DNA of 64,000 nucleotides from Nonomuraea gerenzanensis (lineage in GTDB: Bacteria; Actinomycetota; Actinomycetes; Streptosporangiales; Streptosporangiaceae), in assembly GCF_020215645.1 (NCBI RefSeq), contig NZ_CP084058.1, positions 10,594,501 to 10,658,500 on the forward strand, in the 5' to 3' direction. Shown piece after piece: positions 1-64,000 of this stretch (its first letter is position 1; every line of letters starts with the position of its first letter). The notes beneath the pieces were generated by a model. The model did no database searches and was not told the origin of the DNA. It saw nothing but the letters and a program-made list of their open reading frames with translations. Position numbers and translations under genes: made by a program.

Positions 1-737
1 AGTCCGCATCTGCCGAGAGGCCGGAGGTCGAGCTCGTGGATACCCAGACGGAGGAGACTCCGGCGATCTTCACTACGGACGAGATCCAGGCGGCCGAGTC
101 CCGGCGCACCCGCACCCGGAGGGGCGCCGCCTCCTCGGCCATCGAGCAGGCACTCGCCGACGCCCCCGAGGCGCCGGTCAAGCGCACCCGCTCGCGGCGG
201 GCCGAGGCTTCGCTGGAGGAGGGCGCCGAGACCGGGGCCACCACGCGTACCCGTACGCGGCGGGCCGCGGCTTCCGTCGTCACGGAGGCCGAGTCGATCG
301 GCGAGTCGACCGGCGAGTCGACCGGGGCGGACGCCGGGGTGGACGCCGGTGAGGAGGCAGCGCCGGTGAAGCGCACGCGTACGACGCGCAGGGCCGCGGC
401 GCCTGCCGAGGTGGAGAGCGTCGAGACGGTCGTGAAGCCGTCCGCCGCGCCTGCCGTGCCCGCTTTCGAGCGTCAGACCGCGCCGGCCGCTCAGCCGGTC
501 GCCCAGCCCGCCGCTCAGCCGGTGCCCGAGCCGAGCTTCCTCGCGACGCCGCCTCCGCCGGTGCGCAGGGAGCCGGAGCGGATCATCCCGCCCAGCCCGT
601 TCACGGTGATCTTCCAGTCACCGGACCTGGCCACGGACGACGACGACATCGCGCCGTCGGCGGCCACCGAGCGCAAGCAGCAGCGCCGGCAGCCCCGTGG
701 TGGCGGGGGTGGCGGCAACCGCCGCCGCACCGGCTGA
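1..737 (+). CDS. C-terminal tail of an Arg/Ala-rich protein (5' end outside window)
   Basis: The reading frame is open from the first bases, so the start lies upstream. The visible ~245 residues are low-complexity and probably disordered: repeated basic blocks of the type KRTRSRRA or TRTRRAAAS alternate with acidic and Ala/Pro stretches, then comes a short more ordered stretch (PFTVIFQSPDLATDDDD) and a glycine/arginine end (RGGGGGGNRRRTG). Such basic tails occur on actinomycete RNA-binding proteins such as RNase E/G and DEAD-box helicases. No catalytic domain is visible, so the parent protein cannot be named. A strong hairpin follows 28 nt after the stop. Confidence 0.75.
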   Translation, partial: SASAERPEVELVDTQTEETPAIFTTDEIQAAESRRTRTRRGAASSAIEQALADAPEAPVKRTRSRRAEASLEEGAETGATTRTRTRRAAASVVTEAESIGESTGESTGADAGVDAGEEAAPVKRTRTTRRAAAPAEVESVETVVKPSAAPAVPAFERQTAPAAQPVAQPAAQPVPEPSFLATPPPPVRREPERIIPPSPFTVIFQSPDLATDDDDIAPSAATERKQQRRQPRGGGGGGNRRRTG

Positions 738-765
738 TCGTCTGCCGGGCGTAGGCACGTCCTGA

Positions 766-797
766 GGCGCGCACCCATGCCAGGGTGCGCGCCTTTC
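766..797 (+). terminator. Intrinsic terminator after the first gene
   Basis: A perfect 11-bp stem, GGCGCGCACCC (766-776) pairing with GGGTGCGCGCC (783-793), with a 6-nt loop and followed by TTTC. It is placed where the plus-strand gene ending at 737 should stop. Confidence 0.85.
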
Positions 798-917
798 GCA
801 TGCCCGCCGCAGGCCGGCGCCACGGCGTCAGGTCGGCGGCGTGCGTGCTGCGCCGCGCCGCGCCCTGCCGCGCTGCGCCGGGCTGCTCCGTGCCGTCACG
901 TCACGTCACGTGTCACC

Positions 918-1484
918 TCACGTCAGCGTGCGGCGCATGATCGGCCGGGTGGGTGAGCGGCGTTCGACCTCCTCGAACCCCGCCCCCTCGAAGAGCCCCC
1001 GCCACCCGTAATACAGCTCCTCGGCCTTCACCCGCTTGTCCGAGTCCTTCGGATACCCCTCGACCACCCGCGCCCCCTGCGAAGCCGCGTACGAGACGGC
1101 CCCTTCGAGCAGGGCGGCGGCCACGCCGTGCCCGCGGCCTTCGCGCCGCACGTAGAAGCACGTCACCGACCACACCCCGGCCTCCTCAGGGGAGGCGGGC
1201 CGGACGGCGGGGGACCGGAGCAGCCGTGCGTGCTCCTCACGCGGCGCCACGGCGCACCACCCCACCGGACTGCCCGACAGGTACGCCAGCACCCCAGGCG
1301 CCCTCTCAGGGCTCTCCACGAGCCTCTGGAGGCGCTTCCTGCGTCCCTCCGGCGGGGTTTCCCGGAATTCGGGCCCGGCGAGCCGGAACCACATGCACCA
1401 GCACCCGGAAGCGGCGCCCCGTGGCCCGAAGACCGTCTGCATGTCGTCCCACGAGGTGGCGGGCCGGATCTCTAGATCGCGCAT
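918..1484 (-). CDS. GNAT-family N-acetyltransferase
   Basis: A 188-residue single-domain protein. Motif A of the GNAT fold is visible as RREGRGHGVAAALL (about residues 114-127), preceded by the beta strand VWSVTCFYV; this is the acetyl-CoA pyrophosphate-binding loop. The N-terminal part has CWCMWFR, typical of a subgroup of actinobacterial GNATs. The substrate cannot be predicted. The ATG start has GGAG 9 nt upstream. The gene is divergent from the hydrolase at 1567, with 82 nt between them. Confidence 0.85.
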   Translation of the reverse strand: MRDLEIRPATSWDDMQTVFGPRGAASGCWCMWFRLAGPEFRETPPEGRRKRLQRLVESPERAPGVLAYLSGSPVGWCAVAPREEHARLLRSPAVRPASPEEAGVWSVTCFYVRREGRGHGVAAALLEGAVSYAASQGARVVEGYPKDSDKRVKAEELYYGWRGLFEGAGFEEVERRSPTRPIMRRTLT

Positions 1485-1566
1485 ACCTCACAACTCCTCA
1501 GAACTCGCACCAGCGTAGTCGACATGCCGGTGTCGAGGCGCTGACCTCTGGGTATTGTTGCCCCAC

Positions 1567-2457
1567 GTGAGTACGCCGCGATTCCTCGACCTGCCTCCTG
1601 GCGTCACACCACAGAAGATCGAGACGGCACAGGGCACGTTCGCGGCCCTGGAGGCCGTTCCGGTCAGTGGTGTGGTTGAGCGCTGGCCCGCGCTCCTGAT
1701 CCCCGGCCTGACGGGCAGCAAGGAAGACTTCATCGCGGTCCTGATGACCCTGGCCCAGTCGGGCCGCCGGGTGGTGGCGATCGACCTGCGCGGCCAGTAC
1801 GAGACCCCGGGCCCCGACGACCCCGCCGCCTACACGTGCGCGGCCCTCGGGGCGGATGTGGACCTGCTGTCCCAGGTCATCGGCGCCGGCGACCCCGTTC
1901 ACCTGGTGGGGCACTCGTTCGGCGGGCTGGTGGGCAGGGAGGCGGTGATCGACGGGCGCACGCGGTTCGCCTCGTTCACGCTGATGGGCTCGGGTCCGGG
2001 GGCGATCGAGGGCAGGCGGGCCGGCAACGGCAGGAAGATCATGCAGGAGGTGCCGGAGCTGGGGCTGGAGGCCGTCTGGCACGCCAGGTTCGAGCCTGAG
2101 GCGCTGGCCCAGGACGTGTCCGACGAGATCATGGAGTTCCTGCACAGGCGCCTGCTCGCCAACTCCCCCACGGGCCTGTCGTGCATGGCCGAGCAGGTGC
2201 TGTCGATGCACGACCGTACCGACGAGTTGCGCGAGATCGAGGTGCCCACCCTCGTGCTGTACGGCGAGCACGACGACGGCTGGCCGCCGGAGGCGCAGTC
2301 GGAGATGGCCGCCAGGCTCGGTGCCGACTGCGTGGTCGTGCCCGGTGCGGTGCACTCCCCCGCCGTGGAGGCGCCGGAGACGACCGCTGCGGCGCTGGTG
2401 CGGTTCTGGAACGCGGCCGAGAAACACTTCTTGGACATCCGATCCAATACGGTGTAA
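1567..2457 (+). CDS. Alpha/beta-fold hydrolase
   Basis: A 296-residue alpha/beta hydrolase. The nucleophile elbow is GHSFGG (about residues 117-122), the acidic residue lies in VLYGEHDDGWP and the histidine in GAVHSP, giving a complete Ser-Asp-His triad. The oxyanion strand LLIPGLTGSKED near residue 40 also fits. No signal peptide, so probably cytoplasmic; substrate unknown. I chose GTG at 1567 because TATTGT (1553-1558) lies 8 nt upstream and there is no Shine-Dalgarno; an in-frame TTG at 1555 is possible. The stop is 13 nt before the next gene, so the two may be co-transcribed. Confidence 0.85.
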   Translation: MSTPRFLDLPPGVTPQKIETAQGTFAALEAVPVSGVVERWPALLIPGLTGSKEDFIAVLMTLAQSGRRVVAIDLRGQYETPGPDDPAAYTCAALGADVDLLSQVIGAGDPVHLVGHSFGGLVGREAVIDGRTRFASFTLMGSGPGAIEGRRAGNGRKIMQEVPELGLEAVWHARFEPEALAQDVSDEIMEFLHRRLLANSPTGLSCMAEQVLSMHDRTDELREIEVPTLVLYGEHDDGWPPEAQSEMAARLGADCVVVPGAVHSPAVEAPETTAAALVRFWNAAEKHFLDIRSNTV

Positions 2458-2470
2458 CTCTGTACTTACC

Positions 2471-3370
2471 ATGGAAGACATCGTCGTCCAGCCGCCGCAG
2501 ACCGTGACCTGGCAGGTGCACCTCGACCGCTCGATGTGGGTGGGCGGGGTGCGCGGCCTCATGCTGCAGGCGCTGCACCCGCTCGCCATGCTGGGTGTCT
2601 GGCAGAACTCCGACTTCCAGCGAGACCCGTTCGGCCGCCTGCGCCGCACCGCCGACTTCGTGGGGCGGGTGACGTTCGGCAGCCCCAAGGAGGCCGACGA
2701 GATCGGCAGGCGGGTGCGCGCCATCCACCGGGCGCTGCGCGTCCGCGACCCCGAGACCGGCAGGACGCACCGGGTGGACGATCCGGAGCTGCTGCTGTGG
2801 GTGCACTGCGCGGAGGTGTCGTCGTACCTGGAGGTGGCCAGGCGCGGCGGGCTGGGGCTGAGTGAGCGCCAGGCCGACCGCTACCTGTACGAGCAGCGCA
2901 GGAGTGCCACCTACGTCGGCCTGCACCTCGACGACGTGCCCGGCTCGTGTGCCGAGATGGACGCCTACTTCAAGCAGGTGCGGCCCGTCCTGCGCGTGAC
3001 GCCCGAGGCGGCCTCGACCGTGCGGTTCCTGCTGTGGCCGCGGCTGCCGCGTGAGCTGCGGATGTTGTCGGCGGGCAAGCCCGCCTACTTCCCGTTCGGC
3101 GCGCTGTGCTACTACACGCTGCCCGACTGGGCCAGGCGCATGTACGGCGTGCTGCCCGAGGTGCCGGGCACGGCCGTCACCGCCGGGCTGAAGGCGTTCA
3201 GGCTCAGCCTCAACTCGCTGCCCGAGCCCGTGCACGACCGGGCCTTCATGCCCGCCACCCGGCAGATGCTGCGGGCGGCCAGGGAGCGGCTGGGCGCGGC
3301 GGGCTACGACGTCGGCAAGGGGCTCAAGGGCCTGAAGGATCCTCGCCGCTGGCCCCGGCGGGCCGCCTGA
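2471..3370 (+). CDS. MpaB-like oxygenase domain protein (DUF2236)
   Basis: A 299-residue protein of the DUF2236/MpaB type, a haem-dependent oxygenase superfamily that includes latex-clearing protein and the MpaB mycophenolic-acid enzyme. The signature QALHPLAMLGVW near residue 37, WVHCAEV further on and FGALCYYTLPDWAR near residue 205 match the family, and the conserved histidines that could ligate haem are present. It starts at ATG 2471, 13 nt after the upstream hydrolase, which suggests one transcript and possibly a shared catabolic role. The substrate is unknown. Confidence 0.8.
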   Translation: MEDIVVQPPQTVTWQVHLDRSMWVGGVRGLMLQALHPLAMLGVWQNSDFQRDPFGRLRRTADFVGRVTFGSPKEADEIGRRVRAIHRALRVRDPETGRTHRVDDPELLLWVHCAEVSSYLEVARRGGLGLSERQADRYLYEQRRSATYVGLHLDDVPGSCAEMDAYFKQVRPVLRVTPEAASTVRFLLWPRLPRELRMLSAGKPAYFPFGALCYYTLPDWARRMYGVLPEVPGTAVTAGLKAFRLSLNSLPEPVHDRAFMPATRQMLRAARERLGAAGYDVGKGLKGLKDPRRWPRRAA

Positions 3371-3600
3371 CCGGCAGCAGCACGGCGGCGGCGAGCACGG
3401 GCCAGGCCGTACGCGCCGCCAGCATCGTGCAGGAGCCGGCGAGCAGCAGGGCCGAGCCCGACACCAGCACCACGCGCATCCCGGCCCGCCTGGCCAGCGT
3501 CACGGCGAGCGGCGTGACGACGATGCCGAGCCCGGCGAGCGGCAGCACGAGCAGCCCCGCGACGTGCGCGGGTTGAACAGCGCACCCAGCGCCACCACAG
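3324..3600 (-). pseudogene. Remnant of an MFS transporter
   Basis: On the minus strand an in-frame stretch reads HVAGLLVLPLAGLGIVV, then TPLAVTLARRAGMRVVLVSG and further hydrophobic helices. This is how the loop and two neighbouring helices of a Major Facilitator transporter look. No start context and only about two to three helices remain of the usual twelve. The 3' part overlaps the end of the oxygenase gene on the other strand. I read it as a decayed fragment rather than a working gene; a chance antisense frame cannot be fully excluded. Confidence 0.45.
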
Positions 3601-3641
3601 CCGGTAACCGGCCCACATGCTTCACACAGGGTGCATAACCG

Positions 3642-4544
3642 CTATTCGGCCAGGCCATCCCAAGGCTGGCGATCGGGACCGGCCGCCTGGCCCTCGGGGC
3701 AGTGGCGGCGGAAGTCGCACCAGGAGCAGATCGGCCCGGGGCTGGGCGCGAACAACTTGTCGACGTCGGCGGGGACCTCGGCGGGGCCGATGGCCTGCCG
3801 GTCGCCGGCGGGGCGGCGCGGCCCGGGCCGCTCGCCCACGGCGGCCCGGTAGCGGTCGTCGGCCTCCGACGCCTCCATCGCGACCTCTTCGGCGCGGGCC
3901 AGGTGACGGGCCAGGGACTCCTCGGTGTGCCGCCACTCGACGACCTCGCCGGTGGGCAGGTGGTGCAGCTCGACCGTGCGGCACGGGGTGCGCATCATGG
4001 CCGAGGCCGCCACCGCGTACACCGCCAGGGCCAGCGAGGAGCGGGCGTCGTCCTGCGTGAGCGGGCGGCGGCCGGTCTTGTAGTCGACCACGACCAGCTC
4101 GTCGCCGCGCCGGTCGAGCCGGTCGATGCGGCCGGACAGGGCGATGACCCTGGTGCGGGTGGCGACCGTGCGCTCGACGCCGACCGGGTCGTCGGACGGA
4201 TCCAAAGTCGCGACATATCCGGACACGAGGTCGCGGGCGCGGCCCAGCCAGCGTGCCGACTGCTCGGCGTCCCTGAACCCCTCGGTGATCCACCCGTTCG
4301 TCAGGAGGATGGCCGCCGTCAGCGGGGTCCTGCGCTCGTACGGCTCCCGCCACCAGCCCGCCAGCGCGTTGTGCACGCTCGCACCCACGCTGTTGTGCGC
4401 CCAGGCGGGCCCCTTGGACGGCTGCGGCCGGTCGAGGTAGGTGAACCGGTAGCGGCGCCGGCAGTCGAGCCAGGTGTTCAACCGCGACGGCGTGCACGAA
4501 TAGAGCCGCCGCGGCATCCCGTCCAGCGGTAGCTGGCCCTGCAC
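3642..4544 (-). CDS. RecB-family PD-(D/E)XK nuclease with probable Fe-S cluster
   Basis: A 300-residue stand-alone nuclease of the Cas4/AddB/RecB superfamily. The core is GRIDRLDRRGDELVVVDYKTG (about residues 137-157, shown with its D and DxK residues), followed by Q-rich helix residues. One cysteine near the N-terminus (SCTPSRLNTWLDCRRR) and three at the end (ICSWCDFRRHC) match the four-cysteine 4Fe-4S arrangement of this family. It probably acts as a DNA exonuclease in repair. The stop/start interval to the metallo-beta-lactamase-like gene is 1 nt, so the two are likely one operon read leftwards. Confidence 0.88.
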   Translation of the reverse strand: MQGQLPLDGMPRRLYSCTPSRLNTWLDCRRRYRFTYLDRPQPSKGPAWAHNSVGASVHNALAGWWREPYERRTPLTAAILLTNGWITEGFRDAEQSARWLGRARDLVSGYVATLDPSDDPVGVERTVATRTRVIALSGRIDRLDRRGDELVVVDYKTGRRPLTQDDARSSLALAVYAVAASAMMRTPCRTVELHHLPTGEVVEWRHTEESLARHLARAEEVAMEASEADDRYRAAVGERPGPRRPAGDRQAIGPAEVPADVDKLFAPSPGPICSWCDFRRHCPEGQAAGPDRQPWDGLAE

Positions 4545-4545
4545 C

Positions 4546-5256
4546 TCAGTCGTCGCCCAGCTTGATCCCGGAGATCCTGGTGCCGTCGGTCAGCGGGCCC
4601 TCGCTCGCCGGCTCCGTCTCGACCCGGGTCAGCGAGCCGGACACCCAGTCGTCGAAGTGCGGCTCCAGGTCGCCGACCGTCACCTCGTCGCCGTGCGCGG
4701 CCAGCACCCGTGTGTCGCCGGGGAGCGTGAACAGCCGCCCGCCGATCGAGGTGAGCTGGTCGGCCAGGGCCGGATACTCGCCGCCCAGCTTGCCGGGGCC
4801 GTCGGCCTGCAGGGCCTTGCCCGTGAACACGGCCCCGAGCGCCTCGCAGTAGAGCGACACGCCGCCGGGCGTGACGCCGGGCGTCTCCATGACGTCGAGC
4901 TGGACGTCGGCCACGCCGAAGATGCCGTCGTCCTCCATGTCGATGTCGGGCCAGGTCTCGCGCCAGGTCTCCCGCCACAGGGGCTTGTCCTTGGGATGCA
5001 GGGCGACGACGGCCTCGTCCCGGCTGGCCACCTCGATGGCGGCCCCGACGTGGTCGGGCAGGCCCGCCGTGCAGATGACGGCCAGCACCTCCCGCTCGCC
5101 GACCTGCTCCAGGATCTTGTCGGCGTCACGCGAGGCGTCGATGACGATCACCTCGTCGTCGTCACCCACGATCCAGGTGTTGTTCTCGACCTTGTGCTCG
5201 GTGCCGTCGATGTCGACGACCCCTTCGGTCACCACTCGCTCGATACGCGCTGTCAC
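4546..5256 (-). CDS. Metallo-beta-lactamase-fold protein with degenerate metal site
   Basis: A 236-residue protein that aligns in order with actinobacterial MBL-fold hydrolases: NNTWIVGDDDEVIVIDA (strands before the active site), AVICTAGLPDHVGAA (metal motif), TPGVTPGGVSLYCEALGAVF and VLAAHGDE. The usual T-H-x-H-x-D-H motif reads T-A-G-L-P-D-H at residues 63-69, so the first two histidines are gone. The usual TPGHSPG histidine is Val, and the usual SGD aspartate position reads TGK. Asp68, His69 and the AAHGDE histidine remain. It may be a non-catalytic paralogue. GTG 5256 has TAGAGT (5265-5270) 8 nt upstream, suggesting leaderless initiation. Confidence 0.82.
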   Translation of the reverse strand: MTARIERVVTEGVVDIDGTEHKVENNTWIVGDDDEVIVIDASRDADKILEQVGEREVLAVICTAGLPDHVGAAIEVASRDEAVVALHPKDKPLWRETWRETWPDIDMEDDGIFGVADVQLDVMETPGVTPGGVSLYCEALGAVFTGKALQADGPGKLGGEYPALADQLTSIGGRLFTLPGDTRVLAAHGDEVTVGDLEPHFDDWVSGSLTRVETEPASEGPLTDGTRISGIKLGDD

Positions 5257-5296
5257 GCCTCCGCACTCTAGTCCGTTCGCCTGACAGCGCGAATCG

Positions 5297-5923
5297 CTAA
5301 TCTTCGAGTCTCGGTGAAAAGGCCCCGAACGGGACGTCCAGCTCGTGATCACGGGCGTCGAGCAGCGACAGCTCGGCGAGCGCGATCACGCAGCCCGCGT
5401 CGGCCGGCCAGGCGATCGCCCACAGCCAGTTGCCCATCGCCTCGCCCGCGTAGACGGCCCGGTCGTCCTGGCCGTCCACGCACCACAGGGCGGTGGGATG
5501 GCCCAGCACGGTGATCTTCGCGTTCGGCGGGCCCGAGTCGAAGCCCTCGCCCGGATCGGGCCCGTCGAGCCCGGCGAACGCCGCGCCCAGCCCGATGCCC
5601 GGTTCCTCGGCGATCAGCAGCAGGTCCGCCGGCCCCTCCATCAGCGACGGCCCGGTCAGCGCGACCAGGCTGGCGCGCGCGCCGGTGCGCTGGTCGCCCA
5701 CCTCGCCGAAGCCGGTCACCAGCCAGCCGACGGGCAGCGGCCATGGCAGCCACACGGGCACGACGGAGCTCTTGCGTATCGCATGCAGCGCGGTGCTGGT
5801 CGGCGGCCACGGAGGCTGATACGGCAGGACATCTCCGTGCGTGTCACATCGAAACGCACTCGACCAGGCGCTCGGCCCGTGAAGCGGGCCAAAGCACCGT
5901 GGACAGGTTGGAGCCGCTCTCAC
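5297..5923 (-). CDS. DUF6758 family protein with zinc ribbon
   Basis: A 208-residue actinobacterial protein of unknown function. It opens with a probable zinc ribbon (CPRC near residues 7-10, then CDTH about 16 residues later) and continues with the family hallmarks PVWLPWPLPVGWLVTGFG, LLLIAEEPGIGLGA, and VYAGEAMGNWLWAIAWP. I placed the start at GTG 5923 because family members begin a few residues before the first CxxC; an upstream in-frame GTG at 5956 would add 11 residues. It lies 40 nt from the metallo-beta-lactamase-like gene on the same strand. Confidence 0.8.
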   Translation of the reverse strand: MRAAPTCPRCFGPLHGPSAWSSAFRCDTHGDVLPYQPPWPPTSTALHAIRKSSVVPVWLPWPLPVGWLVTGFGEVGDQRTGARASLVALTGPSLMEGPADLLLIAEEPGIGLGAAFAGLDGPDPGEGFDSGPPNAKITVLGHPTALWCVDGQDDRAVYAGEAMGNWLWAIAWPADAGCVIALAELSLLDARDHELDVPFGAFSPRLED

Positions 5924-5997
5924 AACTACCCACGGTGCTTTCTCCGGCACGGCCACGTCAAGGCCAGTGTCCGTTATCCCGTCGTAATCTTGGTCAC

Positions 5998-6417
5998 GTG
6001 CGCGTAAATTGTGTGGGCGCGATCATCTTCGACGCCGCCGGCCGGCTGCTGCTCGTCCAGCGCGGTCGCCCGCCGGGCCAGGGCCTGTGGTCCGTTCCGG
6101 GCGGGCGGCTGGAGCCCGGCGAGAGCGACGAGGCGGGGGTGCGCCGCGAGGTGCTGGAGGAGACCGGGCTGCACGTCGTGGTCGGCCGCCTGGCCGGCAC
6201 GGTGGACCGGCCGGGGCCCGGCGGGGTCACGTACGTGATCCGCGACTACCTCGCCACCGTGTCCACCGCGTCGTCCCCTGCGTCCGGCGGAGCCCCCGCC
6301 GCAGGGGACGACGCGGCGGACGTGCGCTGGTGCGACCGCGAAGACCTCGCCCGGCTGCCCGTGACGGAGGGCCTGCTGGAGGCCCTGGCCGAGTGGGGCG
6401 TGCTGCCCGCGCGGTAG
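5998..6417 (+). CDS. Nudix hydrolase
   Basis: A 139-residue Nudix protein that hydrolyses a nucleoside diphosphate linked to another moiety. The Nudix box is complete: GRLEPGESDEAGVRREVLEE followed by TGL (about residues 36-58), supplying the Mg-binding glutamates. The beta strand VGAIIFDAAGRLLLVQRG precedes it. GTG 5998 is preceded by TAATCT (5985-5990) with 7 nt between, so it is probably leaderless. Residues about 91-106 are an Ala/Ser/Gly loop encoded by a perfect 16-bp inverted repeat, which looks inserted. It converges on the gene ending at 6420. Substrate unknown. Confidence 0.88.
   Translation: MRVNCVGAIIFDAAGRLLLVQRGRPPGQGLWSVPGGRLEPGESDEAGVRREVLEETGLHVVVGRLAGTVDRPGPGGVTYVIRDYLATVSTASSPASGGAPAAGDDAADVRWCDREDLARLPVTEGLLEALAEWGVLPAR
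6267..6315. repeat. 16-bp perfect inverted repeat inside the Nudix gene
   Basis: CGCGTCGTCCCCTGCG (6267-6282) and its exact complement at 6300-6315, with a 17-nt loop. It encodes an Ala/Ser/Gly-rich loop between the Nudix box and the C-terminal helix. It may also form a hairpin at the 3' end of the transcript. Confidence 0.8.
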
Positions 6418-6419
6418 TC

Positions 6420-9400
6420 CTACCGGCTGGAGGTGAGGCTGGACGTCCACAGGATCAGATGGTCGGCGCTGTACGTCGTGGACCGGCCGAGCGCCACGAC
6501 CTCCGCCCCGTCCACGGCCACCGCCGACAACCACTGCGTGCCCTGGCCCGCCAGGCGGTCCTTGGTGAGCGCCATGCGGTTCCACAACAGGCCGTCCTGG
6601 GACGTCCAGGCCGCGCTGTCGCCCTCGCCGGGCACGCCGTGCCAGCCGACCGCCACCAGGCCCTCCTGGGCCGCCGCCAGGTCGTACACGGCCGCCGCCC
6701 GGTCCGCGGGCAGCCAGGCCGTCTCCCAGCTCTGGCCGTCGTCCTCCGAGACGGCGGCGAACGCGCGCCGCGCCCCGTTCGTCAGCGCCGTGCCGATGGC
6801 CACGAGCTTGCCCTGGTACGTGGTGATCCGCCGCAGCCCTGCCGACGTGGCGTCCGGCGGGGCCACGCTCTCGCGGGCGGCCCAGTTCACGCCGTCCGCC
6901 GAGTGCCAGACCACCGTGCGCTCCTGGTCGGCGGTGCCCGAGCCGCCCACGGCCACGTACCCCTCGCCGGCGGCGATCGCGTCGTGCACCCGCACGCCCA
7001 CGCCGCCCTGCGGCAGCTTGTTGGAGCGGGTGTACTTGCGCATGTCGGGCGTGAACCACATGGCGGCGCTGACGGTGCCCGCCTGGTCCCGCGACTCGCC
7101 GGCCAGCACGTAGCCCTCCCGGCCCGCGGTCACCACGTCGGTGCGCAGGTAGGGCTGATCGGGCCGGCGCGCCAGGTCGCCGGTGACGTTGACCCGCTTC
7201 CAGCTCTCGCCGTCGGCGGAGGTGACGAGCAGGGGGTCGGTGACGCCGGCGTTCGGCGCGGTGCCGCCGACCGCGAGCCAGCCCCGGCCCCCGTGCGCGA
7301 CGTCCTCCAGCGTCTGCCTGCCGGTGCCGCCCAGGCTCATGGACTTCCAGCTCTGCCAGTTCTTGATCGTCCACAGGCCGGCGTCGCCCGAGGCGGAGCC
7401 GACGGCCACGTACCGGCCGTCGTGGCTGGCCAGCGCGTTCGTCTCGCGGGCCATCCTGGTCAGCCCCTCGACCTCGCCGAGCTGCACCCGCGCGGCGTCA
7501 CCGCGCGGCGGCGCGGCCATGAGCACGAGCTGGTTGTCCACGTCGGAGGCCGCCTGGTCGCCACCGGCGAACAGGGTGCCGCCGTCGGAGATCGTGAACC
7601 CGCGCAGCGTGGCGCCCGTCAGGTTGCCCAGATCGGCGCGCTTGGCCCACGAACGCCCGTCCGTGGTGGTCAGCACCGTGTACGAGCCCATCCCGCCGGG
7701 GCTGATCGCGGCCACCCCCGACGGATAGGAGATCATCGACTCCACGCCCACGCTCTCGGGGGCCAGGCCGCCGATGGACCCGCACTGCGACCACTGCGCC
7801 CCGGTCGGGGAGCAGTAGACCCGCACGTCGCCCTCGACCGTGCGGCGCCGCGTCGGCACCAGCACGAACTGCTTGGGCAGCACCGCCACCGTCCCCGCGC
7901 GCGGGTCGGTGGCCTCGGGGAGCTGGAAGCCGGTCGCCTGCCAGTCGCGCCCGCCGTTCGCCGAGCGCAGCACCCGCGATCCCTCGCCGTCCGCGGGGAC
8001 TCCGATGGCCACGACCGTGTCGCCCTTGGCGACCACGGCCTTCAGCTCCCGTACTCCCAGCTCCCTGGTCTCGACGCGTTCCCAGGCCCGGCCCTCGTCC
8101 GAGCGCCAGGCCGCCGGGCCCGTGCCGCCGTCGTCGCCCGTCGTCCGTCCGACCGCGACGAACCCCGAGCCCGTCCGCGCGATGTCCTCGATGCGGTCAC
8201 CGGCACGGAACGCGGCCAGCCCCGACGCCTCCACCGCCGTCCAGCTGTAACCGTCGGTGCTGGTCCACAGGCCGCGCTCCCCCGTGCTCTCGTCGCCGCC
8301 GCTGGCCAGCCACCTGCCCTCGCCGCCGACCACGCGCCGCACGATGGCCGTGGAGGCGCCGTTGACCTGGCCGAGCCGCCAGGTCTTGCCGCCGTTCGGG
8401 GAGAACAGGAAGAGCGGGCGCGGGGTCGGGCTGGTCGTGTCGCTGCCGACCGCCACCACGGCGCGGCCCACCGAGGTCATGTCGTTGAGCTTCTGGTCGG
8501 TGCCGACGCCGGCGGCGGGGATCGTGAACAGCTCGTCCCCCGAACGTCCGGTGCCCGCCTCCAGGCGCAGGCCGGTGGCGTCCTCGTCGTTCCACTGCCA
8601 GACGAGCACGCCGGTGGCCACCAGGACGGCCGCGGCTACTGTCAGGACGATCGGGATGGCTCTGGTGCCGCGGCGGGCGGGGGTGGATCTGCGGACGGCG
8701 GCGGGGGCCGGACCCCTGTGGTGGCGGCCGCCCTGGGTGGCGGGGGTGCTCGCGGCCAGCAGGTCGGGCCTGGTGGGGCGGCCCGCCGGGGGGCGACCGA
8801 CCCGCCGCACCTCGGGCTCGTCGCCGTCGGGGGCGTCGAGGGCGTCCGGCTCCGGCTCGGGCGCGCGGGGCTCGGCGGCCGGCAAGGGATACACCAGCTT
8901 GTACGGCGGCGTGCGGTCCTTGCGCTCCCCGTTGCCGGTCGTGGCGCCTTCGCCCGCCTCGTCGCGCGCTACAGCGTCGCCCTCGGGCCGTGGGCGGGGC
9001 ACGCGCGGCACGTCGGCCTGCGACGCGGCCACGGCTTCGGAGCCAGGAGCCTCGCCGCGCAGTGCCTCGCCACGGACGGCCTCAGCGCGGGCGGCCTCGC
9101 TGCGCGCCGCCTCCGAGCGCGCCGCATCGCTGCGGGCATCCTCGCTGCGGACAGCCTCCGAGCGCGCCGCCTCGGAGCGGGCAGCGTCGGAGCGGGCAGC
9201 GTCGGAGCGGGCGGCCTCACTACGGGCGGCCTCGGCTTCGGCGGCTTGGAGTGGCGCGTCAGGCCGGCCCGCCGTGGACGCGGCGGCCTCCGGCCGGGGG
9301 TCGCCCGGGGGCGGGCCGCTGTCCGGGCGGGGCGGGCCGCCGGCGACGAGCTTGTCGGGCCGGTTCACCACGCGCCGGGGCCTGCGCCGCGGCTCGTCCT

Positions 9401-9659
9401 CGGCCTCCGCCGTCGGCGAGCTGTATGGCCTGCGCCCCTTGGGCGGCTCCTGCGGCTCCTCGTCGGGGATCGGGGCGGCGAACGGCGGCATCCCCCACGG
9501 GGAGACCAGCGGTAAGCCGCGGGCCCGGTCGTCGGTGGGACCGGGTGGCGAGTGGCTGATCCTGGGCTCTTCAGAAGGGGAATGGGGTTCGGATGCGCCC
9601 TCGGGTCGAGGGTCGTCTTCCGGCGGTCGCCGTGGCGGTTCGCTGGGGCCGGAGGCCAC
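6420..9659 (-). CDS. Membrane-anchored extracellular beta-propeller protein
   Basis: A 1079-residue protein with three parts. Residues 1-325 are Pro/Arg/Glu-rich and disordered, including an ARSEA repeat tract (about 140-204). One transmembrane helix lies near residues 330-350 (IPIVLTVAAAVLVATGVLVW). The rest is a long series of blades with recurring SxDGxxW motifs (SPNGGKTWRLG, STDGYSWTAV, SADGESWKRV, SEDDGQSWET, SQDGLLWNRM), the BNR/Asp-box pattern of sialidase-like propellers. The topology puts the propeller outside the cell. No enzymatic residues were recognised, so it may be a binding or sensor protein. Good ribosome site: GGAGG 8 nt before GTG 9659. Confidence 0.8.
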   Translation of the reverse strand: MASGPSEPPRRPPEDDPRPEGASEPHSPSEEPRISHSPPGPTDDRARGLPLVSPWGMPPFAAPIPDEEPQEPPKGRRPYSSPTAEAEDEPRRRPRRVVNRPDKLVAGGPPRPDSGPPPGDPRPEAAASTAGRPDAPLQAAEAEAARSEAARSDAARSDAARSEAARSEAVRSEDARSDAARSEAARSEAARAEAVRGEALRGEAPGSEAVAASQADVPRVPRPRPEGDAVARDEAGEGATTGNGERKDRTPPYKLVYPLPAAEPRAPEPEPDALDAPDGDEPEVRRVGRPPAGRPTRPDLLAASTPATQGGRHHRGPAPAAVRRSTPARRGTRAIPIVLTVAAAVLVATGVLVWQWNDEDATGLRLEAGTGRSGDELFTIPAAGVGTDQKLNDMTSVGRAVVAVGSDTTSPTPRPLFLFSPNGGKTWRLGQVNGASTAIVRRVVGGEGRWLASGGDESTGERGLWTSTDGYSWTAVEASGLAAFRAGDRIEDIARTGSGFVAVGRTTGDDGGTGPAAWRSDEGRAWERVETRELGVRELKAVVAKGDTVVAIGVPADGEGSRVLRSANGGRDWQATGFQLPEATDPRAGTVAVLPKQFVLVPTRRRTVEGDVRVYCSPTGAQWSQCGSIGGLAPESVGVESMISYPSGVAAISPGGMGSYTVLTTTDGRSWAKRADLGNLTGATLRGFTISDGGTLFAGGDQAASDVDNQLVLMAAPPRGDAARVQLGEVEGLTRMARETNALASHDGRYVAVGSASGDAGLWTIKNWQSWKSMSLGGTGRQTLEDVAHGGRGWLAVGGTAPNAGVTDPLLVTSADGESWKRVNVTGDLARRPDQPYLRTDVVTAGREGYVLAGESRDQAGTVSAAMWFTPDMRKYTRSNKLPQGGVGVRVHDAIAAGEGYVAVGGSGTADQERTVVWHSADGVNWAARESVAPPDATSAGLRRITTYQGKLVAIGTALTNGARRAFAAVSEDDGQSWETAWLPADRAAAVYDLAAAQEGLVAVGWHGVPGEGDSAAWTSQDGLLWNRMALTKDRLAGQGTQWLSAVAVDGAEVVALGRSTTYSADHLILWTSSLTSSR
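9047..9240. repeat. 15-bp coding repeat tract (ARSEA)
   Basis: About 13 degenerate 15-bp units encode pentapeptides of the type AARSE, AARSD, AVRSE and AVRGE on the minus strand inside the disordered N-terminus of the propeller protein. Likely grows and shrinks by slippage. Confidence 0.75.
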
Positions 9660-9671
9660 GCGCCGTACCTC

Positions 9672-9773
9672 CTAGTCGAGCTCGTCGTACAGGTCGTTCC
9701 CGGCCGCGTACGCGGACCGTTCCAGGGCGGCGCGGAGGGACCCGCGCCGTCCCGACAGCATCCAGACCAGCAT
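9672..9773 (-). CDS. Possible 33-residue small protein upstream of the propeller gene
   Basis: An ATG-initiated frame of 33 codons reads MLVWMLSGRRGSLRAALERS and then AYAAGNDLYDELD, ending 12 nt before the start of the propeller gene; its stop codon lies right at the Shine-Dalgarno of that gene. The frame has coding-like codon use and stays open further upstream, so a longer GTG-initiated form is possible. The sequence would form a short amphipathic helix pair with an acidic end. No known family recognised and the ribosome site is weak, so this is a candidate only. Confidence 0.45.
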   Translation of the reverse strand: MLVWMLSGRRGSLRAALERSAYAAGNDLYDELD

Positions 9774-9830
9774 GACTCGGCCGGAAATACGAGACCTCTC
9801 TAGCGAGATTCCCCCCACCTCACGCCGGTT

Positions 9831-10817
9831 TTATTCCGAAATAGTCCTGATTGACTGCTTTTTAGCTAGATACATCACACCAAACGCATACACCCCGAGC
9901 TGCACCACGGTCCCGGCCAGCGCCTGCCACGGCACCGGCGTCTTCGCCTGATCCAGCGCGTCCTCCAACTCGCCCGCCGCCGCACTGAGCCCGAAGGCCA
10001 CCACGTTGTTGACCACGTGCAGCGCGATCGGCGCCTCCAGCCCGCCGGTGCGCACCGCCAGCCACGCCATCACGGCCCCGAACGCGAACACGTCCACCAG
10101 CCCCGCCCACGAGTACCCGTGCAACGACGCGAACAGCGCGGAGCCGATGAGGATGGACCAGACGGGGTTGCGCACGTGCGCCCCGACGGCCTGCATGAAC
10201 CAGCCGCGGAAGACGTACTCCTCGGCCGCCGCCTGGAACGGCACCAGCAGCAGGATCACGATGATCAGCGGCAGGAAGGCCGACCACCCGGCCCAGCCGA
10301 ACATGCCCGAGTCCTGGCCGGAGACCGACAGGGCGAGCCACTGCGCCACCTGCCCGAGCACCAGCGCCAGCACGGCCACCGCCGCGCACCGGGCCATCCA
10401 GGACCAGCGCAGCCGCCCCACCACGGACGAGAGCGTCCCCGGGCGGCGCCGCTGGACGAGCGCCGTCGTCCCCCACACGACCAGCAGCACGGGCGCGATG
10501 GACAGCAGCGTCATGGCCAGCCCGTACGCGTTGCCCCTGGGCAGCCCCGTCTCCGGGTCCACCGCCTCGGGCAGGCCGAAGAGCTCCGTCCCGAGCATGA
10601 ACAGGATCACGACCACGATGCCGACCGCCAGGAAGCCGGCGCCGACGATCAGCGTGCCGACGATCGCCCGCCACGGCCGCACCCCGGGGATCGCGGCGAG
10701 GTGGTCGAACCGGGCCCCGCGCGGGACGGCCACGAACCACGGCGGCGGCTGCCGCGGGTACGGATACCCGGCCGCCTGCGCGCCGGAAGGAAATTGGGGC
10801 CCCGGATTTTCCTGCAT
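9831..10817 (-). CDS. CPBP-family intramembrane metalloprotease
   Basis: A 328-residue polytopic membrane protein of the CPBP/Rce1 (Abi) family. The three catalytic motifs are intact: EEYVFRGW (EExxxR, around residue 200), FASLHG (FxxxH) and HVVNNV (HxxxN). About eight hydrophobic helices are visible after a Pro/Tyr-rich cytosolic N-terminus. Members cleave membrane-embedded or prenylated substrates; some take part in bacteriocin self-immunity. Its own substrate is not evident from the neighbours. It is divergent from the secreted-protein gene at 10917. Confidence 0.88.
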   Translation of the reverse strand: MQENPGPQFPSGAQAAGYPYPRQPPPWFVAVPRGARFDHLAAIPGVRPWRAIVGTLIVGAGFLAVGIVVVILFMLGTELFGLPEAVDPETGLPRGNAYGLAMTLLSIAPVLLVVWGTTALVQRRRPGTLSSVVGRLRWSWMARCAAVAVLALVLGQVAQWLALSVSGQDSGMFGWAGWSAFLPLIIVILLLVPFQAAAEEYVFRGWFMQAVGAHVRNPVWSILIGSALFASLHGYSWAGLVDVFAFGAVMAWLAVRTGGLEAPIALHVVNNVVAFGLSAAAGELEDALDQAKTPVPWQALAGTVVQLGVYAFGVMYLAKKQSIRTISE

Positions 10818-10916
10818 ATCTCCATTCTGTCCGCTTGATGCGCATTAGTTCACAGACGGTCCACCGTTTTAGGCGGATGCTCGTGGTCGTAGGCAATTCG
10901 ACCCTGGGAGCAGTCC

Positions 10917-11606
10917 ATGTCAAGGCTGGGACCTGTCATCACCCTCGCGGCGGGAGCAGTGCTCGCCCTGGGGCTCGGTGTCGCCAGCACCATCGCGACG
11001 CCGGCGGCCGAGGAAACGGCCGCCAACACCGCTGCGGAAGCACCACCTGTGGAGGAGAACACCGCGGCCGCATCACCCTCCCCCTCTCAGACGGCGCCCA
11101 AGAAGATCGCCAAGGCCGACTACGGCGGCCGGGTGAAGGGCAACGGCGCCCTCATCGCCATCTCGATCAGGAACGGCAAGGCCGTCGGCTACTTCTGCGA
11201 CGGCAGGACCGAGGCCTGGTTCAAGGGCTCGGAGTCCGACGGCCGGCTCCAGCTCAAGGGCGTGGCGAACGCCGGTTCCAAGGTGACGGCCGAGCTGGGC
11301 GGCGGCCGGGCCGAGGGCTGGGTCTCCGTCGGCGGCAAGAGGTGGGACTTCACGGCGCCCACCGTGGTCAAGCCGTCCGGCCTGTACCGCGCCACCGCCA
11401 TGGTCAGGGGCGCCAGGCTGCGCGCCGGCTGGATCGTGATCAAGAACCCGAACGGCGGCTACTACCAGGTCGGCGCCGCCTTCGCCGGAGAGGAGCAGCT
11501 CGACATCCCGCAGCTGAACAGCGAGCAGCCCACCGCCCCCGTGACCGTGGACGGCACCACCGTCAACCCCGAGGACGTCGACGGCTTCATCGAGGAGATG
11601 CAATGA
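10917..11606 (+). CDS. Secreted or membrane-anchored protein of unknown function
   Basis: A 229-residue protein with an N-terminal signal segment (ITLAAGAVLALGLGVAST), an Ala/Glu/Pro/Ser linker to about residue 65, and a compact beta-rich domain containing YGGRVKGNGALIAISI, GYFCDGRTEAWF and RAEGWVSVGGKRWDF. The repeated G-x-W/F patterns suggest a small barrel. ATG 10917 has GGGAG 6 nt upstream. Its stop overlaps the next gene's ATG by 4 nt (ATGA), so the two are translationally coupled and probably work together at the membrane. No named family recognised beyond this actinobacterial pairing. Confidence 0.8.
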   Translation: MSRLGPVITLAAGAVLALGLGVASTIATPAAEETAANTAAEAPPVEENTAAASPSPSQTAPKKIAKADYGGRVKGNGALIAISIRNGKAVGYFCDGRTEAWFKGSESDGRLQLKGVANAGSKVTAELGGGRAEGWVSVGGKRWDFTAPTVVKPSGLYRATAMVRGARLRAGWIVIKNPNGGYYQVGAAFAGEEQLDIPQLNSEQPTAPVTVDGTTVNPEDVDGFIEEMQ

Positions 11607-12151
11607 CCGCCACCCACCAGCAGCACCGCTCCCCCAGCGTGACCTCGTTACTGGTGCCGCTGCTCGTCGGCGGGCTCGTGGTGCTCGCGCTCGGCGTGTA
11701 CGGCCGGGCGCACACGCCGACGGGGTTCGCCGTCGGCGTGGCGGGCTTCTCCGCGGCGCTGCCGATGAAGGTCTGGCTGACCACCGGCGCGTTCGTGCTG
11801 GCGTTCGTGCAGGTGGTCTCGGCCCTGTCGATGTGGGGCAAGCTCGGGATCGACATCCCGCCCGCCGTGCACCGCTGGTCGGGCCGGCTGGCGTTCGTGC
11901 TCACGATCCCGGTCGCCTTCCACTGCCTGTACGCCCTCGGCCTGCAGTACGACGTCCCGCGCGTGCTCGCGCACTCGTTGCTCGGCTGCTTCTTCTACGG
12001 CGTGTTCACCGCGAAGATGCTGGCCCTGCCCAAGCGCGACACGCCGGGCTGGACGCTGCCCGTGCTCGGCGGGCTGGCGTTCACGGCGCTCGTCGGGCTC
12101 TGGCTGACCTCGTCGTTCTGGTTCTTCACCGCCGTCGGCTTCAAGGTGTGA
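11603..12151 (+). CDS. DUF6529 family membrane protein, cytochrome b561-like
   Basis: A 182-residue protein with five or so transmembrane helices. Histidines lie in or beside the helices: PAVHRWSGR, VAFHCLYALG and LAHSLLG, a pattern seen in b561/FRD-type membrane cytochromes that bind haem b. I infer transmembrane electron transfer. It is coupled by an ATGA overlap to the secreted protein at 10917, which would lie on the outer face and could be its redox partner. Its 3' end overlaps the convergent CoA-lyase gene by 11 nt. Confidence 0.78.
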   Translation: MTATHQQHRSPSVTSLLVPLLVGGLVVLALGVYGRAHTPTGFAVGVAGFSAALPMKVWLTTGAFVLAFVQVVSALSMWGKLGIDIPPAVHRWSGRLAFVLTIPVAFHCLYALGLQYDVPRVLAHSLLGCFFYGVFTAKMLALPKRDTPGWTLPVLGGLAFTALVGLWLTSSFWFFTAVGFKV

Positions 12152-13073
12152 AGCTCTTCGTCCTGCTCAGCCCGGCCGCCCGTCCCTTGGCGGCCACGAC
12201 GAGCGCCATCTTCCTGGAGGCCTCGTCGATCATCTCGTCGCCCAGCATGACCGCGCCGCGCTTCTCGACGGTGGTGTAGTGCTCGTACGCCTCCAGGATG
12301 AGCTCGGCGTGGTCATAGTCCTCCTGCGCCGGCGAGAACACCTCGTTGGCGGCGTCCACCTGCGCCGGATGCAGCACCCACTTGCCGTCGAACCCCAGCG
12401 CCGCCGCCCGCCGCGCGACCCTCGTGAAGCCCTCGACGTCCTTGATCTGCAGGTAGGGCCCGTCGATCACCTGGAGGTCGTGCATCCTGGCCGCCATGAG
12501 CAGCCGCATGAGGATGTAGTGGTAGGCGTCGCCCTCGACGTAGCCGGGCGGCTGCTCGCCGACGACCAGCGTGCGCATGTTGATGGAGGCCATGAAGTCG
12601 GCGGGGCCGAACACGAGCGTCTCCAGCCGCTTCGACGACCCGGCGATGGCGTCGGCGTTCACCAGGCCGCGGGCGTTCTCGATCTGCGCCTCGATGCCGA
12701 TGCGGCCCACCTCGTACCCCATGGTCTTCTCGATCTGCGTGAGCAGCGTGTCGAGCCAGACCACCTCGGTCGGGTCCTGCACCTTGGGCAGCATGAGGCA
12801 GTCGAGGAACGCTCCCGCCCCCTCGACGATCTCGATCACGTCGCGGTACGTCCACTGCGTCGTCAGGTCGTTCACCCTGACCACGCGGGTCTTGCCCGTC
12901 CAGTCGCCCTCGCGCAGGGCGGTCACGATGTTGGCCCGCGCCTCCTGCTTGGCCAGCGGCGCGACGGAGTCCTCCAGGTCGAGGAAGACCTCGTCCACGG
13001 GCAGGGTCTGGGCCTTCTCCAGGAACCGGGGGTTGCTGCCGGGCACGGCCAGCACTGAACGTCGTGAGCGCAT
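12141..13073 (-). CDS. HpcH/HpaI-family CoA-ester lyase (malyl/citramalyl/methylmalyl-CoA type)
   Basis: A 310-residue TIM-barrel lyase of the CitE/Mcl group. Typical motifs are RRSVLAVPGSNPRFLEKA at the N-terminus, EVFLDLEDSVAP (metal-binding acid), RVVRVNDL, LDCLMLPKV, IEAQIENARGLVNA and FGPADFMASI, with GFDGKWVLHPAQVDAAN near the end. Members cleave or form L-malyl-CoA or beta-methylmalyl-CoA, as in the ethylmalonyl-CoA pathway used by actinomycetes for C2 assimilation. TAGCGT (13080-13085) lies 6 nt before the ATG, indicating a leaderless start. Convergent overlap with the DUF6529 gene. Confidence 0.88.
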   Translation of the reverse strand: MRSRRSVLAVPGSNPRFLEKAQTLPVDEVFLDLEDSVAPLAKQEARANIVTALREGDWTGKTRVVRVNDLTTQWTYRDVIEIVEGAGAFLDCLMLPKVQDPTEVVWLDTLLTQIEKTMGYEVGRIGIEAQIENARGLVNADAIAGSSKRLETLVFGPADFMASINMRTLVVGEQPPGYVEGDAYHYILMRLLMAARMHDLQVIDGPYLQIKDVEGFTRVARRAAALGFDGKWVLHPAQVDAANEVFSPAQEDYDHAELILEAYEHYTTVEKRGAVMLGDEMIDEASRKMALVVAAKGRAAGLSRTKSFTP

Positions 13074-13139
13074 GCGGACACGCTACTGGACCAGGCAATG
13101 GCGCTTTCCGAAACCCGACGGCACCAGTCGGGACCCAGC

Positions 13140-13145
13140 TAGAGT
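13140..13145 (+). promoter_or_regulatory. -10 element of the ATPase-TOPRIM-DUF262 cassette
   Basis: TAGAGT, followed by 6 nt and the ATG at 13152; no ribosome site. This suggests a leaderless transcript and that the cassette carries its own promoter. No regulator gene accompanies it. Confidence 0.55.
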
Positions 13146-13151
13146 TGCGCC

Positions 13152-14420
13152 ATGGTCCTGCTGCGCATGGCGGTTGACAACTATCGTTGCTTCAAGGAGC
13201 GGCAGGAAATCGAGCTTCGTCCCATCACCGTGGTGCTCGGCAAGAACAACTCCGGTAAGAGCGCACTCACGCGGCTGCCGCTCCTGCTGGAGACCGGGAT
13301 TCGCACGGGTTCCACCCTTCCGCTCGATGTCGACGCTCTCGGCGACGACCCGCCCGATTTCCTCGACCTCGTCTACGGCCGGAATGTGCATCGCGCACTG
13401 AGACTGGAGTTCGCAGCGGGAGACCTCCGTCATGAGGTACGAGTGAAGGCGACGATCCAGAACATCGCCGAGCGGCGGACTCAGTTCGTCAGTGAACTGG
13501 AGATCGACTTTCGGGGCAGACGGGTGAATCTGGAGTGGCTCGGGGCCGACGTCGCGACGTACTCGATGACCGTGAACGACGGCCCCTCAGTCGAGACGCA
13601 TGTCACCTTCCGCGGGCTGCTCCCCCTCAGAGCCGACCACCCCGATCTCCCCGATGGCGGGCGCGACTGGCTCCAATCGCTCCGCTTCAGCATCAGGCAA
13701 GACATCGAGAGCACTCGCTATCTGAGCGCCTACAGGCAACGTCCGGCCAGGCTCACGCGCTTGCCGTCGCGGATGGCGGCAGAGGTCGGCGCTGCCGGCG
13801 AGAATGCCACGGGCATGCTGGTCAACGATCACGTCCGCGGGGATCGGACCTTGCTGGGATGCGTCAACGAGCTCCTCGGGGACAGTCTCGCCGGTTGGCG
13901 GCTTGAGATCGAGGCGCAGGGGCCGATGTACTCGGTCAACCTCCGGTCGGTGGCCGATCCCGCCCTCAGCGTCAATCTGCTCGATTCAGGCACCGGTGTC
14001 GCACAGGTTCTGCCCCTGCTCGTGCAACTGGCGGCCGACAGGAACGCCACGCCTCCTTACCGACGGTTACTGCATGTGATCGAAGAACCCGAACTCCACC
14101 TTCATCCGGCCTTTCACGCACTGCTGGCGGACCTGTTCATCGGGGGGGCGAAGCGCGGCAGGGGCCGCTTCCTGATCGAGACCCACAGCGAGACCATGTT
14201 GCTGCGGCTCCGCCGCCGCATCGCCGAAGGACGGATATCGTCGGACGACGTGGCCATCCACTTCGTGGATCACAGCGCGGGGTCATCCCAGGTGCGGCGC
14301 ATCAACATCGATGATCTCGGCAATCTCGACTACTGGCCCAGTGGTGTCTTCTCGGAGGATTTCGAGGAGACCAAGAAGCTGGCGGAGGCCCAGTTCGCCC
14401 GCGAGCGCCATGAGAGTTGA
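13152..14420 (+). CDS. OLD/AriA-like ABC-type ATPase of a putative defence cassette
   Basis: A 422-residue SMC/ABC-like ATPase. Walker A is GKNNSGKS (residues 30-37) directly after the first strand (NYRCF...ELRPITVVL). The signature-like region LLDSGTGVAQVLPLL lies near residue 276, Walker B is HVIEEPELHLHP near 308, and ETHSETMLLRLRRRI near 343 is the H-loop type seen in OLD-family and AAA_15/AAA_21 proteins. No nuclease domain is fused; the next gene supplies a TOPRIM-like one. The stop overlaps the next start by 11 nt. Base composition is visibly less GC-rich than the flanks. Proposed role: ATP-driven sensor of a phage-defence or restriction module. Confidence 0.85.
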   Translation: MVLLRMAVDNYRCFKERQEIELRPITVVLGKNNSGKSALTRLPLLLETGIRTGSTLPLDVDALGDDPPDFLDLVYGRNVHRALRLEFAAGDLRHEVRVKATIQNIAERRTQFVSELEIDFRGRRVNLEWLGADVATYSMTVNDGPSVETHVTFRGLLPLRADHPDLPDGGRDWLQSLRFSIRQDIESTRYLSAYRQRPARLTRLPSRMAAEVGAAGENATGMLVNDHVRGDRTLLGCVNELLGDSLAGWRLEIEAQGPMYSVNLRSVADPALSVNLLDSGTGVAQVLPLLVQLAADRNATPPYRRLLHVIEEPELHLHPAFHALLADLFIGGAKRGRGRFLIETHSETMLLRLRRRIAEGRISSDDVAIHFVDHSAGSSQVRRINIDDLGNLDYWPSGVFSEDFEETKKLAEAQFARERHES

Positions 14421-15375
14421 GCTGACGAGCGAGGCGTTCACCACCGAGGGCTTCGGCCTGATCGTCACGCTCATGCAGTACTTCGTCGAGAGCCGCCACG
14501 ATTGGGTGGTGGATCCGGGCCAGCTCGGGGGGGTCGATGACTACTTCCGGGATCACGCGCCGAAGATGGCCCAGACCTACGGTTTGCTCGCGAGCAAGGG
14601 CCTGGTCAGCCAGGCATGGACGGGCACGGCGGCGCCACGTTCCCGCCTGGTGTCCATAGGCCGCGAGAGCTTGTCCGACCATGTGTGGGATCTGGGTCGA
14701 TCGGCGCGGTTCGTCGTGGAGAACCAGGAGGGCGACCGGGCGTTCGTTCTCGCCCTCGCCCACGTCTTCGGCGCCAAGGACATCGTGGAGGCCTGCGAGA
14801 AGGGATGGCTCGAGTTCGTCCAGGGCGGCGGCAGCGGCGAGGTGCCCAAGGTCGTCAGACACGAGGAAGCAGCCTTCAGGCAGGTCAAGCGCGTGGCTTT
14901 TCTCCTGGACAGTGATCGGCTGATACCCGGCGAGCGCTCCAAGCACGAGGCGGCGGTGACCGAACTGCGGGCACTCGGGATATCCGGCCACATCCTGGAC
15001 TTCCGCGAGGCGGAGAACTACGTCCCCAACCGTATTTTAGCCGCGATCATCGAACACCCGGAAAGACTGACGGAAAAAATTCGTCATTTGAAAACGCTCA
15101 CGCCGCCACAGCGAGCCCACTTCGACATCAAAAACGGGTTCTGGGATCGCAAGAAATTCTGTGCGGCCGTCCCTGCCGCGCAGCAGGACCTCTACGGCGA
15201 TCTGGCCGAAAGCGTTAGGGTCGGACTGCGGCACGGCTTCGGGCATGGCCTCACCTTGGTCCTCCATCGGGAGGCAGAGGCGGGCAACGTGAAGGAAACC
15301 GATTTCGCCGCGCTCGGCCCCACGGTGGCCGAAGAACTGAAGACGCTGCTCGCACTGGTACGAGAGATCATCTAG
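14410..15375 (+). CDS. TOPRIM-like (DUF4435/OLD-type) putative nuclease
   Basis: A 321-residue protein I cannot assign to a family with certainty. The middle reads like a TOPRIM fold: a glutamate after a strand (RFVVENQEGDRAFVLAL, near residue 103), a glycine-rich turn (QGGGSGE), then an aspartate pair FLLDSDR near 166 and DFREAENYVPNRI near 200. The EAENY motif is characteristic of DUF4435 and OLD-type TOPRIM proteins. The N-terminal 90 residues may be a helical partner domain. Start ATG 14410 overlaps the ATPase gene by 11 nt and the DUF262 gene follows after 10 nt, so all three are translated together. Around 15030-15110 the DNA is unusually AT-rich for this genome, as after recent transfer. 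Confidence 0.7.
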   Translation: MRVELTSEAFTTEGFGLIVTLMQYFVESRHDWVVDPGQLGGVDDYFRDHAPKMAQTYGLLASKGLVSQAWTGTAAPRSRLVSIGRESLSDHVWDLGRSARFVVENQEGDRAFVLALAHVFGAKDIVEACEKGWLEFVQGGGSGEVPKVVRHEEAAFRQVKRVAFLLDSDRLIPGERSKHEAAVTELRALGISGHILDFREAENYVPNRILAAIIEHPERLTEKIRHLKTLTPPQRAHFDIKNGFWDRKKFCAAVPAAQQDLYGDLAESVRVGLRHGFGHGLTLVLHREAEAGNVKETDFAALGPTVAEELKTLLALVREII

Positions 15376-15385
15376 GAACTCAGGC

Positions 15386-17116
15386 ATGGCTGACAGGCAA
15401 GACGAACAAGGGCTGAACGGCCCCGAGGAGTACGCGGGGTCCGCCAATGAGATAGGAGTGCGCCCGGATGTCAACCTCCTGGAGACCTTCCTGGAGAACG
15501 TCCGCAAGGGTCAGCTTCGGGTTCCGAAGTTCCAGCGCCCTTTCGTCTGGCGCCCCGATCAGATGCTGGACCTGTTCGACAGCATCGAGCGAGGTTATCC
15601 CATTGGCAGCATGCTGCTCTGGGAAACTCCCGCAGCGCTCGAAAGCCTGGAGCACGTCGGCGGCCTCGCGATACCGGACGTGCCGCCCGGCCAGAGTGCG
15701 ACCTACATCCTCGACGGGCACCAGCGCCTGTCCACTCTGTACGCCAGCCTCTATCGTCCCGCCGCCTCCGATCCCAGTGATTCCACGGACTGGATCTGGC
15801 ACATTTACCGGGCGCTGGGCCAGCGTGACTCCCGCGCCAATCGTTATGTGCATTGGAAACATCCGAGCACACCGCCGGCACACTATCTCCCGATACGCTC
15901 GGTGCTCAGAACCCTGGACTTTCTCGCCTACGCCCGCAACCTGGCCAAGACCATGGGCGACGATCCTTTCTATGACGAACTGATCGAGGAGGCGGAGCAG
16001 GTCGCGCAACGAATCAAGTCGTACAAGGTCTCGGTCGTGACTCTCCTCGGCGGTAATCTCGCCCAGGCCGTCGAGGTCTTCTCCCGGGTGAACAGCAAGG
16101 GCCAGTCGATGAGCCCTGACCAGATGGTGTCCGCCCTCACCTACAAAGGCAGCGGCGAGGAAAGCCTCGCGAACAGCATCGCGGCCATCCTCGACCGGGT
16201 CGCGGCCGAAGGGTTCGGGGAGATCAACTCCACGACCGGATTCCGTGCCCTGCTCGCCGTGGCCGGCGAAGAGGAGGTGACCGGTGCCCGATGGGACGTC
16301 CTCGCCAGGCGGATGGAGGGGAAGGTCTCCCAAGCGGTTCAGGACACGGACGTCGCCCTGTCCAGAGCGGTCGCCTTCCTCCGCGACGACCTCGGGGTCC
16401 CGCTCGCCCGGCTCATCCCCTACAACAACCAGCTCATGCTGCTCACACTGTTCTTCCATCTCCGTCCTGAGCCCTCCGCTGAACAGGTCGAGGTGCTGAC
16501 CCGATGGTTCTGGATCACAGCATGGTCCGGACGCTTCGCCAGTGTGAACTCGACCACCAGCAGGCAGTCCATCCAGGACATGCGGGCGTTCGCCGACGGG
16601 GAGAAGAGCCTGCCCGAGTTCGCCGGGACTCAGGGCATGTTCGACTTCGCCGATCAGCGGGCTCGCCCTTACCCCGACAGGTTCGACCTACGCAGTGCAC
16701 GCGTCCGGGCCTACCTTCTGTGGGAACTCACGGAATTTCCGCTGAGAACAACTCCCGGAGGAAGGCAGTACTCGGCTGTCGAAGCCATCCGGCGCCTGGA
16801 CTCTGCGGCGTTCCGGAGAATCTCCAACAAGACCGGCCTGCCCAATGGATCCAATCCCGCGAACCGGTTGGTCCTGGAGGTCAATCCGGGCCTCACGGCG
16901 CGCTCGTATCTGCATGACCTGCGCCATTCGCCCTCGGGCCTCGGTGATCTGGGCATACCCGATATGGCCTTCGACTTGCTGGCGGCAGGAGACGACGAAA
17001 GGTTCATCGATCTGCGGGCGGCCGAGCTCGCCCGCAGGGAGCGCCGGTTCATCGAGTCAGTGGGCGCCATCGTGCCGCGGACCTACACCGGCGAGGCGGA
17101 AATCGATACCGAATGA
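15386..17116 (+). CDS. DUF262 (GmrSD-type N-terminal) domain protein
   Basis: A 576-residue protein. DUF262 motifs are visible near the N-terminus: LRVPKFQRPFVWRPDQMLDL (residues about 45-64) and the DGQQR-type motif as ILDGHQRLSTLY near 108, the ParB-like NTPase/QR centre of GmrS-like proteins. Typical later elements include VEVFSRVNSKGQSMSPDQMV and a C-terminal NPANRLVLEVNPG. I do not see an intact HNH (DUF1524) histidine pair, so nuclease activity of the C-terminus is doubtful. DUF262 proteins act in type IV restriction and phosphorothioate-linked defence (GmrSD, SspE). It is the third gene of the cassette. Confidence 0.85.
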   Translation: MADRQDEQGLNGPEEYAGSANEIGVRPDVNLLETFLENVRKGQLRVPKFQRPFVWRPDQMLDLFDSIERGYPIGSMLLWETPAALESLEHVGGLAIPDVPPGQSATYILDGHQRLSTLYASLYRPAASDPSDSTDWIWHIYRALGQRDSRANRYVHWKHPSTPPAHYLPIRSVLRTLDFLAYARNLAKTMGDDPFYDELIEEAEQVAQRIKSYKVSVVTLLGGNLAQAVEVFSRVNSKGQSMSPDQMVSALTYKGSGEESLANSIAAILDRVAAEGFGEINSTTGFRALLAVAGEEEVTGARWDVLARRMEGKVSQAVQDTDVALSRAVAFLRDDLGVPLARLIPYNNQLMLLTLFFHLRPEPSAEQVEVLTRWFWITAWSGRFASVNSTTSRQSIQDMRAFADGEKSLPEFAGTQGMFDFADQRARPYPDRFDLRSARVRAYLLWELTEFPLRTTPGGRQYSAVEAIRRLDSAAFRRISNKTGLPNGSNPANRLVLEVNPGLTARSYLHDLRHSPSGLGDLGIPDMAFDLLAAGDDERFIDLRAAELARRERRFIESVGAIVPRTYTGEAEIDTE

Positions 17117-17277
17117 TCCGTCGTGCCTCGCACACGGAGCCGTACGGCTCGGCCCAGCCGGGCACTCGGGGGTGCCGAGCGCTCGGCGGCCCAAGCGGAC
17201 GGGGCTGCGAGCAATCTTCCGCATGCCCCTCATGACAGGATCGTGGTGGCGGTGCTTCGCGGGCTACAGTCGGATCC

Positions 17278-17646
17278 GTGAGCGATAACACCACCGCCAT
17301 CGAGGAGGGCGCCAAGAAGTCCGGCATCCTCTGGCTCACCCTCGACCGTCCCCGCCTGGCCTGGCATGCCTGGCACGACGGCGCGATCTACCTCGTGACG
17401 GGCGGCGAGGAGCAGGCCCTGCCCGGGCTCGACGCGCTCGACCGGGTGCGCGTGACGCTGCGCAGCAAGGACAACGGGGCCAGGCTGGTGGAGTTCGAGG
17501 CCGCCGTGTCGGCCGTCGACCAGGCCGCGGCGCCCGAGGCCGTGGCGGTGCTGGCCAAGGAGCGGCTCAACGCCCGCGACAGCGAGCACCTGCCCGAGCG
17601 CTGGGCCCGCGAGTCCACCGTGTGGCGCCTCGTCCCGCAGCGATGA
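17278..17646 (+). CDS. Small hypothetical protein, possibly split-barrel fold
   Basis: A 122-residue soluble protein. The central part (SGILWLTLDRPRLAWHAWHD, then AIYLVTGGEEQALPGLD and RVRVTLRSKDNGARLVEFEA) alternates beta strands like the flavin-binding split-barrel family, followed by LAKERLNARDSEHLPERWA. That assignment is a guess from strand pattern only. GTG 17278 is preceded by TACAGT (17265-17270) and 7 nt, a clear leaderless arrangement. It lies directly downstream of the defence-like cassette but with its own promoter. Confidence 0.72.
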   Translation: MSDNTTAIEEGAKKSGILWLTLDRPRLAWHAWHDGAIYLVTGGEEQALPGLDALDRVRVTLRSKDNGARLVEFEAAVSAVDQAAAPEAVAVLAKERLNARDSEHLPERWARESTVWRLVPQR

Positions 17647-17694
17647 CCTCCTGCGGTCGCCCCGCGGCGATGACCTCCTGCGGTCATCCCGCGG
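17641..17694. repeat. Two tandem copies of a 27-bp sequence
   Basis: CGATGACCTCCTGCGGTC followed by nine more bases is present twice in tandem between and across the ends of the small hypothetical gene and the transporter gene. The copies differ at two bases. Confidence 0.8.
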
Positions 17695-18631
17695 CGGTGA
17701 CCGCCTCCGGCTGCTCCGCCGCCTGCGGCTGATCGCCGGAGGTGGCGGTCTGGGCGAGCAGCGCGCCCGAGAGCACGAGCAGGCCGCCCACGATCTGGAA
17801 GACGCCGAGCGTCTCGCCGACCAGGGCCCAGGCGACGATGGCGCCGCCGATGACCTCCAGCGACGCGACGGTGGCGCCCACCGCGGCCGACAGCCGCCGC
17901 ACCGCGTTGACCCCCAGGATGTACGCGATCACGGTGGCGATCAGCACCATCCACAGGTAGGCCCCCAGCACCGGCAGCCGCAGCCCGCCCTCCGGCGCGG
18001 CGGTGACCGTGAAGGCGTCCCACGGGATGTTCCACGGCCGGGCGAACGGGATCAGCACCACGGCCGCCCCCGCCATGCCCCAGGCGATCAGGCCGAGGGG
18101 ATCGACGTCGTCGCCGAAGCTATCGTTCATCAGGAAATATCCGGCGCAACACGCTCCGGCCAGCAGCCCGAGCAGCAGGCCCAGCGCGTCCAGGCGGAGG
18201 CCCTGCCAGGCCTCCACGACGATGCCGAGGCCGAGGACCGCGACGACGGCGCCCACGTACGCGGCGCGCGCGAGCCGTACCTTGCGGATGACCCGCACCC
18301 AGGCCACCACCATCACCGGCGCCATGAACTCCAGCAGCAACGCGATCCCCACCGGCAGCCGCGTGATCGCCACGAAGTACAGCGCCTGCACCCCGGCCAC
18401 GGCCATGACCGCGTACAGCGCGAAGAACGGCAGCCTGGGCCCGGGGATGCGCAGCGCCCGCGGCCTGACGACGGCCAGCACGGCCAGGAGCAGCAGCCCC
18501 GCGCCCGCCATCCGCGTCCAGACGGCCTCGATCGGCGCCAGCCCGGCGGCGATGAGGTACTTGGCCATCGGGCCGGAGAACGCGAAACAACACGAGGAGA
18601 CGAACGCCAGCGCGAGCCCCGCATACCTCAT
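17684..18631 (-). CDS. EamA/DMT-family transporter
   Basis: A 315-residue membrane protein with about ten helices in two EamA halves. Characteristic pieces are SCCFAFSGPMAKYLIAAGL and IEAVWTRMAGAGLLLLA in the first half, and GAYLWMVLIATVIAYILGVN and VGATVASLEVIGGAIVAWAL in the second. These proteins export amino acids, metabolites or drugs; the substrate cannot be told. The ATG has GGATGG 6 nt upstream. Convergent with the gene ending at 17646. Confidence 0.87.
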   Translation of the reverse strand: MRYAGLALAFVSSCCFAFSGPMAKYLIAAGLAPIEAVWTRMAGAGLLLLAVLAVVRPRALRIPGPRLPFFALYAVMAVAGVQALYFVAITRLPVGIALLLEFMAPVMVVAWVRVIRKVRLARAAYVGAVVAVLGLGIVVEAWQGLRLDALGLLLGLLAGACCAGYFLMNDSFGDDVDPLGLIAWGMAGAAVVLIPFARPWNIPWDAFTVTAAPEGGLRLPVLGAYLWMVLIATVIAYILGVNAVRRLSAAVGATVASLEVIGGAIVAWALVGETLGVFQIVGGLLVLSGALLAQTATSGDQPQAAEQPEAVTAAG

Positions 18632-18727
18632 CGCACACCATCCGTAACGTAATCACCGTTTAGCGGGTTTGATACTGACACGCCGGACGTCCAAGGTGCA
18701 ATGCCGGGGCACTGTTAGCCTGGCCAG

Positions 18728-19939
18728 GTGAAGATCTTCGTGGCCCGGCTCCCCGGGACCCCGGTCTTCGACCCGGCGGGAGACCAGATCGGCCGGGTCA
18801 GAGACGTCGTGGTCGGGCTGCGCATCGGCGGGCGCCCCCGGGTGCACGGCCTCGTGGTGGAGGTGCAGCCGCGCCGCCGGGTGTTCCTGCCCATCACCCG
18901 GGTACGCCGCATCGAGGCGGGATCCGTGGTCTTCACCGGGCGGCTGAACATGCGCAGGTTCGAGCAGCGAGGCACCGAGACGCTGGTCATCGGCCAGATG
19001 CTCGACCTCACCGTGAGCGTCGGCGGCGAGCCCATGACGGTCTACGACGTGGCCATGGAGGAGCTGAAGCCGTCCGCCTGGGAGATCACCAAGGTCGCCG
19101 TCTACAAGGGCAGGCGGCGCGAGCCGCGCACGGTGTCGTGGGCGGAGGTGTCGGGGTTCGACACGCTGCAGAAGGACCAGGGGGCGGCCGGGCTGATCGC
19201 CGCGTTCGAGTCGCTGCGCGCCGCCGACATGGCCAGCGCGCTGCACGACCTGCCGACCAAGCGGCGCATCGAGATCGCCCGCGCGCTGCACGACGACCGG
19301 CTGGCCGACGTGCTGGAGGAGCTGCCGCCCGACGACCAGATCGGCATCCTGGGCACGCTGGAGCCCGAGCGGGCGGCCGACGTGCTGGAGGAGATGGGGC
19401 CCGACGACGCCGCCGACCTGCTGCACGACCTGCCGGCGGAGCAGGCGGCGAAGCTGCTGGCACTGATGGAGCCCGGGGAGGCGGCGCCGGTGCGGCGGCT
19501 GCTGACCTACCCGGAGACCAGCGCGGGCGGCGTGATGACCAGCGAGCCGGTGATCCTGCCGCCCACGGCCACCGTGGCCGAGGCGCTGGCGCACATCAGG
19601 CAGCAGGACCTGACGCCCGCCGTGGCCTCGCAGGTCTACGTGACCCGGCCGCCGACCGAGACGCCGACGGGGGCCTACCTGGGGGTCACGCACTTCCAGC
19701 GGCTGCTGCGCGAGCCGCCGTCCACGCTGCTCGGCGGCGTGCTCGACCCCTCGATCGACCCGATCAGGCCGGACTTCACGCTGCGGCAGGTGACCTACTA
19801 CCTGGCCAACTACAACCTCGTCGCCGCCCCCGTCGTGGACGAGCTGGGCCGCCTCGTCGGCGCCGTGACGGTGGACGACGTGCTGGACCACATGCTGCCC
19901 GAGGACTGGCGGGAGAGGGCCGACGACCGTGACGACTGA
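18728..19939 (+). CDS. Soluble MgtE-N/CBS regulator-like protein with PRC-barrel N-terminus
   Basis: A 403-residue cytosolic protein. Residues about 1-90 resemble two PRC-barrel-type modules (DPAGDQIGRVRDVVVGL). Residues about 145-270 form the MgtE N-terminal superhelix with repeated ADVLEELPPDDQ and ADVLEEMGPDDAADLL motifs, and about 275-395 a CBS pair (GGVMTSEPVILPPTATVAEA, then VDELGRLVGAVTVDDVLD). The membrane channel domain of MgtE magnesium transporters is absent. It may sense Mg or nucleotides and act on a partner. GTG 18728 has TAGCCT 6 nt upstream. The DUF1003 gene starts 11 nt before its stop. The same pair exists in M. tuberculosis (Rv1232c-Rv1231c region). Confidence 0.85.
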   Translation: MKIFVARLPGTPVFDPAGDQIGRVRDVVVGLRIGGRPRVHGLVVEVQPRRRVFLPITRVRRIEAGSVVFTGRLNMRRFEQRGTETLVIGQMLDLTVSVGGEPMTVYDVAMEELKPSAWEITKVAVYKGRRREPRTVSWAEVSGFDTLQKDQGAAGLIAAFESLRAADMASALHDLPTKRRIEIARALHDDRLADVLEELPPDDQIGILGTLEPERAADVLEEMGPDDAADLLHDLPAEQAAKLLALMEPGEAAPVRRLLTYPETSAGGVMTSEPVILPPTATVAEALAHIRQQDLTPAVASQVYVTRPPTETPTGAYLGVTHFQRLLREPPSTLLGGVLDPSIDPIRPDFTLRQVTYYLANYNLVAAPVVDELGRLVGAVTVDDVLDHMLPEDWRERADDRDD

Positions 19940-20411
19940 CCGTCTCGACCAACCCAGGGACCTGCGCCGCACGCTGCGCCCGCACTACGACCCGGAGGCG
20001 TTCGGCCGGCTGTCGGAGCGGATCGCCCGGTTCCTCGGCACCGCCAGGTTCCTGGTCTACATGACCGTGTTCGTCGTGGTCTGGGTCGTCTGGAACGCGA
20101 CGGTGCCGGAGGGGTGGAAGTTCGACCCGTACCCGTTCATCTTCCTGACGCTGATGCTGTCGCTGCAGGCCAGCTATGCCGCGCCGCTGATCCTGCTGGC
20201 CCAGAACCGGCAGGACGACCGCGACCGCATCCAGTACGAGCAGGACCGCGAGGCCGCCGAGCGCAACCAGGCCGAGATCGAGTATCTGACCCGCGAGATC
20301 GCGGGCCTGCGCCTGGCGCTGAACGAGGTGGCCACCCGCGACTACCTGCGTGCCGAGCTGGGCCGGCTGCTGGAGGAGCTCAGGGAGCCGGGGCGCGACG
20401 CGGCGCGCTGA
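19929..20411 (+). CDS. DUF1003 membrane protein
   Basis: A 160-residue protein with two transmembrane helices (FLVYMTVFVVVWVVWNATV and FIFLTLMLSLQASYAAPLIL), then the family motif LAQNRQDDRDR and a C-terminal coiled coil (AAERNQAEIEYLTREIAGLR). Function unknown; the fixed partner is the MgtE-N/CBS protein, with which it overlaps by 11 nt, so it may be the membrane anchor of that protein. Its last 32 nt overlap the end of the MarR gene on the other strand. Confidence 0.87.
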   Translation: MTTDRLDQPRDLRRTLRPHYDPEAFGRLSERIARFLGTARFLVYMTVFVVVWVVWNATVPEGWKFDPYPFIFLTLMLSLQASYAAPLILLAQNRQDDRDRIQYEQDREAAERNQAEIEYLTREIAGLRLALNEVATRDYLRAELGRLLEELREPGRDAAR

Positions 20412-20862
20412 GCTCGTCCTCCAGTCTGGTCAGCAGGCGGCGCACCTGGGCCAGCTCCCCCGCGCCGAGCATGTCGAGGAACTGCCTCCTGATGCCGCGC
20501 AGGTAGGTCGGCGTGGCCTCGGCCAGCCGGGCCGCGCCGCGCTCCGTCAGCACCGCGAACAGGCCGCGGGCGTCGTCGGCGCACGCCTCGCGCGCCGCCA
20601 GGCCGTCGCGCTGGAGCCGGTCGATGAGCCTGGTCAGGCCGCTGCGCGAGAGCAGGACGCGGTCGGCCAGGTCGTTCATGCGCAGCCGCCGGTGCGGGGC
20701 CTCGGCGAGCTGCATGAGCACCTCGTACGAGGCCAGCGGCAGGTCGTGCGCGACGAGCAGCTCGCTCTCCAGATGGCGCGTGACGCGCACCTGCGCACGC
20801 TGCACCATGCGCCAGACCGCCAGTTCCTCGGCGGTCAGGCTCTCGTCGCGCAGAAGAGTCAC
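20380..20862 (-). CDS. MarR-family transcriptional regulator
   Basis: A 160-residue winged-helix regulator. The recognition region reads RLRMNDLADRVLLSRSGLTR and the wing is LIDRLQRDGLAAREACADDARGLFAVLTERGAARL, the standard MarR layout of dimerisation helices around a wHTH. GTG 20862 is 6 nt from TAAGGT (20869-20874), so the transcript is probably leaderless. An imperfect palindrome at 20872-20897 overlaps that -10 element and is a good autoregulatory operator candidate. Target gene and ligand are unknown; the nearest divergent gene is mrp. Confidence 0.88.
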   Translation of the reverse strand: MTLLRDESLTAEELAVWRMVQRAQVRVTRHLESELLVAHDLPLASYEVLMQLAEAPHRRLRMNDLADRVLLSRSGLTRLIDRLQRDGLAAREACADDARGLFAVLTERGAARLAEATPTYLRGIRRQFLDMLGAGELAQVRRLLTRLEDELSAPRRAPAP

Positions 20863-20871
20863 GGAGTAACC

Positions 20872-20897
20872 TTAGACGTTGTTGCACAGACATCTAA
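20872..20897. promoter_or_regulatory. Candidate MarR operator
   Basis: TTAGACGT (20872-20879) and ACATCTAA (20890-20897) are inverted copies matching at 7 of 8 positions, centred over the MarR promoter between the marR-type gene and mrp. Size and spacing fit a MarR dimer site. Confidence 0.5.
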
Positions 20898-21019
20898 CAG
20901 TGCGGATTAACCCAGCGCGGGCTCTGGTTCATACCATGGAGGGGCATCCTCGCTGGCGCTCAGCGCCTGTCACACACATAGACAAAGGAGGGACGGCACT
21001 CCCTCGTGCCGAGACTTCG

Positions 21020-22156
21020 ATGGCACCAACCCAGGAACTCGTGACGGCGGCACTGTCCACCGTCATCGACCCCGAGATCCGTCGTCCTATCACGGACCTC
21101 GACATGGTCAAGAACATCGAGATCGCTCCCGACGGGGCGGTGCGCGTAGGCGTCTACCTCACCGTGGCCGGGTGTCCGATGAAAGACACCATCAGCCGCG
21201 ACGTCACCACCGCCGTCTCCAAGGTGGAAGGTGTGACGGGCGTCCAGATCGAGCTCGACGTCATGAGTGCCGAGCAGCGCAAGACGCTGCAGACGAAGCT
21301 CCGTGGCGACCGCGGGCCCGAGAAGGAGATCCCGTTCAACCAGCCGGGCTCGCTGACCCGCGTCTTCGCGGTGGCCAGCGGCAAGGGCGGGGTCGGCAAG
21401 TCCTCCGTCACGGTCAACCTGGCCGCCGCCATGGCCGCCAGTGGCCTGAAGGTGGGCATCGTCGACGCCGACATCTACGGTCACAGCATCCCTCGCATGC
21501 TGGGCGCCGCCGAGCGCCCCACCAAGGTCGAGGACATGATCATGCCGCCGGTGGCGCACGACATCAAGGTCATCTCGGTGGGCATGTTCAAGCCGCCGGG
21601 CAACACGCCGGTGGTCTGGCGCGGGCCCATGCTCGACCGGGCGCTGCACCAGTTCCTGGCCGACGTCTACTGGGGCGATCTCGACGTGCTGCTGCTCGAC
21701 CTGCCGCCGGGCACGGGCGACATCGCCATCTCGGTGGCGCAGCGGCTGCCGGGCGCGGAGATCCTCGTGGTGACCACGCCGCAGATGGCCGCCGCCGAGG
21801 TGGCCGAGCGGGCGGGCTCGATCGCCGCCCAGACCCACCAGCAGATCGCCGGCGTCATCGAGAACATGGCCTGGCTGCCCTGCCCGCACTGCGACGAGCG
21901 CATCGCCGTCTTCGGCGAGGGCGGCGGCCAGACGGTGGCCGACGCGCTGACCCGCACGCTCGGCGCGCGCGTGCCGCTGCTCGGCCAGGTGCCGATCGAC
22001 ATGCGCCTGCGCGAGGGCGGCGACGAGGGCAAGCCGCTGGTCCTCACCGACCCCGACTCGCCGGCCGCCGCGGAGCTCAGGAACATCGCGGCCGGGCTGA
22101 GCAAGCGCTCCTCCAGCCTGAAGGGCCTCCAGCTCGGCCTGGCGCCGCGCCGCTGA
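21020..22156 (+). CDS. mrp: Mrp/NBP35-type P-loop iron-sulfur carrier ATPase
   Basis: A 378-residue protein. Residues 1-95 are a MIP18/DUF59 domain (AALSTVIDPEIRRPITDLDM). The deviant Walker A is ASGKGGVGKSSVTVNLA (near residue 120), followed by GIVDADIYGHSIPRMLG and LLDLPPGTGDIAISV. The C-terminal CPHC (WLPCPHCDERIAVFGEG) is the bridging cluster-binding motif. It delivers Fe-S clusters to apo-proteins in the cytoplasm. I chose ATG 21020 by family length; a strong GGAGGG at 20987-20992 sits 27 nt upstream with no start at the usual distance. The hairpin at 22202-22230 ends the transcript. Confidence 0.93.
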   Translation: MAPTQELVTAALSTVIDPEIRRPITDLDMVKNIEIAPDGAVRVGVYLTVAGCPMKDTISRDVTTAVSKVEGVTGVQIELDVMSAEQRKTLQTKLRGDRGPEKEIPFNQPGSLTRVFAVASGKGGVGKSSVTVNLAAAMAASGLKVGIVDADIYGHSIPRMLGAAERPTKVEDMIMPPVAHDIKVISVGMFKPPGNTPVVWRGPMLDRALHQFLADVYWGDLDVLLLDLPPGTGDIAISVAQRLPGAEILVVTTPQMAAAEVAERAGSIAAQTHQQIAGVIENMAWLPCPHCDERIAVFGEGGGQTVADALTRTLGARVPLLGQVPIDMRLREGGDEGKPLVLTDPDSPAAAELRNIAAGLSKRSSSLKGLQLGLAPRR

Positions 22157-22201
22157 CCTTCCGGCACACTTCCGGCAGTTCCGGCGCTTCCGGCACGCGA
22201 A

Positions 22202-22230
22202 AGCCCCCTCCGCACCCGGAGGGGGCTTTT
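22202..22230. terminator. Bidirectional terminator between mrp and tatB
   Basis: AGCCCCCTCC (22202-22211) pairs perfectly with GGAGGGGGCT (22218-22227) around a 6-nt loop and runs into TTTT. Two convergent genes end on either side of it, so it can serve both. Confidence 0.9.
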
Positions 22231-22252
22231 CCAGGCCCGCTGTACGGCTTCG

Positions 22253-22621
22253 TCAGGTGGCTTCGGAGTCGTAGGGCGGCAGCTCCCCGTAACTCAGCTC
22301 GTCGACGGGCTCAGGCGGATACGGGGCCGCGGCGACGGGCTCCAGCTCGCGCGGCTTGCCGTTGTCGTTCCAGTCGTCCTCGAGGTCGTCCAGCAGGTGC
22401 TTGCGGACGAAGTTACGCGGGTTGAGGTCGGCCGGGTCGAAGTTCTGGAACTCGGGGCCCAGGCCCGCCCGCAGGTCGTCACGCGCGTTGTTGGCCATCC
22501 GGCGCAGGTTGCGCAGGGTCTTGCCCGCCTGCGCAGCGGCCTGCGGCAGCCTTTCCGGACCGAAGACGAGCAGCGCGATGACGATCAGCGCTCCGATCTC
22601 CATCCACCCGAGTCCGAACAC
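22253..22621 (-). CDS. tatB: Sec-independent translocase subunit TatB-like
   Basis: A 122-residue protein with the N-terminal membrane helix MFGLGWMEIGALIVIALLVF, the GPERLP turn and an amphipathic helix (AAAQAGKTLRNLRRMANNAR), as in TatA/TatB; the long acidic tail favours TatB. It is part of the twin-arginine machinery that exports folded proteins. GTG 22621 has GGAG 6 nt upstream. Position next to htrA and sigE matches the mycobacterial sigE locus (Rv1221-Rv1224), which supports TatB. Confidence 0.9.
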   Translation of the reverse strand: MFGLGWMEIGALIVIALLVFGPERLPQAAAQAGKTLRNLRRMANNARDDLRAGLGPEFQNFDPADLNPRNFVRKHLLDDLEDDWNDNGKPRELEPVAAAPYPPEPVDELSYGELPPYDSEAT

Positions 22622-22808
22622 CGTGAGCTCCTACGCAGTCAAACCTCTCCGAGGACAACCCCGGCCTATCCACAGACTAAGGGCTCCATCGGGTAGGTCG
22701 GTCGTCTCCCCCGGGTCATATCATCCGCGAACCCCGGAAAAAGCAGCCGCGCCGCGCGGGACCCGAGGGCCCCGCCGCGGCGCGGCGGGCGAGGAACCGG
22801 ACGCAGGG

Positions 22809-24776
<1,968 letters not shown>

Positions 24777-24941
24777 CTAAGTCTCACCACTCCTTGGCTC
24801 GGCCACCGCAATCCTCGCTCTTGCGGCATACGAGGGTTATAAAGGTTTTGTCAGGACTTGCTTGTGACAATTCCCGAACCCAGATCGTATGCCCCACGCG
24901 CCGCCGACTACGCCAACCGTTCGCCCCCCGGCATGAGCCGG

Positions 24942-25469
24942 TCAAGGAGTGGCGGTCGACGAGCCGTTCGTAGGCGTAGTACGGGCTTGCTGCTGGAAGA
25001 GTTCGACCGGCGGGGCCGGATTGTTCTGCCCGATGCCGGTGGTCGCGAAGAAGGTGCCGATCGCCACGGCCGCCGAGACCACCCCGACCGCCACGTACGC
25101 CGATCGCCTCCTACCACCGCGACCAGGGCCCGAGGCTCCACCGGAGGAGTCCCGGCGCGGGCGGTTGTCGAGGGGAGCGATCGTGTGCGGCCCGGGGATG
25201 GGCACTCCCCCGAAGGTACGGCTGGGGAAAGGGCGCTCCCTCGGCGGCAGCGGCCCGCCCGGCTCCGCCATCCGGAGCAGGGACATCGTCAGGTCCGCCG
25301 GCATCGCCGGGGTGTCGAGCGAGCGCAGGCGCGACTTCAGCGCCCGAACCGACTCCACCTCGCGCCTGCAGTCAGCGCAGAATGTCAGATGCGCGAGCGC
25401 ACGCTCCCGCTCTGTGTGGTTGAGCTCTCCATCGACCAGCGCGGAAACACGCTCTCCAAGATGGGACAT
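24942..25469 (-). CDS. Zinc-finger anti-sigma factor (RseA/ZAS type) for SigE
   Basis: A 175-residue protein with an N-terminal ZAS domain: ALAHLTFCADCRREVESVRA contains the HxxxCxxC zinc site that grips ECF sigma factors. A Pro/Arg-rich linker leads to one transmembrane helix (YVAVGVVSAAVAIGTFFA) and a short outer tail, so it holds the sigma factor at the membrane. ATG 25469 lies 1 nt past the sigE stop with GGGGAGG about 9 nt upstream, inside the end of sigE. This coupling is the usual sigma/anti-sigma arrangement. Confidence 0.9.
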   Translation of the reverse strand: MSHLGERVSALVDGELNHTERERALAHLTFCADCRREVESVRALKSRLRSLDTPAMPADLTMSLLRMAEPGGPLPPRERPFPSRTFGGVPIPGPHTIAPLDNRPRRDSSGGASGPGRGGRRRSAYVAVGVVSAAVAIGTFFATTGIGQNNPAPPVELFQQQARTTPTNGSSTATP

Positions 25470-25470
25470 A

Positions 25471-26103
25471 TCAGACTTCCTCCCCACGGATCACGGTCGG
25501 GGGGAGTTGAGTATTACGGGGTGCTCTGTGGTCGAGAGCCTCCCGCAACTGCGCCCGGCCACGGTGAATACGGCTTCGGACCGTACCCAGCTTGACGCCG
25601 AGCGTGGCCGCGATCTCCTCGTAAGACAGGCCCTCGATGTCACACAGCACGATCGCGGCCCGGAACTCGGGGGCGAGCGCGTCGAGGGCGGCCTGGATGT
25701 CGGGCTCCAGGTGGGCGTCGTCGAACGCCTGCGCCGGAGACGGCTCACGGCCGCGCAGCCGCTCGGCCGCGTCGTCAGCGAGCCCCTCGAACCTGATGCG
25801 CTGCTTGCGCCGCGCCATGTCGAGGAACAAGTTGGTCGTGATCCGGTGCAGCCACCCCTCGAACGTGCCGGGGGTGTAGCTCGACAGCGACCTGAAAACC
25901 CGGACGAAGACCTCCTGTGTGAGGTCCTCGGCATCGTGGACATTGCCGGTCAGCCGGTACGCCAGCCGATACACACGTGCGGAGTGCGTCCGCACGACCT
26001 CCTCCCACGTCGGAGGAGTCCAATCAGACGACACGGGAGTATCGGTCTGGTGGTCGCTTTCGTCCACCAGAACTCCTCTCTCTGGGACCACCGCTACCGT
26101 CAT
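25471..26103 (-). CDS. sigE: ECF RNA polymerase sigma factor SigE
   Basis: A 210-residue ECF sigma factor (start ATG 26103). Region 2 reads [20 protein letters not shown] then [11 protein letters not shown], and [20 protein letters not shown]; region 4 reads [20 protein letters not shown] and [20 protein letters not shown]. It directs polymerase to GGAAC/CGTT promoters under envelope stress. A near-perfect site of that kind lies just upstream (26171-26197), indicating autoregulation. Anti-sigma factor and htrA follow on the same strand. An upstream TTG at 26154 would add 17 residues, but family length favours 26103. Confidence 0.92.
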
Positions 26104-26170
26104 AGTGCCTGGTTTCGTCCCTTCGTGCGCACTGCCTGCCTTCCGGACCGGCAAAGCCCGTTTAAACCTG

Positions 26171-26197
26171 CAACGCCTTAGGTCCCTCCTGAGTTCC
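26171..26197 (-). promoter_or_regulatory. SigE-type (ECF) promoter of sigE
   Basis: Read on the minus strand: GGAAC (26197-26193, preceded by another G), a 17-nt spacer, then CGTTG (26175-26171). This matches the ECF/SigE consensus. Transcription would start near 26164, about 60 nt before the sigE ATG. Confidence 0.7.
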
Positions 26198-26276
26198 CGT
26201 CCTGGCGTGTCTCCCCTAGGCTGCGATCGGTGCCTATCTCGCGGACCAATCGCACGAAAGTGGGGGGAGGAGGCCG

Positions 26277-26915
26277 ATGACCCATCCGGTGGAGGCCACT
26301 CTGGCCTATGCGGAGCAGTTCCATCACGAGGATGAGATCCTGCACGCGGCGCGGCAGCGCGGGCTGGAGATGGGTGCGACGCCCGTCCTTCCCGGCGCAG
26401 GGGCGGCCTTGTGCTTCCTCGCGACCGCCGTCAACGCCAAGTCCGTCGTCGAGATCGGCACGGGCTGCGGCGTCTCGGGGCTGTGGCTGCTGCGCGGCAT
26501 GCGTACGGACGGCACGCTGACGAGCGTGGACGTCGAGCCCGAGCACCAGCGGCTGGCCAGACAGGCGTTCACGGAGGCCGGCTTCTCCGGCAGCCGGGTG
26601 CGGCTGATCTCCGGCCGGGCGCTCGACGTGCTGCCCCGGCTGTCCGACGGCGGCTACGACATGGTCTTCGCCGACGGCTCCAAGCACGAGTACGCCGACT
26701 ACCTGGCCGAGGCGGTGCGCCTGCTGCGCGTGGGCGGTGTCGTGGCCTTCGACAACATGTTGTGGCACAACCGCGTGGCCGACCCCGCGCAGCGCGACCC
26801 GGAGACGGTGGCGCTGCGCGAGGTGGGCAAGCTGGTGCAGTCGGACGAGCGGCTGCGCTCGGTGCTGATGCCGCTGGGCGACGGCCTGCTGGCCGCCGTC
26901 AAGATCGGCTCCTGA
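26277..26915 (+). CDS. O-methyltransferase (class I, Rv1220c-like)
   Basis: A 212-residue SAM-dependent methyltransferase of the catechol/caffeoyl-CoA O-methyltransferase type. The SAM site is [17 protein letters not shown] (about residues 58-74), the acidic residue is in LTSVDVEP, and [11 protein letters not shown] plus [13 protein letters not shown] supply the metal-binding Asp and Asn of the family. GGAGGAGG precedes ATG 26277. It is divergent from sigE as in mycobacteria (Rv1220c/Rv1221). The biological substrate is unknown. Confidence 0.9.
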
Positions 26916-26916
26916 C

Positions 26917-28320
26917 TCAGCCGGTGGCCAGCCACTCCAGGAGCAGGCGTACGCCGAAACCGGTGGCGCCCTTGGTCAGCACGCCCTCGTCGACCGTGCT
27001 GCGCCCGACCCCGGCGATGTCGAGGTGCGCCCACGGCCGCTCGCCCGCGAACTCCCGCAGGAACAGCGCCGCCGTGATCGAGCCCGCCCCGAACGTGTTG
27101 CCGGTCTCCACGTTGGCCAGATCGGCGACCGACGACTCCAGCGCGGGCGTGTAGTCCTCGATCAGCGGCATCCGCCACAGCCGGTCGTCCGCCGCCTGAC
27201 CCGCCTCCACGAGCTGCTTGGCCAGCAGGTCGTCGGAGGAGTAGACGGCGCCGACGTTGCGCCCGAGCGCCACCGTGATCGCCCCGGTGAGCGTGGCGAT
27301 GTCCACGACCGCGTCGGGGTCGAGCCGGGCGTCGGCGTAGGCGAGCGCGTCGGCCAGCACGAGGCGGCCCTCCGCGTCGGTGTTGAGCACCTCGACCGTG
27401 CGCCCGCCGTAGTGGGTGATCACGTCGCTGGGCCGCTGCGAGGTGCCCGAGGGCATGTTCTCGGCCGCCGCGATCAGGCCGGTGACGCGTACGGGCGCCT
27501 TCAGCGCGGCCAGCGCGCCGAGCACGGCGATGACGACGGCCCCGCCCGCCATGTCGGTCTTCTGGAACTTCATGTTGGCCGTCGGCTTGAGCGACAGCCC
27601 GCCCGAGTCGAACGTGATGCCCTTGCCCACCAGCACGACGTGCCGATCGGCCGGCCCCTCCGGCGTGTAGGAGAGCTGGATGAGCCGGGGCGGGCTCACC
27701 GAGCCCCTGCCCACGGCGAGGATGCCGCCGAACCCCTCGGCCCGCAGCTCCTCCTCGTCCCACACCTTGACCGGCAGGCCGCTCTCCGCGGCCCGCTCGG
27801 CCAGCCAGGCGGGGTTCTTGACGGAGGAGGGCGTGTTGGCCAGGTCGCGGGCGAGCGCCACCGCCCGCGCCACGGTCTCCGCCCGCCGCACCCGCTCCTC
27901 GTCGGCACCCGCGAACACCAGCTCCCGCACGGGCTTCCTGCCCGCGCCGCCGATCCTGAACGTGTACGCCGCCAGCAGCGCCGCCTCCACGAACGGGGCG
28001 AGGTCGGCGTCGGGCGGCACCACGGTCAGCGTGTCGCGGCCCCTGGCCCGCCTGGTCAGCCCCGCGGCCGCGGTGCGCAGAGCCTTGGGCGAGCCGTCGC
28101 CCACGCCGTACAGCAGGACCCGGCCCACGCCGCCGGCCCGTGCCACCGGAACCTCGACGATCTCGCCGGCCTCGCCCTTGGCCTCGTAGTGAGCCAGCAG
28201 GCCGGACACCGGCAGGGGCAGCTCGACCCCCGGGCTCAGGTCGGCGGCATAGGGAACGGCCAGCAGCTCGGCGTCGTCGGGAACCTCGGCGACCACCGTC
28301 GCAGTGGTCTCAATCGGCAC
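26917..28320 (-). CDS. pepA: Leucyl aminopeptidase (M17)
   Basis: A 467-residue cytosol aminopeptidase. The two-metal catalytic domain shows VGKGITFDSGGLSLKP (Lys and Asp), KTDMAGGA-type QKTDMAGGAVVIAVLG, and the M17 signature NTDAEGRLVLADAL. The N-terminal half is the macrodomain-like hexamer-assembly region. It releases N-terminal residues from peptides in the cytoplasm. The stop is 1 nt from the convergent methyltransferase stop. GAGGTGAG stands about 8 nt before GTG 28320. Confidence 0.94.
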   Translation of the reverse strand: MPIETTATVVAEVPDDAELLAVPYAADLSPGVELPLPVSGLLAHYEAKGEAGEIVEVPVARAGGVGRVLLYGVGDGSPKALRTAAAGLTRRARGRDTLTVVPPDADLAPFVEAALLAAYTFRIGGAGRKPVRELVFAGADEERVRRAETVARAVALARDLANTPSSVKNPAWLAERAAESGLPVKVWDEEELRAEGFGGILAVGRGSVSPPRLIQLSYTPEGPADRHVVLVGKGITFDSGGLSLKPTANMKFQKTDMAGGAVVIAVLGALAALKAPVRVTGLIAAAENMPSGTSQRPSDVITHYGGRTVEVLNTDAEGRLVLADALAYADARLDPDAVVDIATLTGAITVALGRNVGAVYSSDDLLAKQLVEAGQAADDRLWRMPLIEDYTPALESSVADLANVETGNTFGAGSITAALFLREFAGERPWAHLDIAGVGRSTVDEGVLTKGATGFGVRLLLEWLATG

Positions 28321-28401
28321 GGGAATCTCACCTCTAACGTCAGCGACCCTGGCGTCGGTCTACGCCAGGGTCGTGGAACAAAGTGTCTGTCTCGGGAGCG
28401 C

Positions 28402-28569
28402 TCAGCCGACGACGTTCTTCAACGCCTCGCCGAGCGCCTTTGCCTCGTCGGCGGAGATCTCCACGACGAGCCGGCCGCCACCCTCCAGGGGGACCCGCAT
28501 GACAATGCCGCGCCCTTCCTTGGTGACCTCGAGCGGACCATCGCCGGTCCGCGGCTTCATCGCCGCCAT
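28402..28569 (-). CDS. DUF3117 small protein (Rv1211-like)
   Basis: A 55-residue, almost invariant actinobacterial protein: MAAMKPRTGDGPLEVTKEGR, then GIVMRVPLEGGGRLVVEIS and ADEAKALGEALKNVVG. Function unknown. The start at ATG 28569 is fixed by the family; AAGGAAGGG precedes it by about 8 nt. In M. tuberculosis its homologue is next to the tag glycosylase gene, which here is 3.3 kb away because two genes lie between. Confidence 0.93.
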   Translation of the reverse strand: MAAMKPRTGDGPLEVTKEGRGIVMRVPLEGGGRLVVEISADEAKALGEALKNVVG

Positions 28570-28728
28570 GCGTGCATCCCTTCCTGCCTTGGGCTCCCGC
28601 GGCCCGCGATTTCCGACCTCCCGAGGGGGTGGTCGGCGCATTCACGTCTTCTGTGATGTCCTATTCTCCCGCATCGAGAGCCCTCATGGGTAACGATCTC
28701 CTCCCAGAATGCGTTGTCGAGGCGTGCG

Positions 28729-29523
28729 ATGACGTCCAAACTGGACTTCGTGCACGCTCGCGCCGCTCTGTTCGATCTCTACGGAGACCACCTGCGCTCG
28801 CGCGGTGGCCAGGCGTCCGTCGCCGCGCTCGTCCGGCTGATGAAACCCCTGGAAATCGCCGCTCCAGCGGTCCGCACGGCGGTTTCGCGCATGGTCCGGC
28901 AGGGCTGGTTGCAGCCGCTGAGACTCCCTCAGGGGGCCGGTTACGGGCTGACGCCCAAGTGCGTCAGGCGGCTGGATGAGGCCGCGTTGAGAATTTACCG
29001 AGCCGGGACGATCACCTGGCACGGCCGCTGGCACGTGATCGTCTTCGAGCCGGTCAAGGAGCGCCCGCGCAGGGAGCGGCTGAGGGCGGATCTGACGTTC
29101 CTGGGCTACGCGTCGCTGTCGGAGACCACCTGGATCGGCCCGCGCTCGTCGATCGAGCTGGACAACCTGCTGGAAGGCGAGGGGGTGCGGGCCGACAGGT
29201 TCGACGCGGCGCTGGAGGGCGACCCCCGCGAGCTGGTCGCCAGGGCGTGGGACCTGGCCTCGATCGGCGAGGCGTACGAGCACTGGCACACCGAGGCCGT
29301 CACGCTGATCAGCACGTTGCCCGAGGGGGCGCCACCCGACCAGGTGTTCGCCACGCGCAGCCGGCTGGTGCACGGCTGGCGCAACTTCCTGTTCCGCGAC
29401 CCGGGGCTGCCGCCCGAGCTGCTGCCCGCCGGCTGGCCGGGCGAGAAGGCCAGGGCGTACTTCGAGCAGGAGGCCGCCAGGCTGCTGCCGGCGGCCGCGT
29501 CCTTCGTCGACCGGGTGTTGTGA
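28729..29523 (+). CDS. PaaX-family transcriptional regulator
   Basis: A 264-residue regulator. An N-terminal wHTH (ALFDLYGDHLRSRGGQASVA, ALVRLMKPLEIAAPAVRTAV, SRMVRQGWLQPLRLPQGAGY) is followed by a Cas2-like middle domain (WHVIVFEPVKERPRRERLR, then LTFLGYASLSETTWIGPR) and the PaaX C-terminal domain (SRLVHGWRNFLFRDPGLPPE). PaaX represses phenylacetate catabolism, but no paa genes are present here. It precedes a PL8-like lyase by about 80 nt on the same strand and may control it. ATG 28729 has GAGG 6 nt upstream. Confidence 0.88.
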   Translation: MTSKLDFVHARAALFDLYGDHLRSRGGQASVAALVRLMKPLEIAAPAVRTAVSRMVRQGWLQPLRLPQGAGYGLTPKCVRRLDEAALRIYRAGTITWHGRWHVIVFEPVKERPRRERLRADLTFLGYASLSETTWIGPRSSIELDNLLEGEGVRADRFDAALEGDPRELVARAWDLASIGEAYEHWHTEAVTLISTLPEGAPPDQVFATRSRLVHGWRNFLFRDPGLPPELLPAGWPGEKARAYFEQEAARLLPAAASFVDRVL

Positions 29524-29601
29524 GGCGAGCGCGGAAAAGAGATGACGACTATCGACGGTGAGTAACTGATCGGCCACGCTCCCATGAGACATGCTGGCGC
29601 C

Positions 29602-31893
29602 ATGCGCTCTTCCGACGCCTCCTCGCCCGCCACGCATGACGCCTCCCCCGCCGCGCCCGACTTCGGGGCACTGCGTGCGACGGCCATGACCCTGCTCACC
29701 GGCGGCGACCTCGACCTCGCCGACCCGGCCTACGAGCGGCCGCTGGCCGCGCTGAGCGAGCGGGCCGGCACCTGGCTGGCCGAGATGGTGCCCGGCCTGA
29801 TCTGGCCCGACCTCCCGCTCGAAGGCCGCCCCGGGCACGTCACAGGGAGTTACGGAAGGCTGCGTACCATCGCGACCGCCTGGGCGACGGCGGGCACCGC
29901 CCAGCACGGTGACGACGCCGTGGCGGCGAAGGTGATCGAGGCGCTCGACCTGCTCTACGAGCGGCACTACAACGAACGCCTGCCCGAGACGGGCAACTGG
30001 TGGTTCTGGGAGATCGGCACGCCCGCCGAGCTGAGCCGCTCTTGCGTGCTGCTCGGCGACCGGCTCGACGCGGGCAGGCTGGCGGCCTACCTCGGCGCCA
30101 TCGACCGCTTCTGCCCCGACCCCGACCGCCGCGCCGGCTGGCCCGACGCCAGCGAGAGCGGCGCCAACCGGGCCGACAAGGCCGCCATCGTGGCCTTCCG
30201 CGGCGTGGCGGGGCGCAGCGCGGACAAGCTGGCGCTGGCCCGCGACGGGCTCTCCGACGTGCGGGACGGCGGGCGGCACAGCGTGTTCGGCTACGTGGAC
30301 TCGGGCGACGGCTTCCACCGCGACGGCTCGTTCATCCAGCACGCCGTGGTCGCCTACACGGGCTCGTACGGCCTGTCCCTGCTCATCGCGGTCGCCGAGT
30401 GCGTGGCGCTGCTGCACGGCTCCCCGTGGCAGGTCCAGGATCCGGGGCAGCGGGTCGTGCTGGACGCCGTGGAACGTTCCTTCGCGCCGTTCATGCACGA
30501 CGGGCTGCTCATGGACACCGTCAGGGGCCGGGCGACCAGCAGGCAGGCGTTCTCCGACCGGGTGGCGGGGCACGGGGCGATCGGCGCCGTGCTGCTGCTC
30601 GCGCAGAGCGCGCCCGAGCCGTACAGGAGCCGCTTCAGGGAGCTGGCCAAGGGCTGGATCGAGCGCGGCGGCGCGTCCTGCGAGGTGCCGCCCTACCTGG
30701 AGCAGGCGAGCGTGGCCGAGACCCGGCGGGCCGTGGCGGTGCTCGACGACAAGACGATCGAGGCCGCGCCCGAGCCTGAGGGGCACTTCGTGTTCCCCTC
30801 GATGGACCGGGTCGTGCACCGGCGGGCCGGGTGGTCGGTGGCGATCAGCATGTCGTCGCACAGGACCGCCGCCTACGAGGCCATCAACGGCGAGAACCGG
30901 CACGGCTGGTACACCGGCGACGGCATGACCTATCTCTACACGGGCGACCCAGGCCACTACGGGCAGGACTTCTGGCCGACGGTGGACCCGTACCGGCTGC
31001 CGGGGACCACCGTGGACCCGCGCCCGCGCGCGGACCTCGACTTCCGCGTGCACCGCCCGCCCAGCCCGTGGGCGGGCGGCGTGGTGCTCGACGGCCAGTA
31101 CGGGGTCAGCGCCATGGAGCTGATCGGCGACGGCGTGAGCCTGCGGGCGCGCAAGTCGTGGTTCTGCTTCGACACGGCCGTGGTGGCGCTCGGCAGCGGC
31201 ATCACCAGCTTCGACGGCCGCGCCGTCGAGACCGTGATCGAGAGCCGCGCGACCGACCAGGACCCGCACGTCGGCGACGGCTGGATACACCTGCCCGGGG
31301 TGGCGGGCTACGTCTTCGAGGGCGCCAGGACGCTCGTGGAGACGCGTACGGGCCGCTGGCGCGACATCAACACGGGCGACGACACCGCGGGCGCCTTCGA
31401 GCCCGTCACGCGCCGCTACGTGACCTTCTGGTTCGACCACGGCGTGAACCCGTTCGACGCCCGCTACGCGTACGTGCTGCTGCCGAACGCCACCCGCGGA
31501 CGCACCCGCTTCTTCCGCGGCGCCCAGCCCGCGCGCGTGTTGTGCAACACCACCGCGCTGCAGGCGGTGCAGACGCGGACGCTGTTCGGGGCCGTGTTCT
31601 GGACGGCGGGCACCGCCTGGATCGTGAGCGTGGACAAGCCGTGCGTGCTGATGGTGCGCCGGTCGAGCGGGCGGCTCCTGCTGGCCGTGGCCGACCCCAC
31701 CAGGACGGCGGACGTCCTCAGGATCACGCTCGACCGCAGCATGGGCGGGGTCATCCGCGCCGACGACACCGTCACCGTGAGCACCGGCAGAAGGCCCGCC
31801 ATCGTGGTCGAGGTCGGCGGGTCGCTGGGGCGCTCCCACAGCGTGGAGCTCAGCGACTTCGGCGGGCCACGCAGCCTTCGATGTGATCGTTGA
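29602..31893 (+). CDS. Polysaccharide lyase family 8-like protein
   Basis: A 763-residue hyaluronate/chondroitin/xanthan lyase-like protein. The alpha-toroid domain has NWWFWEIGTP (about residue 131, aromatic patch and Asn), and DGFHRDGSFIQHAVVAYTGS (about 236-255) carries the catalytic His and Tyr of PL8; the beta-sandwich half has SSHRTAAYEAINGENRHGWY and GDGMTYLYTGD. Usual PL8 enzymes are secreted, but no signal peptide is visible with either the ATG at 29602 or the one at 29584. It may be intracellular or use another export route. CATGCT is 6 nt before 29602. Its end overlaps tag by 44 nt. Confidence 0.82.
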   Translation: MRSSDASSPATHDASPAAPDFGALRATAMTLLTGGDLDLADPAYERPLAALSERAGTWLAEMVPGLIWPDLPLEGRPGHVTGSYGRLRTIATAWATAGTAQHGDDAVAAKVIEALDLLYERHYNERLPETGNWWFWEIGTPAELSRSCVLLGDRLDAGRLAAYLGAIDRFCPDPDRRAGWPDASESGANRADKAAIVAFRGVAGRSADKLALARDGLSDVRDGGRHSVFGYVDSGDGFHRDGSFIQHAVVAYTGSYGLSLLIAVAECVALLHGSPWQVQDPGQRVVLDAVERSFAPFMHDGLLMDTVRGRATSRQAFSDRVAGHGAIGAVLLLAQSAPEPYRSRFRELAKGWIERGGASCEVPPYLEQASVAETRRAVAVLDDKTIEAAPEPEGHFVFPSMDRVVHRRAGWSVAISMSSHRTAAYEAINGENRHGWYTGDGMTYLYTGDPGHYGQDFWPTVDPYRLPGTTVDPRPRADLDFRVHRPPSPWAGGVVLDGQYGVSAMELIGDGVSLRARKSWFCFDTAVVALGSGITSFDGRAVETVIESRATDQDPHVGDGWIHLPGVAGYVFEGARTLVETRTGRWRDINTGDDTAGAFEPVTRRYVTFWFDHGVNPFDARYAYVLLPNATRGRTRFFRGAQPARVLCNTTALQAVQTRTLFGAVFWTAGTAWIVSVDKPCVLMVRRSSGRLLLAVADPTRTADVLRITLDRSMGGVIRADDTVTVSTGRRPAIVVEVGGSLGRSHSVELSDFGGPRSLRCDR

Positions 31894-32404
31894 CCAGCCC
31901 GATGGCCTGCATCAGCGCGTACGCCGTGGTCGGGCCGACGAACTTGAAGCCGTGCTTCCTCAGCTCCTTGGCCAGCGCCTTCGAGCCGGGGGTGACGGCG
32001 GGCACGTCGGCCATCGTGCGCGGCACCGGCGCGTCGGGGTCGGCGTGCCGCCACACCAGCTCCGACAGGCCCGTGGGCAGGTCGAGGGCGGCCCTGGCGT
32101 TGCTGATCGTGGCCTCGATCTTGGCGCGGTTGCGGATGATGCCCGCGTCGGCCAGCAGGCGCTCGACGTCCTGCTCGGTGTACGCGGCGACCTTCGGGAT
32201 CGAGAAGTGGTCGAAGGCGGCGCGGAAGTTCTCCCGCTTGCGCAGGATCGTCAGCCACGACAGGCCCGACTGGAACGCCTCCAGCGACACCCGCTCGAAG
32301 ACCGCGTCGTCGCCCTGGACCGGGCGGCCCCACTCCTCGTCGTGGTAGGTCACGTACATCGGGTCGGCCATGCCCGTCCAGGTGCAGCGGATCGGGTCGG
32401 TCAC
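31850..32404 (-). CDS. tag: DNA-3-methyladenine glycosylase I
   Basis: A 184-residue base-excision enzyme that removes 3-methyladenine. Family residues are visible: RCTWTGMADPMYVTYHDEEW at the N-terminus (zinc Cys and active-site region), LEAFQSGLSWLTILRKRENF with the conserved Glu, GFKFVGPTTAYALMQAIGLV, and NDHIEGC at the end supplying His and Cys zinc ligands. Its start overlaps the stop of the DivIVA-like gene by 4 nt. The 3' end overlaps the PL8-like gene on the other strand. Confidence 0.93.
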   Translation of the reverse strand: MTDPIRCTWTGMADPMYVTYHDEEWGRPVQGDDAVFERVSLEAFQSGLSWLTILRKRENFRAAFDHFSIPKVAAYTEQDVERLLADAGIIRNRAKIEATISNARAALDLPTGLSELVWRHADPDAPVPRTMADVPAVTPGSKALAKELRKHGFKFVGPTTAYALMQAIGLVNDHIEGCVARRSR

Positions 32405-33318
32405 CGGTGCTCGTCACCCTCCTTGGCGGCCACGGCCGGCACGTCCTCGGCCTTCGCCGCCTCCGCCTCCGCCTCCGCCTCCGCCTCCGCCTCCGCCGCG
32501 GGCGGGTCGGCAGGCGTGTCGGCGGCCTGCTCCTCCGCCTTCGCCTCCTCGGCGGTGGCGTCAGCGGGCGCGTCGGCAGGCGTGTCGGCGGGCATGTCGG
32601 CGGGCATGTCGGCGGGCTGCTCCCCGCCCTTGCTCTCGGCCGGGCCGTCCGGCGCGGGCTCGCGATCGGCGGACGCGGCGGACGCGGGCTCGCGATCGGC
32701 GGACGCCGCGGACGCGGGCTCGCGGACCGCCTGGTCGTCCGGCGCGGTCTCGCCGTCCGCAGGCGCGGCGGGCGCGGTGCGGGCGTCGGCCTTGCCGTTG
32801 GCGGTCGGTGCGGCGGCGCCGGGCCGGGGCACGCGCCACTCCGGCTCCTCCGGCAGGTGCTTCAGCTCAGCCGCCCCACCGTCCCAGTCGACCGAGGCCC
32901 CGCTGACCGACACCGGGTCACCGGAGTCGGGCAGCTCGCGCGGCGCGGCCGGCGCCTCGGGCGTGTGCTCGGTGCGCGGCCCCGCCCCGGGCGCGGCGTA
33001 GATCTCCTGGCGCGCGTGCAGCCGGCTGGACAGCAGCTCGGAGACGCGCTGCTCCAGCACCGCGATGCGGGTGTCGCGCGCGCTGATGGCGGTGGCTGCG
33101 CGGCGCAGGGTCTCGTCGACGCTCTGCGTGTGGTAGCCGACCAGGTTGACCGGCAGTTGCAGCGCCATGAAGTCGACCGCCGTGAGATGACCGGCCTCGG
33201 GCAGGTCGAGCGGCGGCACGTCGGGCGGGAACTCGGTCAGCTCACCGCCCCTGCCCAGGGAGACCAGGACCACGCAGGCCAAGATGGCGATGGCGGCGAT
33301 GGCGAGTATGACCAGCAC
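32401..33318 (-). CDS. DivIVA-domain membrane protein (Rv1209-like) with acidic repeat tail
   Basis: A 305-residue protein. GTG 33318 begins directly with a transmembrane helix (VLVILAIAAIAILACVVLVS). A short DivIVA-like coiled segment follows (HLTAVDFMALQLPVNLVGYH, then TQSVDETLRRAATAISARD and RIAVLEQRVSELL). The C-terminal half is low-complexity: REPASAASAD repeats, PADMPADMPADTPADAPAD and a poly Ala-Glu run. It may mark poles or septa, as DivIVA-domain proteins do, but that is inference. It overlaps tag by 4 nt and lies in the same order as in mycobacteria (Rv1209-Rv1210). Confidence 0.78.
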   Translation of the reverse strand: MLVILAIAAIAILACVVLVSLGRGGELTEFPPDVPPLDLPEAGHLTAVDFMALQLPVNLVGYHTQSVDETLRRAATAISARDTRIAVLEQRVSELLSSRLHARQEIYAAPGAGPRTEHTPEAPAAPRELPDSGDPVSVSGASVDWDGGAAELKHLPEEPEWRVPRPGAAAPTANGKADARTAPAAPADGETAPDDQAVREPASAASADREPASAASADREPAPDGPAESKGGEQPADMPADMPADTPADAPADATAEEAKAEEQAADTPADPPAAEAEAEAEAEAEAAKAEDVPAVAAKEGDEHR

Positions 33319-33412
33319 ATTGGCATCGTACTCACACGGTGGACCACATTCTTGCGGTCCACCGCAAGTCGCGCATTCCACGCGTACCGCCTGGACCCGG
33401 CCGTGTCGCGGG

Positions 33413-33997
33413 TCAGCCGGTGGCCTCGCCCAGCTCGGCGACGCTGGGCCGGACGGGCTGCGTGCGCGATTCGAGCGCGGCGAACGCCTCCTCGACGGTC
33501 GTCGTCCACGAGATCGCGTCGAAGACGTCGGCCCGGGTGAAGCCCTGCTCGTACATGCCGTCGATGAGCTGCCGCAGCGGGTCGTACAGGCCCCACGGGT
33601 CGAGCAGCACCAGGGGGCGGTCGTGCAGGCCGAGCACCCGCGCCGTCCAGATCTCGAACAGCTCCTCCAGCGTGCCGAGGCCGCCGGGCAGCACCAGGAA
33701 CGCGTCGGAGCGGGCGTCCATGATGCCCTTGCGCTCGCGCATGTCGGAGGTGACGATCAGCTCGTCGGCCTCCTCGTCCGCCACCTCCATGTCCACCAGG
33801 GCCTGGGGGATCACGCCGACGGTGTGGCCGCCGGCCGCGCGGGCCGCCGCGGCGACGGCGCCCATGCAGGAGACCGAGCCGCCGCCGCTCACGAGGGAAT
33901 GGCCGCGCTTGACCAGCTCCGTGCCCACGGTCGCGGCCAGCTCCAGATACTTCTTGTCGATCTTCAGGCTTGAGGCGCAGTAGACGCAGATGTTCAC
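33413..33997 (-). CDS. LOG-family (TIGR00730) Rossmann protein, copy 2
   Basis: A 194-residue protein of the LONELY GUY family, nucleoside 5'-monophosphate phosphoribohydrolases that release cytokinin-like bases. Motifs: MNICVYCASS-type start (VNICVYCASSLKIDKKYLEL), SGGGSVSCMGAVA, and the signature PGGLGTLEELFE with conserved MRERKGIMDARSDAFL. GTG 33997 is 8 nt from TAGGCT (34006-34011), which overlaps the stop of the upstream paralogue, so it may have its own leaderless transcript as well as read-through from the operon. Confidence 0.88.
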   Translation of the reverse strand: MNICVYCASSLKIDKKYLELAATVGTELVKRGHSLVSGGGSVSCMGAVAAAARAAGGHTVGVIPQALVDMEVADEEADELIVTSDMRERKGIMDARSDAFLVLPGGLGTLEELFEIWTARVLGLHDRPLVLLDPWGLYDPLRQLIDGMYEQGFTRADVFDAISWTTTVEEAFAALESRTQPVRPSVAELGEATG

Positions 33998-34008
33998 GTC
34001 GCAGAAGC

Positions 34009-34806
<798 letters not shown>

Positions 34807-34946
34807 GCGGATCACGCTAGTCCCTCTCTCGGACGGCCGTTCTGCGCCCGTCCTCCTGCCCGTCCGGGTGTCCAGGCTGCCTCCTCCCGGAGAATCCGCA
34901 GGTAGCACGGGCAGAACAGCGGCCTAAAAAATCTTGAAAGAAGCGT

Positions 34947-34974
34947 GGAACCGAATTTCGACTCCCTCGCGTCT
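34947..34974 (+). promoter_or_regulatory. ECF/SigE-type promoter
   Basis: GGAACC (34947-34952), 17-nt spacer, CGTCT (34970-34974) on the plus strand. The predicted transcription start falls at about 34981. No annotated plus-strand gene follows before the dapE gene on the opposite strand. Confidence 0.55.
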
Positions 34975-34980
34975 AACCGC

Positions 34981-35053
34981 ATGAGGGTGCTGCTCGGGAC
35001 TGAAAGTGGTCTTCCCCGCCAAATGGCCGGCGAGGAGGGCCACTTTCATTTTG
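34981..35053 (+). ncRNA. Candidate SigE-dependent small RNA
   Basis: The interval between the ECF-type promoter and the terminator hairpin would give an RNA of about 73 nt. It begins with ATG at the predicted first base, and a 30-codon frame runs to 35073, but the hairpin ends the RNA before that stop, so a small RNA is more likely than a protein. It overlaps no gene on the plus strand and approaches the 3' end of dapE from the other side. Inference from two sequence signals only. Confidence 0.35.
35001..35052 (+). terminator. Intrinsic terminator hairpin
   Basis: TGAAAGTGG (35001-35009) pairs perfectly with CCACTTTCA (35040-35048), extended by further partly paired bases inside, and is followed by TTTT on the plus strand. 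On the minus strand the same stem could help stop dapE transcripts, though there is no U tract in that direction. Confidence 0.75.
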
Positions 35054-35062
35054 TCCGGGCTT

Positions 35063-36118
35063 TCACTTGGTGAGCCAGTCGAGCATCGCGCGCTCGCTCT
35101 CTGCGATCTTCGGCAGCGACACGTACTCGCCCTGCTGGTGCGCGAGGTTCGGATCCCCCGGGCCGTAGTTCACGGCGGGGACGCCCAGCGCGGAGAAGCG
35201 GGCCACGTCCGTCCAACCGAGCTTGGCGCGCGGGGTGCCGCCGACGGCCGCGGTGAAGGCCGCCGCCACCGGGTGCGTCAGCCCGGGCCTGGCGGCGGGG
35301 GCGGCGTCCACGAAGCTCACCGCGAACCCGGCGAACACCTCACGTACGTACTCCTCGGCGTCCTCGATCGACAGGTCGGGCGCGAAGCGGTAGTTGACCG
35401 TCACCACGCACAGGTCGGGGATGACGTTGCCGGCGACCCCGCCGCGCACGCCGACCGCGTTCAGCCCCTCGTGGTACTCCAGCCCGTCGACCACCGGCCG
35501 CCGCGGCTCGTAGGCGTTCAGCCTGGCCAGCACCGGCTCGATCCCGTGGATGGCGTTGACCCCGAACCACGAGCGCGCGCTGTGGGCCCGCTTGCCGCTC
35601 ACTGTGACCTCGGCGCGCAGCGTGCCCTGGCAGCCGCCCTCGATCACGCCGTCCGTGGGCTCCATGAGCACCGCGAAGTCGGCCGCCAGCCACTCGGGGT
35701 GCTCCCTGGCGACCCTGGTCAGGCCGTTGCGCTCGGCCTCGACCTCCTCGCAGTCGTAGAAGACGTAGGTGACGTCCCTGTTGGGCGCGGGCACGGTGGC
35801 GGCCAGCTTGAGCGCGACCGCCACGCCCGCCTTCATGTCGGAGGTGCCGCAGCCGTACAGCAGGTCGCCCTCCACCCTGCTGGGCAGGTTGCCCGCCGTG
35901 GGCACGGTGTCGAGGTGGCCGGCGATCAGCACCCGCTCGGGATGCCCCTGATCGGTGCGGGCCACGACCGTCTGGCCCGACCGGGTCACCGTGAGGTGCG
36001 GCAGCGCCGACAGCGCCCGCTCGACCTCGCCGGCCAGCGCCTGCTCGTTCCCGCTCACCGACTCGATGTCCACGATGGCGGCGGTCAGGTCGCGTACGTC
36101 CTGGGTCAGGTCCAGCAT
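35063..36118 (-). CDS. dapE: Succinyl-diaminopimelate desuccinylase
   Basis: A 351-residue M20-family metalloenzyme that makes LL-diaminopimelate from N-succinyl-LL-DAP in lysine and cell-wall synthesis. Metal and catalytic residues: LIAGHLDTVP (His, Asp), GCGTSDMKAGVAVAL (bridging Asp), YDCEEVEAERNGL (catalytic Glu pair) and AHSARSWFGVNAIH in the lid domain, with GPGDPNLAHQQGEYV near the end. ATG 36118 shares one base with the dapD stop (TGATG), so the two are translationally coupled. Confidence 0.94.
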   Translation of the reverse strand: MLDLTQDVRDLTAAIVDIESVSGNEQALAGEVERALSALPHLTVTRSGQTVVARTDQGHPERVLIAGHLDTVPTAGNLPSRVEGDLLYGCGTSDMKAGVAVALKLAATVPAPNRDVTYVFYDCEEVEAERNGLTRVAREHPEWLAADFAVLMEPTDGVIEGGCQGTLRAEVTVSGKRAHSARSWFGVNAIHGIEPVLARLNAYEPRRPVVDGLEYHEGLNAVGVRGGVAGNVIPDLCVVTVNYRFAPDLSIEDAEEYVREVFAGFAVSFVDAAPAARPGLTHPVAAAFTAAVGGTPRAKLGWTDVARFSALGVPAVNYGPGDPNLAHQQGEYVSLPKIAESERAMLDWLTK

Positions 36119-36951
36119 CAGGTGCTCACTCCATGTGCGCGCAGCAGGTCGTTGATCGAGGATTTGCCGTGCCGCCGTCCCGGCTCCAGGCGCTTGATCA
36201 CCAGCACGCAGGGCAGGCCGAACGTGCCGCCGGCGAACTCCTTCGCCCGCGTGCCGGTCACGGCCACGCACCACGGCGGGATCCGGCCGCGGGACAACTC
36301 CTCGCCCGTCTCGGTGTCGATCACCGGGATGGACGCGGACAGGATCGTCCCGGCGCCCACCACCGCGCCCTGACCGACCCGGGCGCCCTCGACGATCATC
36401 GCCCGGCTGCCGATCAGCACGTCGTCCTCGATCACCACCGGCGCGGCGTTGGGCGGCTCCAGCACCCCTCCGACGCCGACGCCGCCGGACAGGTGCACGT
36501 TCCTGCCGATCTGGGCGCACGAGCCCACCGTGGCCCACGTGTCGACCATCGTCCCCGCGCCCACGTACGCGCCGATGTTGGTGAAGGACGGCATGAGCAC
36601 CACGCCCGGCGCCAGGTACGAGCCCCAGCGCGCGATCGCCCCCGGCACCACCCGCACGCCGTCGAACGAGCTCTTCAGCGGATGCCTGTCGTGGTGCTGG
36701 AAGTCGCCCACCTGGGAACGTGCCAGGCCGAGCACCTGGAAGCTGAGCAGGATCGCCCGTTTGGCCCGCTCGTCCACGACCACCTCGTCGCCCACCACCG
36801 TGGCGGCCCTGGCCTCGCCCCTGTCGAGCAGGTCGACCGCGCCGACCACCAAGTGCCGCGCTTCGGCGTCGGCCGGCGACAGCTCCGCGCGGCGCTCCCA
36901 CAACTCGTCCACCACGGAGGGGATCGGTGACGAGGTGCTCACTTGACTCAT
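36118..36951 (-). CDS. dapD: Tetrahydrodipicolinate N-succinyltransferase
   Basis: A 277-residue left-handed beta-helix transferase. Hexapeptide-type repeats are evident in RWGSYLAPGVVLMPSFTNIG, AYVGAGTMVDTWATVGSCAQ and IGRNVHLSGGVGVGGVLEPP, and the C-terminal DTETGEELSRGRIPPWCVAV and KRLEPGRRHGKSSINDLLR are typical of actinobacterial DapD. It succinylates tetrahydrodipicolinate using succinyl-CoA. TAAGCT (36960-36965) lies 8 nt before ATG 36951. The coding start is back-to-back with the divergent gene at 36989. Confidence 0.94.
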   Translation of the reverse strand: MSQVSTSSPIPSVVDELWERRAELSPADAEARHLVVGAVDLLDRGEARAATVVGDEVVVDERAKRAILLSFQVLGLARSQVGDFQHHDRHPLKSSFDGVRVVPGAIARWGSYLAPGVVLMPSFTNIGAYVGAGTMVDTWATVGSCAQIGRNVHLSGGVGVGGVLEPPNAAPVVIEDDVLIGSRAMIVEGARVGQGAVVGAGTILSASIPVIDTETGEELSRGRIPPWCVAVTGTRAKEFAGGTFGLPCVLVIKRLEPGRRHGKSSINDLLRAHGVST

Positions 36952-36959
36952 GGCCACGG

Positions 36960-36981
36960 AGCTTATCCGGCCGGGTAGGTT
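36960..36981. promoter_or_regulatory. Divergent -10 elements of dapD and the lysozyme-like gene
   Basis: TAAGCT on the minus strand (36965-36960) faces dapD with 8 nt to its ATG; TAGGTT on the plus strand (36976-36981) faces the lysozyme-like gene with 7 nt to its GTG. Both transcripts would be leaderless, and the two promoters overlap upstream. Confidence 0.5.
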
Positions 36982-36988
36982 TTTCAGG

Positions 36989-37807
36989 GTGCGCCTGCGC
37001 TTCTCACGTGGAGTCATCACCATCGCGATCATCGTCGTCGTGCTCGCCGTGGGCGTCTCCGTGGGCCTGTACCAGTTGCTGAAGCGGACACCCCTCGCCG
37101 AGCCGCCCGAGGCGTTCTGCTCGGTGACCACGCCCGACGGCGCGCGTACGCTCTCGCCCGAGCAGGCCCAGATCGCCGCCACCATCGCGGCCGTCGCGGC
37201 GCGCCGCGGGCTGCCTGAGCGGGCCGTGGTGATCGCGTACGCCACGGCGATGCAGGAGTCGAAGATCCAGAACCTCGACCACGGCGACCGCGACTCGGTC
37301 GGCGTGTTCCAGCAGCGCGAGTCGCAGGGCTGGGGCACCAAGAAGCAGATCATGGACCCCGTCTACGCCACGAACAAGTTCTTCGCCGCGCTGGTCAAGG
37401 TCAAGAACTACCGGAAGATCCCGCTGGCGGAGGCGGCACAGGCCGTGCAGCGCTCGGCGGGCGGGTACGCGTACGCGCCGCACGAGACGGAGGCCAAGAT
37501 CCTCGCCGCCGCGTTCACCGGGCGGGTCCCCAAGTCGGTGCACTGCTGGTACCCGCCGGCCAAGACCACTCCCGCTCCGCAGCCGCGCACCGCCGAGGCG
37601 CGCAAGCAGCTCGCCAGGGCGATGGGCAGCACGGCGATCACCACGAAGAAGCGCGGCTGGCTGGTGGCCGCCTGGTCGGTGGCGCACGCCGAGCGGTACG
37701 CGCTGAGCAAGGTCGGCTACAACGGCGCCACCTGGGTCAACGACCCGAAGGCCGACGGCTGGCGGCAGGGCGGCGCGGCCGGCGCGCGCAAGGTGGAGCT
37801 GGCGTAA
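36989..37807 (+). CDS. Membrane-anchored lysozyme-like protein
   Basis: A 272-residue protein with one N-terminal transmembrane or signal helix (GVITIAIIVVVLAVGVSVGL). The outer domain reads VVIAYATAMQESKIQNLDHG and DRDSVGVFQQRESQGWGTKK, which resembles the catalytic Glu region of lysozyme-like transglycosylases, followed by MDPVYATNKFFAALVKV and QAVQRSAGGYAYAPHETEAK. I infer a role in peptidoglycan turnover. GTG 36989 is chosen over ATG 36950 because TAGGTT (36976-36981) is 7 nt upstream; the ATG would coincide with the dapD start. C-terminal 60 residues are unassigned. Confidence 0.75.
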   Translation: MRLRFSRGVITIAIIVVVLAVGVSVGLYQLLKRTPLAEPPEAFCSVTTPDGARTLSPEQAQIAATIAAVAARRGLPERAVVIAYATAMQESKIQNLDHGDRDSVGVFQQRESQGWGTKKQIMDPVYATNKFFAALVKVKNYRKIPLAEAAQAVQRSAGGYAYAPHETEAKILAAAFTGRVPKSVHCWYPPAKTTPAPQPRTAEARKQLARAMGSTAITTKKRGWLVAAWSVAHAERYALSKVGYNGATWVNDPKADGWRQGGAAGARKVELA

Positions 37808-37820
37808 GGGCGTCCGGGGC

Positions 37821-37890
37821 GGGCGCGAACCGGACAGGGCGGCCGGCGGGCGCGAACCGGACAGGGCGGCCGGCGGGCGCGAACCGGACG
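37821..37890. repeat. 27-bp tandem repeat, about 2.6 copies
   Basis: Units beginning GGGCGCGAACCGGACAGGGC at 37821 and 37848, with a partial third from 37875, fill the gap between two convergent genes. The rest up to 37930 is GC-rich derivative sequence. Confidence 0.85.
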
Positions 37891-37929
37891 GCGGGCGAGC
37901 GGCCGGCGGACGGCCGGCAGGTGCGGCCG

Positions 37930-38589
37930 CTACGAGGCGCGGCGGACGATCGAGATGGAGCCGGGCGGGAGGGGCTGGGCGTAGCTGGCGGTCCAGGAGC
38001 CGCCCTGGATGCGCTCGAACGACAGCAGCCGCCCGTCGGAGGCCCGGTAGTCGGCGAAGTCGAGCAGCCCCCTGTCGGGATTGCCGGTGTCGCCCTCGCT
38101 GCGGAAGGCGGCCGTGCCCCGGTCCATCGGGAAGAACTCCACGCCCTCCATGATGAGCATGCTCTTGGCCGGCACCATGCCCTGCGTGGGCACGTCGTTC
38201 CAGAGCTGCACCTCCAGGTGCGGCGGGTCACCCGCGCGCACCTCGACCGAGAGCCACTGGAACCGCCGCGAGGCGTCACGCAGCAGGAACTCGGTCCACT
38301 GCTGCCCCTGCCAGGAGATGTACATGGCGCCGAGCACGCGGGCGGGAGCTCCGAGCACCTCGATCCGGTCGCCGATCCGGATCGTGCGGGGGTCGGTGTA
38401 GTCGGTGCCGACCTGGCCGGCGGCGCTCACCGGCGCCGCCAGCGGGGCCTCGACCGCAGCGACCTCGGCAGGCGCCGCACTCGTACGGCGGCCCTTCCTG
38501 TCTTGCCGCAACGTGGCCCAGAAGGCCCCGAGCAGCAGCAGGACGGTGGCGACGCTCAGCCCGAGTACGACCATGGAGGTCACGCTCAT
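37930..38589 (-). CDS. DUF4178 domain protein, membrane-anchored
   Basis: A 219-residue protein with an N-terminal transmembrane helix (SMVVLGLSVATVLLLLGAFW) and a single DUF4178-type beta domain: IRIGDRIEVLGAPARVLGAM, then YISWQGQQWTEFLLRDASRR and FQWLSVEV. Related proteins often occur with membrane-stress or potassium-channel-like operons, but no such partner is next to it. Function unknown. It lies 95 nt from dapC on the same strand. Confidence 0.78.
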   Translation of the reverse strand: MSVTSMVVLGLSVATVLLLLGAFWATLRQDRKGRRTSAAPAEVAAVEAPLAAPVSAAGQVGTDYTDPRTIRIGDRIEVLGAPARVLGAMYISWQGQQWTEFLLRDASRRFQWLSVEVRAGDPPHLEVQLWNDVPTQGMVPAKSMLIMEGVEFFPMDRGTAAFRSEGDTGNPDRGLLDFADYRASDGRLLSFERIQGGSWTASYAQPLPPGSISIVRRAS

Positions 38590-38684
38590 CGATCAGCTCG
38601 CTCCACTCGCGGTCTGCCTCGGCGTTAGCCGTTATTGATGTATGCGTGTCAAGCCGGCGCTGCGGCTCGCTATGACGGGCGATC

Positions 38685-39755
38685 CTACTGGAGGCGGCGC
38701 ACCGCCGCACCGATCCGTTCGTCGGTCGCGGTGACGGCGATGCGGATGTGCCGTCCACCTGCCGATCCGTAGAACTCGCCCGGCGCGACCAAAATCCCGA
38801 TTTCGGAAAGCTTGCCTACCTGATCCCAGGCGCTCTGCCCGTTGGAGGCCCAGAAGTACAGACCCGCCGTGGAATGGTCGATGCTCCAGCCGGCCCTCTC
38901 CAGCGCGGGGCGCAGCACGGTGCGGCGGGCGGCGTACAGCTCGCGCTGGCGGTCGGCGTGCTCGTCGTCGGAGAACGCCGCCGTCATGGCCGCCTGGACG
39001 GGCTGGGGCATCAGCATGCCCGCGTGCTTGCGTGTCTCCAGCAGCCTCTTGACCAGGGCGGGGTCGCCGGTCACGAACCCGGCGCGGTAGCCCGCCAGGT
39101 TGGAGCGCTTGGAGAGCGAGTGGACGGCGAGCAGCCCCTCGTGGGAGCCGCCGCAGACGTCGGGATGCAGGATCGAGATCGGCTGTTCCTCCCAGCCCAG
39201 CTCGATGTAGCACTCGTCGGAGGCCACGACGGCGCCGCGCTCGCGGGCCCAGGCCACGACCTTGCGCAGGTGCTCGGCGGGCAGCACCCGGCCCGTGGGG
39301 TTGCCGGGTGAGTTCACCCAGATGAGGTCCACCGGCTCGGGGCCGAGCGCGAGCGTGCTGTCGGAGGCGGTGCCGACCGCCCCCGCGAGCCGGGCGCCCA
39401 CGTCGTAGGTGGGGTAGGCCAGCTCGGGGAAGACCACCCGCTTGGCGCCCAGGTAGGTGGGCAGCCACGCGACGAACTCCTTGGACCCGATCAGCGGCAG
39501 CACGTCCTGCTGGTCGACCGTGACACCGTGCCTGCGGCCCAGCCACCCGGCGGCGGCCTCGCGCAACGCCTTGGTGCCGTGGGTGAAGGGGTAGCCGGGG
39601 CTGTCGGACGCCTGCGTGAGCGCGTCCTGGACGAGCCGGGGCACGGGGTCGACCGGCGTGCCGATCGACAGGTCGACGATCCCGTCGGGATGCGCCAGCG
39701 CGCGCTCCTTGTACGGCTCCAGCCGATCCCAGGGGAAGTCAGGCAGCTTGTTCAC
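38685..39755 (-). CDS. dapC: Succinyldiaminopimelate transaminase
   Basis: A 356-residue fold-type I PLP aminotransferase. Motifs: PGYPFTHGTKALREAAAGWL, VNSPGNPTGRVLP, VVASDECYIELGW (PLP-ring Asp and Tyr), and HSLSKRSNLAGYRAGFVTG with the PLP lysine near residue 215. It converts N-succinyl-2-amino-6-ketopimelate to N-succinyl-LL-DAP, completing the succinylase branch with dapD and dapE in the same window. GTG 39755 has GGAG 7 nt upstream; placement next to fdxA matches Rv1178-Rv1177. Confidence 0.9.
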   Translation of the reverse strand: MNKLPDFPWDRLEPYKERALAHPDGIVDLSIGTPVDPVPRLVQDALTQASDSPGYPFTHGTKALREAAAGWLGRRHGVTVDQQDVLPLIGSKEFVAWLPTYLGAKRVVFPELAYPTYDVGARLAGAVGTASDSTLALGPEPVDLIWVNSPGNPTGRVLPAEHLRKVVAWARERGAVVASDECYIELGWEEQPISILHPDVCGGSHEGLLAVHSLSKRSNLAGYRAGFVTGDPALVKRLLETRKHAGMLMPQPVQAAMTAAFSDDEHADRQRELYAARRTVLRPALERAGWSIDHSTAGLYFWASNGQSAWDQVGKLSEIGILVAPGEFYGSAGGRHIRIAVTATDERIGAAVRRLQ

Positions 39756-39887
39756 GATTCTCCAGGGTGTTGCGTTGCCGTACCGATGCGCGGGCACGCG
39801 TGCGGACGGGGCGCATCCACCTGGCGCCGGATGCCCCCGTGCGCGGCGTGACAGAACTCGCCGAGCGGCCCTGTAGGAGCGGCCCTG

Positions 39888-39934
39888 TCAGTGGCCTCTC
39901 AGTGGCCCTCTCAGTGGCCCTCTTAGTGGTCCTC
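39888..39934. repeat. 12-bp tandem repeat at the 3' end of the ferredoxin gene
   Basis: Four units of the form TCAGTGGCCCTC (one lacks a base), the last of which contains the fdxA stop codon. On the minus strand each unit reads as a copy of the last codons plus stop. Confidence 0.85.
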
Positions 39935-40249
39935 GCCCTGCGGCGGCAGCGCCGCCACGACCGGGTGGTCCTTGTCGATCTTGCCGACCTTCGAGGCCCC
40001 ACCGGGCGAGCCGAGGTCCTCGAAGAAGTCCACGTTCGCCTTGTAGAAGTCCTTCCACTGCTCGGGAAGGTCGTCCTCGTAGAAAATCGCCTCGACGGGG
40101 CACACAGGCTCGCACGCGCCGCAGTCCACGCACTCGTCGGGGTGGATGTAAAGCATGCGCTCGCCCTCGTAGATGCAATCGACGGGGCACTCCTCGATGC
40201 ACGCCTTGTCCAGGACGTCCACGCAAGGCTGCGCGATGACGTAGGTCAC
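39923..40249 (-). CDS. fdxA: 7Fe-8S ferredoxin
   Basis: A 108-residue ferredoxin. The first cluster site is [17 protein letters not shown] (C-x7-C spacing, typical of a 3Fe-4S plus partner Cys) and the second [11 protein letters not shown] (4Fe-4S). This is the actinobacterial FdxA/FdxC type that feeds electrons to cytochromes P450 and other reductases. GTG 40249, giving the usual MTYVIAQPC start, has GGAG 6 nt upstream; the longer ATG frame at 40276 is not needed. The extreme 3' end lies in a 12-bp tandem repeat. Confidence 0.94.
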
Positions 40250-40355
40250 CTCGAGCTCCTTCTTCTCCAGCACCATGGCATGACTCTGACCGCGGTTTGC
40301 TACGCCCTAGTATTGCCGTGCTTGCCAGCTGGCCGAAACGGAGGGTGGCAAACTC

Positions 40356-40592
40356 GTGGTCGCACGCCTCGTGATCGCCATCACAAGTCAGGACATCGGC
40401 GCACGGATCACCACCCGAAGACGCGTTCCCGGCGGGTTTCGCGACGCGGTGGGCATCCTCGTGTCGTGGGCGGATGGAGTGCTCGAAGTACGCAAGAAGG
40501 ACGGCACCCTGGTGACGATCCCGGAGGAGAGCCTGGTGGCCGCCATGGTCGTTCCGGCCGCGCCTCCTCGACCTGGGCGAATGCAACAGTAA
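40356..40592 (+). CDS. Small SH3-like domain protein, resembling the N-terminus of Rv0428c-type GNATs
   Basis: A 78-residue protein: ITSQDIGARITTRRRVPGGF, then RDAVGILVSWADGVLEVRKK and DGTLVTIPEESLVAAMVVP. The strand pattern and the V-x-T-R-x-G/DG-T motifs resemble the small barrel found before the acetyltransferase domain in some actinobacterial GNAT proteins; here the GNAT domain is absent. It may be a truncated relic or a free-standing domain. GGAGGG lies about 9 nt before GTG 40356. The lipoprotein gene starts 11 nt after its stop. Confidence 0.65.
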   Translation: MVARLVIAITSQDIGARITTRRRVPGGFRDAVGILVSWADGVLEVRKKDGTLVTIPEESLVAAMVVPAAPPRPGRMQQ

Positions 40593-40603
40593 GTATTCGT
40601 TGT

Positions 40604-41674
40604 GTGACTGTACGTACCTGCGCCGCCGCAGCAGCCATCCTCGCCAGCGCCGGATGCGGCGCGTCGTCCACCGAGTCCACCACCACAGAGACCAAGAACC
40701 TGCCGCCGGTCAACGCCCAGGCCGCCTCGATGAAGGCCGGCTTCGGCACCATGGAGCGCCTGGCCGAGGCCGCCCGGCGCGAGGGCGAGCTGAACGTGAT
40801 CGCCCTGCCCCGCGACTGGGTCAACTACGGCGAGATCATCGACACCTTCGCCGACAAGTACGAGATCAAGGTCAACCAGCTCGAACCCGGGGCCAGCAGC
40901 GCGCGAGAGCTGGAGATCGCCTCGAAGCTCAAGCCCGACGTCTTCGACCTGACCATGGACGTGGCGGTGTCGGGGGCCGACCGCTTCGCCCCGTACAAGG
41001 TGCAGGGCTGGCAGGACCTGCCCGACCACGTCAAGGACCCGTCCGGCGCCTGGTACGCCGCCTACGGCGGCTACATGTCCATCGGGTACGACCCCCGCGA
41101 GGTCAAGCCGCCCGCCTCGTTCGCCGACCTGCTCAAGCCCGGCCACCGGGTCGCGCTCGACGGCGACCCGCTGCGCTCGGCCGCCGCGTTCGACGGCGTG
41201 ATGGCGGCCTCCCTGCGCGCCGGGGTGCCGCGGCCCGAGCAGGGCGTGGCGCTGTTCGCCAAGCTGAAGCAGGAGGGGCGGCTCACCGACCCGGCCAAGG
41301 CCAACGTCATCGTCGCCTGGGACCACCTGAACGCGGCGCGCGGCGCCCACTCCCCCGACCGCTGGAAGGTCGCGATCCCGCGCGACAGTGCACTCGGCGG
41401 CTACCACGTGCAGGCCGTCAGCAAAGCGGCCCCGCACCCGGCGGCGGCCCGGCTGTGGCAGGAGTTCCTGTTCTCCGACGAGGGCCAGAACCTGCTCCAG
41501 AAGGGCTTCGCCCGCCCGGCGCGCGGCGAGGCGATGCTCATGAAGGGCACGCTCGACACCGAGCAGGCCGCGAAACTGCCCAGGCCGCCCGGGCCGCCCG
41601 TGCTCATGACGATCCCCCAGGCGGACGCCGCGAAGGCGTACCTGAGGAAGGAGTGGGCGAAGAGCGTGGGATGA
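40604..41674 (+). CDS. Extracellular solute-binding lipoprotein
   Basis: A 356-residue ABC-type binding protein, spermidine/putrescine or iron type. A short signal ends in a lipobox with Cys18 (AAILASAGC). The mature part begins with a Thr/Ser linker and has LNVIALPRDWVNYGEIIDTF, YGGYMSIGYDPREVKPPASF and a C-terminal HPAAARLWQEFLFSDEGQNL typical of the family. No permease or ATPase genes lie nearby, so it is an orphan that must use a distant transporter or serve as a sensor. GTG start without clear ribosome site; probably co-transcribed with 40356. Confidence 0.83.
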   Translation: MTVRTCAAAAAILASAGCGASSTESTTTETKNLPPVNAQAASMKAGFGTMERLAEAARREGELNVIALPRDWVNYGEIIDTFADKYEIKVNQLEPGASSARELEIASKLKPDVFDLTMDVAVSGADRFAPYKVQGWQDLPDHVKDPSGAWYAAYGGYMSIGYDPREVKPPASFADLLKPGHRVALDGDPLRSAAAFDGVMAASLRAGVPRPEQGVALFAKLKQEGRLTDPAKANVIVAWDHLNAARGAHSPDRWKVAIPRDSALGGYHVQAVSKAAPHPAAARLWQEFLFSDEGQNLLQKGFARPARGEAMLMKGTLDTEQAAKLPRPPGPPVLMTIPQADAAKAYLRKEWAKSVG

Positions 41675-41776
41675 GTCCGAAGTGACTTGATATGTCGTAG
41701 GGACGATCAGGCTCTAAAGTGAACAGACAGCACGGCCACGGGGGCCCGATGTCTGATCGAATGTGAGCTGATCGTC

Positions 41777-42553
41777 TTGCGATACGACGCACCGAGCTTG
41801 GAGCGGTGGAACAGTCGCGCCTACGACAGCAGCTTCGGCTACGTCTCCACGCAGGGTGCGCCACTGGTCGACCTGCTGGACCCGCGGCCCGGCGAGCGCG
41901 TGCTCGACCTCGGTTGCGGCACCGGGGTGCTGACCGCGCAGATCGCCTTCAGAGGGGCCGAGGTCCTCGGCATCGACGGCTCCGCCGCGATGATCGAGAA
42001 GGCACTCGCCCAGTATCCCGGCCTCGACTTCATCATCGGCGACGGGCACGACTTCACGGTCGTGGACCCGTACGACGCGGTGTTCTCCAACGCCGCGCTG
42101 CACTGGATGAGCCGCGAGCCCGGCGCCGTGATCGCCAGCGTCCGCGAGGCACTCAAGCCTGGCGGGCGCTTCGTCGCGGAGATGGGCGGCGCGGGCAACT
42201 GCGCCGAGCTGACCACCGCGATGCTGACCGCCTGGCGCGAGTACGGCCTGCGCGAGCCCGAGCTGCCGTGGTACTTTCCCACGCCTGCCGAGTACGCCCG
42301 CCGCCTCGAGCAGGAGGGGTTCGTGGTCAGGTTGCTGGAGTACTTCGACCGGCCCACTCCCCTGGACGAGTGCCCCGGCGGGGCCGCCGACTGGGTGCGC
42401 ATGTTCGCCGCCTCGGTGCTCGAAGGGCTTCCCCCCGAGATCGTGGAACCCCTGCTCCGACGCGTGAACGAGCTCGCCGCGCCCGCGCTTCGCAGGGAGA
42501 CTGGCTGGATGGCCGACTACGTGCGTCTACGCTTTGCCGCTGTTCGGCGTTGA
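41777..42553 (+). CDS. Class I SAM methyltransferase (trans-aconitate methyltransferase-like)
   Basis: A 258-residue methyltransferase. The SAM motif is VLDLGCGTGVLTAQIA (about residues 43-58), followed by VLGIDGSAAMI, the acidic DFIIGDGHDF, and FSNAALHWM, the pattern of trans-aconitate 2-methyltransferases. C-terminal part: WYFPTPAEYARRLEQEGFVV. TTG 41777 is the only start upstream of the SAM motif that gives a full domain; ribosome site weak. Substrate unknown. Confidence 0.83.
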   Translation: MRYDAPSLERWNSRAYDSSFGYVSTQGAPLVDLLDPRPGERVLDLGCGTGVLTAQIAFRGAEVLGIDGSAAMIEKALAQYPGLDFIIGDGHDFTVVDPYDAVFSNAALHWMSREPGAVIASVREALKPGGRFVAEMGGAGNCAELTTAMLTAWREYGLREPELPWYFPTPAEYARRLEQEGFVVRLLEYFDRPTPLDECPGGAADWVRMFAASVLEGLPPEIVEPLLRRVNELAAPALRRETGWMADYVRLRFAAVRR

Positions 42554-42665
42554 TGCGTCGAGCATGATGCGTAGGGCTGATTTGCCGGACTATGGTCTGT
42601 TCCGTGGGCGGCGAGATTATGGCTGCACCGCTGCGGCGGCGTGAGGGGCTGGTGAACGGAACGGG

Positions 42666-44936
42666 ATGAACTTCTGCCTGAGCGACCTCGTACCACCGTT
42701 GAGGTGGAGCGACTCGTCGACGATCACGCTACTCACCGGGCAGCCGGACCTGCCGGATGCGTGGTGGCGCAGTTTGCCCATGCCGCGGGTGCTGGCCGCG
42801 ATCGGCCCCGAGTCCCTGGGCGAGCTGCTGACGGAGATCGCCCTTGAGCACTGGCCCGCGGCGGCGGTGGGCGACGTCCTGCCTGCGCTGCACGTCCTGG
42901 ACCCGGAGGAGGCTGACGAGCCCGCCGTCGCGATCGCGCTCGACCGCGCCGGGTCGTGGGCCGGGCTGCTCGCGCTGACCAGCCGGGAGCTGGTGGACCA
43001 GCCGTTCATCCAGGCCCGGCCGGTGCTGAACACGTTGTTCTCCGCCGTTCTGGTGCGGCTGGCGCATCCGCACGGCGAGGACGTGTCCGCGCACGTGCAC
43101 GTGTCCCGCGAGGTGGCGCTCGGTCATGCGCCGGTGGAGCTTGAGCCGGGGGCCGCCGTCGGGCGCTCGTACGTCGCCGATGAGGCTGAGTCGGCCGCTG
43201 CGGCGCCGGAGCGGGCCGGGGTGGGTGAGGAATCGGTTCCGGGGGCGGTCGGCGCGCAGCACGGCGCTGAGGGCGTCGAGGGGCGTGATGCCGACGGCGA
43301 GGGCGAGCGCGAGCCCGCCGACGCGGCTCACTTCGCCGAGGAGCCGGCCGCCGAGGCCGAGCGTGCCCCCGAGGACGCCTATGCCGAGGACGCCTACGCC
43401 GGAAACGACTACGCCGGCGATGCGCTCGCCGGGGACGCCCTCGACGCCGGGCACGGCGAGCCGCACGAGGCCGACGCACACGAGGCCGACGCACACGAGG
43501 CCGACGCACACGAGGCCGACGCACACGAGGCCGACGCGCACGAGGCCGACGCGCACGACGAAAGCGCCGAGCACCATGAGGCCGCTGGGCAGGAGGAGCG
43601 CGCCGGGCACCAGGAGAGCGCCACGCTCGACGAGGAGCTCGACGGCGAGGAGCAGGACGCGGCCGAGCGGGTCGTGGACGCCGACGCGGAGCCGGTCTCC
43701 GACGAGGCCCACGAGCCGGAGCCCGAGCCGGTGCTGGACGCCGCCGACGAGCCCGCCCCCGACCCGGCGGCCCACGAGGCCGAGGCCCTCCAGGCGGAGG
43801 CCGCCCACGAGGGCGCCGCTCACGAGGACGCGGAAAGCCAGGAGCTACCCCAGCTCATCGAGGCCGCATTCGCCGGCCTCGACGACAAGAGCTGGGCCGT
43901 CGCCCAGAACCGGGTCTTCACCGACGAGCCCTCCGCCGTCGACCAGCTGGCCAAACTGTTCGCCGTCCCCCCGGCCGAGATCTCCGCCACCGAGGAAGAG
44001 CTGCGCGCCCGCCTAGACCGCTGGCTGTCGAGCGACGAAGCCGCCCCGTACCGGGCACACCTGGACGAGCTGGTCAGAACGCTAGGCCCGGCAGCCCCCA
44101 AGGAGCAGCTGATCAACGCGGCCGACTGGCACACCGTGGAGATCCAGGCGCTGGAGGTCCCCGCGTGGCAGTTCGTGCTGACCACGCTGGCCCCGCCCCC
44201 ACCGCCGCCTCCTCCGCAGCCGGAGCTCCCACCGCCACCGCTGCCGCAGCGCAAGCCGTACCAGCAGCAGCCGCCGCCGGTGGAGCTGGTGCCGTCGGCG
44301 TTCGGCCCGGTCGGGATCACCCCGCCGCCTCCGGGACCGCCGCAGTTCCAGGCGTTCACCCCGGCCGCCCCGCCCGTCCAGCCGATGCAGGAGGCCAACG
44401 GCGAGCAGGACAAGCCGTACCAGCCGCTGAAGGACGTCTCTCAGACGCGGCGCTGCTTCAGACAGCCCGACGGCCGCTGGTGGCTGCGCATCGACGTGAC
44501 GGCCGAGCAGCTCGCGGGCGGCGAGTGCGTGCTGCCGACGGGGTTCGCCTCGTACCTGGGGCTGTCGCCGGGCGAGAGCAGGACGGTCAGGAGCGCCGCG
44601 GGCGAGCTGACCATGGTCTGGCACGGCAAGCCGATCCTGCAGAGCATCGAGCGGCTCCTGGTGGACGTGGGCGCCCGGGAGGGCGGCCACCTGTTCCTGA
44701 CGCTGTCGGACGAGGGGGTGCTGCGCGCCAGGCACCTGCCGGTCGCCGCCCAGGGCGCCGAGAAGATCACCAAGGCGCTGCGCCTAGTGGGCTACACCGC
44801 CCCGGGAGGCACCCGCGACCAGGCGGCCAGGGTGATCGCCACCAGGATCGGCATGACGGGGCCCGTCGCCCTGCCCGACCTGCTCAACAGGCTCCGCGAA
44901 CGCGGGGATCGCGACCTGCTCGAACTCCTGGACTGA
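42666..44936 (+). CDS. Sigma-region-4-like paralogue A of a three-gene cluster, with acidic repeat insert
   Basis: A 756-residue protein of unknown function, clearly paralogous to the gene at 46810. Residues 1-115 (NFCLSDLVPPLRWSDSSTI, DAWWRSLPMPRVLAAIG) and 585-756 (YQPLKDVSQTRRCFRQPDGR to LLNRLRERGDRDLLELLD) match its N- and C-terminal domains. Residues 392-508 (PQLIEAAFAGLDDKSWAVAQ, FAVPPAEISATEEELRARL) align with the paralogue's sigma-region-4-like HTH but have lost the R-E-R-I-R-Q-I-E signature. Between them lie an acidic stretch (about 150-390) with six HEADA repeats and a proline-rich linker (508-580). The helicase gene starts 4 nt downstream. Confidence 0.75.
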   Translation: MNFCLSDLVPPLRWSDSSTITLLTGQPDLPDAWWRSLPMPRVLAAIGPESLGELLTEIALEHWPAAAVGDVLPALHVLDPEEADEPAVAIALDRAGSWAGLLALTSRELVDQPFIQARPVLNTLFSAVLVRLAHPHGEDVSAHVHVSREVALGHAPVELEPGAAVGRSYVADEAESAAAAPERAGVGEESVPGAVGAQHGAEGVEGRDADGEGEREPADAAHFAEEPAAEAERAPEDAYAEDAYAGNDYAGDALAGDALDAGHGEPHEADAHEADAHEADAHEADAHEADAHEADAHDESAEHHEAAGQEERAGHQESATLDEELDGEEQDAAERVVDADAEPVSDEAHEPEPEPVLDAADEPAPDPAAHEAEALQAEAAHEGAAHEDAESQELPQLIEAAFAGLDDKSWAVAQNRVFTDEPSAVDQLAKLFAVPPAEISATEEELRARLDRWLSSDEAAPYRAHLDELVRTLGPAAPKEQLINAADWHTVEIQALEVPAWQFVLTTLAPPPPPPPPQPELPPPPLPQRKPYQQQPPPVELVPSAFGPVGITPPPPGPPQFQAFTPAAPPVQPMQEANGEQDKPYQPLKDVSQTRRCFRQPDGRWWLRIDVTAEQLAGGECVLPTGFASYLGLSPGESRTVRSAAGELTMVWHGKPILQSIERLLVDVGAREGGHLFLTLSDEGVLRARHLPVAAQGAEKITKALRLVGYTAPGGTRDQAARVIATRIGMTGPVALPDLLNRLRERGDRDLLELLD
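43464..43553. repeat. Six 15-bp tandem repeats (HEADA) in paralogue A
   Basis: Units of CACGAGGCCGACGCA from 43464, every 15 bp, nearly identical; each encodes HEADA. The tract sits inside the acidic linker and is likely variable between strains. Confidence 0.9.
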
Positions 44937-44940
44937 GCCG

Positions 44941-46761
44941 GTGCCGCGGCTCGCGATCGGCCCTGAGTTTCCCAGGGAGCTCAGCGCACTGGCCCAGCCG
45001 GTGCGCAGGGACGCCGTGGTCGCGCTGCGCCGGTTCCTGCTGAACGTGTCCGGCGCCCCGCACCCCGAGCGGGTCAGGGGCGCCAGGGACCCGAGGGTCG
45101 CGACCCTGCGCCTGGCCGAGGGCCATCGCGGGGTGGTGGTGCGGCAGCGGGACGTGTACTGGCTGCGCACGCTGCTGCCGGACCCCGAGGCCTGGTCGTA
45201 CGCCCGCCGCCACCGCTACGGCGTCAACCCGGCGATCGGCGTCGTCGAGGAGTGGGACGCCGAGGCGCTGGACAGGGTGGAGCCCGCGTTACGCCGATCG
45301 GCCAGGTCGGCGCGGCTGTTCGCGCCGATCTGCGACGGCGACCTGCTGGGGCTGGGCCTGGACCTCGCCGCGCTGCCGCTGTTCCGCCTGATCACGACCG
45401 AGGCCGACGTGGCCGCGCTGGAGCCGCTGCTGCCGCCCACCCAGTACGTCCCGCTGGCGGTGCTGGCCAGGGGCGGCTCGCTGTCGGAGGCGTGGCGGGA
45501 GCTGGACGCCTGGCGCGCGACCGACAGCGAGCCGGGCCCGATCGACCCCGAGGACCTGTACGCGGCGCTGCGCCGCAGCCCGGACCGGGCGGTGTTCGTC
45601 TCCGACAAGGTCACGCTGGACCGGGTGCTGGAGGCGCCGGGCTGGTGCACGTTCCTGTACCCGCCGCAGCACCGGCTGGCCAGGGCGGCCAGGTACGAGC
45701 ACCCGGTGCTGGTCGTGGGCGGCGCGGGCACCGGCAAGACCGTGGTCGCGCTGCACCGGGCGGCCCACCTGGCGGCGCGGGGCGCGGGTCCCGTGCTGCT
45801 GGTGACGTTCTCGCAGAGCCTGGCGGAGGACCTGGCGGCGCGGCTGGACGTGCTGATCGAGGACGAGGTGGTGCGCAAGCGGGTCGAGGTGGACAACGCC
45901 GAACGCCTCGCCGTGCGCATCGTGGCCGGCGCGGAGGGCAGGCGTCCCCCGCTGGTCGGCCCGGGGGCCCGATCGCTGGCCCAGCTCACGGAGGACGCGT
46001 TCCGGTTGCTGTCGATCTCGACAGGTGATCTGCTCGACGATGTGGATCCGGGGCGCAAGCCGTACCGTCACATGGTTGTGGACGAGGCACAGGACATCAG
46101 CCCCGCGCAGTGGCGGCTGCTCAGGGCGGCCGTGCCGCGGGCGCGGGACGATCTGTTCATCGTGGGTGATCCGCACCAGCGCGTCACCGACACGAAGGTG
46201 GCGCTCGGCGCGGTGGGCATCCCCGCCGACCAGCACTCGCTCGACCGCTCCCACCGGCTGCCGCAGGAGCTGCTGTCCTTCTCCGTACGGCTGCGCGGCG
46301 GCAGCCCGTCCCCCGGCCTGGTCAAGGGCGTGACCGACCTGGCGGCCTTCAGCGCGACGCGGCACGGCGAGCGGCCGGTGGTCAGGGCGTACGACACGCA
46401 GGAGGCGGAGCTGGCGGGGCTGCGCGGCACCGTCGACGGGTGGCTGGCCGACGGCGTGCCCGCCGGCGAGATCGCCGTGGGCGCCCGCAACCAGCGGCTG
46501 GTCCGCGCCGCCAAGCGGGCGCTGACCGGCCTGGACGTGCGGGCCTCGACCTTCCAGCAGCTGAAGGGGCTCGAGTTCGAGCGGGTGGCGCTCATCGGCG
46601 TGGCGGAGGGCGTGGTGCCCGAGCCGCCGCCGGAGGAGCCTTACGCGCGGGCTCGTGCCCTGCAGCGCGAACGGAGCATACTGTTCGTCGCCTGCACCCG
46701 GGCGCGTTCGATGCTCTATATCTCCCATTCCGGAAGAGGCAGCCCGTTTCTACCCCTCTGA
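44941..46761 (+). CDS. UvrD/Rep-like SF1 helicase with RelE-like N-terminal domain
   Basis: A 606-residue protein. The helicase core shows Walker A VVGGAGTGKTVVALHRA (about 260), Walker B MVVDEAQDISPAQW (379), motif III FIVGDPHQRV (410), LDRSHRLPQEL, motif V STFQQLKGLEFERVALIGVA (537) and motif VI ILFVACTRARSMLYI (584). The first ~110 residues (HPERVRGARDPRVATLRLAE, AWSYARRHRYGVNPAIGVVE) match the RelE/ParE-fold domain found before some UvrD-type helicases. Translation starts at GTG 44941, 4 nt after paralogue A. The core should be an ATP-dependent DNA or RNA translocase; the N-terminal domain may bind or cut RNA. Confidence 0.85.
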   Translation: MPRLAIGPEFPRELSALAQPVRRDAVVALRRFLLNVSGAPHPERVRGARDPRVATLRLAEGHRGVVVRQRDVYWLRTLLPDPEAWSYARRHRYGVNPAIGVVEEWDAEALDRVEPALRRSARSARLFAPICDGDLLGLGLDLAALPLFRLITTEADVAALEPLLPPTQYVPLAVLARGGSLSEAWRELDAWRATDSEPGPIDPEDLYAALRRSPDRAVFVSDKVTLDRVLEAPGWCTFLYPPQHRLARAARYEHPVLVVGGAGTGKTVVALHRAAHLAARGAGPVLLVTFSQSLAEDLAARLDVLIEDEVVRKRVEVDNAERLAVRIVAGAEGRRPPLVGPGARSLAQLTEDAFRLLSISTGDLLDDVDPGRKPYRHMVVDEAQDISPAQWRLLRAAVPRARDDLFIVGDPHQRVTDTKVALGAVGIPADQHSLDRSHRLPQELLSFSVRLRGGSPSPGLVKGVTDLAAFSATRHGERPVVRAYDTQEAELAGLRGTVDGWLADGVPAGEIAVGARNQRLVRAAKRALTGLDVRASTFQQLKGLEFERVALIGVAEGVVPEPPPEEPYARARALQRERSILFVACTRARSMLYISHSGRGSPFLPL

Positions 46762-46809
46762 TCACATAGTCTGAACTGCGGATATCTTCCCTTTGCCGGT
46801 TGGACCTCA

Positions 46810-48654
46810 ATGAACCTCAGCCTGAGCGACCTCGCGCCACCCCTGCGCTGGACCTCCCCTGGTCAGATAGCGCCGATCGTGGAGGAGCCCCAGCTGCCCG
46901 AGGCCTGGTGGCAGGCGATCCCCCTCGACCGCGCGTGCGCCATCGTCGGCGCGCAGACCGTCGCGGGCCACCTGGCCGACCTGGCCGTGGCCTGCTGGGG
47001 GCATCTCATGCTCGGCGACATCCTGCCGCTGCTGCGCTTCTCCGACCCCGCCGAGGCCGAGCGGACGCCGGAGACGCTGGGCAAGGACGTGGTGCAGAAG
47101 CTGTTCAGCGGCGTGTTCGAGCGGTTGCTGGAGCCCGCGCCCGAGGCCGTGCCCGCGCCGTCCAGGCCGGACAGGCCGCTGCCCGAGCTGATCGACGAGC
47201 TGTTCGGCGCGCTGGACGACCGGCAGCGCGCCATCGCCCGCGACCGCCTGTACGCCACGCAGCGGGCCACGCTGGACGAGCTGGCGCAGCGGTTCTCGGT
47301 GACGCGGGAGCGGATCAGGCAGATCGAGCGCGACCTGCGCGACCACGTGGAGTCCTGGCTGAGCAGGCCGGAGGCCGCCCCCCTGGTCGCGCACGTGACC
47401 TGGCTGCGCGGCCGGCTGGGCTCGGCGGCGCCGGCCGACGACCTTCAGGCCACCGTGCCGTGGCACCGGACCGAGCTGCGCACGCTGGGGATCCCGGCGT
47501 GGCGGTTCGTGCGCACGCTGCTGACCGGCTACGAGCAGGCCGACGGCTGGCTGGTGGCGGGCGGCGCCGACGAGCTGAGGGAGAAGACGCGCCAGCTCTT
47601 CGCCGACGGGCCGCACCCGCTCGGCGAGGCCGTGTCCATGGTGTCCCAGCTCGGCGTGCGCGAGGACGTGGCCGAGCGGTGGATCCTGGCCGTGCCGCAG
47701 CTACGGGTGCTGGGCCAGCACGTGGTGCCGTGGCCGCGCAGCATCAACGAGAAGGCCGAGGCGGTGCTGGCGGTGGCGGGCGCGCCGCTGTCGCCGGAGG
47801 AGATCCAGGAGCGCATCGGCGAGGACTACAGCCTGGTCGGCATCCGCAACCAGCTCACCGCCGACGAGCGCTTCCGCCGGGTCGACCGCAACAAGTACGG
47901 GCTGACCAGGTGGGGCGGCGACGAGTACCTGGGGATCAGGGAGATGATCGCCAGGGAGATCGAGCGGGCCGGCGGCGAGGCCTCGGTCAGCACGATCGTG
48001 GCCAACCTGACCTCCCGTTACGACGTGAGCGAGAGCTCGGTGCGCGCGTACTCCGGCGGGCCGGGGTTCGAGCGCACGCAGCGGGGCTGGATCAGGGTGG
48101 CGGGCACCGCGCCCGGCGGGGAGGCGGAGCCGTACCAGCCGCGCAAGGACGTCTCTGAGACGCGGCGCAGCTTCCGCTCCCGCGACGGCCGCTGGTGGCA
48201 CCGGGTGGACGTCAACGCCGAGCACCTGCGCGGCTCCGGGTCGCCGCTGCCGACGGGGTTCGCGGCGTACCTGGGGATGGCGCCGGGCGGGCAGCTCACG
48301 GCGTCCGCGCCGTCCGGCGACGTGGTGATCAGCTGGCACAACCAGCCGACGATGGGCTCGATCCGCAACGTGCTGGCCGAGTACAAGGCGCAGGAGGGCG
48401 ACCACGTCTTCCTGACCGTGTCCGACGGCGGGGAGCTGCTGACCCGCTACCTGCCGGCCGCGCCCGTGGGCATGCCGCCCATCAACCGGGCGCTCTACCT
48501 GTTCGGCTACACCGCGCCCGTCAGCTCGGAGATCGAGGGCCTGCGGCTGATCGGGGCCAGGATCGGGCTGCCCGACACGGCCACCCGCGAGGAGATCCTC
48601 GGCAGGCTCCGCGAGCGCGGCGACAGGGACATACTCGGTTTCCTGGGCGGATGA
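46810..48654 (+). CDS. Sigma-region-4/HARE-HTH-like paralogue B of the three-gene cluster
   Basis: A 614-residue protein. Residues 1-110 (NLSLSDLAPPLRWTSPGQIA, EAWWQAIPLDRACAIVG) and 442-614 (YQPRKDVSETRRSFRSRDGR to ILGRLRERGDRDILGFLGG) are shared with paralogue A. Residues 123-185 are a sigma-70 region-4-like HTH: LDELAQRFSVTRERIRQIER is a textbook match. Residues 314-368 (AEAVLAVAGAPLSPEEIQER, RFRRVDRNKYGLTRWG) resemble a HARE-HTH/RpoE-delta winged helix, followed by another winged helix to 432. It therefore looks like a multi-HTH DNA-binding protein rather than a true sigma factor, since region 2 is absent. cysS follows after 20 nt. Confidence 0.8.
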   Translation: MNLSLSDLAPPLRWTSPGQIAPIVEEPQLPEAWWQAIPLDRACAIVGAQTVAGHLADLAVACWGHLMLGDILPLLRFSDPAEAERTPETLGKDVVQKLFSGVFERLLEPAPEAVPAPSRPDRPLPELIDELFGALDDRQRAIARDRLYATQRATLDELAQRFSVTRERIRQIERDLRDHVESWLSRPEAAPLVAHVTWLRGRLGSAAPADDLQATVPWHRTELRTLGIPAWRFVRTLLTGYEQADGWLVAGGADELREKTRQLFADGPHPLGEAVSMVSQLGVREDVAERWILAVPQLRVLGQHVVPWPRSINEKAEAVLAVAGAPLSPEEIQERIGEDYSLVGIRNQLTADERFRRVDRNKYGLTRWGGDEYLGIREMIAREIERAGGEASVSTIVANLTSRYDVSESSVRAYSGGPGFERTQRGWIRVAGTAPGGEAEPYQPRKDVSETRRSFRSRDGRWWHRVDVNAEHLRGSGSPLPTGFAAYLGMAPGGQLTASAPSGDVVISWHNQPTMGSIRNVLAEYKAQEGDHVFLTVSDGGELLTRYLPAAPVGMPPINRALYLFGYTAPVSSEIEGLRLIGARIGLPDTATREEILGRLRERGDRDILGFLGG

Positions 48655-48674
48655 CCCCGGGCTAAGCTCGGGAG

Positions 48675-50048
48675 ATGTTGCGGATCTACGACACGCGTGC
48701 CAGGCAGGTCGAGGAGATCGCCGCCGGGCGCGCGGTGCGGATGTACACGTGCGGGCCGACGGTCTACCGGCACGCGCACGTGGGCAACCTGCGCACGTAC
48801 CTGCTGTCCGACCTGATCAGACGGGTCCTGGAGCGGCGGCGGGTGCGGGTCGTGGCCTGTCAGAACATCACCGACGTCGGCCACCTCGCCGATGACGCAG
48901 GGGCCGAGGCCGAGGGCGAGGACAAGGTCCTCGCCCAGGCGCGCGCCGAGGGGCGCTCGCCGCTGGAGCTGGCGCGCCACTACGAGGACGCCTTCAGGGC
49001 CGACACGGCCGCGCTCAACCTCCGGCCGCCCGAGCACCTGCCCAGGGCCAGCGAGAGCGTCGAGCTGATGGTGGAGCTGATCGCCAAGCTGGTCGAGCAG
49101 GGGCACGCCTACGCCGTGCCCGACGGCTCGGTCTTCTTCGACGTACGGACGTTCCCCTCCTACGGGGAGATCTCCGGCAACCGGCTCGACGCACTCAAGC
49201 CCGCCCACCGCATCGAGACCGTCGATCCCCGCAAGCGCTTCCACGCCGACTGGGCGCTGTGGAAGCCCGGCGAGGGCGAGCTGACCTGGGAGACTCCGTG
49301 GGGGCGCGGCTTCCCCGGCTGGCACGTGGAGTGCTCGGCCATGTCCCTGCGCTTCCTCGGGCCGCGCTTCGAGATCCACACCGCCGGCATCGACCTGCGC
49401 TTCCCGCACCACGAGGACGAGCGCGCGCAGTCGAACGCGGCGACCGGCCACGAGGTGGTCGACCACTGGGTGCACGGGGAGCACCTGCTCTTCGACGGGC
49501 AGAAGATGGCCAAGTCCACGGGGAACGTGGTGCTGCTGTCCGACGTGGTCTCGGCCGGGCTCGACCCGCTGGCCGTGCGGATGGCGTTCCTGGAGCACCG
49601 CTACCGCCAGCAGCTCAACCTCACGTGGGACACGCTGAGGGCCGCCGACCGCACGGTGCGCAGGTGGCGCTCGCGGGTGGCCGATTGGGCCGAGTCGGTC
49701 AGCGCGCCCCTGTCGCAGGAGCACGTGGACCGGGCGGAGGCCGCCTTCGACGACGACCTCGACACTCCGGCGGCCCTGCGGGTGCTGCGGGAGCTGGAGC
49801 GGGACGAGTCGGTGGCGCCGGGGGCGAAGTTCGAGACGTTCCTGCACCTGGACCAGGTGCTGGGGCTGGACCTGTCCATCGACATCGGCAAGCCCAAGGT
49901 GCTGCCGCCCGGGGCAGCCGAGCTGCTGGAGGCGCGGGCCAGGGCCAGGGAGTCCGGCGACTGGGCCGCCTCCGACCGGTTGCGGGAGGAGCTGGCGGAG
50001 CTGGGTGTACGCGTTTCCGACACGGCCGAGGGTCAGACCTGGGTCTGA
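48675..50048 (+). CDS. cysS: Cysteinyl-tRNA synthetase
   Basis: A 457-residue class I synthetase that charges tRNA-Cys. Zinc/active-site RMYTCGPTVYRHAHVGNLRT contains the HIGH-type HAHVG; further motifs are NITDVGHLADDAGAEAEGED, GWHVECSAMSLRFLG, IDLRFPHHEDERAQS and the KMSKS loop as GQKMAKSTGN (Ser replaced by Ala). The helical DALR-type region is present, so it is not the shorter MshC. It may be a second CysRS. TAAGCT (48663-48668) sits 6 nt before ATG 48675, so it can have its own promoter despite being 20 nt behind the cluster. Confidence 0.9.
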   Translation: MLRIYDTRARQVEEIAAGRAVRMYTCGPTVYRHAHVGNLRTYLLSDLIRRVLERRRVRVVACQNITDVGHLADDAGAEAEGEDKVLAQARAEGRSPLELARHYEDAFRADTAALNLRPPEHLPRASESVELMVELIAKLVEQGHAYAVPDGSVFFDVRTFPSYGEISGNRLDALKPAHRIETVDPRKRFHADWALWKPGEGELTWETPWGRGFPGWHVECSAMSLRFLGPRFEIHTAGIDLRFPHHEDERAQSNAATGHEVVDHWVHGEHLLFDGQKMAKSTGNVVLLSDVVSAGLDPLAVRMAFLEHRYRQQLNLTWDTLRAADRTVRRWRSRVADWAESVSAPLSQEHVDRAEAAFDDDLDTPAALRVLRELERDESVAPGAKFETFLHLDQVLGLDLSIDIGKPKVLPPGAAELLEARARARESGDWAASDRLREELAELGVRVSDTAEGQTWV

Positions 50049-50114
50049 GGCCCGTCCGGAGGAGTGATCACGAACTGCCAGACTTGATGCCAGTTCGGCA
50101 TGAAGGAGGTGGCG

Positions 50115-52634
50115 GTGAGGCCCTATGCGTGGATGCCGTGGCCGTTGCGGTGGTCCGCTCGGGTGTTGACCGTGCTTCTCGCACTGGTTCTGGTGCTGGC
50201 AGGGGTCCTCGTCTACACGGTGCGCAAGTCGTTCCCGCAGGTGGACGGATCGCTGCGGCTCCCCGGCTTGACCGGGACCGTGGAGATTTATCGGGATAAA
50301 TCGGGGATCCCCCACATTTATGCCGACAGCGCTGCGGACCTGTTCCTGGCCCAGGGGTTCGTGCACGCCCAGGACCGCTTCTACGAGATGGACTTCCGCC
50401 GCCACATGACCGCCGGGCGCCTGTCGGAGCTCTACGGCGCCGCCACCCTCGACACCGACAAGGCCCTGCGGACCATGGGCTGGCGCAGGGTGGCCGAGCG
50501 GGAGGTGCCCGAGCTGGCCCAGGAGACGAAGGGCTACCTCGACGCGTACGCCAAGGGCGTCAACGCCTGGCTCAGCGCCAACCCGAACGCCTCCGACCGC
50601 AGCCTCGAGTACTCCATCCTGAAGCTCCAGGGCGGCGGCGGCACACCGGAGAAGTGGACCCCGGTCGACTCCGTGGCCTGGCTCAAGGCCATGGCGTGGG
50701 ACCTGCGCTCCAACGTCGAGGACGAGATCGACCGCGCCCTGGCGCTGACCGAGCTGCCCAGGGAGCGGGTGGAGCAGCTCTACCCCGGCTACCCGTACGA
50801 CCGTCACCTGCCGATCGTCAACGAGGGCGCCGTCGTCCAGGGCCGCTTCGACCAGCGGGCCGAGCCGCGGCTGCGCGGCAACCGGGCGCTCGCCGACGCC
50901 GCCGACACGCTCGGCGACCTGCCGGACACGCTGGGCACGGGCTCCCCCGGCACCGGCGACCGGTCGGGGCTCGGGTCGAACTCGTGGGTGATCTCCGGCG
51001 AGTACACCACCGGCGGCAAGCCGCTGCTGGCCAACGACCCGCACCTGTCGCCGGGGCTGCCGTCCGTCTGGTACCAGGCGGGGCTGCACTGCCGCAAGCT
51101 CACCGCCGAGTGCCCGTACGACGTGACAGGGTTCACCTTCTCCGGCGTGCCCGGTGTGATCATCGGGCAGACGGACAAGATCGCGTGGGGCTTCACGAAC
51201 CTCGGCCCCGACGTGGCCGACCTCTTCCTGGAGCAGGTCGACGGCGACACCTACCTCTACAAGGGCTCGCGGCTGCCGCTGGAGACCCGGCAGGAGAAGA
51301 TCAAGGTGGCGGGGGGCGCGACCGTCACGCTCACCGTCAGGGCCACCCGGCACGGCCCGCTGATCAACCAGGTCATCCCCACCGCCAAGCCCAGCGGCGA
51401 GGCCAACGCGGTGGCGCTGCAGTGGACGGCGCTGACGCCCGGCAGGACGGTGGACGCGATCTTCGCGCTGAACAAGGCCGCCGACTGGCAGGAGTTCAAG
51501 GCGGCGGCGGCCCTGTTCGACGTCCCGGCGCAGAACCTCGTCTACGCCGACACCTCCGGCAAGATCGGCTACCAGGCGCCCGGCCGCATCCCCGTGCGCG
51601 CGAACGGCGACGGCACCTGGCCGGTCCCCGGCTGGACCGGCGAGTACGAGTGGAACGCCGCCCCCATCCCCTACGACCAGCTCCCCTCGGTCGAGGACCC
51701 GGCGGACGGCTTCATCGTCACCGCCAACAACGCCGTCATCGACCCCGAGCGCTACAAGCCGCTGCTCACCAAGGACTGGTCGTACGGCTACCGCTCCGAG
51801 CGCATCCGCACCCTGCTCAAGGAGGCCATCAAGAAGGGCCCGATCGACACGGGCACCATGGCGCGGATCCAGCAGGACACCTACAACGGCTTCGCCGACA
51901 CGCTGGTCCCGGCCCTGATGGAGGTGGACCTGGCGGGCCCGTCCGTCCAGGCCAGGGACCTGCTCAAGACGTGGGACCGCATGCAGGGCGTCGACTCGGC
52001 CCCCGCCGCGTACTTCAACGCCGTCTGGCGGCACGTGCTCACGCTGACCTTCAACGACGACCTGCCCGCGGCGGCCCGCCCCGCCGGAGGCGACCGCTGG
52101 TACGAGGTCGTCAGGCGGCTGCTGGAGGCGCCGGAGGACCCGTTCTGGGACGACGTGACCACCCGCGAGGTCGCGGAGACCCGCGACGACATCCTGCGCC
52201 AGGCCATGGCCTCGGCCCACCAGGAGCTCGCCGACCGGCTCGGCACGGACGTCAAGGCATGGCGCTGGGGCGACCTGCACCGGCTCGAACTCGTCAACGG
52301 CTCGCTCGGGACCTCGGGGATCGGGCCGGTGGAGGCGCTGTTCAACCGGGGTCCGCTGCCGGTGGCCGGCGGCAAGGACGCGGTGAACGCCACGGGCTGG
52401 AACGTTCAGAACGACTACGCGATCACGGCGGTGCCGTCGATGCGGATGATCGCCGACCTGTCGGACCTGAACCAGTCCCGGTGGATCAACCTGACGGGCG
52501 CCTCGGGGCACGCCTTCCACGACAACTACTGGGACCAGGCCGAGGCGTGGGCGCGGGGCGAGCTGCTGCCGATGCGCTCCAAGCCGGAGTCGGTCAGGAA
52601 GGCCGCCGTGCACACGCTCAAGCTGACCCCCTGA
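50115..52634 (+). CDS. Penicillin acylase family (Ntn) amidohydrolase
   Basis: An 839-residue membrane-anchored member of the penicillin G acylase/acyl-homoserine-lactone acylase family. One N-terminal helix (VLTVLLALVLVLAGVLVYTV) leads to the alpha chain (EIYRDKSGIPHIYADSAADL, AQGFVHAQDRFYEMDFRRH). The self-processing nucleophile Ser lies in GLGSNSWVISG (about residue 288), with LLANDPHLSPGLPS after it. Substrates are N-acyl amides such as quorum signals or beta-lactams. GTG 50115 is preferred to ATG 50100 because a perfect AAGGAGGT (50103-50110) lies between them at the right distance from the GTG. Confidence 0.9.
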   Translation: MRPYAWMPWPLRWSARVLTVLLALVLVLAGVLVYTVRKSFPQVDGSLRLPGLTGTVEIYRDKSGIPHIYADSAADLFLAQGFVHAQDRFYEMDFRRHMTAGRLSELYGAATLDTDKALRTMGWRRVAEREVPELAQETKGYLDAYAKGVNAWLSANPNASDRSLEYSILKLQGGGGTPEKWTPVDSVAWLKAMAWDLRSNVEDEIDRALALTELPRERVEQLYPGYPYDRHLPIVNEGAVVQGRFDQRAEPRLRGNRALADAADTLGDLPDTLGTGSPGTGDRSGLGSNSWVISGEYTTGGKPLLANDPHLSPGLPSVWYQAGLHCRKLTAECPYDVTGFTFSGVPGVIIGQTDKIAWGFTNLGPDVADLFLEQVDGDTYLYKGSRLPLETRQEKIKVAGGATVTLTVRATRHGPLINQVIPTAKPSGEANAVALQWTALTPGRTVDAIFALNKAADWQEFKAAAALFDVPAQNLVYADTSGKIGYQAPGRIPVRANGDGTWPVPGWTGEYEWNAAPIPYDQLPSVEDPADGFIVTANNAVIDPERYKPLLTKDWSYGYRSERIRTLLKEAIKKGPIDTGTMARIQQDTYNGFADTLVPALMEVDLAGPSVQARDLLKTWDRMQGVDSAPAAYFNAVWRHVLTLTFNDDLPAAARPAGGDRWYEVVRRLLEAPEDPFWDDVTTREVAETRDDILRQAMASAHQELADRLGTDVKAWRWGDLHRLELVNGSLGTSGIGPVEALFNRGPLPVAGGKDAVNATGWNVQNDYAITAVPSMRMIADLSDLNQSRWINLTGASGHAFHDNYWDQAEAWARGELLPMRSKPESVRKAAVHTLKLTP

Positions 52635-52643
52635 CGGGCGGCG

Positions 52644-53060
52644 TCAACCCCTGGTCCGGCGCCACCACAGCCGCTGGTGCGGATAGCCGCCGTCGTCCAG
52701 GCCCGCCAGGCGTTCGAAGACGTTGTACGAGGCCTGATGACCGCAGACGATCACCGAGCCGAGCATGGCCAGCAGGTAGAGCGGCAACATCGGCAGCCCC
52801 AGGCACCACGCCCACTGGGTGGCGTGCCGCCCCTCGTGCAGGATGAGCCGCTCGTCCAGCGCGTCGCGCCTGGTCAGGACCACGTTCCCGACCGTGAACG
52901 CGCCCGCGATCGGGAAGCGGTAGCGGTAGCCGAAGGCCAGGACGAGCCCGTCGGGGCCGGGCGTCCTGGACGTGCCGCCCACGACGGCGAGCAGCAGGCC
53001 GAGCGGCGTGGAGAGGTTGGCGTAGTTCACGGCACGCCGGAACCGGAGGCGCCTGTTCAT
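52644..53060 (-). CDS. Small membrane protein with HEGRH motif
   Basis: A 138-residue protein. It begins with basic residues (MNRRLRFRRAVNYANLSTPL) and a hydrophobic helix, then a beta-rich middle (FPIAGAFTVGNVVLTRRDAL) and ERLILHEGRHATQWAWCLGL followed by a membrane helix. HEGRH fits the HExxH zinc-protease pattern, but no third ligand is obvious, so catalysis is uncertain. Family not recognised. Convergent with the acylase gene (9 nt) and divergent from the secreted-protein gene at 53136. Confidence 0.65.
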   Translation of the reverse strand: MNRRLRFRRAVNYANLSTPLGLLLAVVGGTSRTPGPDGLVLAFGYRYRFPIAGAFTVGNVVLTRRDALDERLILHEGRHATQWAWCLGLPMLPLYLLAMLGSVIVCGHQASYNVFERLAGLDDGGYPHQRLWWRRTRG

Positions 53061-53071
53061 GCGTCTGAGTC

Positions 53072-53099
53072 TTGACTCATCTTGACAAGTCGGAATAAT
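53072..53099 (+). promoter_or_regulatory. Housekeeping-type promoter
   Basis: TTGACT (53072-53077), 16-nt spacer, AATAAT (53094-53099); close to the SigA consensus and rare in this GC-rich window. It would drive the secreted-protein gene at 53136 with a leader of about 30 nt. Confidence 0.55.
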
Positions 53100-53135
53100 G
53101 ATCCCCGTCCTGAAATCTCCCACAAGAGCAGGATT

Positions 53136-54068
53136 ATGAGATTCTCCATCCTGGGCGCGCTGCTCGGCACCGTCGCACTAGCAGGAGCCGGCGGAGTCGC
53201 GATCACCCAGACGTCAGCGACCGATTCCCTACGATTCACCGACACTCCTCTCAACGCACAGGTGGCGTTAGCCGGCGACCCCTCCACGTCGCCTCCCCCC
53301 ACGACGTCGCCGACCCCGACCGAGACCACCAGCCCCCCTACTGAGGGGGAGTACACCGCCGAGACGCGGGTGGTCAAGAGGAGAGGCGTCTCCTACCTCA
53401 ACGTCTCGGTCACCTACGAAGGGGCGGCGTTCTTCGACGTCGAACAACGAGTGTGCAAGAGGACAGCGTGTAAGACCGCGAGCGTGGAGCTCATGGTCGT
53501 CGGGGGCGAAGGAAGCGCCACCACCCGGCTGGGCCGGGGCACGTACAAGAAGCGAGGGCAGGCCGGTGTCAGCATGGCGCCCCTGCCGACCGTCACGGTC
53601 CGCGAGACGGTCACGGTGACCGAACCAGGTCCCACGGTCACCGTCACCGAGCCGGGACCGACGGTCACGGAGACGTTCACCTGCCAGCCGTACGTCGAGC
53701 CGACGGACACCGTTCCGCCCGCGGAGGACCCCACGAGCACCGTCTCCCCGACGGTGAGCGTGACCCCCACCGTCTCGGACACCCCGACGCCGACACCGAC
53801 CGTCTCGGAGACCCCGACGGTCACTCCTCCGACGGACACCGCGTCTCCCACGGTCAGCCCCACCGAGACCGTAACCGAGACCCCGACCGAAACTCCCACA
53901 GAAACCCCGACCGAGATCCCGACCTGTCCGCCGCCGTCCGAGCCTCCCACCGAGGAGCCTCCCACCGAGGAGCCGACGGTCAGTCCCATCCCGACGGACA
54001 CCAGCGTCCCCACCGACACCGCGACGACCTCGCCGTCGGAGTCGGTGAGCGCACCCGCCGCCCAGTAG
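53136..54068 (+). CDS. Secreted Thr/Pro/Ser-rich protein
   Basis: A 310-residue exported protein. Signal peptide: MRFSILGALLGTVALAGAGG. A Thr/Pro linker precedes a small domain of about 90 residues (YTAETRVVKRRGVSYLNVSV, AAFFDVEQRVCKRTACK) with two cysteines that may pair. From about residue 155 to the end it is a mucin-like tract of TVTVTEPGPTV, TVSETPTVTPPT and TPTETPTETPTE repeats, probably O-glycosylated. No sortase motif or lipobox. Function unknown; likely cell-surface or released. A strong hairpin follows its stop. Confidence 0.75.
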   Translation: MRFSILGALLGTVALAGAGGVAITQTSATDSLRFTDTPLNAQVALAGDPSTSPPPTTSPTPTETTSPPTEGEYTAETRVVKRRGVSYLNVSVTYEGAAFFDVEQRVCKRTACKTASVELMVVGGEGSATTRLGRGTYKKRGQAGVSMAPLPTVTVRETVTVTEPGPTVTVTEPGPTVTETFTCQPYVEPTDTVPPAEDPTSTVSPTVSVTPTVSDTPTPTPTVSETPTVTPPTDTASPTVSPTETVTETPTETPTETPTEIPTCPPPSEPPTEEPPTEEPTVSPIPTDTSVPTDTATTSPSESVSAPAAQ

Positions 54069-54092
54069 CAGGGCAGCCGCACGACCGTTGAC

Positions 54093-54119
54093 CGGGCCAG
54101 GCGCCAGGCGCCTGGCCCG
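54093..54119. terminator. Bidirectional terminator hairpin
   Basis: A perfect 13-bp inverted repeat, CGGGCCAGGCGCC and its complement, separated by a single A. It lies between convergent genes ending at 54068 and 54129. There is no U tract, as is common in actinomycetes. Confidence 0.75.
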
Positions 54120-54128
54120 ATCCGTGCC

Positions 54129-54623
54129 TCAGAGGGACTTGTAGCGGCCTTCGTGGTAGATCAGCGGAGCCCCGTCGGACGGCGTGCCCAGCCCGGTCAC
54201 CCCGCCCACCACGATCGAGTGGTCACCGCCGTCGTGCACCGCCGTGGTCGCGCACTCCACGGTGGCGATGGCCCCGTCGAACAGCGCCACCCCCGACTCC
54301 CCCCGGTGGTGCGGCCACCTGGCGAGCTGCCCGTTCAGCGGCCGGCCCCGGTGGGCGAAGAACCGCGAGGCGTCCTCCATGGACGCCGGCAGGACCGACA
54401 CGCCCCACACCCCGGCCTCCAGCACCGCGTCGTGGAAGCGCGCCACCTTCTCCGCGCAGAACAGCACCAGCAGGGGATCGAGGGAGACGGAGGTGAAGGA
54501 GTTGATCGTCATCGCGTGATCGACCTCGCCCAGCCTGGTCGTCACGATCGCGACTCCGGTGGCGAAGCGGCCGACGACCTGGCGGTACGCCCCCGGGTCC
54601 ACGTGCCGCTCGATGGAATGCAC
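54129..54623 (-). CDS. Flavin reductase-like (FMN split-barrel) protein
   Basis: A 164-residue flavin reductase family protein. Motifs: YRQVVGRFATGVAIVTTRLG, HAMTINSFTSVSLDPLLVLF with the FMN-phosphate-binding Ser/Thr residues, GVWGVSVLPASMEDASRFFA and HSIVVGGVTGLG. It supplies reduced flavin to monooxygenases or acts as an FMN-linked reductase. No partner oxygenase is adjacent. It follows the DUF6113 gene by 9 nt on the same strand, so it is likely the last gene of the mshB transcript. Confidence 0.9.
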   Translation of the reverse strand: MHSIERHVDPGAYRQVVGRFATGVAIVTTRLGEVDHAMTINSFTSVSLDPLLVLFCAEKVARFHDAVLEAGVWGVSVLPASMEDASRFFAHRGRPLNGQLARWPHHRGESGVALFDGAIATVECATTAVHDGGDHSIVVGGVTGLGTPSDGAPLIYHEGRYKSL

Positions 54624-54632
54624 CTAGCTACT

Positions 54633-55058
54633 TTATGCTTCTACGTCTGTTTTTTCGGAGGGGTAACCCCGCAAAAGCCACGAACCGCCTTGCGACGAGG
54701 GTGACATCAGATAGGCCACGACGAGGCCCGCCAGCCCCCCGTACAGGTAGACGTACCCGGAAGGGCCTGACGCGATCACCAGGTCGCCCATCCCCAGCTC
54801 CAGCGTGAACGGCATGGTCACCAGCAGCCAGCCGAGCGCCGTCGCCATCGCCCCGAGCCTGGCGCGCATCAGCTTGCCCGCCCCCAGGCAGACCCCGAAC
54901 AGCGCCAGCACCCACACGACCGCCGACGCGGGGACGACGCCCCACTGCCACGTGGGATGCGTGAAGCCGCCCACGACGGCCATGACGACCCCGAGCACGA
55001 ACAGCATGCCGTACGCCGCCCCGCCCAACGCCGACTCGGCCTGGCTGCGATGTTCCAT
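54633..55058 (-). CDS. DUF6113 family membrane protein
   Basis: A 141-residue protein with four transmembrane helices (AAYGMLFVLGVVMAVVGGF, VVPASAVVWVLALFGVCLGA, ATALGWLLVTMPFTLELG, YGGLAGLVVAYLM). Function unknown. It lies 11 nt behind mshB on the same strand, a fixed association in actinomycetes (Rv1170-Rv1171 in M. tuberculosis), but its role in mycothiol metabolism is not established. Confidence 0.82.
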   Translation of the reverse strand: MEHRSQAESALGGAAYGMLFVLGVVMAVVGGFTHPTWQWGVVPASAVVWVLALFGVCLGAGKLMRARLGAMATALGWLLVTMPFTLELGMGDLVIASGPSGYVYLYGGLAGLVVAYLMSPSSQGGSWLLRGYPSEKTDVEA

Positions 55059-55069
55059 GTCGAATGAGG

Positions 55070-55975
55070 TTAGTGGATGCCCGCGAAGAGATCGTTCTCG
55101 CGGTTGTGCGGCTCACCGAGGCCGCCCGCCTCGACCGGCGGACCCGGCACCGCGGGGCCGGGCACGCCGATGGCCAGCGTGTAGTGCTCGACCGCCAGCA
55201 CCTCCTGGCCGATGTTGTTCGACAGGGCGAACCAGGGGGCCCGCACGCTGATCTGCGTGGCGTGCGCGCGCAGCGCCTCCAGCTTGTCGCCGACCCAGGC
55301 GCGGGCGTCGATCTCGGTGGTGATGTCCTCGTCGGGGCTGCCGAACGGCATGTCGTCCACGTTCTCCAGCAGGAAGCCGACGTCGGCCTCGCTCATCGCC
55401 TCGGCGCCGCGCCGCATCACGGACCTGGCGACGGCCGTGTGGTAGAACTTCGCGATCTGCCACGGCTCGCCCTCGCCGAAGCCCGGCTTGGCCGCCAGCT
55501 CGAACGCCCTGCGCGAGACCCGGTGCGCCTGGATGTGGTCGGGGTGGCCGTAGAAGCCGTTGGCGTCGTAGGTGACGAGGACCTGCGGGCGTACCTCACG
55601 GATGACCTTCACCAGCTCCCCCGCGGCCTCGTCGAGGTCGGCGCCCCAGAACGCGCGCGGGTGCTCGTTGGAGGCCACGCCCATCATCCCCGAGTCGCGC
55701 CAGCGGCCGGGGCCGCCCAGGAAGCGGTGGTCCTCCACGCCGAGCGCCTGGCAGGCGGCGGCCAGCTCGCCGATCCGGTACTGGCCCAGGGCGTCGTCGC
55801 GATCGGCCGCCAGGTGCGCGAGGTCCGGGGGGATGATCTCCCCCTCCTCGCCGAGCGTGCAGGTCACGAGCGTGACGTGGGCGCCCTCGGCGACGTACTT
55901 GGCCATGGTCGCGCCGGTGCCGATCGACTCGTCGTCCGGGTGGGCGTGCACGAGCAGGAGCCGTCGATCAGTCAT
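55070..55975 (-). CDS. mshB: GlcNAc-Ins deacetylase of mycothiol biosynthesis
   Basis: A 301-residue zinc deacetylase of the LmbE/PIG-L family that makes GlcN-Ins from GlcNAc-Ins. The zinc and catalytic motifs are [19 protein letters not shown] (His, Asp, Asp) and [18 protein letters not shown] (third His). [20 protein letters not shown] is typical of MshB rather than of the Mca amidase. TACGCT (55983-55988) is 7 nt before ATG 55975; no ribosome site. Divergent from the S9 peptidase with 33 nt between the starts. Confidence 0.94.
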
Positions 55976-56008
55976 GTCCACGAGCGTAGCAATGGCAGGA
56001 TTGAACCC

Positions 56009-58072
56009 ATGAGCGAGAGCTTCCCGCGCCTGTCCGCCAGGACCCGCCGCTTCACCCTGGGCGTCCCCCGCGGCTTCACGATCTCCCCGGACGGCGGCCG
56101 GGTGGTGTTCCTGCGCACCAAGTCGGGCACCGACCCGGTGACCTGCCTGTGGGAGCTCGACACCGAGACTCACGTCGAGCGCCTGGTCGTCGATCCGCGC
56201 GCGCTCGACGCCGGCGAGGAGAACCTGCCGCCCGAGGAGCGCGCCAGGCGCGAGCGCAGCCGCGAGGCCGCGGGCGGCGTGGTCGCCTACGCCGCCGACG
56301 CCGCGCTGACCAGGGCCTGCTTCGCGCTGTCCGGCGCGCTGTACGTGGTGGAGCTGGCGAGCGGCCAGACCCGCGCGCTCTCCACCTCCGGCCGGGTCAT
56401 CGACCCCCGCCTGTCCCCCGACGGCCGGCAGGTCGCCTACGTCTCCGACGGCGCCCTGCGCGTGCAGAGCCTGTCCACCGGCGAGGACCGCGCGCTGGCC
56501 ACGCCGGAGCTGGAGACGGTGACGTACGGCCTGGCCGAGTTCATCGCCGCCGAGGAGATGGACCGCATGCGCGGCTACTGGTGGTCGCCGTCGAGCGACG
56601 CCCTCCTGGTCGAGCGCGCCGACGAGGCCCCCGTCCGGGTGTGGCACATCGCCGACCCGGCCAACCCCGACCGCACGCCGGTGGCCCAGCGCTACCCGGC
56701 GGCGGGCACGCCCAACGCGCGCACCGAGCTGTTCGTGCTGGGGCTCGACGGGTCTCGGGTGGCGGTGCCGTACGACGAGGAGTACCTCGCCACGGCGGCG
56801 TGGGACAGTCACGCCCTGTCGATCGTGACGCTGACCCGCGACCAGCGGACGATGCGGCTGTTCTCGGTGGACCCGGCGACCGGCGCCTCCACCCTGGTGC
56901 GCGAGGACACCGACCCGGCCTGGGTCGACATCGTCGGCGGCGTGCCCGCGCACCTCGACGACGGCTCCCTGGTCTGGGTGGCCAACGCCGAGGGCGGTCA
57001 CCGGCTGTTCGTCGGCGACCGCGCCGTCACCCCGCCGACGCTGCAGGTGCGGGCCGTGCTCGACGTCGATCACGACAGCGTGCTGTTCAGCGCGAGCGGC
57101 GACCCGACCGAGATCCACCTGTGGACCTGGGACGGCCACTCCCTGCTGCCCGTCTCCACCCGTTCCGGGGTGTTCTCGGGGCGGATGTCCGGCGGGGTCG
57201 GCGTGCTCAGCGAGCAGAGCATCGACGACGAGGGCGTCTCCACCACGGTCGTCCGCCGCGACGGCATGGCCGTGCCGATCCCGTCCTTCGCCGAACGCCC
57301 CGGCCTCGACCTGCGCGTCTCCCTCGGCCGTTCCGGCCGCCGCGAGCTGGCCACCGCCGTGGTGCTGCCCTCCTGGTACGAGCAGGGCTCGGGCAAGCTG
57401 CCCGTGCTGATGGACCCGTACGGCGGGCCGCACGCGCAGCGGGTGCTCAACCGGCGCGGCGCCTTCCTGGAGAGCCAGTGGTTCGCCGAGCAGGGCTTCG
57501 CCGTCATCGTCGCCGACGGCCGCGGCACCCCCGGCCGGGGCACCGAGTGGGAGCGCGCCGTCCTGAACGACCTGGCCACCCCCGCCCTGGAGGACCAGAT
57601 CGACGCCCTCCAGGGTGTCGCCGAGCAGTACCCGGACGATCTCGACCTGACCCGGGTCGCCATCCGCGGCTGGTCGTTCGGCGGCTACCTCGCGGCGCTC
57701 GCGGTCCTGCGCCGACCCGACGTCTTCCACGCCGCCGTGGCGGGGGCGCCGGTTACGGACTGGCGGCTGTACGACACCTGCTACACCGAGCGGTACCTGG
57801 GGGATCCCGGGGAGCAGCCGGACGTGTATGACAAGTCGTCGTTGTTCGGGGACGCGGGCAAGCTGGAGCGGCCGTTGTTGCTGATCCACGGGCTGGCGGA
57901 TGACAACGTCGTGGCTGCGCACACTCTGCGGTTGTCTTCTGCGTTGCTTGCGGCTGGGCGGCAGCACAGTGTGTTGCCGTTGTCGGGGGTTACGCATATG
58001 ACGCCGCAGGAGGTTGTGGCGGAGAACTTGTTGTTGCTGCAGGTGGACTTCTTGAAGAAGTCGCTCGGCTGA
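56009..58072 (+). CDS. S9 family prolyl oligopeptidase-like serine peptidase
   Basis: A 687-residue DPP4/acyl-aminoacyl-peptidase-type enzyme. The N-terminal two thirds form a beta-propeller ([32 protein letters not shown]). The C-terminal alpha/beta hydrolase domain has [15 protein letters not shown], nucleophile [14 protein letters not shown] (about residue 554), Asp in HGLADDNVV (629) and His in SGVTHMTP (661). No signal peptide, so it acts in the cytoplasm on short peptides. Confidence 0.92.
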
Positions 58073-58084
58073 GGGGTCGAGGCC

Positions 58085-58300
58085 TCAGTCTGAGGGCTGG
58101 GGCTGGGGCTGGGGTCCGACGTTTGAGCTTGGCGCGGAGTTCTGGATGTCGTCGCGCGTCAGGGGCAGGTCCAGGGCCATGGCCACGTCACGGGCGCGCA
58201 GGGAGCCGCCGGCTTCGCCGATGACCGCCGGCGGCGCGAACGGTTCGACCGGGCGGGGTCCTCCTCGGCCGGGCAGGTGCGGATCCGCGGCAAGGGCGAC
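58085..58300 (-). pseudogene. Relic of a winged-helix C-terminal domain (possibly from a transposase-like protein)
   Basis: The 314-nt stretch 58073-58386 has no intact gene. On its minus strand a frame reads FAPPAVIGEAGGSLRARDVA and MALDLPLTRDDIQNS, then continues as RAKLKRR only after a one-base frame change. G-x-L-R-A-R-D-V ... R-A-K-L-K-R is the usual form of a winged helix found at the end of many actinomycete IS-borne or regulatory proteins. No start, wing or stop in the expected places. Close to the S9 stop is a run of GGGGCT repeats. Confidence 0.4.
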
Positions 58301-58386
58301 CGGAGGGACGTGTTGCCGCTGCCGGGCGGTGTCGGTGCGGCCGGGCCCGCTACCTGCTGCCTGGACAATCCGGGCACTATGGGCCT

Positions 58387-59241
58387 GTGGAACGTTACGA
58401 GTTTGGTGCCGCGGTGCGCCAGTTGCGGGAGAGTACGGCGCCTGCGGCTGTCGGGCTACCGATCGGACGTCGGCGCGTGCGAGGGTTGCGGCGGGAAGAG
58501 CTCGGCGAGCTCGCGGGGATGTCCGCGGACTACGTACGCCGGCTGGAGCAGGGGCGCAGCCATCCGTCGGCCGGGGTGGTGAACGCCATCGCCCGAGCGT
58601 TGCGGATCGGACGGGCGGAGTACGAACGGCTCTGCGCGCTGGCCGGGTACGCCGCCGCGGACGGGCAGGTGCCGAACGAAGTCGGTCCGGGTGCGATGCG
58701 ACTGCTGGAGCGGTTCACGGACACTCCGATGTTCGTCTCCGACGCGGCGATGAATCTCGTCGCCGTGAACAGTGCGTTCATGGCTCTGGGGCATTGGGAG
58801 CTCACCGGGGACCCGTGGGAGTGGAACATCGCCTGGCGTACGTTCTGCGACCCGTTCAGTGGTTTCAAGCAGTCTGCGGATGACGCGACCGACCATCAGG
58901 CGGTCCTGGTCGCCCGCCTGACGAGCGCGCTGTTGCGCTACCCCGCCGACGCGTCGCTTGCCGCGCTGGTGGACGAGATGCGGAGCCGAAGCCGCCTGTT
59001 CGACACCTTGTGGCGGGCGCCGCGACCGGTGGCGGCCTACGAGAGCAGTGCCGCGTTCATCCATCCGGACGGCGGCTCCGTCACGCTCGTCGGCAACCTG
59101 CTCGCCATCCCGGGCGACGATCTGGCGGCTCTGATGCTCACCGCGGCGCCGGGCTCGGCCGATGCGGCGCGCCTGGCTGAGATCGTCTCCGACGGCGGGG
59201 AGCCGGCCATCATCAAGGTGGGCCAGCCTGGCCCAGGCTAG
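58387..59241 (+). CDS. XRE-family regulator with MmyB-like C-terminal domain
   Basis: A 284-residue regulator. The Cro/C1-type HTH is VRGLRREELGELAGMSADYV then RRLEQGRSHPSAGVVNAIAR (about residues 30-70). The rest is the MmyB-like ligand-binding domain (MFVSDAAMNLVAVNSAFMAL, WNIAWRTFCDP), which in related proteins binds fatty acids or similar ligands. Such genes are usually divergent from, or upstream of, the oxidoreductase they control; here an NADP-dependent oxidoreductase starts 186 nt downstream. GTG 58387 has CACTAT 6 nt upstream. Confidence 0.88.
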   Translation: MERYEFGAAVRQLRESTAPAAVGLPIGRRRVRGLRREELGELAGMSADYVRRLEQGRSHPSAGVVNAIARALRIGRAEYERLCALAGYAAADGQVPNEVGPGAMRLLERFTDTPMFVSDAAMNLVAVNSAFMALGHWELTGDPWEWNIAWRTFCDPFSGFKQSADDATDHQAVLVARLTSALLRYPADASLAALVDEMRSRSRLFDTLWRAPRPVAAYESSAAFIHPDGGSVTLVGNLLAIPGDDLAALMLTAAPGSADAARLAEIVSDGGEPAIIKVGQPGPG

Positions 59242-59427
59242 CCGTGCCGGATCCTGCGAGATTGAGTGACGTCTCCAGCGACCGCGGACTCAGTGGCTGC
59301 CTCCGGGCAGCTCTGGTGACGCGGGGCTGGACGCCTTCGCAACGCGAAGCGGGCCGCAGGGTCACTCTGCGCCGGAATCGCTTCACGTTCGAAGCACGTG
59401 GCGGCACTCACAGAGGCAGGTTCTGCA

Positions 59428-60372
59428 ATGAAGGCAGTACGTTTTCACGAGTTCGGCGGTCCTGAGGTCCTGCGGTACGAGGACGTGGCCCAGCCCACCC
59501 CTGGACCCGGCCAGGTCCGCATTCGCGTCGCCGCGACGTCCTTCAACGGCGTCGACGGCAACATCCGCGCGGGCTACATGCAGGGCCCGATCCCGGTCGA
59601 GCTTCCCCACACCCCCGGCATCGACGTCGCCGGCACGGTGGACGCGCTCGGTGACGACGTGCACGACGTCGCGGTCGGCGACCAGGTCGTCGGCCTGCTG
59701 CCGATGACGCAACCCGGCGCGGCCGCGGAGTATGTGATCGCGCCGGCGGAGATCTTGACGGGGGCGCCCAAGAACATCCCGCTGGCCGACTCGGCAGTGT
59801 TGCCGCTGGTGGGTCTGACCGCGTGGCAGGCGCTGTTCGACCACGGCAAGCTGACCGCCGGTCAGCGGGTGCTGATCAACGGCGCCGGCGGAGCGGTCGG
59901 CGGATACGCGGTGCAGCTGGCCAAGGAGGTCCGTGCCCACGTGATCGCCACGGCGAGTCCACGCAGCGCCGAGCGGGTCAAGGCCGTCGGCGCCGACGAG
60001 GTGATCGACCACACCACCACCGACGTGACGGCGGCGGTGACCGAGCCGGTCGATCTCGTCCTGAACCTCGCGCCGGTCGCCCCGGAACGGCTGGCCGCAC
60101 TGGTCACGCTGGTCCGTGACGGCGGCACCCTGGTCAACACCACCGTCTGGATGCCCGCCCCGTCCGACGAGGAGCGCAGTGTGCGCGGCATCGACCTGTT
60201 CGTCCGCAGCGACGCCGACCAGCTCGCCGACCTGGTCGCTCGCGTCAGCACCGGCGAGTTGCGCGTCGACGTCGCCCAGCGGGTGGCGCTGGCCGATCTG
60301 CCCGCACTCCACGCCCGGGCCGGCGCGGGCGAGCTGCCGGGCAAGACCGCCGTCCTCGCGCCCTCGGCCTGA
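59428..60372 (+). CDS. NADP-dependent zinc-free alcohol dehydrogenase/quinone oxidoreductase
   Basis: A 314-residue MDR-superfamily enzyme of the quinone oxidoreductase type. GroES-like part: MKAVRFHEFGGPEVLRYEDV, VAATSFNGVDGNIRAGYM, LPHTPGIDVAGTVDALG. Rossmann part: VLINGAGGAVGGYAVQLAKE, with DEVIDHT and LVLNLAPV. The structural zinc cysteines are absent. ATG 59428 is preferred to the frame start at 59398 by family alignment. The hydrolase gene follows 23 nt later with a good ribosome site, so they form one operon. Confidence 0.9.
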   Translation: MKAVRFHEFGGPEVLRYEDVAQPTPGPGQVRIRVAATSFNGVDGNIRAGYMQGPIPVELPHTPGIDVAGTVDALGDDVHDVAVGDQVVGLLPMTQPGAAAEYVIAPAEILTGAPKNIPLADSAVLPLVGLTAWQALFDHGKLTAGQRVLINGAGGAVGGYAVQLAKEVRAHVIATASPRSAERVKAVGADEVIDHTTTDVTAAVTEPVDLVLNLAPVAPERLAALVTLVRDGGTLVNTTVWMPAPSDEERSVRGIDLFVRSDADQLADLVARVSTGELRVDVAQRVALADLPALHARAGAGELPGKTAVLAPSA

Positions 60373-60395
60373 CCCGCTCGGAAGGAGAAACAGTC

Positions 60396-61358
60396 ATGTC
60401 TTTGTCTTTGGATCCCGAGATCGCCGAAGCGCTGGCCCTGATGGCCGATGCGACGGCCGGGGCGACGGCCGGGACCGCGCGGCCGGAAGTGGGCGACATC
60501 GAGGGGCGTCGCGCCTTCTGGGAACCGATCATCGGTGCCGCGAGCAACGCCCAGCCCATGCCGGCCGATGTCACGATGACCGACCACACCGTGACCGCCG
60601 CCGATGGCGCGCAGATCACAGTGCGCTGGTACGTCAAGGACGGCGCGACGCCGGGCTCGGCCGTGGTCTTCTTCCACGGCGGCGGATACATCTTCGGTCA
60701 CATCGACCTGTTCGACGGCCCGGTCGCCCGTTACGTGGCGGCCTCAGGCGTGCCGATGTTGTCGGTGGAGTATCGCCGCGCGCCCGAGTTCCCGTTTCCG
60801 ACGCCACTCGAGGACGCCTATGCCGCGCTGCGCTGGCTGCACGACCGTGCTCCCGAGCTGGGCGTCGACCGCGACCGGATCGCGGTGATGGGCGACAGCG
60901 CCGGCGGCGGCGTGGCAGCGGCGCTGGCGATCCTGACCCGCGAGCGCGGCGGCCCGAAGATAGCCCACCAGATTCTGATCATGCCGATGCTCGATGACCG
61001 TCCCACCACCCCCGACCCCCACATCGAGCCGTACGCATTGTGGTCCTACGACGACAGCCGCACCGCGTGGCCGGCGCTGCTCGGCGAGGCTGCCGGCGGA
61101 CCCGGCGTCCCGCCCACCGCCGCTCCGGCCCGGCTTGAAGACGCCACCGGCCTTCCGCCTGCCTACATCGAGGTGGGCCAGCTCGACGTCTTCCGCGATG
61201 AGGACCTCGCGTACGCGGCCAAACTCAGCCGCGCGGGCGTCCCGGTCGAGTTTCACCTGCATCCCGGAGCCCCGCACGAGTTCGACTCGATCGCCTTCAA
61301 GGCCGACGTCGCTCAACGCGCCACCGCCGACCGCGTCCGCGTCCTCACGTCACTGTGA
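60396..61358 (+). CDS. Alpha/beta hydrolase fold-3 (HSL family) esterase
   Basis: A 320-residue hormone-sensitive-lipase-type esterase. Oxyanion motif FFHGGGYIFGHIDLFD, nucleophile VMGDSAGGGVAAALA, acidic residue in VGQLDVFRDEDLAYA and His in PGAPHEFDSI complete the catalytic set. Cytoplasmic; hydrolyses short-chain esters. AAGGAG about 9 nt before ATG 60396. It lies in an operon with the oxidoreductase and is followed by a decayed old yellow enzyme, suggesting the trio once formed a small catabolic set under the XRE regulator. Confidence 0.9.
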   Translation: MSLSLDPEIAEALALMADATAGATAGTARPEVGDIEGRRAFWEPIIGAASNAQPMPADVTMTDHTVTAADGAQITVRWYVKDGATPGSAVVFFHGGGYIFGHIDLFDGPVARYVAASGVPMLSVEYRRAPEFPFPTPLEDAYAALRWLHDRAPELGVDRDRIAVMGDSAGGGVAAALAILTRERGGPKIAHQILIMPMLDDRPTTPDPHIEPYALWSYDDSRTAWPALLGEAAGGPGVPPTAAPARLEDATGLPPAYIEVGQLDVFRDEDLAYAAKLSRAGVPVEFHLHPGAPHEFDSIAFKADVAQRATADRVRVLTSL

Positions 61359-61384
61359 AGCCGTGGCTTGCATGATGACTCCCT

Positions 61385-61640
61385 GGACTCCTCACCACCA
61401 ACGCAGTGCACGCCACCGGTGGTCGCATCGTCGTCCAGCTCATGCACACCACGACGCCCACACGCTTCATCCGGCGCTGGTCGCCGCCCTGGCCCCGCTC
61501 CACCTCCACCACGGCGCCGACCAACCCCGGCCTGCAGGTGCGCCTGCGAACCGGCGGCCGCTGAACGCGCCGGAGCAGGCCACGTTCTACGGCGGCGCCC
61601 AGCGCCGCCACACCGGCTACCCCACCCTCGGCACAAGCGC
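61385..61640 (+). pseudogene. Decayed old yellow enzyme (NADH:flavin oxidoreductase) with large internal deletion
   Basis: Two pieces of one OYE-family protein are joined. The first reads LTTNAVHATGGRIVVQLMHT, the family's N-terminal substrate/FMN region. After about 30 unrelated or scrambled codons the C-terminal end follows: NPGLQVRLRTGG and, one frame away, PLNAPEQATFYGGAQRRHTG then YPTL, which matches the last residues of NemA-like enzymes. About 250 residues between are missing and the frame is broken. The 390-nt gap 61359-61749 contains nothing else recognisable. Confidence 0.65.
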
Positions 61641-61749
61641 GAACCGACCTGGTGCCGTCCGGTTCAGCGGACCGGCCGGCACCCGCCGTCCCGACGGACC
61701 GATCGTGCCTGCCCGGCCATCACCAGGACCGTGGCTGGAAGGCGCTCCG

Positions 61750-62586
61750 TCAAGGGCGGGTGGCGGTGGTCAGGCGGACCCTGGCGCGTAGCTGTACGCC
61801 CTCCGGGGTTTCGTAGGGGCGTAGCCCTTCGCGCACCTCATCGCGAATGGTGGCGATGGCCGGTTCGTCGAGGTGGGAGAGGTTGAAGCGGACCGGGCCC
61901 ATGGCGCAGATGTTGGTGGCCGCCTCGTCGGCGGTGCGGCCGAGGCTCTCCATGGCTTCGATGATCGTCATGTCGATGGCGGTGTAGCCGGCGTCGGCCA
62001 GCACCTGGTGGATACGGGCGGGGTCGATCATGGACATCATGCCCTGGGCGGCGGGGGAAGGGCCCCGCATGTGGTCGCGCAGGGCGGCGGTGGCGCGGGC
62101 GTAGTCGCCGTCCGGGGATCCGGGGACCGAGGTGATGATCGCCAGGCGGCCGCCTGGGCGTAGGGCGCGGGCGATGTTGGTGAAGCCGGCGACGAGGTCG
62201 GCGAAGAACATCACGCCGCCGCGGCTGATGACGACGTCGTACTTGCCTTCGGCGAAGGCGTGGACCTGGGCGTCCCCCTGCTCGAAGACGGCGTTGGTCA
62301 CGCCCTGCGCGGCGGCGTCGGCGCGGGCGCGCTCCAGCATCGGGGCCGACAGGTCGATGCCCAGGGCGGTGCCCCGTGCCGCCCTGCCGGCCGCCAGCAG
62401 CGTGGTGCGGCCGGTGCCGCAGCCGATGTCCAGCACCTGGTCGTCCGGCTGGATCGCGGCGGCGGTGAAGAGGGCCTCGTTGAAGCCGTCGAGCATGCCG
62501 TTGTAGTAGCCCGGGTTGTCGGCCCAGTGCTGACCCTCCCAACCGTTCCAGGCCTCGGCTTGTTGGGTGTTGGCGATGTTGAGCAT
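61750..62586 (-). CDS. Class I SAM-dependent methyltransferase (UbiE-like)
   Basis: A 278-residue methyltransferase. SAM motif: DDQVLDIGCGTGRTTLLAA (about residues 54-72), then LGIDLSAPMLERARADA, FEQGDAQVHAF and DVVISRGGVMFFADLVAGF. AEAWNGWEGQHWADN at the N-terminus is typical of actinobacterial small-molecule methyltransferases. ATG 62586 has GAGAGG 8 nt upstream, preferred to GTG 62595. A perfect 25-bp palindrome lies 39 nt upstream and probably binds a repressor. Substrate unknown. Confidence 0.85.
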   Translation of the reverse strand: MLNIANTQQAEAWNGWEGQHWADNPGYYNGMLDGFNEALFTAAAIQPDDQVLDIGCGTGRTTLLAAGRAARGTALGIDLSAPMLERARADAAAQGVTNAVFEQGDAQVHAFAEGKYDVVISRGGVMFFADLVAGFTNIARALRPGGRLAIITSVPGSPDGDYARATAALRDHMRGPSPAAQGMMSMIDPARIHQVLADAGYTAIDMTIIEAMESLGRTADEAATNICAMGPVRFNLSHLDEPAIATIRDEVREGLRPYETPEGVQLRARVRLTTATRP

Positions 62587-62624
62587 AGTGCACACCTCTC
62601 ACGGCGAGCGGGTCGCTGTAGTTA

Positions 62625-62649
62625 AACTCTAGTAACAGTTACTAGAGTT
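62625..62649. promoter_or_regulatory. Perfect 25-bp palindrome, operator candidate
   Basis: AACTCTAGTAAC (62625-62636) and its exact complement GTTACTAGAGTT (62638-62649) flank a single A. It is AT-rich in a GC-rich region and stands upstream of the methyltransferase gene on the minus strand. Shape fits a TetR- or MarR-type dimer site. No regulator gene is adjacent. Confidence 0.7.
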
Positions 62650-62681
62650 AGACTATGGCTAAGTGTGCGTCAAGGGGGTGC

Positions 62682-64000
62682 TCAGCAGTGAGTGGCGCGG
62701 GCCGGCAGGGTGCGGTCCGTGAAGTAGCGGTTGATGTGGTCGCGGGCGCAGGTGTTCGCGCCGTAGAGGGTGTGGCCGGGGCCGTCGTGGTGGATCGTGA
62801 CGCTGTCTGGGACCTGGGCGAGGATGCGTTCCGTGGCCTCCGACTCGCCCCATGCGCCTGCGGCGAGCAGCGGGGGGAGGTTGTCGGGCAGGGCCGCGGG
62901 CGGGTTGGTGACGGGGACGGGCCAGCCGATGCAGTTGAGGGTGCTCGTGGCGAAGGTGTTGGCGGCGCCGGCGTTCGGAGCGAGCTTGCGGAGGCGGGCG
63001 ACCGTGGTGGTCAGCTGCTTGAGGCTGGTGAAACGGGGCCAGTCCGTGCATTCCGTGACGGGGGTGGCCTGGTCGGGGTAGCGGGAGCCCTTGGCGGGGA
63101 CGAAGTCGGAGGCGTCGCCCTTGCTCGCCTTGCGGATCGCGGCGGCCAGCTTGGGCCAGACCGGGGCGCCCTGGCGGGCCAGGCCGACGGCGAAGGACTG
63201 GAGGTCGCCGGCCTTGTAGGCGACGTTCGGTGTCTTGGTGGGGACGGGGGTGTCGGTCGATCGGGTGATCAGCTTGCGCCAGAGGGCCGGTACGTCCTTG
63301 CAGCCGTTGGTGGCGCACCAGGTGAAGAAGCGCCGCAGGGACTGCTCGTTCGTGGCGGCCATGGCTTCGAGCTCTCGGGACCAGTCGGCGGCGCTGTGGT
63401 TCCAGGTGCCGTCCAGGACCATCGTGCGGAGGTTGCCCGGGAAGAGGCGGGCGTAGGCCTGGCCGAAGAAGCCGGCGTAGGAGGCGCCGTAGTAGTTGAG
63501 CTTGTCGGTGCCCAGCGCCTTCCGGATGGCCTCCATGTCTCTGGCGTGGTCGGCCGAGCTCATGTTGGCGAACAGCTCGGGGTCCTTCAGGCGGCAGGCC
63601 TCGGCGTAGCCGCGGTTGGTGTCGGACAGGCGGCCGAAGTCGGCGTCGTCGCGCGGGAGGTCGGCGATGGGGATGCGGGTCCAGGTGCAAGGGAGGCCTG
63701 TGCTGAGGCCCTGGAACTGGTCGCTGCCGTAGCCGCGGGTGTCCCACGTGATGATGTCCATGCTTTTGCGTAGGTCGGTCCACCAGCTCTGGACTGATCG
63801 GGTCATGGCGATGCCCGGGGCGCCCGGGCCGCCGTAGGAGACCAGGACGGAGCCCTTCGCGGTGCCGGTGGCCTGCAGGCGGCCGAGCTTGAGGGTGATC
63901 TTGCGGCCTTCGGGTTTCTGCCAGTCGGCGGGGACGGGGAGGTCGGTGCATTCCATGCCGGTGGTCTGGTCTTGGGGGCATGGTTGCCAGGTGAGTGGGC
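62682..64000 (-). CDS. Secreted S33-type alpha/beta hydrolase (tripeptidyl aminopeptidase-like), 5' end outside window
   Basis: The frame is open to the window edge, so the N-terminus with its signal peptide is missing; at least 439 residues are seen. It reads PLTWQPCPQDQTTGMECTDL then PVPADWQKPEG, the usual start of the mature domain. Oxyanion region VSYGGPGAPG, strand DIITWDTRGYG, nucleophile NYYGASYAGFFGQAYARLF, paired cysteines (CATNGC) and His in GPGHTLYGANTC complete an S33/TAP-like enzyme. It would remove N-terminal di- or tripeptides outside the cell. Confidence 0.88.
   Translation of the reverse strand, partial: PLTWQPCPQDQTTGMECTDLPVPADWQKPEGRKITLKLGRLQATGTAKGSVLVSYGGPGAPGIAMTRSVQSWWTDLRKSMDIITWDTRGYGSDQFQGLSTGLPCTWTRIPIADLPRDDADFGRLSDTNRGYAEACRLKDPELFANMSSADHARDMEAIRKALGTDKLNYYGASYAGFFGQAYARLFPGNLRTMVLDGTWNHSAADWSRELEAMAATNEQSLRRFFTWCATNGCKDVPALWRKLITRSTDTPVPTKTPNVAYKAGDLQSFAVGLARQGAPVWPKLAAAIRKASKGDASDFVPAKGSRYPDQATPVTECTDWPRFTSLKQLTTTVARLRKLAPNAGAANTFATSTLNCIGWPVPVTNPPAALPDNLPPLLAAGAWGESEATERILAQVPDSVTIHHDGPGHTLYGANTCARDHINRYFTDRTLPARATHC

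Follow-up and report, generated by a model that had tools for sequence, protein, structure and literature searches.

Organisation of the locus

The window analysed here (64,000 nucleotides of Nonomuraea gerenzanensis, contig NZ_CP084058.1, positions 10,594,501 to 10,658,500) carries a cluster of three genes on its forward strand, in which the gene for a protein that we call A is followed 4 nt on by an SF1 helicase gene and, 48 nt further, by the gene for a protein that we call B. In window coordinates, the cluster, its syntenic neighbours and the features discussed below are:

41777-42553: generic SAM methyltransferase (matches Methyltransf_25/11), syntenic neighbour upstream of A
42666-44936, + strand: protein A, 756 aa, no Pfam match
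43464-43558, + strand: 15-bp tandem repeat in the linker of A, 6.3 copies, 98% match
44941-46761, + strand: SF1A (UvrD/PcrA-type) helicase, 606 aa, complete motif set
46810-48654, + strand: protein B, 614 aa, Pfam sigma region 4
47179-47361, + strand: sigma region 4 of B, residues 124-184, with an intact VTRERIRQIE helix
47368-48099, + strand: four predicted tandem winged helices of B, residues 187-430
48169-48453, + strand: predicted B3-like DNA-binding barrel of B (the C-terminal domain shared with A, LRGSG motif), residues 454-548
48675-50048: cysteinyl-tRNA-synthetase-like gene, syntenic neighbour downstream of B

Another N. gerenzanensis record, NZ_LT559118, encodes a B that is 100% and a helicase that is 99.8% identical to the copies in the window. 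A profile search found no nuclease domain in A, the helicase or B, and both PbeA (HKD/PLD-SF2) and PbeC (CxC ABC ATPase) were absent from the trio and the scanned neighbours. The neighbouring methyltransferase was considered as a modification partner and rejected, since it matched only generic families. Further downstream of the cluster, at 50100-52634, lies a penicillin-acylase family gene (PF01804, 801 bits).

Protein B combines sigma region 4 with a predicted B3-like barrel

From its N-terminus, B consists of a helical domain, sigma region 4, the tandem winged helices (predicted at residues 187-250, 253-307, 312-365 and 376-430, the third of them HARE-like), the B3-like barrel and a helical tail. 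Its sigma region 4 scores 31.8 bits against PF04545, over the Pfam cut-off, while A is unmatched; no sigma region 2 family occurs among the Pfam matches of either protein, and NCBIfam sigma models match both at the region-4 part only. This agrees with the sequence-only reading of the locus, which had described B as carrying region 4 without region 2 and hence as no normal sigma factor, and we class neither A nor B as a sigma factor. The same reading had seen a HARE-like winged helix in B; such a fold is indeed predicted at 312-365, but the HARE-HTH match (PF05066) falls below the Pfam cut-off.

The VTRERIRQIE helix is identical in all ten letters to that of a solved SigA. Within it, R166, E167, R168, R170, Q171 and E173 are invariant in 36 aligned proteins (23 trio-type and 13 distant), in alignments that drew on the best 120 of 201 and the best 120 of 2034 protein-search matches. 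We take the sigma-70 counterparts of these helix residues, R584, E585, R588 and Q589, to contact the -35 element. All 12 B proteins compared retain the pattern RERxRQxE, as do four of five Pbe-linked relatives (the exception is the protein of locus L067), and it is altered in all six A proteins, all eight C proteins (see below; least in L072) and all five mycobacterial plasmid proteins compared. Judged by sequence, A has thus lost the sigma-region-4 helix that B retains, and because the pattern is kept in B and altered in A, it is likely B, and not A, that reads DNA through this helix.

The C-terminal domain shared by A and B is predicted to form a B3-like DNA-binding barrel, newly recognised here. 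In Foldseek it matched VAL1 (5yzy_C; prob 1.00, TMt 0.55, rmsd 3.7) among other B3 structures, and single B3 domains, other plant ones included, were matched with prob 0.98-1.00, TMt 0.44-0.56 and E 0.008-0.1; the absence of other families from these fold lists is no argument against those families. A sequence search for solved relatives of the domain returned nothing convincing beyond sigma-4, and no B3 protein. The B3-like fold occurs in the restriction enzymes BfiI, CglI and NgoAVII.

Protein A and a third paralogue

A and B are homologous in three blocks, with identities of 32% at the N-terminus, 41% in the middle and 49% at the C-terminus (E 2e-50). A comprises a conserved N-terminal domain (residues 1 to about 140), a long, repetitive, acidic and proline-rich linker, a degenerate sigma-4-like block (394-509) and a C-terminal block (577-755) homologous to the B3-like domain and helical tail of B. 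The length of A varies among species, and the 15-bp repeat within its linker is near-perfect. In a tree of 55 sequences, the A clade has a support of 100 and the B clade of 99, and the two are sisters with a support of 99, so that the outer genes are related, as had been proposed from the sequence on account of their shared ends.

The host encodes a further paralogue, C, of 806 aa (L062:5106-7526, corresponding to C1:8589605-8592025 of the host genome), again with a long, repetitive, proline-rich linker. In the same tree C branches next to A and B together (81-85), and defence-type relatives fall outside. C has no helicase neighbour and adjoins genes that, judged by eye, appear to serve pseudouridine catabolism; several genomes lacking the trio carry a C-type protein near SUF-looking genes.

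The helicase

The helicase carries, in order, Walker A (260), DEAQD (379), GDPxQ (409), KGLEF (542) and ACTRA (584), a complete SF1A set, preceded by a family domain of about 240 aa at the N-terminus. Its modelled fold (pLDDT 66) resembles Rep, PcrA and UvrD, and its original designation as a UvrD-type helicase holds. Compared with a 685-aa Streptosporangium orthologue, the Nonomuraea protein has 72 residues fewer between motifs I and II. A RelE-like identity of the N-terminal domain, prompted by its predicted order b-a-a-b-b-b-a, was dropped: none of the 15 members scanned in Pfam fell into a RelE/ParE family, all hits being at chance level, and hhalign assigned a probability of 0.7% (five sequences, two of them nearly identical). 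Structure-search lists were filled by helicase cores.

Distribution and synteny of the trio

Of the 120 family genomes sampled, 48 encode an orthologue of B (at least 66% identity), and in 47 of these 48 the A C-terminal domain and the helicase N-domain adjoin it, with the order A-helicase-B kept. We count among them G068, where B is split across two contigs and its first part adjoins the helicase. The trio thus occurs in 47 of 120 genomes and 24 of 68 genera, at one syntenic place, which takes its conservation well past the genus in which it was noticed; the full trio is missing from the other 73. In other genera B is 66-84% identical. The trio is nevertheless separable, since one sampled genome has B only and another A only: G034 (L217, about 10973-13204) has lost A and the greater part of the helicase to a deletion, with B (72% identity) still beside the conserved methyltransferase, and G025 (L071) retains an A-type protein alone.

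The methyltransferase lies upstream in all seven loci compared (L078, L079, L080, L101, L104, L217 and L218), and four of them have the cysteinyl-tRNA-synthetase-like gene downstream, two have part of it, and in L101 no complete copy was found. When the window is compared with G100, identity is 93% for B, 84% for the helicase and 57% for A (longest aligned segment), with neighbouring genes at 84-92% and a lipoprotein gene at 69%. Across five loci the ranges are 61-93% for B, 72-90% for an aminotransferase and 79-92% for the methyltransferase. By these identities B evolves at about the slow pace of some neighbouring genes, and in more distant pairs it is somewhat less conserved than they are.

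Outside the family, a phylum-wide sample of 396 genomes yielded B-like proteins as scattered distant forms only. The helicase N-domain was found in seven of these genomes, the host included, and outside the family B-like proteins and the helicase N-domain were never matched together in one genome, a count that leaves aside B matches covering the sigma-4 region alone, as true sigma factors would give. A class-wide sample of 394 genomes was searched for B-likes only, and both the phylum and class searches scored few candidates per genome. A genome scan with the D-type alignment listed mostly matches of about 50 residues at the sigma helix, resembling true sigma factors, which are excluded from our counts. 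No tblastn match to B was found in the phage collection at E 0.001, giving no sign of a phage origin.

Relatives of B and of the helicase in defence islands

We viewed 29 distant B-like loci (L036, L063-L070, L105, L106, L107-L109, L113, L114 and L204-L216), counting the sister fragments of L106 once; L036 and L211 lie on contigs under 4.3 kb. To read the neighbourhoods we used a small reference set and judgement by eye, and ran profiles on chosen neighbours. At seven loci (L063, L067, L068, L070, L105, L204 and L216, the last with a short B-like gene of 418 aa) the B-like gene shares 1-4 nt with the beginning of pbeA, which encodes the helicase-nuclease of the Dnd/Pbe system, and genes resembling pbeC and pbeD lie nearby together with dnd genes. 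PADLOC identified PbeA (854 bits), PbeC (895), DndA/SspA, DndB and DndC at L063; by NCBIfam, PbeA scores 541 bits against the Dnd restriction enzyme model (cut-off 600) and PbeD matches dnd_assoc_4 over cut-off. L210 has PbeA/PbeC-like genes on the opposite strand. No Pbe gene was recognised at the other 21 loci: three of these have B-likes near GmrSD (L205), MmeI (L209) or a split UvrD-PDDEXK gene (L106), and the remaining 18 showed no recognised defence gene save toxin-antitoxin on three mycobacterial plasmids. It had been asked at the outset whether the shared C-terminal domain always neighbours the helicase of the trio; it does not, given that no helicase was recognised beside C or at most of these 29 loci, and given the losses in L217 and L071.

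The D-type proteins of L063, L067 and L204 also bear an RNA polymerase alpha-CTD, over cut-off, and that of L067 has a changed helix and no sigma-4 Pfam match. In the 55-sequence tree, from which L204 and L216 are absent, D-types form two well-supported clades plus the outlier L067, and the tie to Pbe was therefore retained, or formed, more than once. The host has dndA, dndB, dndC and dndD-like genes of its own at L220 (C1:10996000-11015900), about 363 kb from the trio; no PbeA was found in the host beyond a 20.8-bit fragment, and neither a PbeA nor a B-like match at L220. A dependence of the trio on host phosphorothioation is unsupported: DndC occurs in 6 of the 47 genomes with the trio and in 4 of the 73 without it (Fisher p 0.19).

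The helicase N-domain retrieved 16 loci (L089-L104), two of which, L101 and L104, are trio loci. Among the 14 others, with chosen neighbours scanned, nine have a near neighbour that profiles name as a defence or methylase gene, so that distant relatives of the helicase adjoin DISARM, Druantia, GmrSD or methylase genes:

L089, L099: DruE-like
L090, L094, L096: N6 or type I methylase
L093: GmrSD_N
L095: DrmD (1355 bits) and GmrSD
L098: PD-T4-6-like kinase, with DrmB nearby
L100: PADLOC HEC-05

OLD-like genes also occur among the neighbours of helicase relatives. By eye, L091, L092 and L097 are similar to these nine, and L102 and L103 are dissimilar. Since distant relatives of each occur in defence loci, B and the helicase can both be assigned to defence-island families.

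Comparison with known systems

The closest parallel is the phosphorothioation-linked defence Dnd/Pbe (CxC ABC-ATPase/DndE; DndCDEA-PbeABCD), in which a B-like protein stands directly upstream of PbeA at the seven loci described above; the trio differs in having no Pbe or Dnd gene beside it and an SF1 rather than a PLD-SF2 motor, and the separate Dnd locus of its host is without PbeA. Section 16 of PMC10853773 gives the gene partners of Dnd/Pbe with no B-like protein among them, and 'sigma' is used once in the paper, for DndH; the passages of PMC6459918 consulted name no B-like protein, and the word is absent from that paper. Among titles and openings of abstracts we found none describing the trio or the B family, and a 2012 HARE-HTH paper may already mention sigma-4/HARE fusions.

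NgoAVII and CglI offer a second parallel. According to PMC4267653, they pair an R-protein bearing PLD and B3 domains with an N-protein that is an SF2 helicase, and are thought to work by the B3 protein binding its site and thereby triggering ATP hydrolysis. The trio would likewise couple B3-type recognition, here by predicted fold, to a helicase motor, but that motor is SF1A, no PLD nuclease was found in the three proteins, and no cognate C5 methyltransferase was found, the neighbouring methyltransferase being generic. MzaA of the MZA anti-phage system is the top NCBIfam and PADLOC match of B (36.7 and 18.5 bits), on the sigma-4 domain; the match spans only about 50 residues, and the NCBIfam cut-off is 800. 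With the RNA polymerase recycling ATPases HelD/HelR, which act with delta (RpoE), the trio shares an SF1A core and a HARE/delta-like winged helix, though its helicase scores far under the family cut-offs and also under PcrA. The match to GajB of Gabija concerns the core common to SF1A helicases at large, and no GajA-like gene was identified in the cluster.

Discussion

The conservation of the trio, together with its relatives, suggests that the family has kept a DNA-surveillance machine made from defence parts. We see about an even chance that the trio is a chromosomally fixed module for DNA recognition and translocation, of defence-system ancestry. B would act as the reader, gripping double-stranded DNA through its sigma-region-4 helix (probably at a -35-like motif), its winged helices and its B3-like barrel, and would recruit or license the SF1A helicase, which would then translocate away from the B-marked site, stripping or unwinding DNA. 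A, its paralogue, would be a partner in which the ends of B are preserved without the recognition helix, and may serve as a scaffold or a brake. The marked DNA would be remodelled or blocked, or passed to host nucleases; cutting is not predicted, because no nuclease domain was found in the trio proteins. From the conserved gene order, the homology of the outer proteins, the motifs they retain or have lost and the relatives in defence islands, we infer that the three products form a complex with such a target and output, and that it acts against invaders.

Several observations sit uneasily with defence ancestry. Most defence systems are not inherited at one place, as the trio is, and the trio loses parts (L217 keeps B, L071 keeps A); it has no recognisable nuclease, its upstream methyltransferase is generic, and 21 of 29 distant loci showed no Pbe gene. 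L067 has no sigma-4 match, the B3 assignment is by fold only, and neither a tie to phosphorothioation nor a phage match of B was found. The main rival is a transcription-linked machine, in which sigma region 4 and the delta-like HARE wing would let B dock on RNA polymerase or on promoters and bring along a motor of the HelD/PcrA kind to clear or recycle polymerases that have stalled, as in HelD with delta or transcription-coupled repair. With inheritance at one place and RNA-polymerase-like modules in its favour, such a role is possible, though we think it doubtful: HelD/HelR scores are far under cut-offs and under PcrA, the helicase family sits in defence islands elsewhere, and the full trio is separable and absent from 73 of 120 family genomes. 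B3 barrels are also not known to serve as polymerase parts. The sequence-only reading had proposed a DNA- or transcription-linked machine, which is partly borne out: the DNA-linked part gains from the predicted barrel and the defence-island relatives of B and the helicase, and either defence or transcription-coupled work may be its role.

That A and B are ordinary DNA-binding regulators, co-transcribed by chance with a repair helicase and sharing no machine with it, seems to us clearly unlikely. Paralogue C stands alone, B is alone in G034 and many distant B-likes have no helicase neighbour, all of which would fit; but the order A-helicase-B in 47 of 48 genomes would not, nor would the B-likes that adjoin other helicases elsewhere (PbeA, and the UvrD-PDDEXK gene in one organism). 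Least probable of all, and very much so, is a relic of a mobile defence system, drifting or domesticated for chromosome maintenance unrelated to invaders. It would account for the missing nuclease, the 72-residue shortening of the Nonomuraea helicase, the linker repeats of A and the partial losses in G034 and G025, yet the identity of B in other genera is 66-84%, its recognition helix is invariant and the helicase motifs are intact.

What emerges is a family of large DNA readers that, in the profile libraries we used, is represented only by its sigma-4 domain, at times also by an alpha-CTD. This family has a tie to defence operons linked to phosphorothioation, and across many genera of one family of actinomycetes such a reader has been fixed in the chromosome together with a motor. 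Should the reader-motor model hold, B-like proteins would be a recognition subunit for some Pbe systems, and the trio a defence module that has become, or has stayed, a constitutive guard of the genome. A bolder extension, tentative and in our view rather unlikely, is that proteins of the B type act as promoter mimics that serve to read targets, joining grips on DNA derived from RNA polymerase (sigma region 4 with an intact recognition helix, a HARE wing like that of delta and, in certain defence operons, an alpha-CTD) to the B3 barrel. They would steer various helicases to promoter-like DNA (SF1A in the trio, the PLD-SF2 PbeA in Dnd/Pbe, UvrD-PDDEXK elsewhere), and invaders would be recognised by their promoters.

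Plasmid records

Plasmid relatives of B comprise 17 records, ten of which were fetched; one of them is the N. gerenzanensis chromosome filed as a plasmid. The B-likes encoded by the mycobacterial plasmids (L107-L109, L113 and L114) measure about 583-633 aa, and their sigma-4 helix is changed; toxin-antitoxin or thermonuclease genes adjoin some of them. Three Microbacterium chocolatum plasmid records (L106, L111 and L112) are small and circular and share pieces of one island with split genes, namely UvrD-PDDEXK, PDDEXK_1, a B-like and a DUF4011 helicase; they may be assembly fragments.
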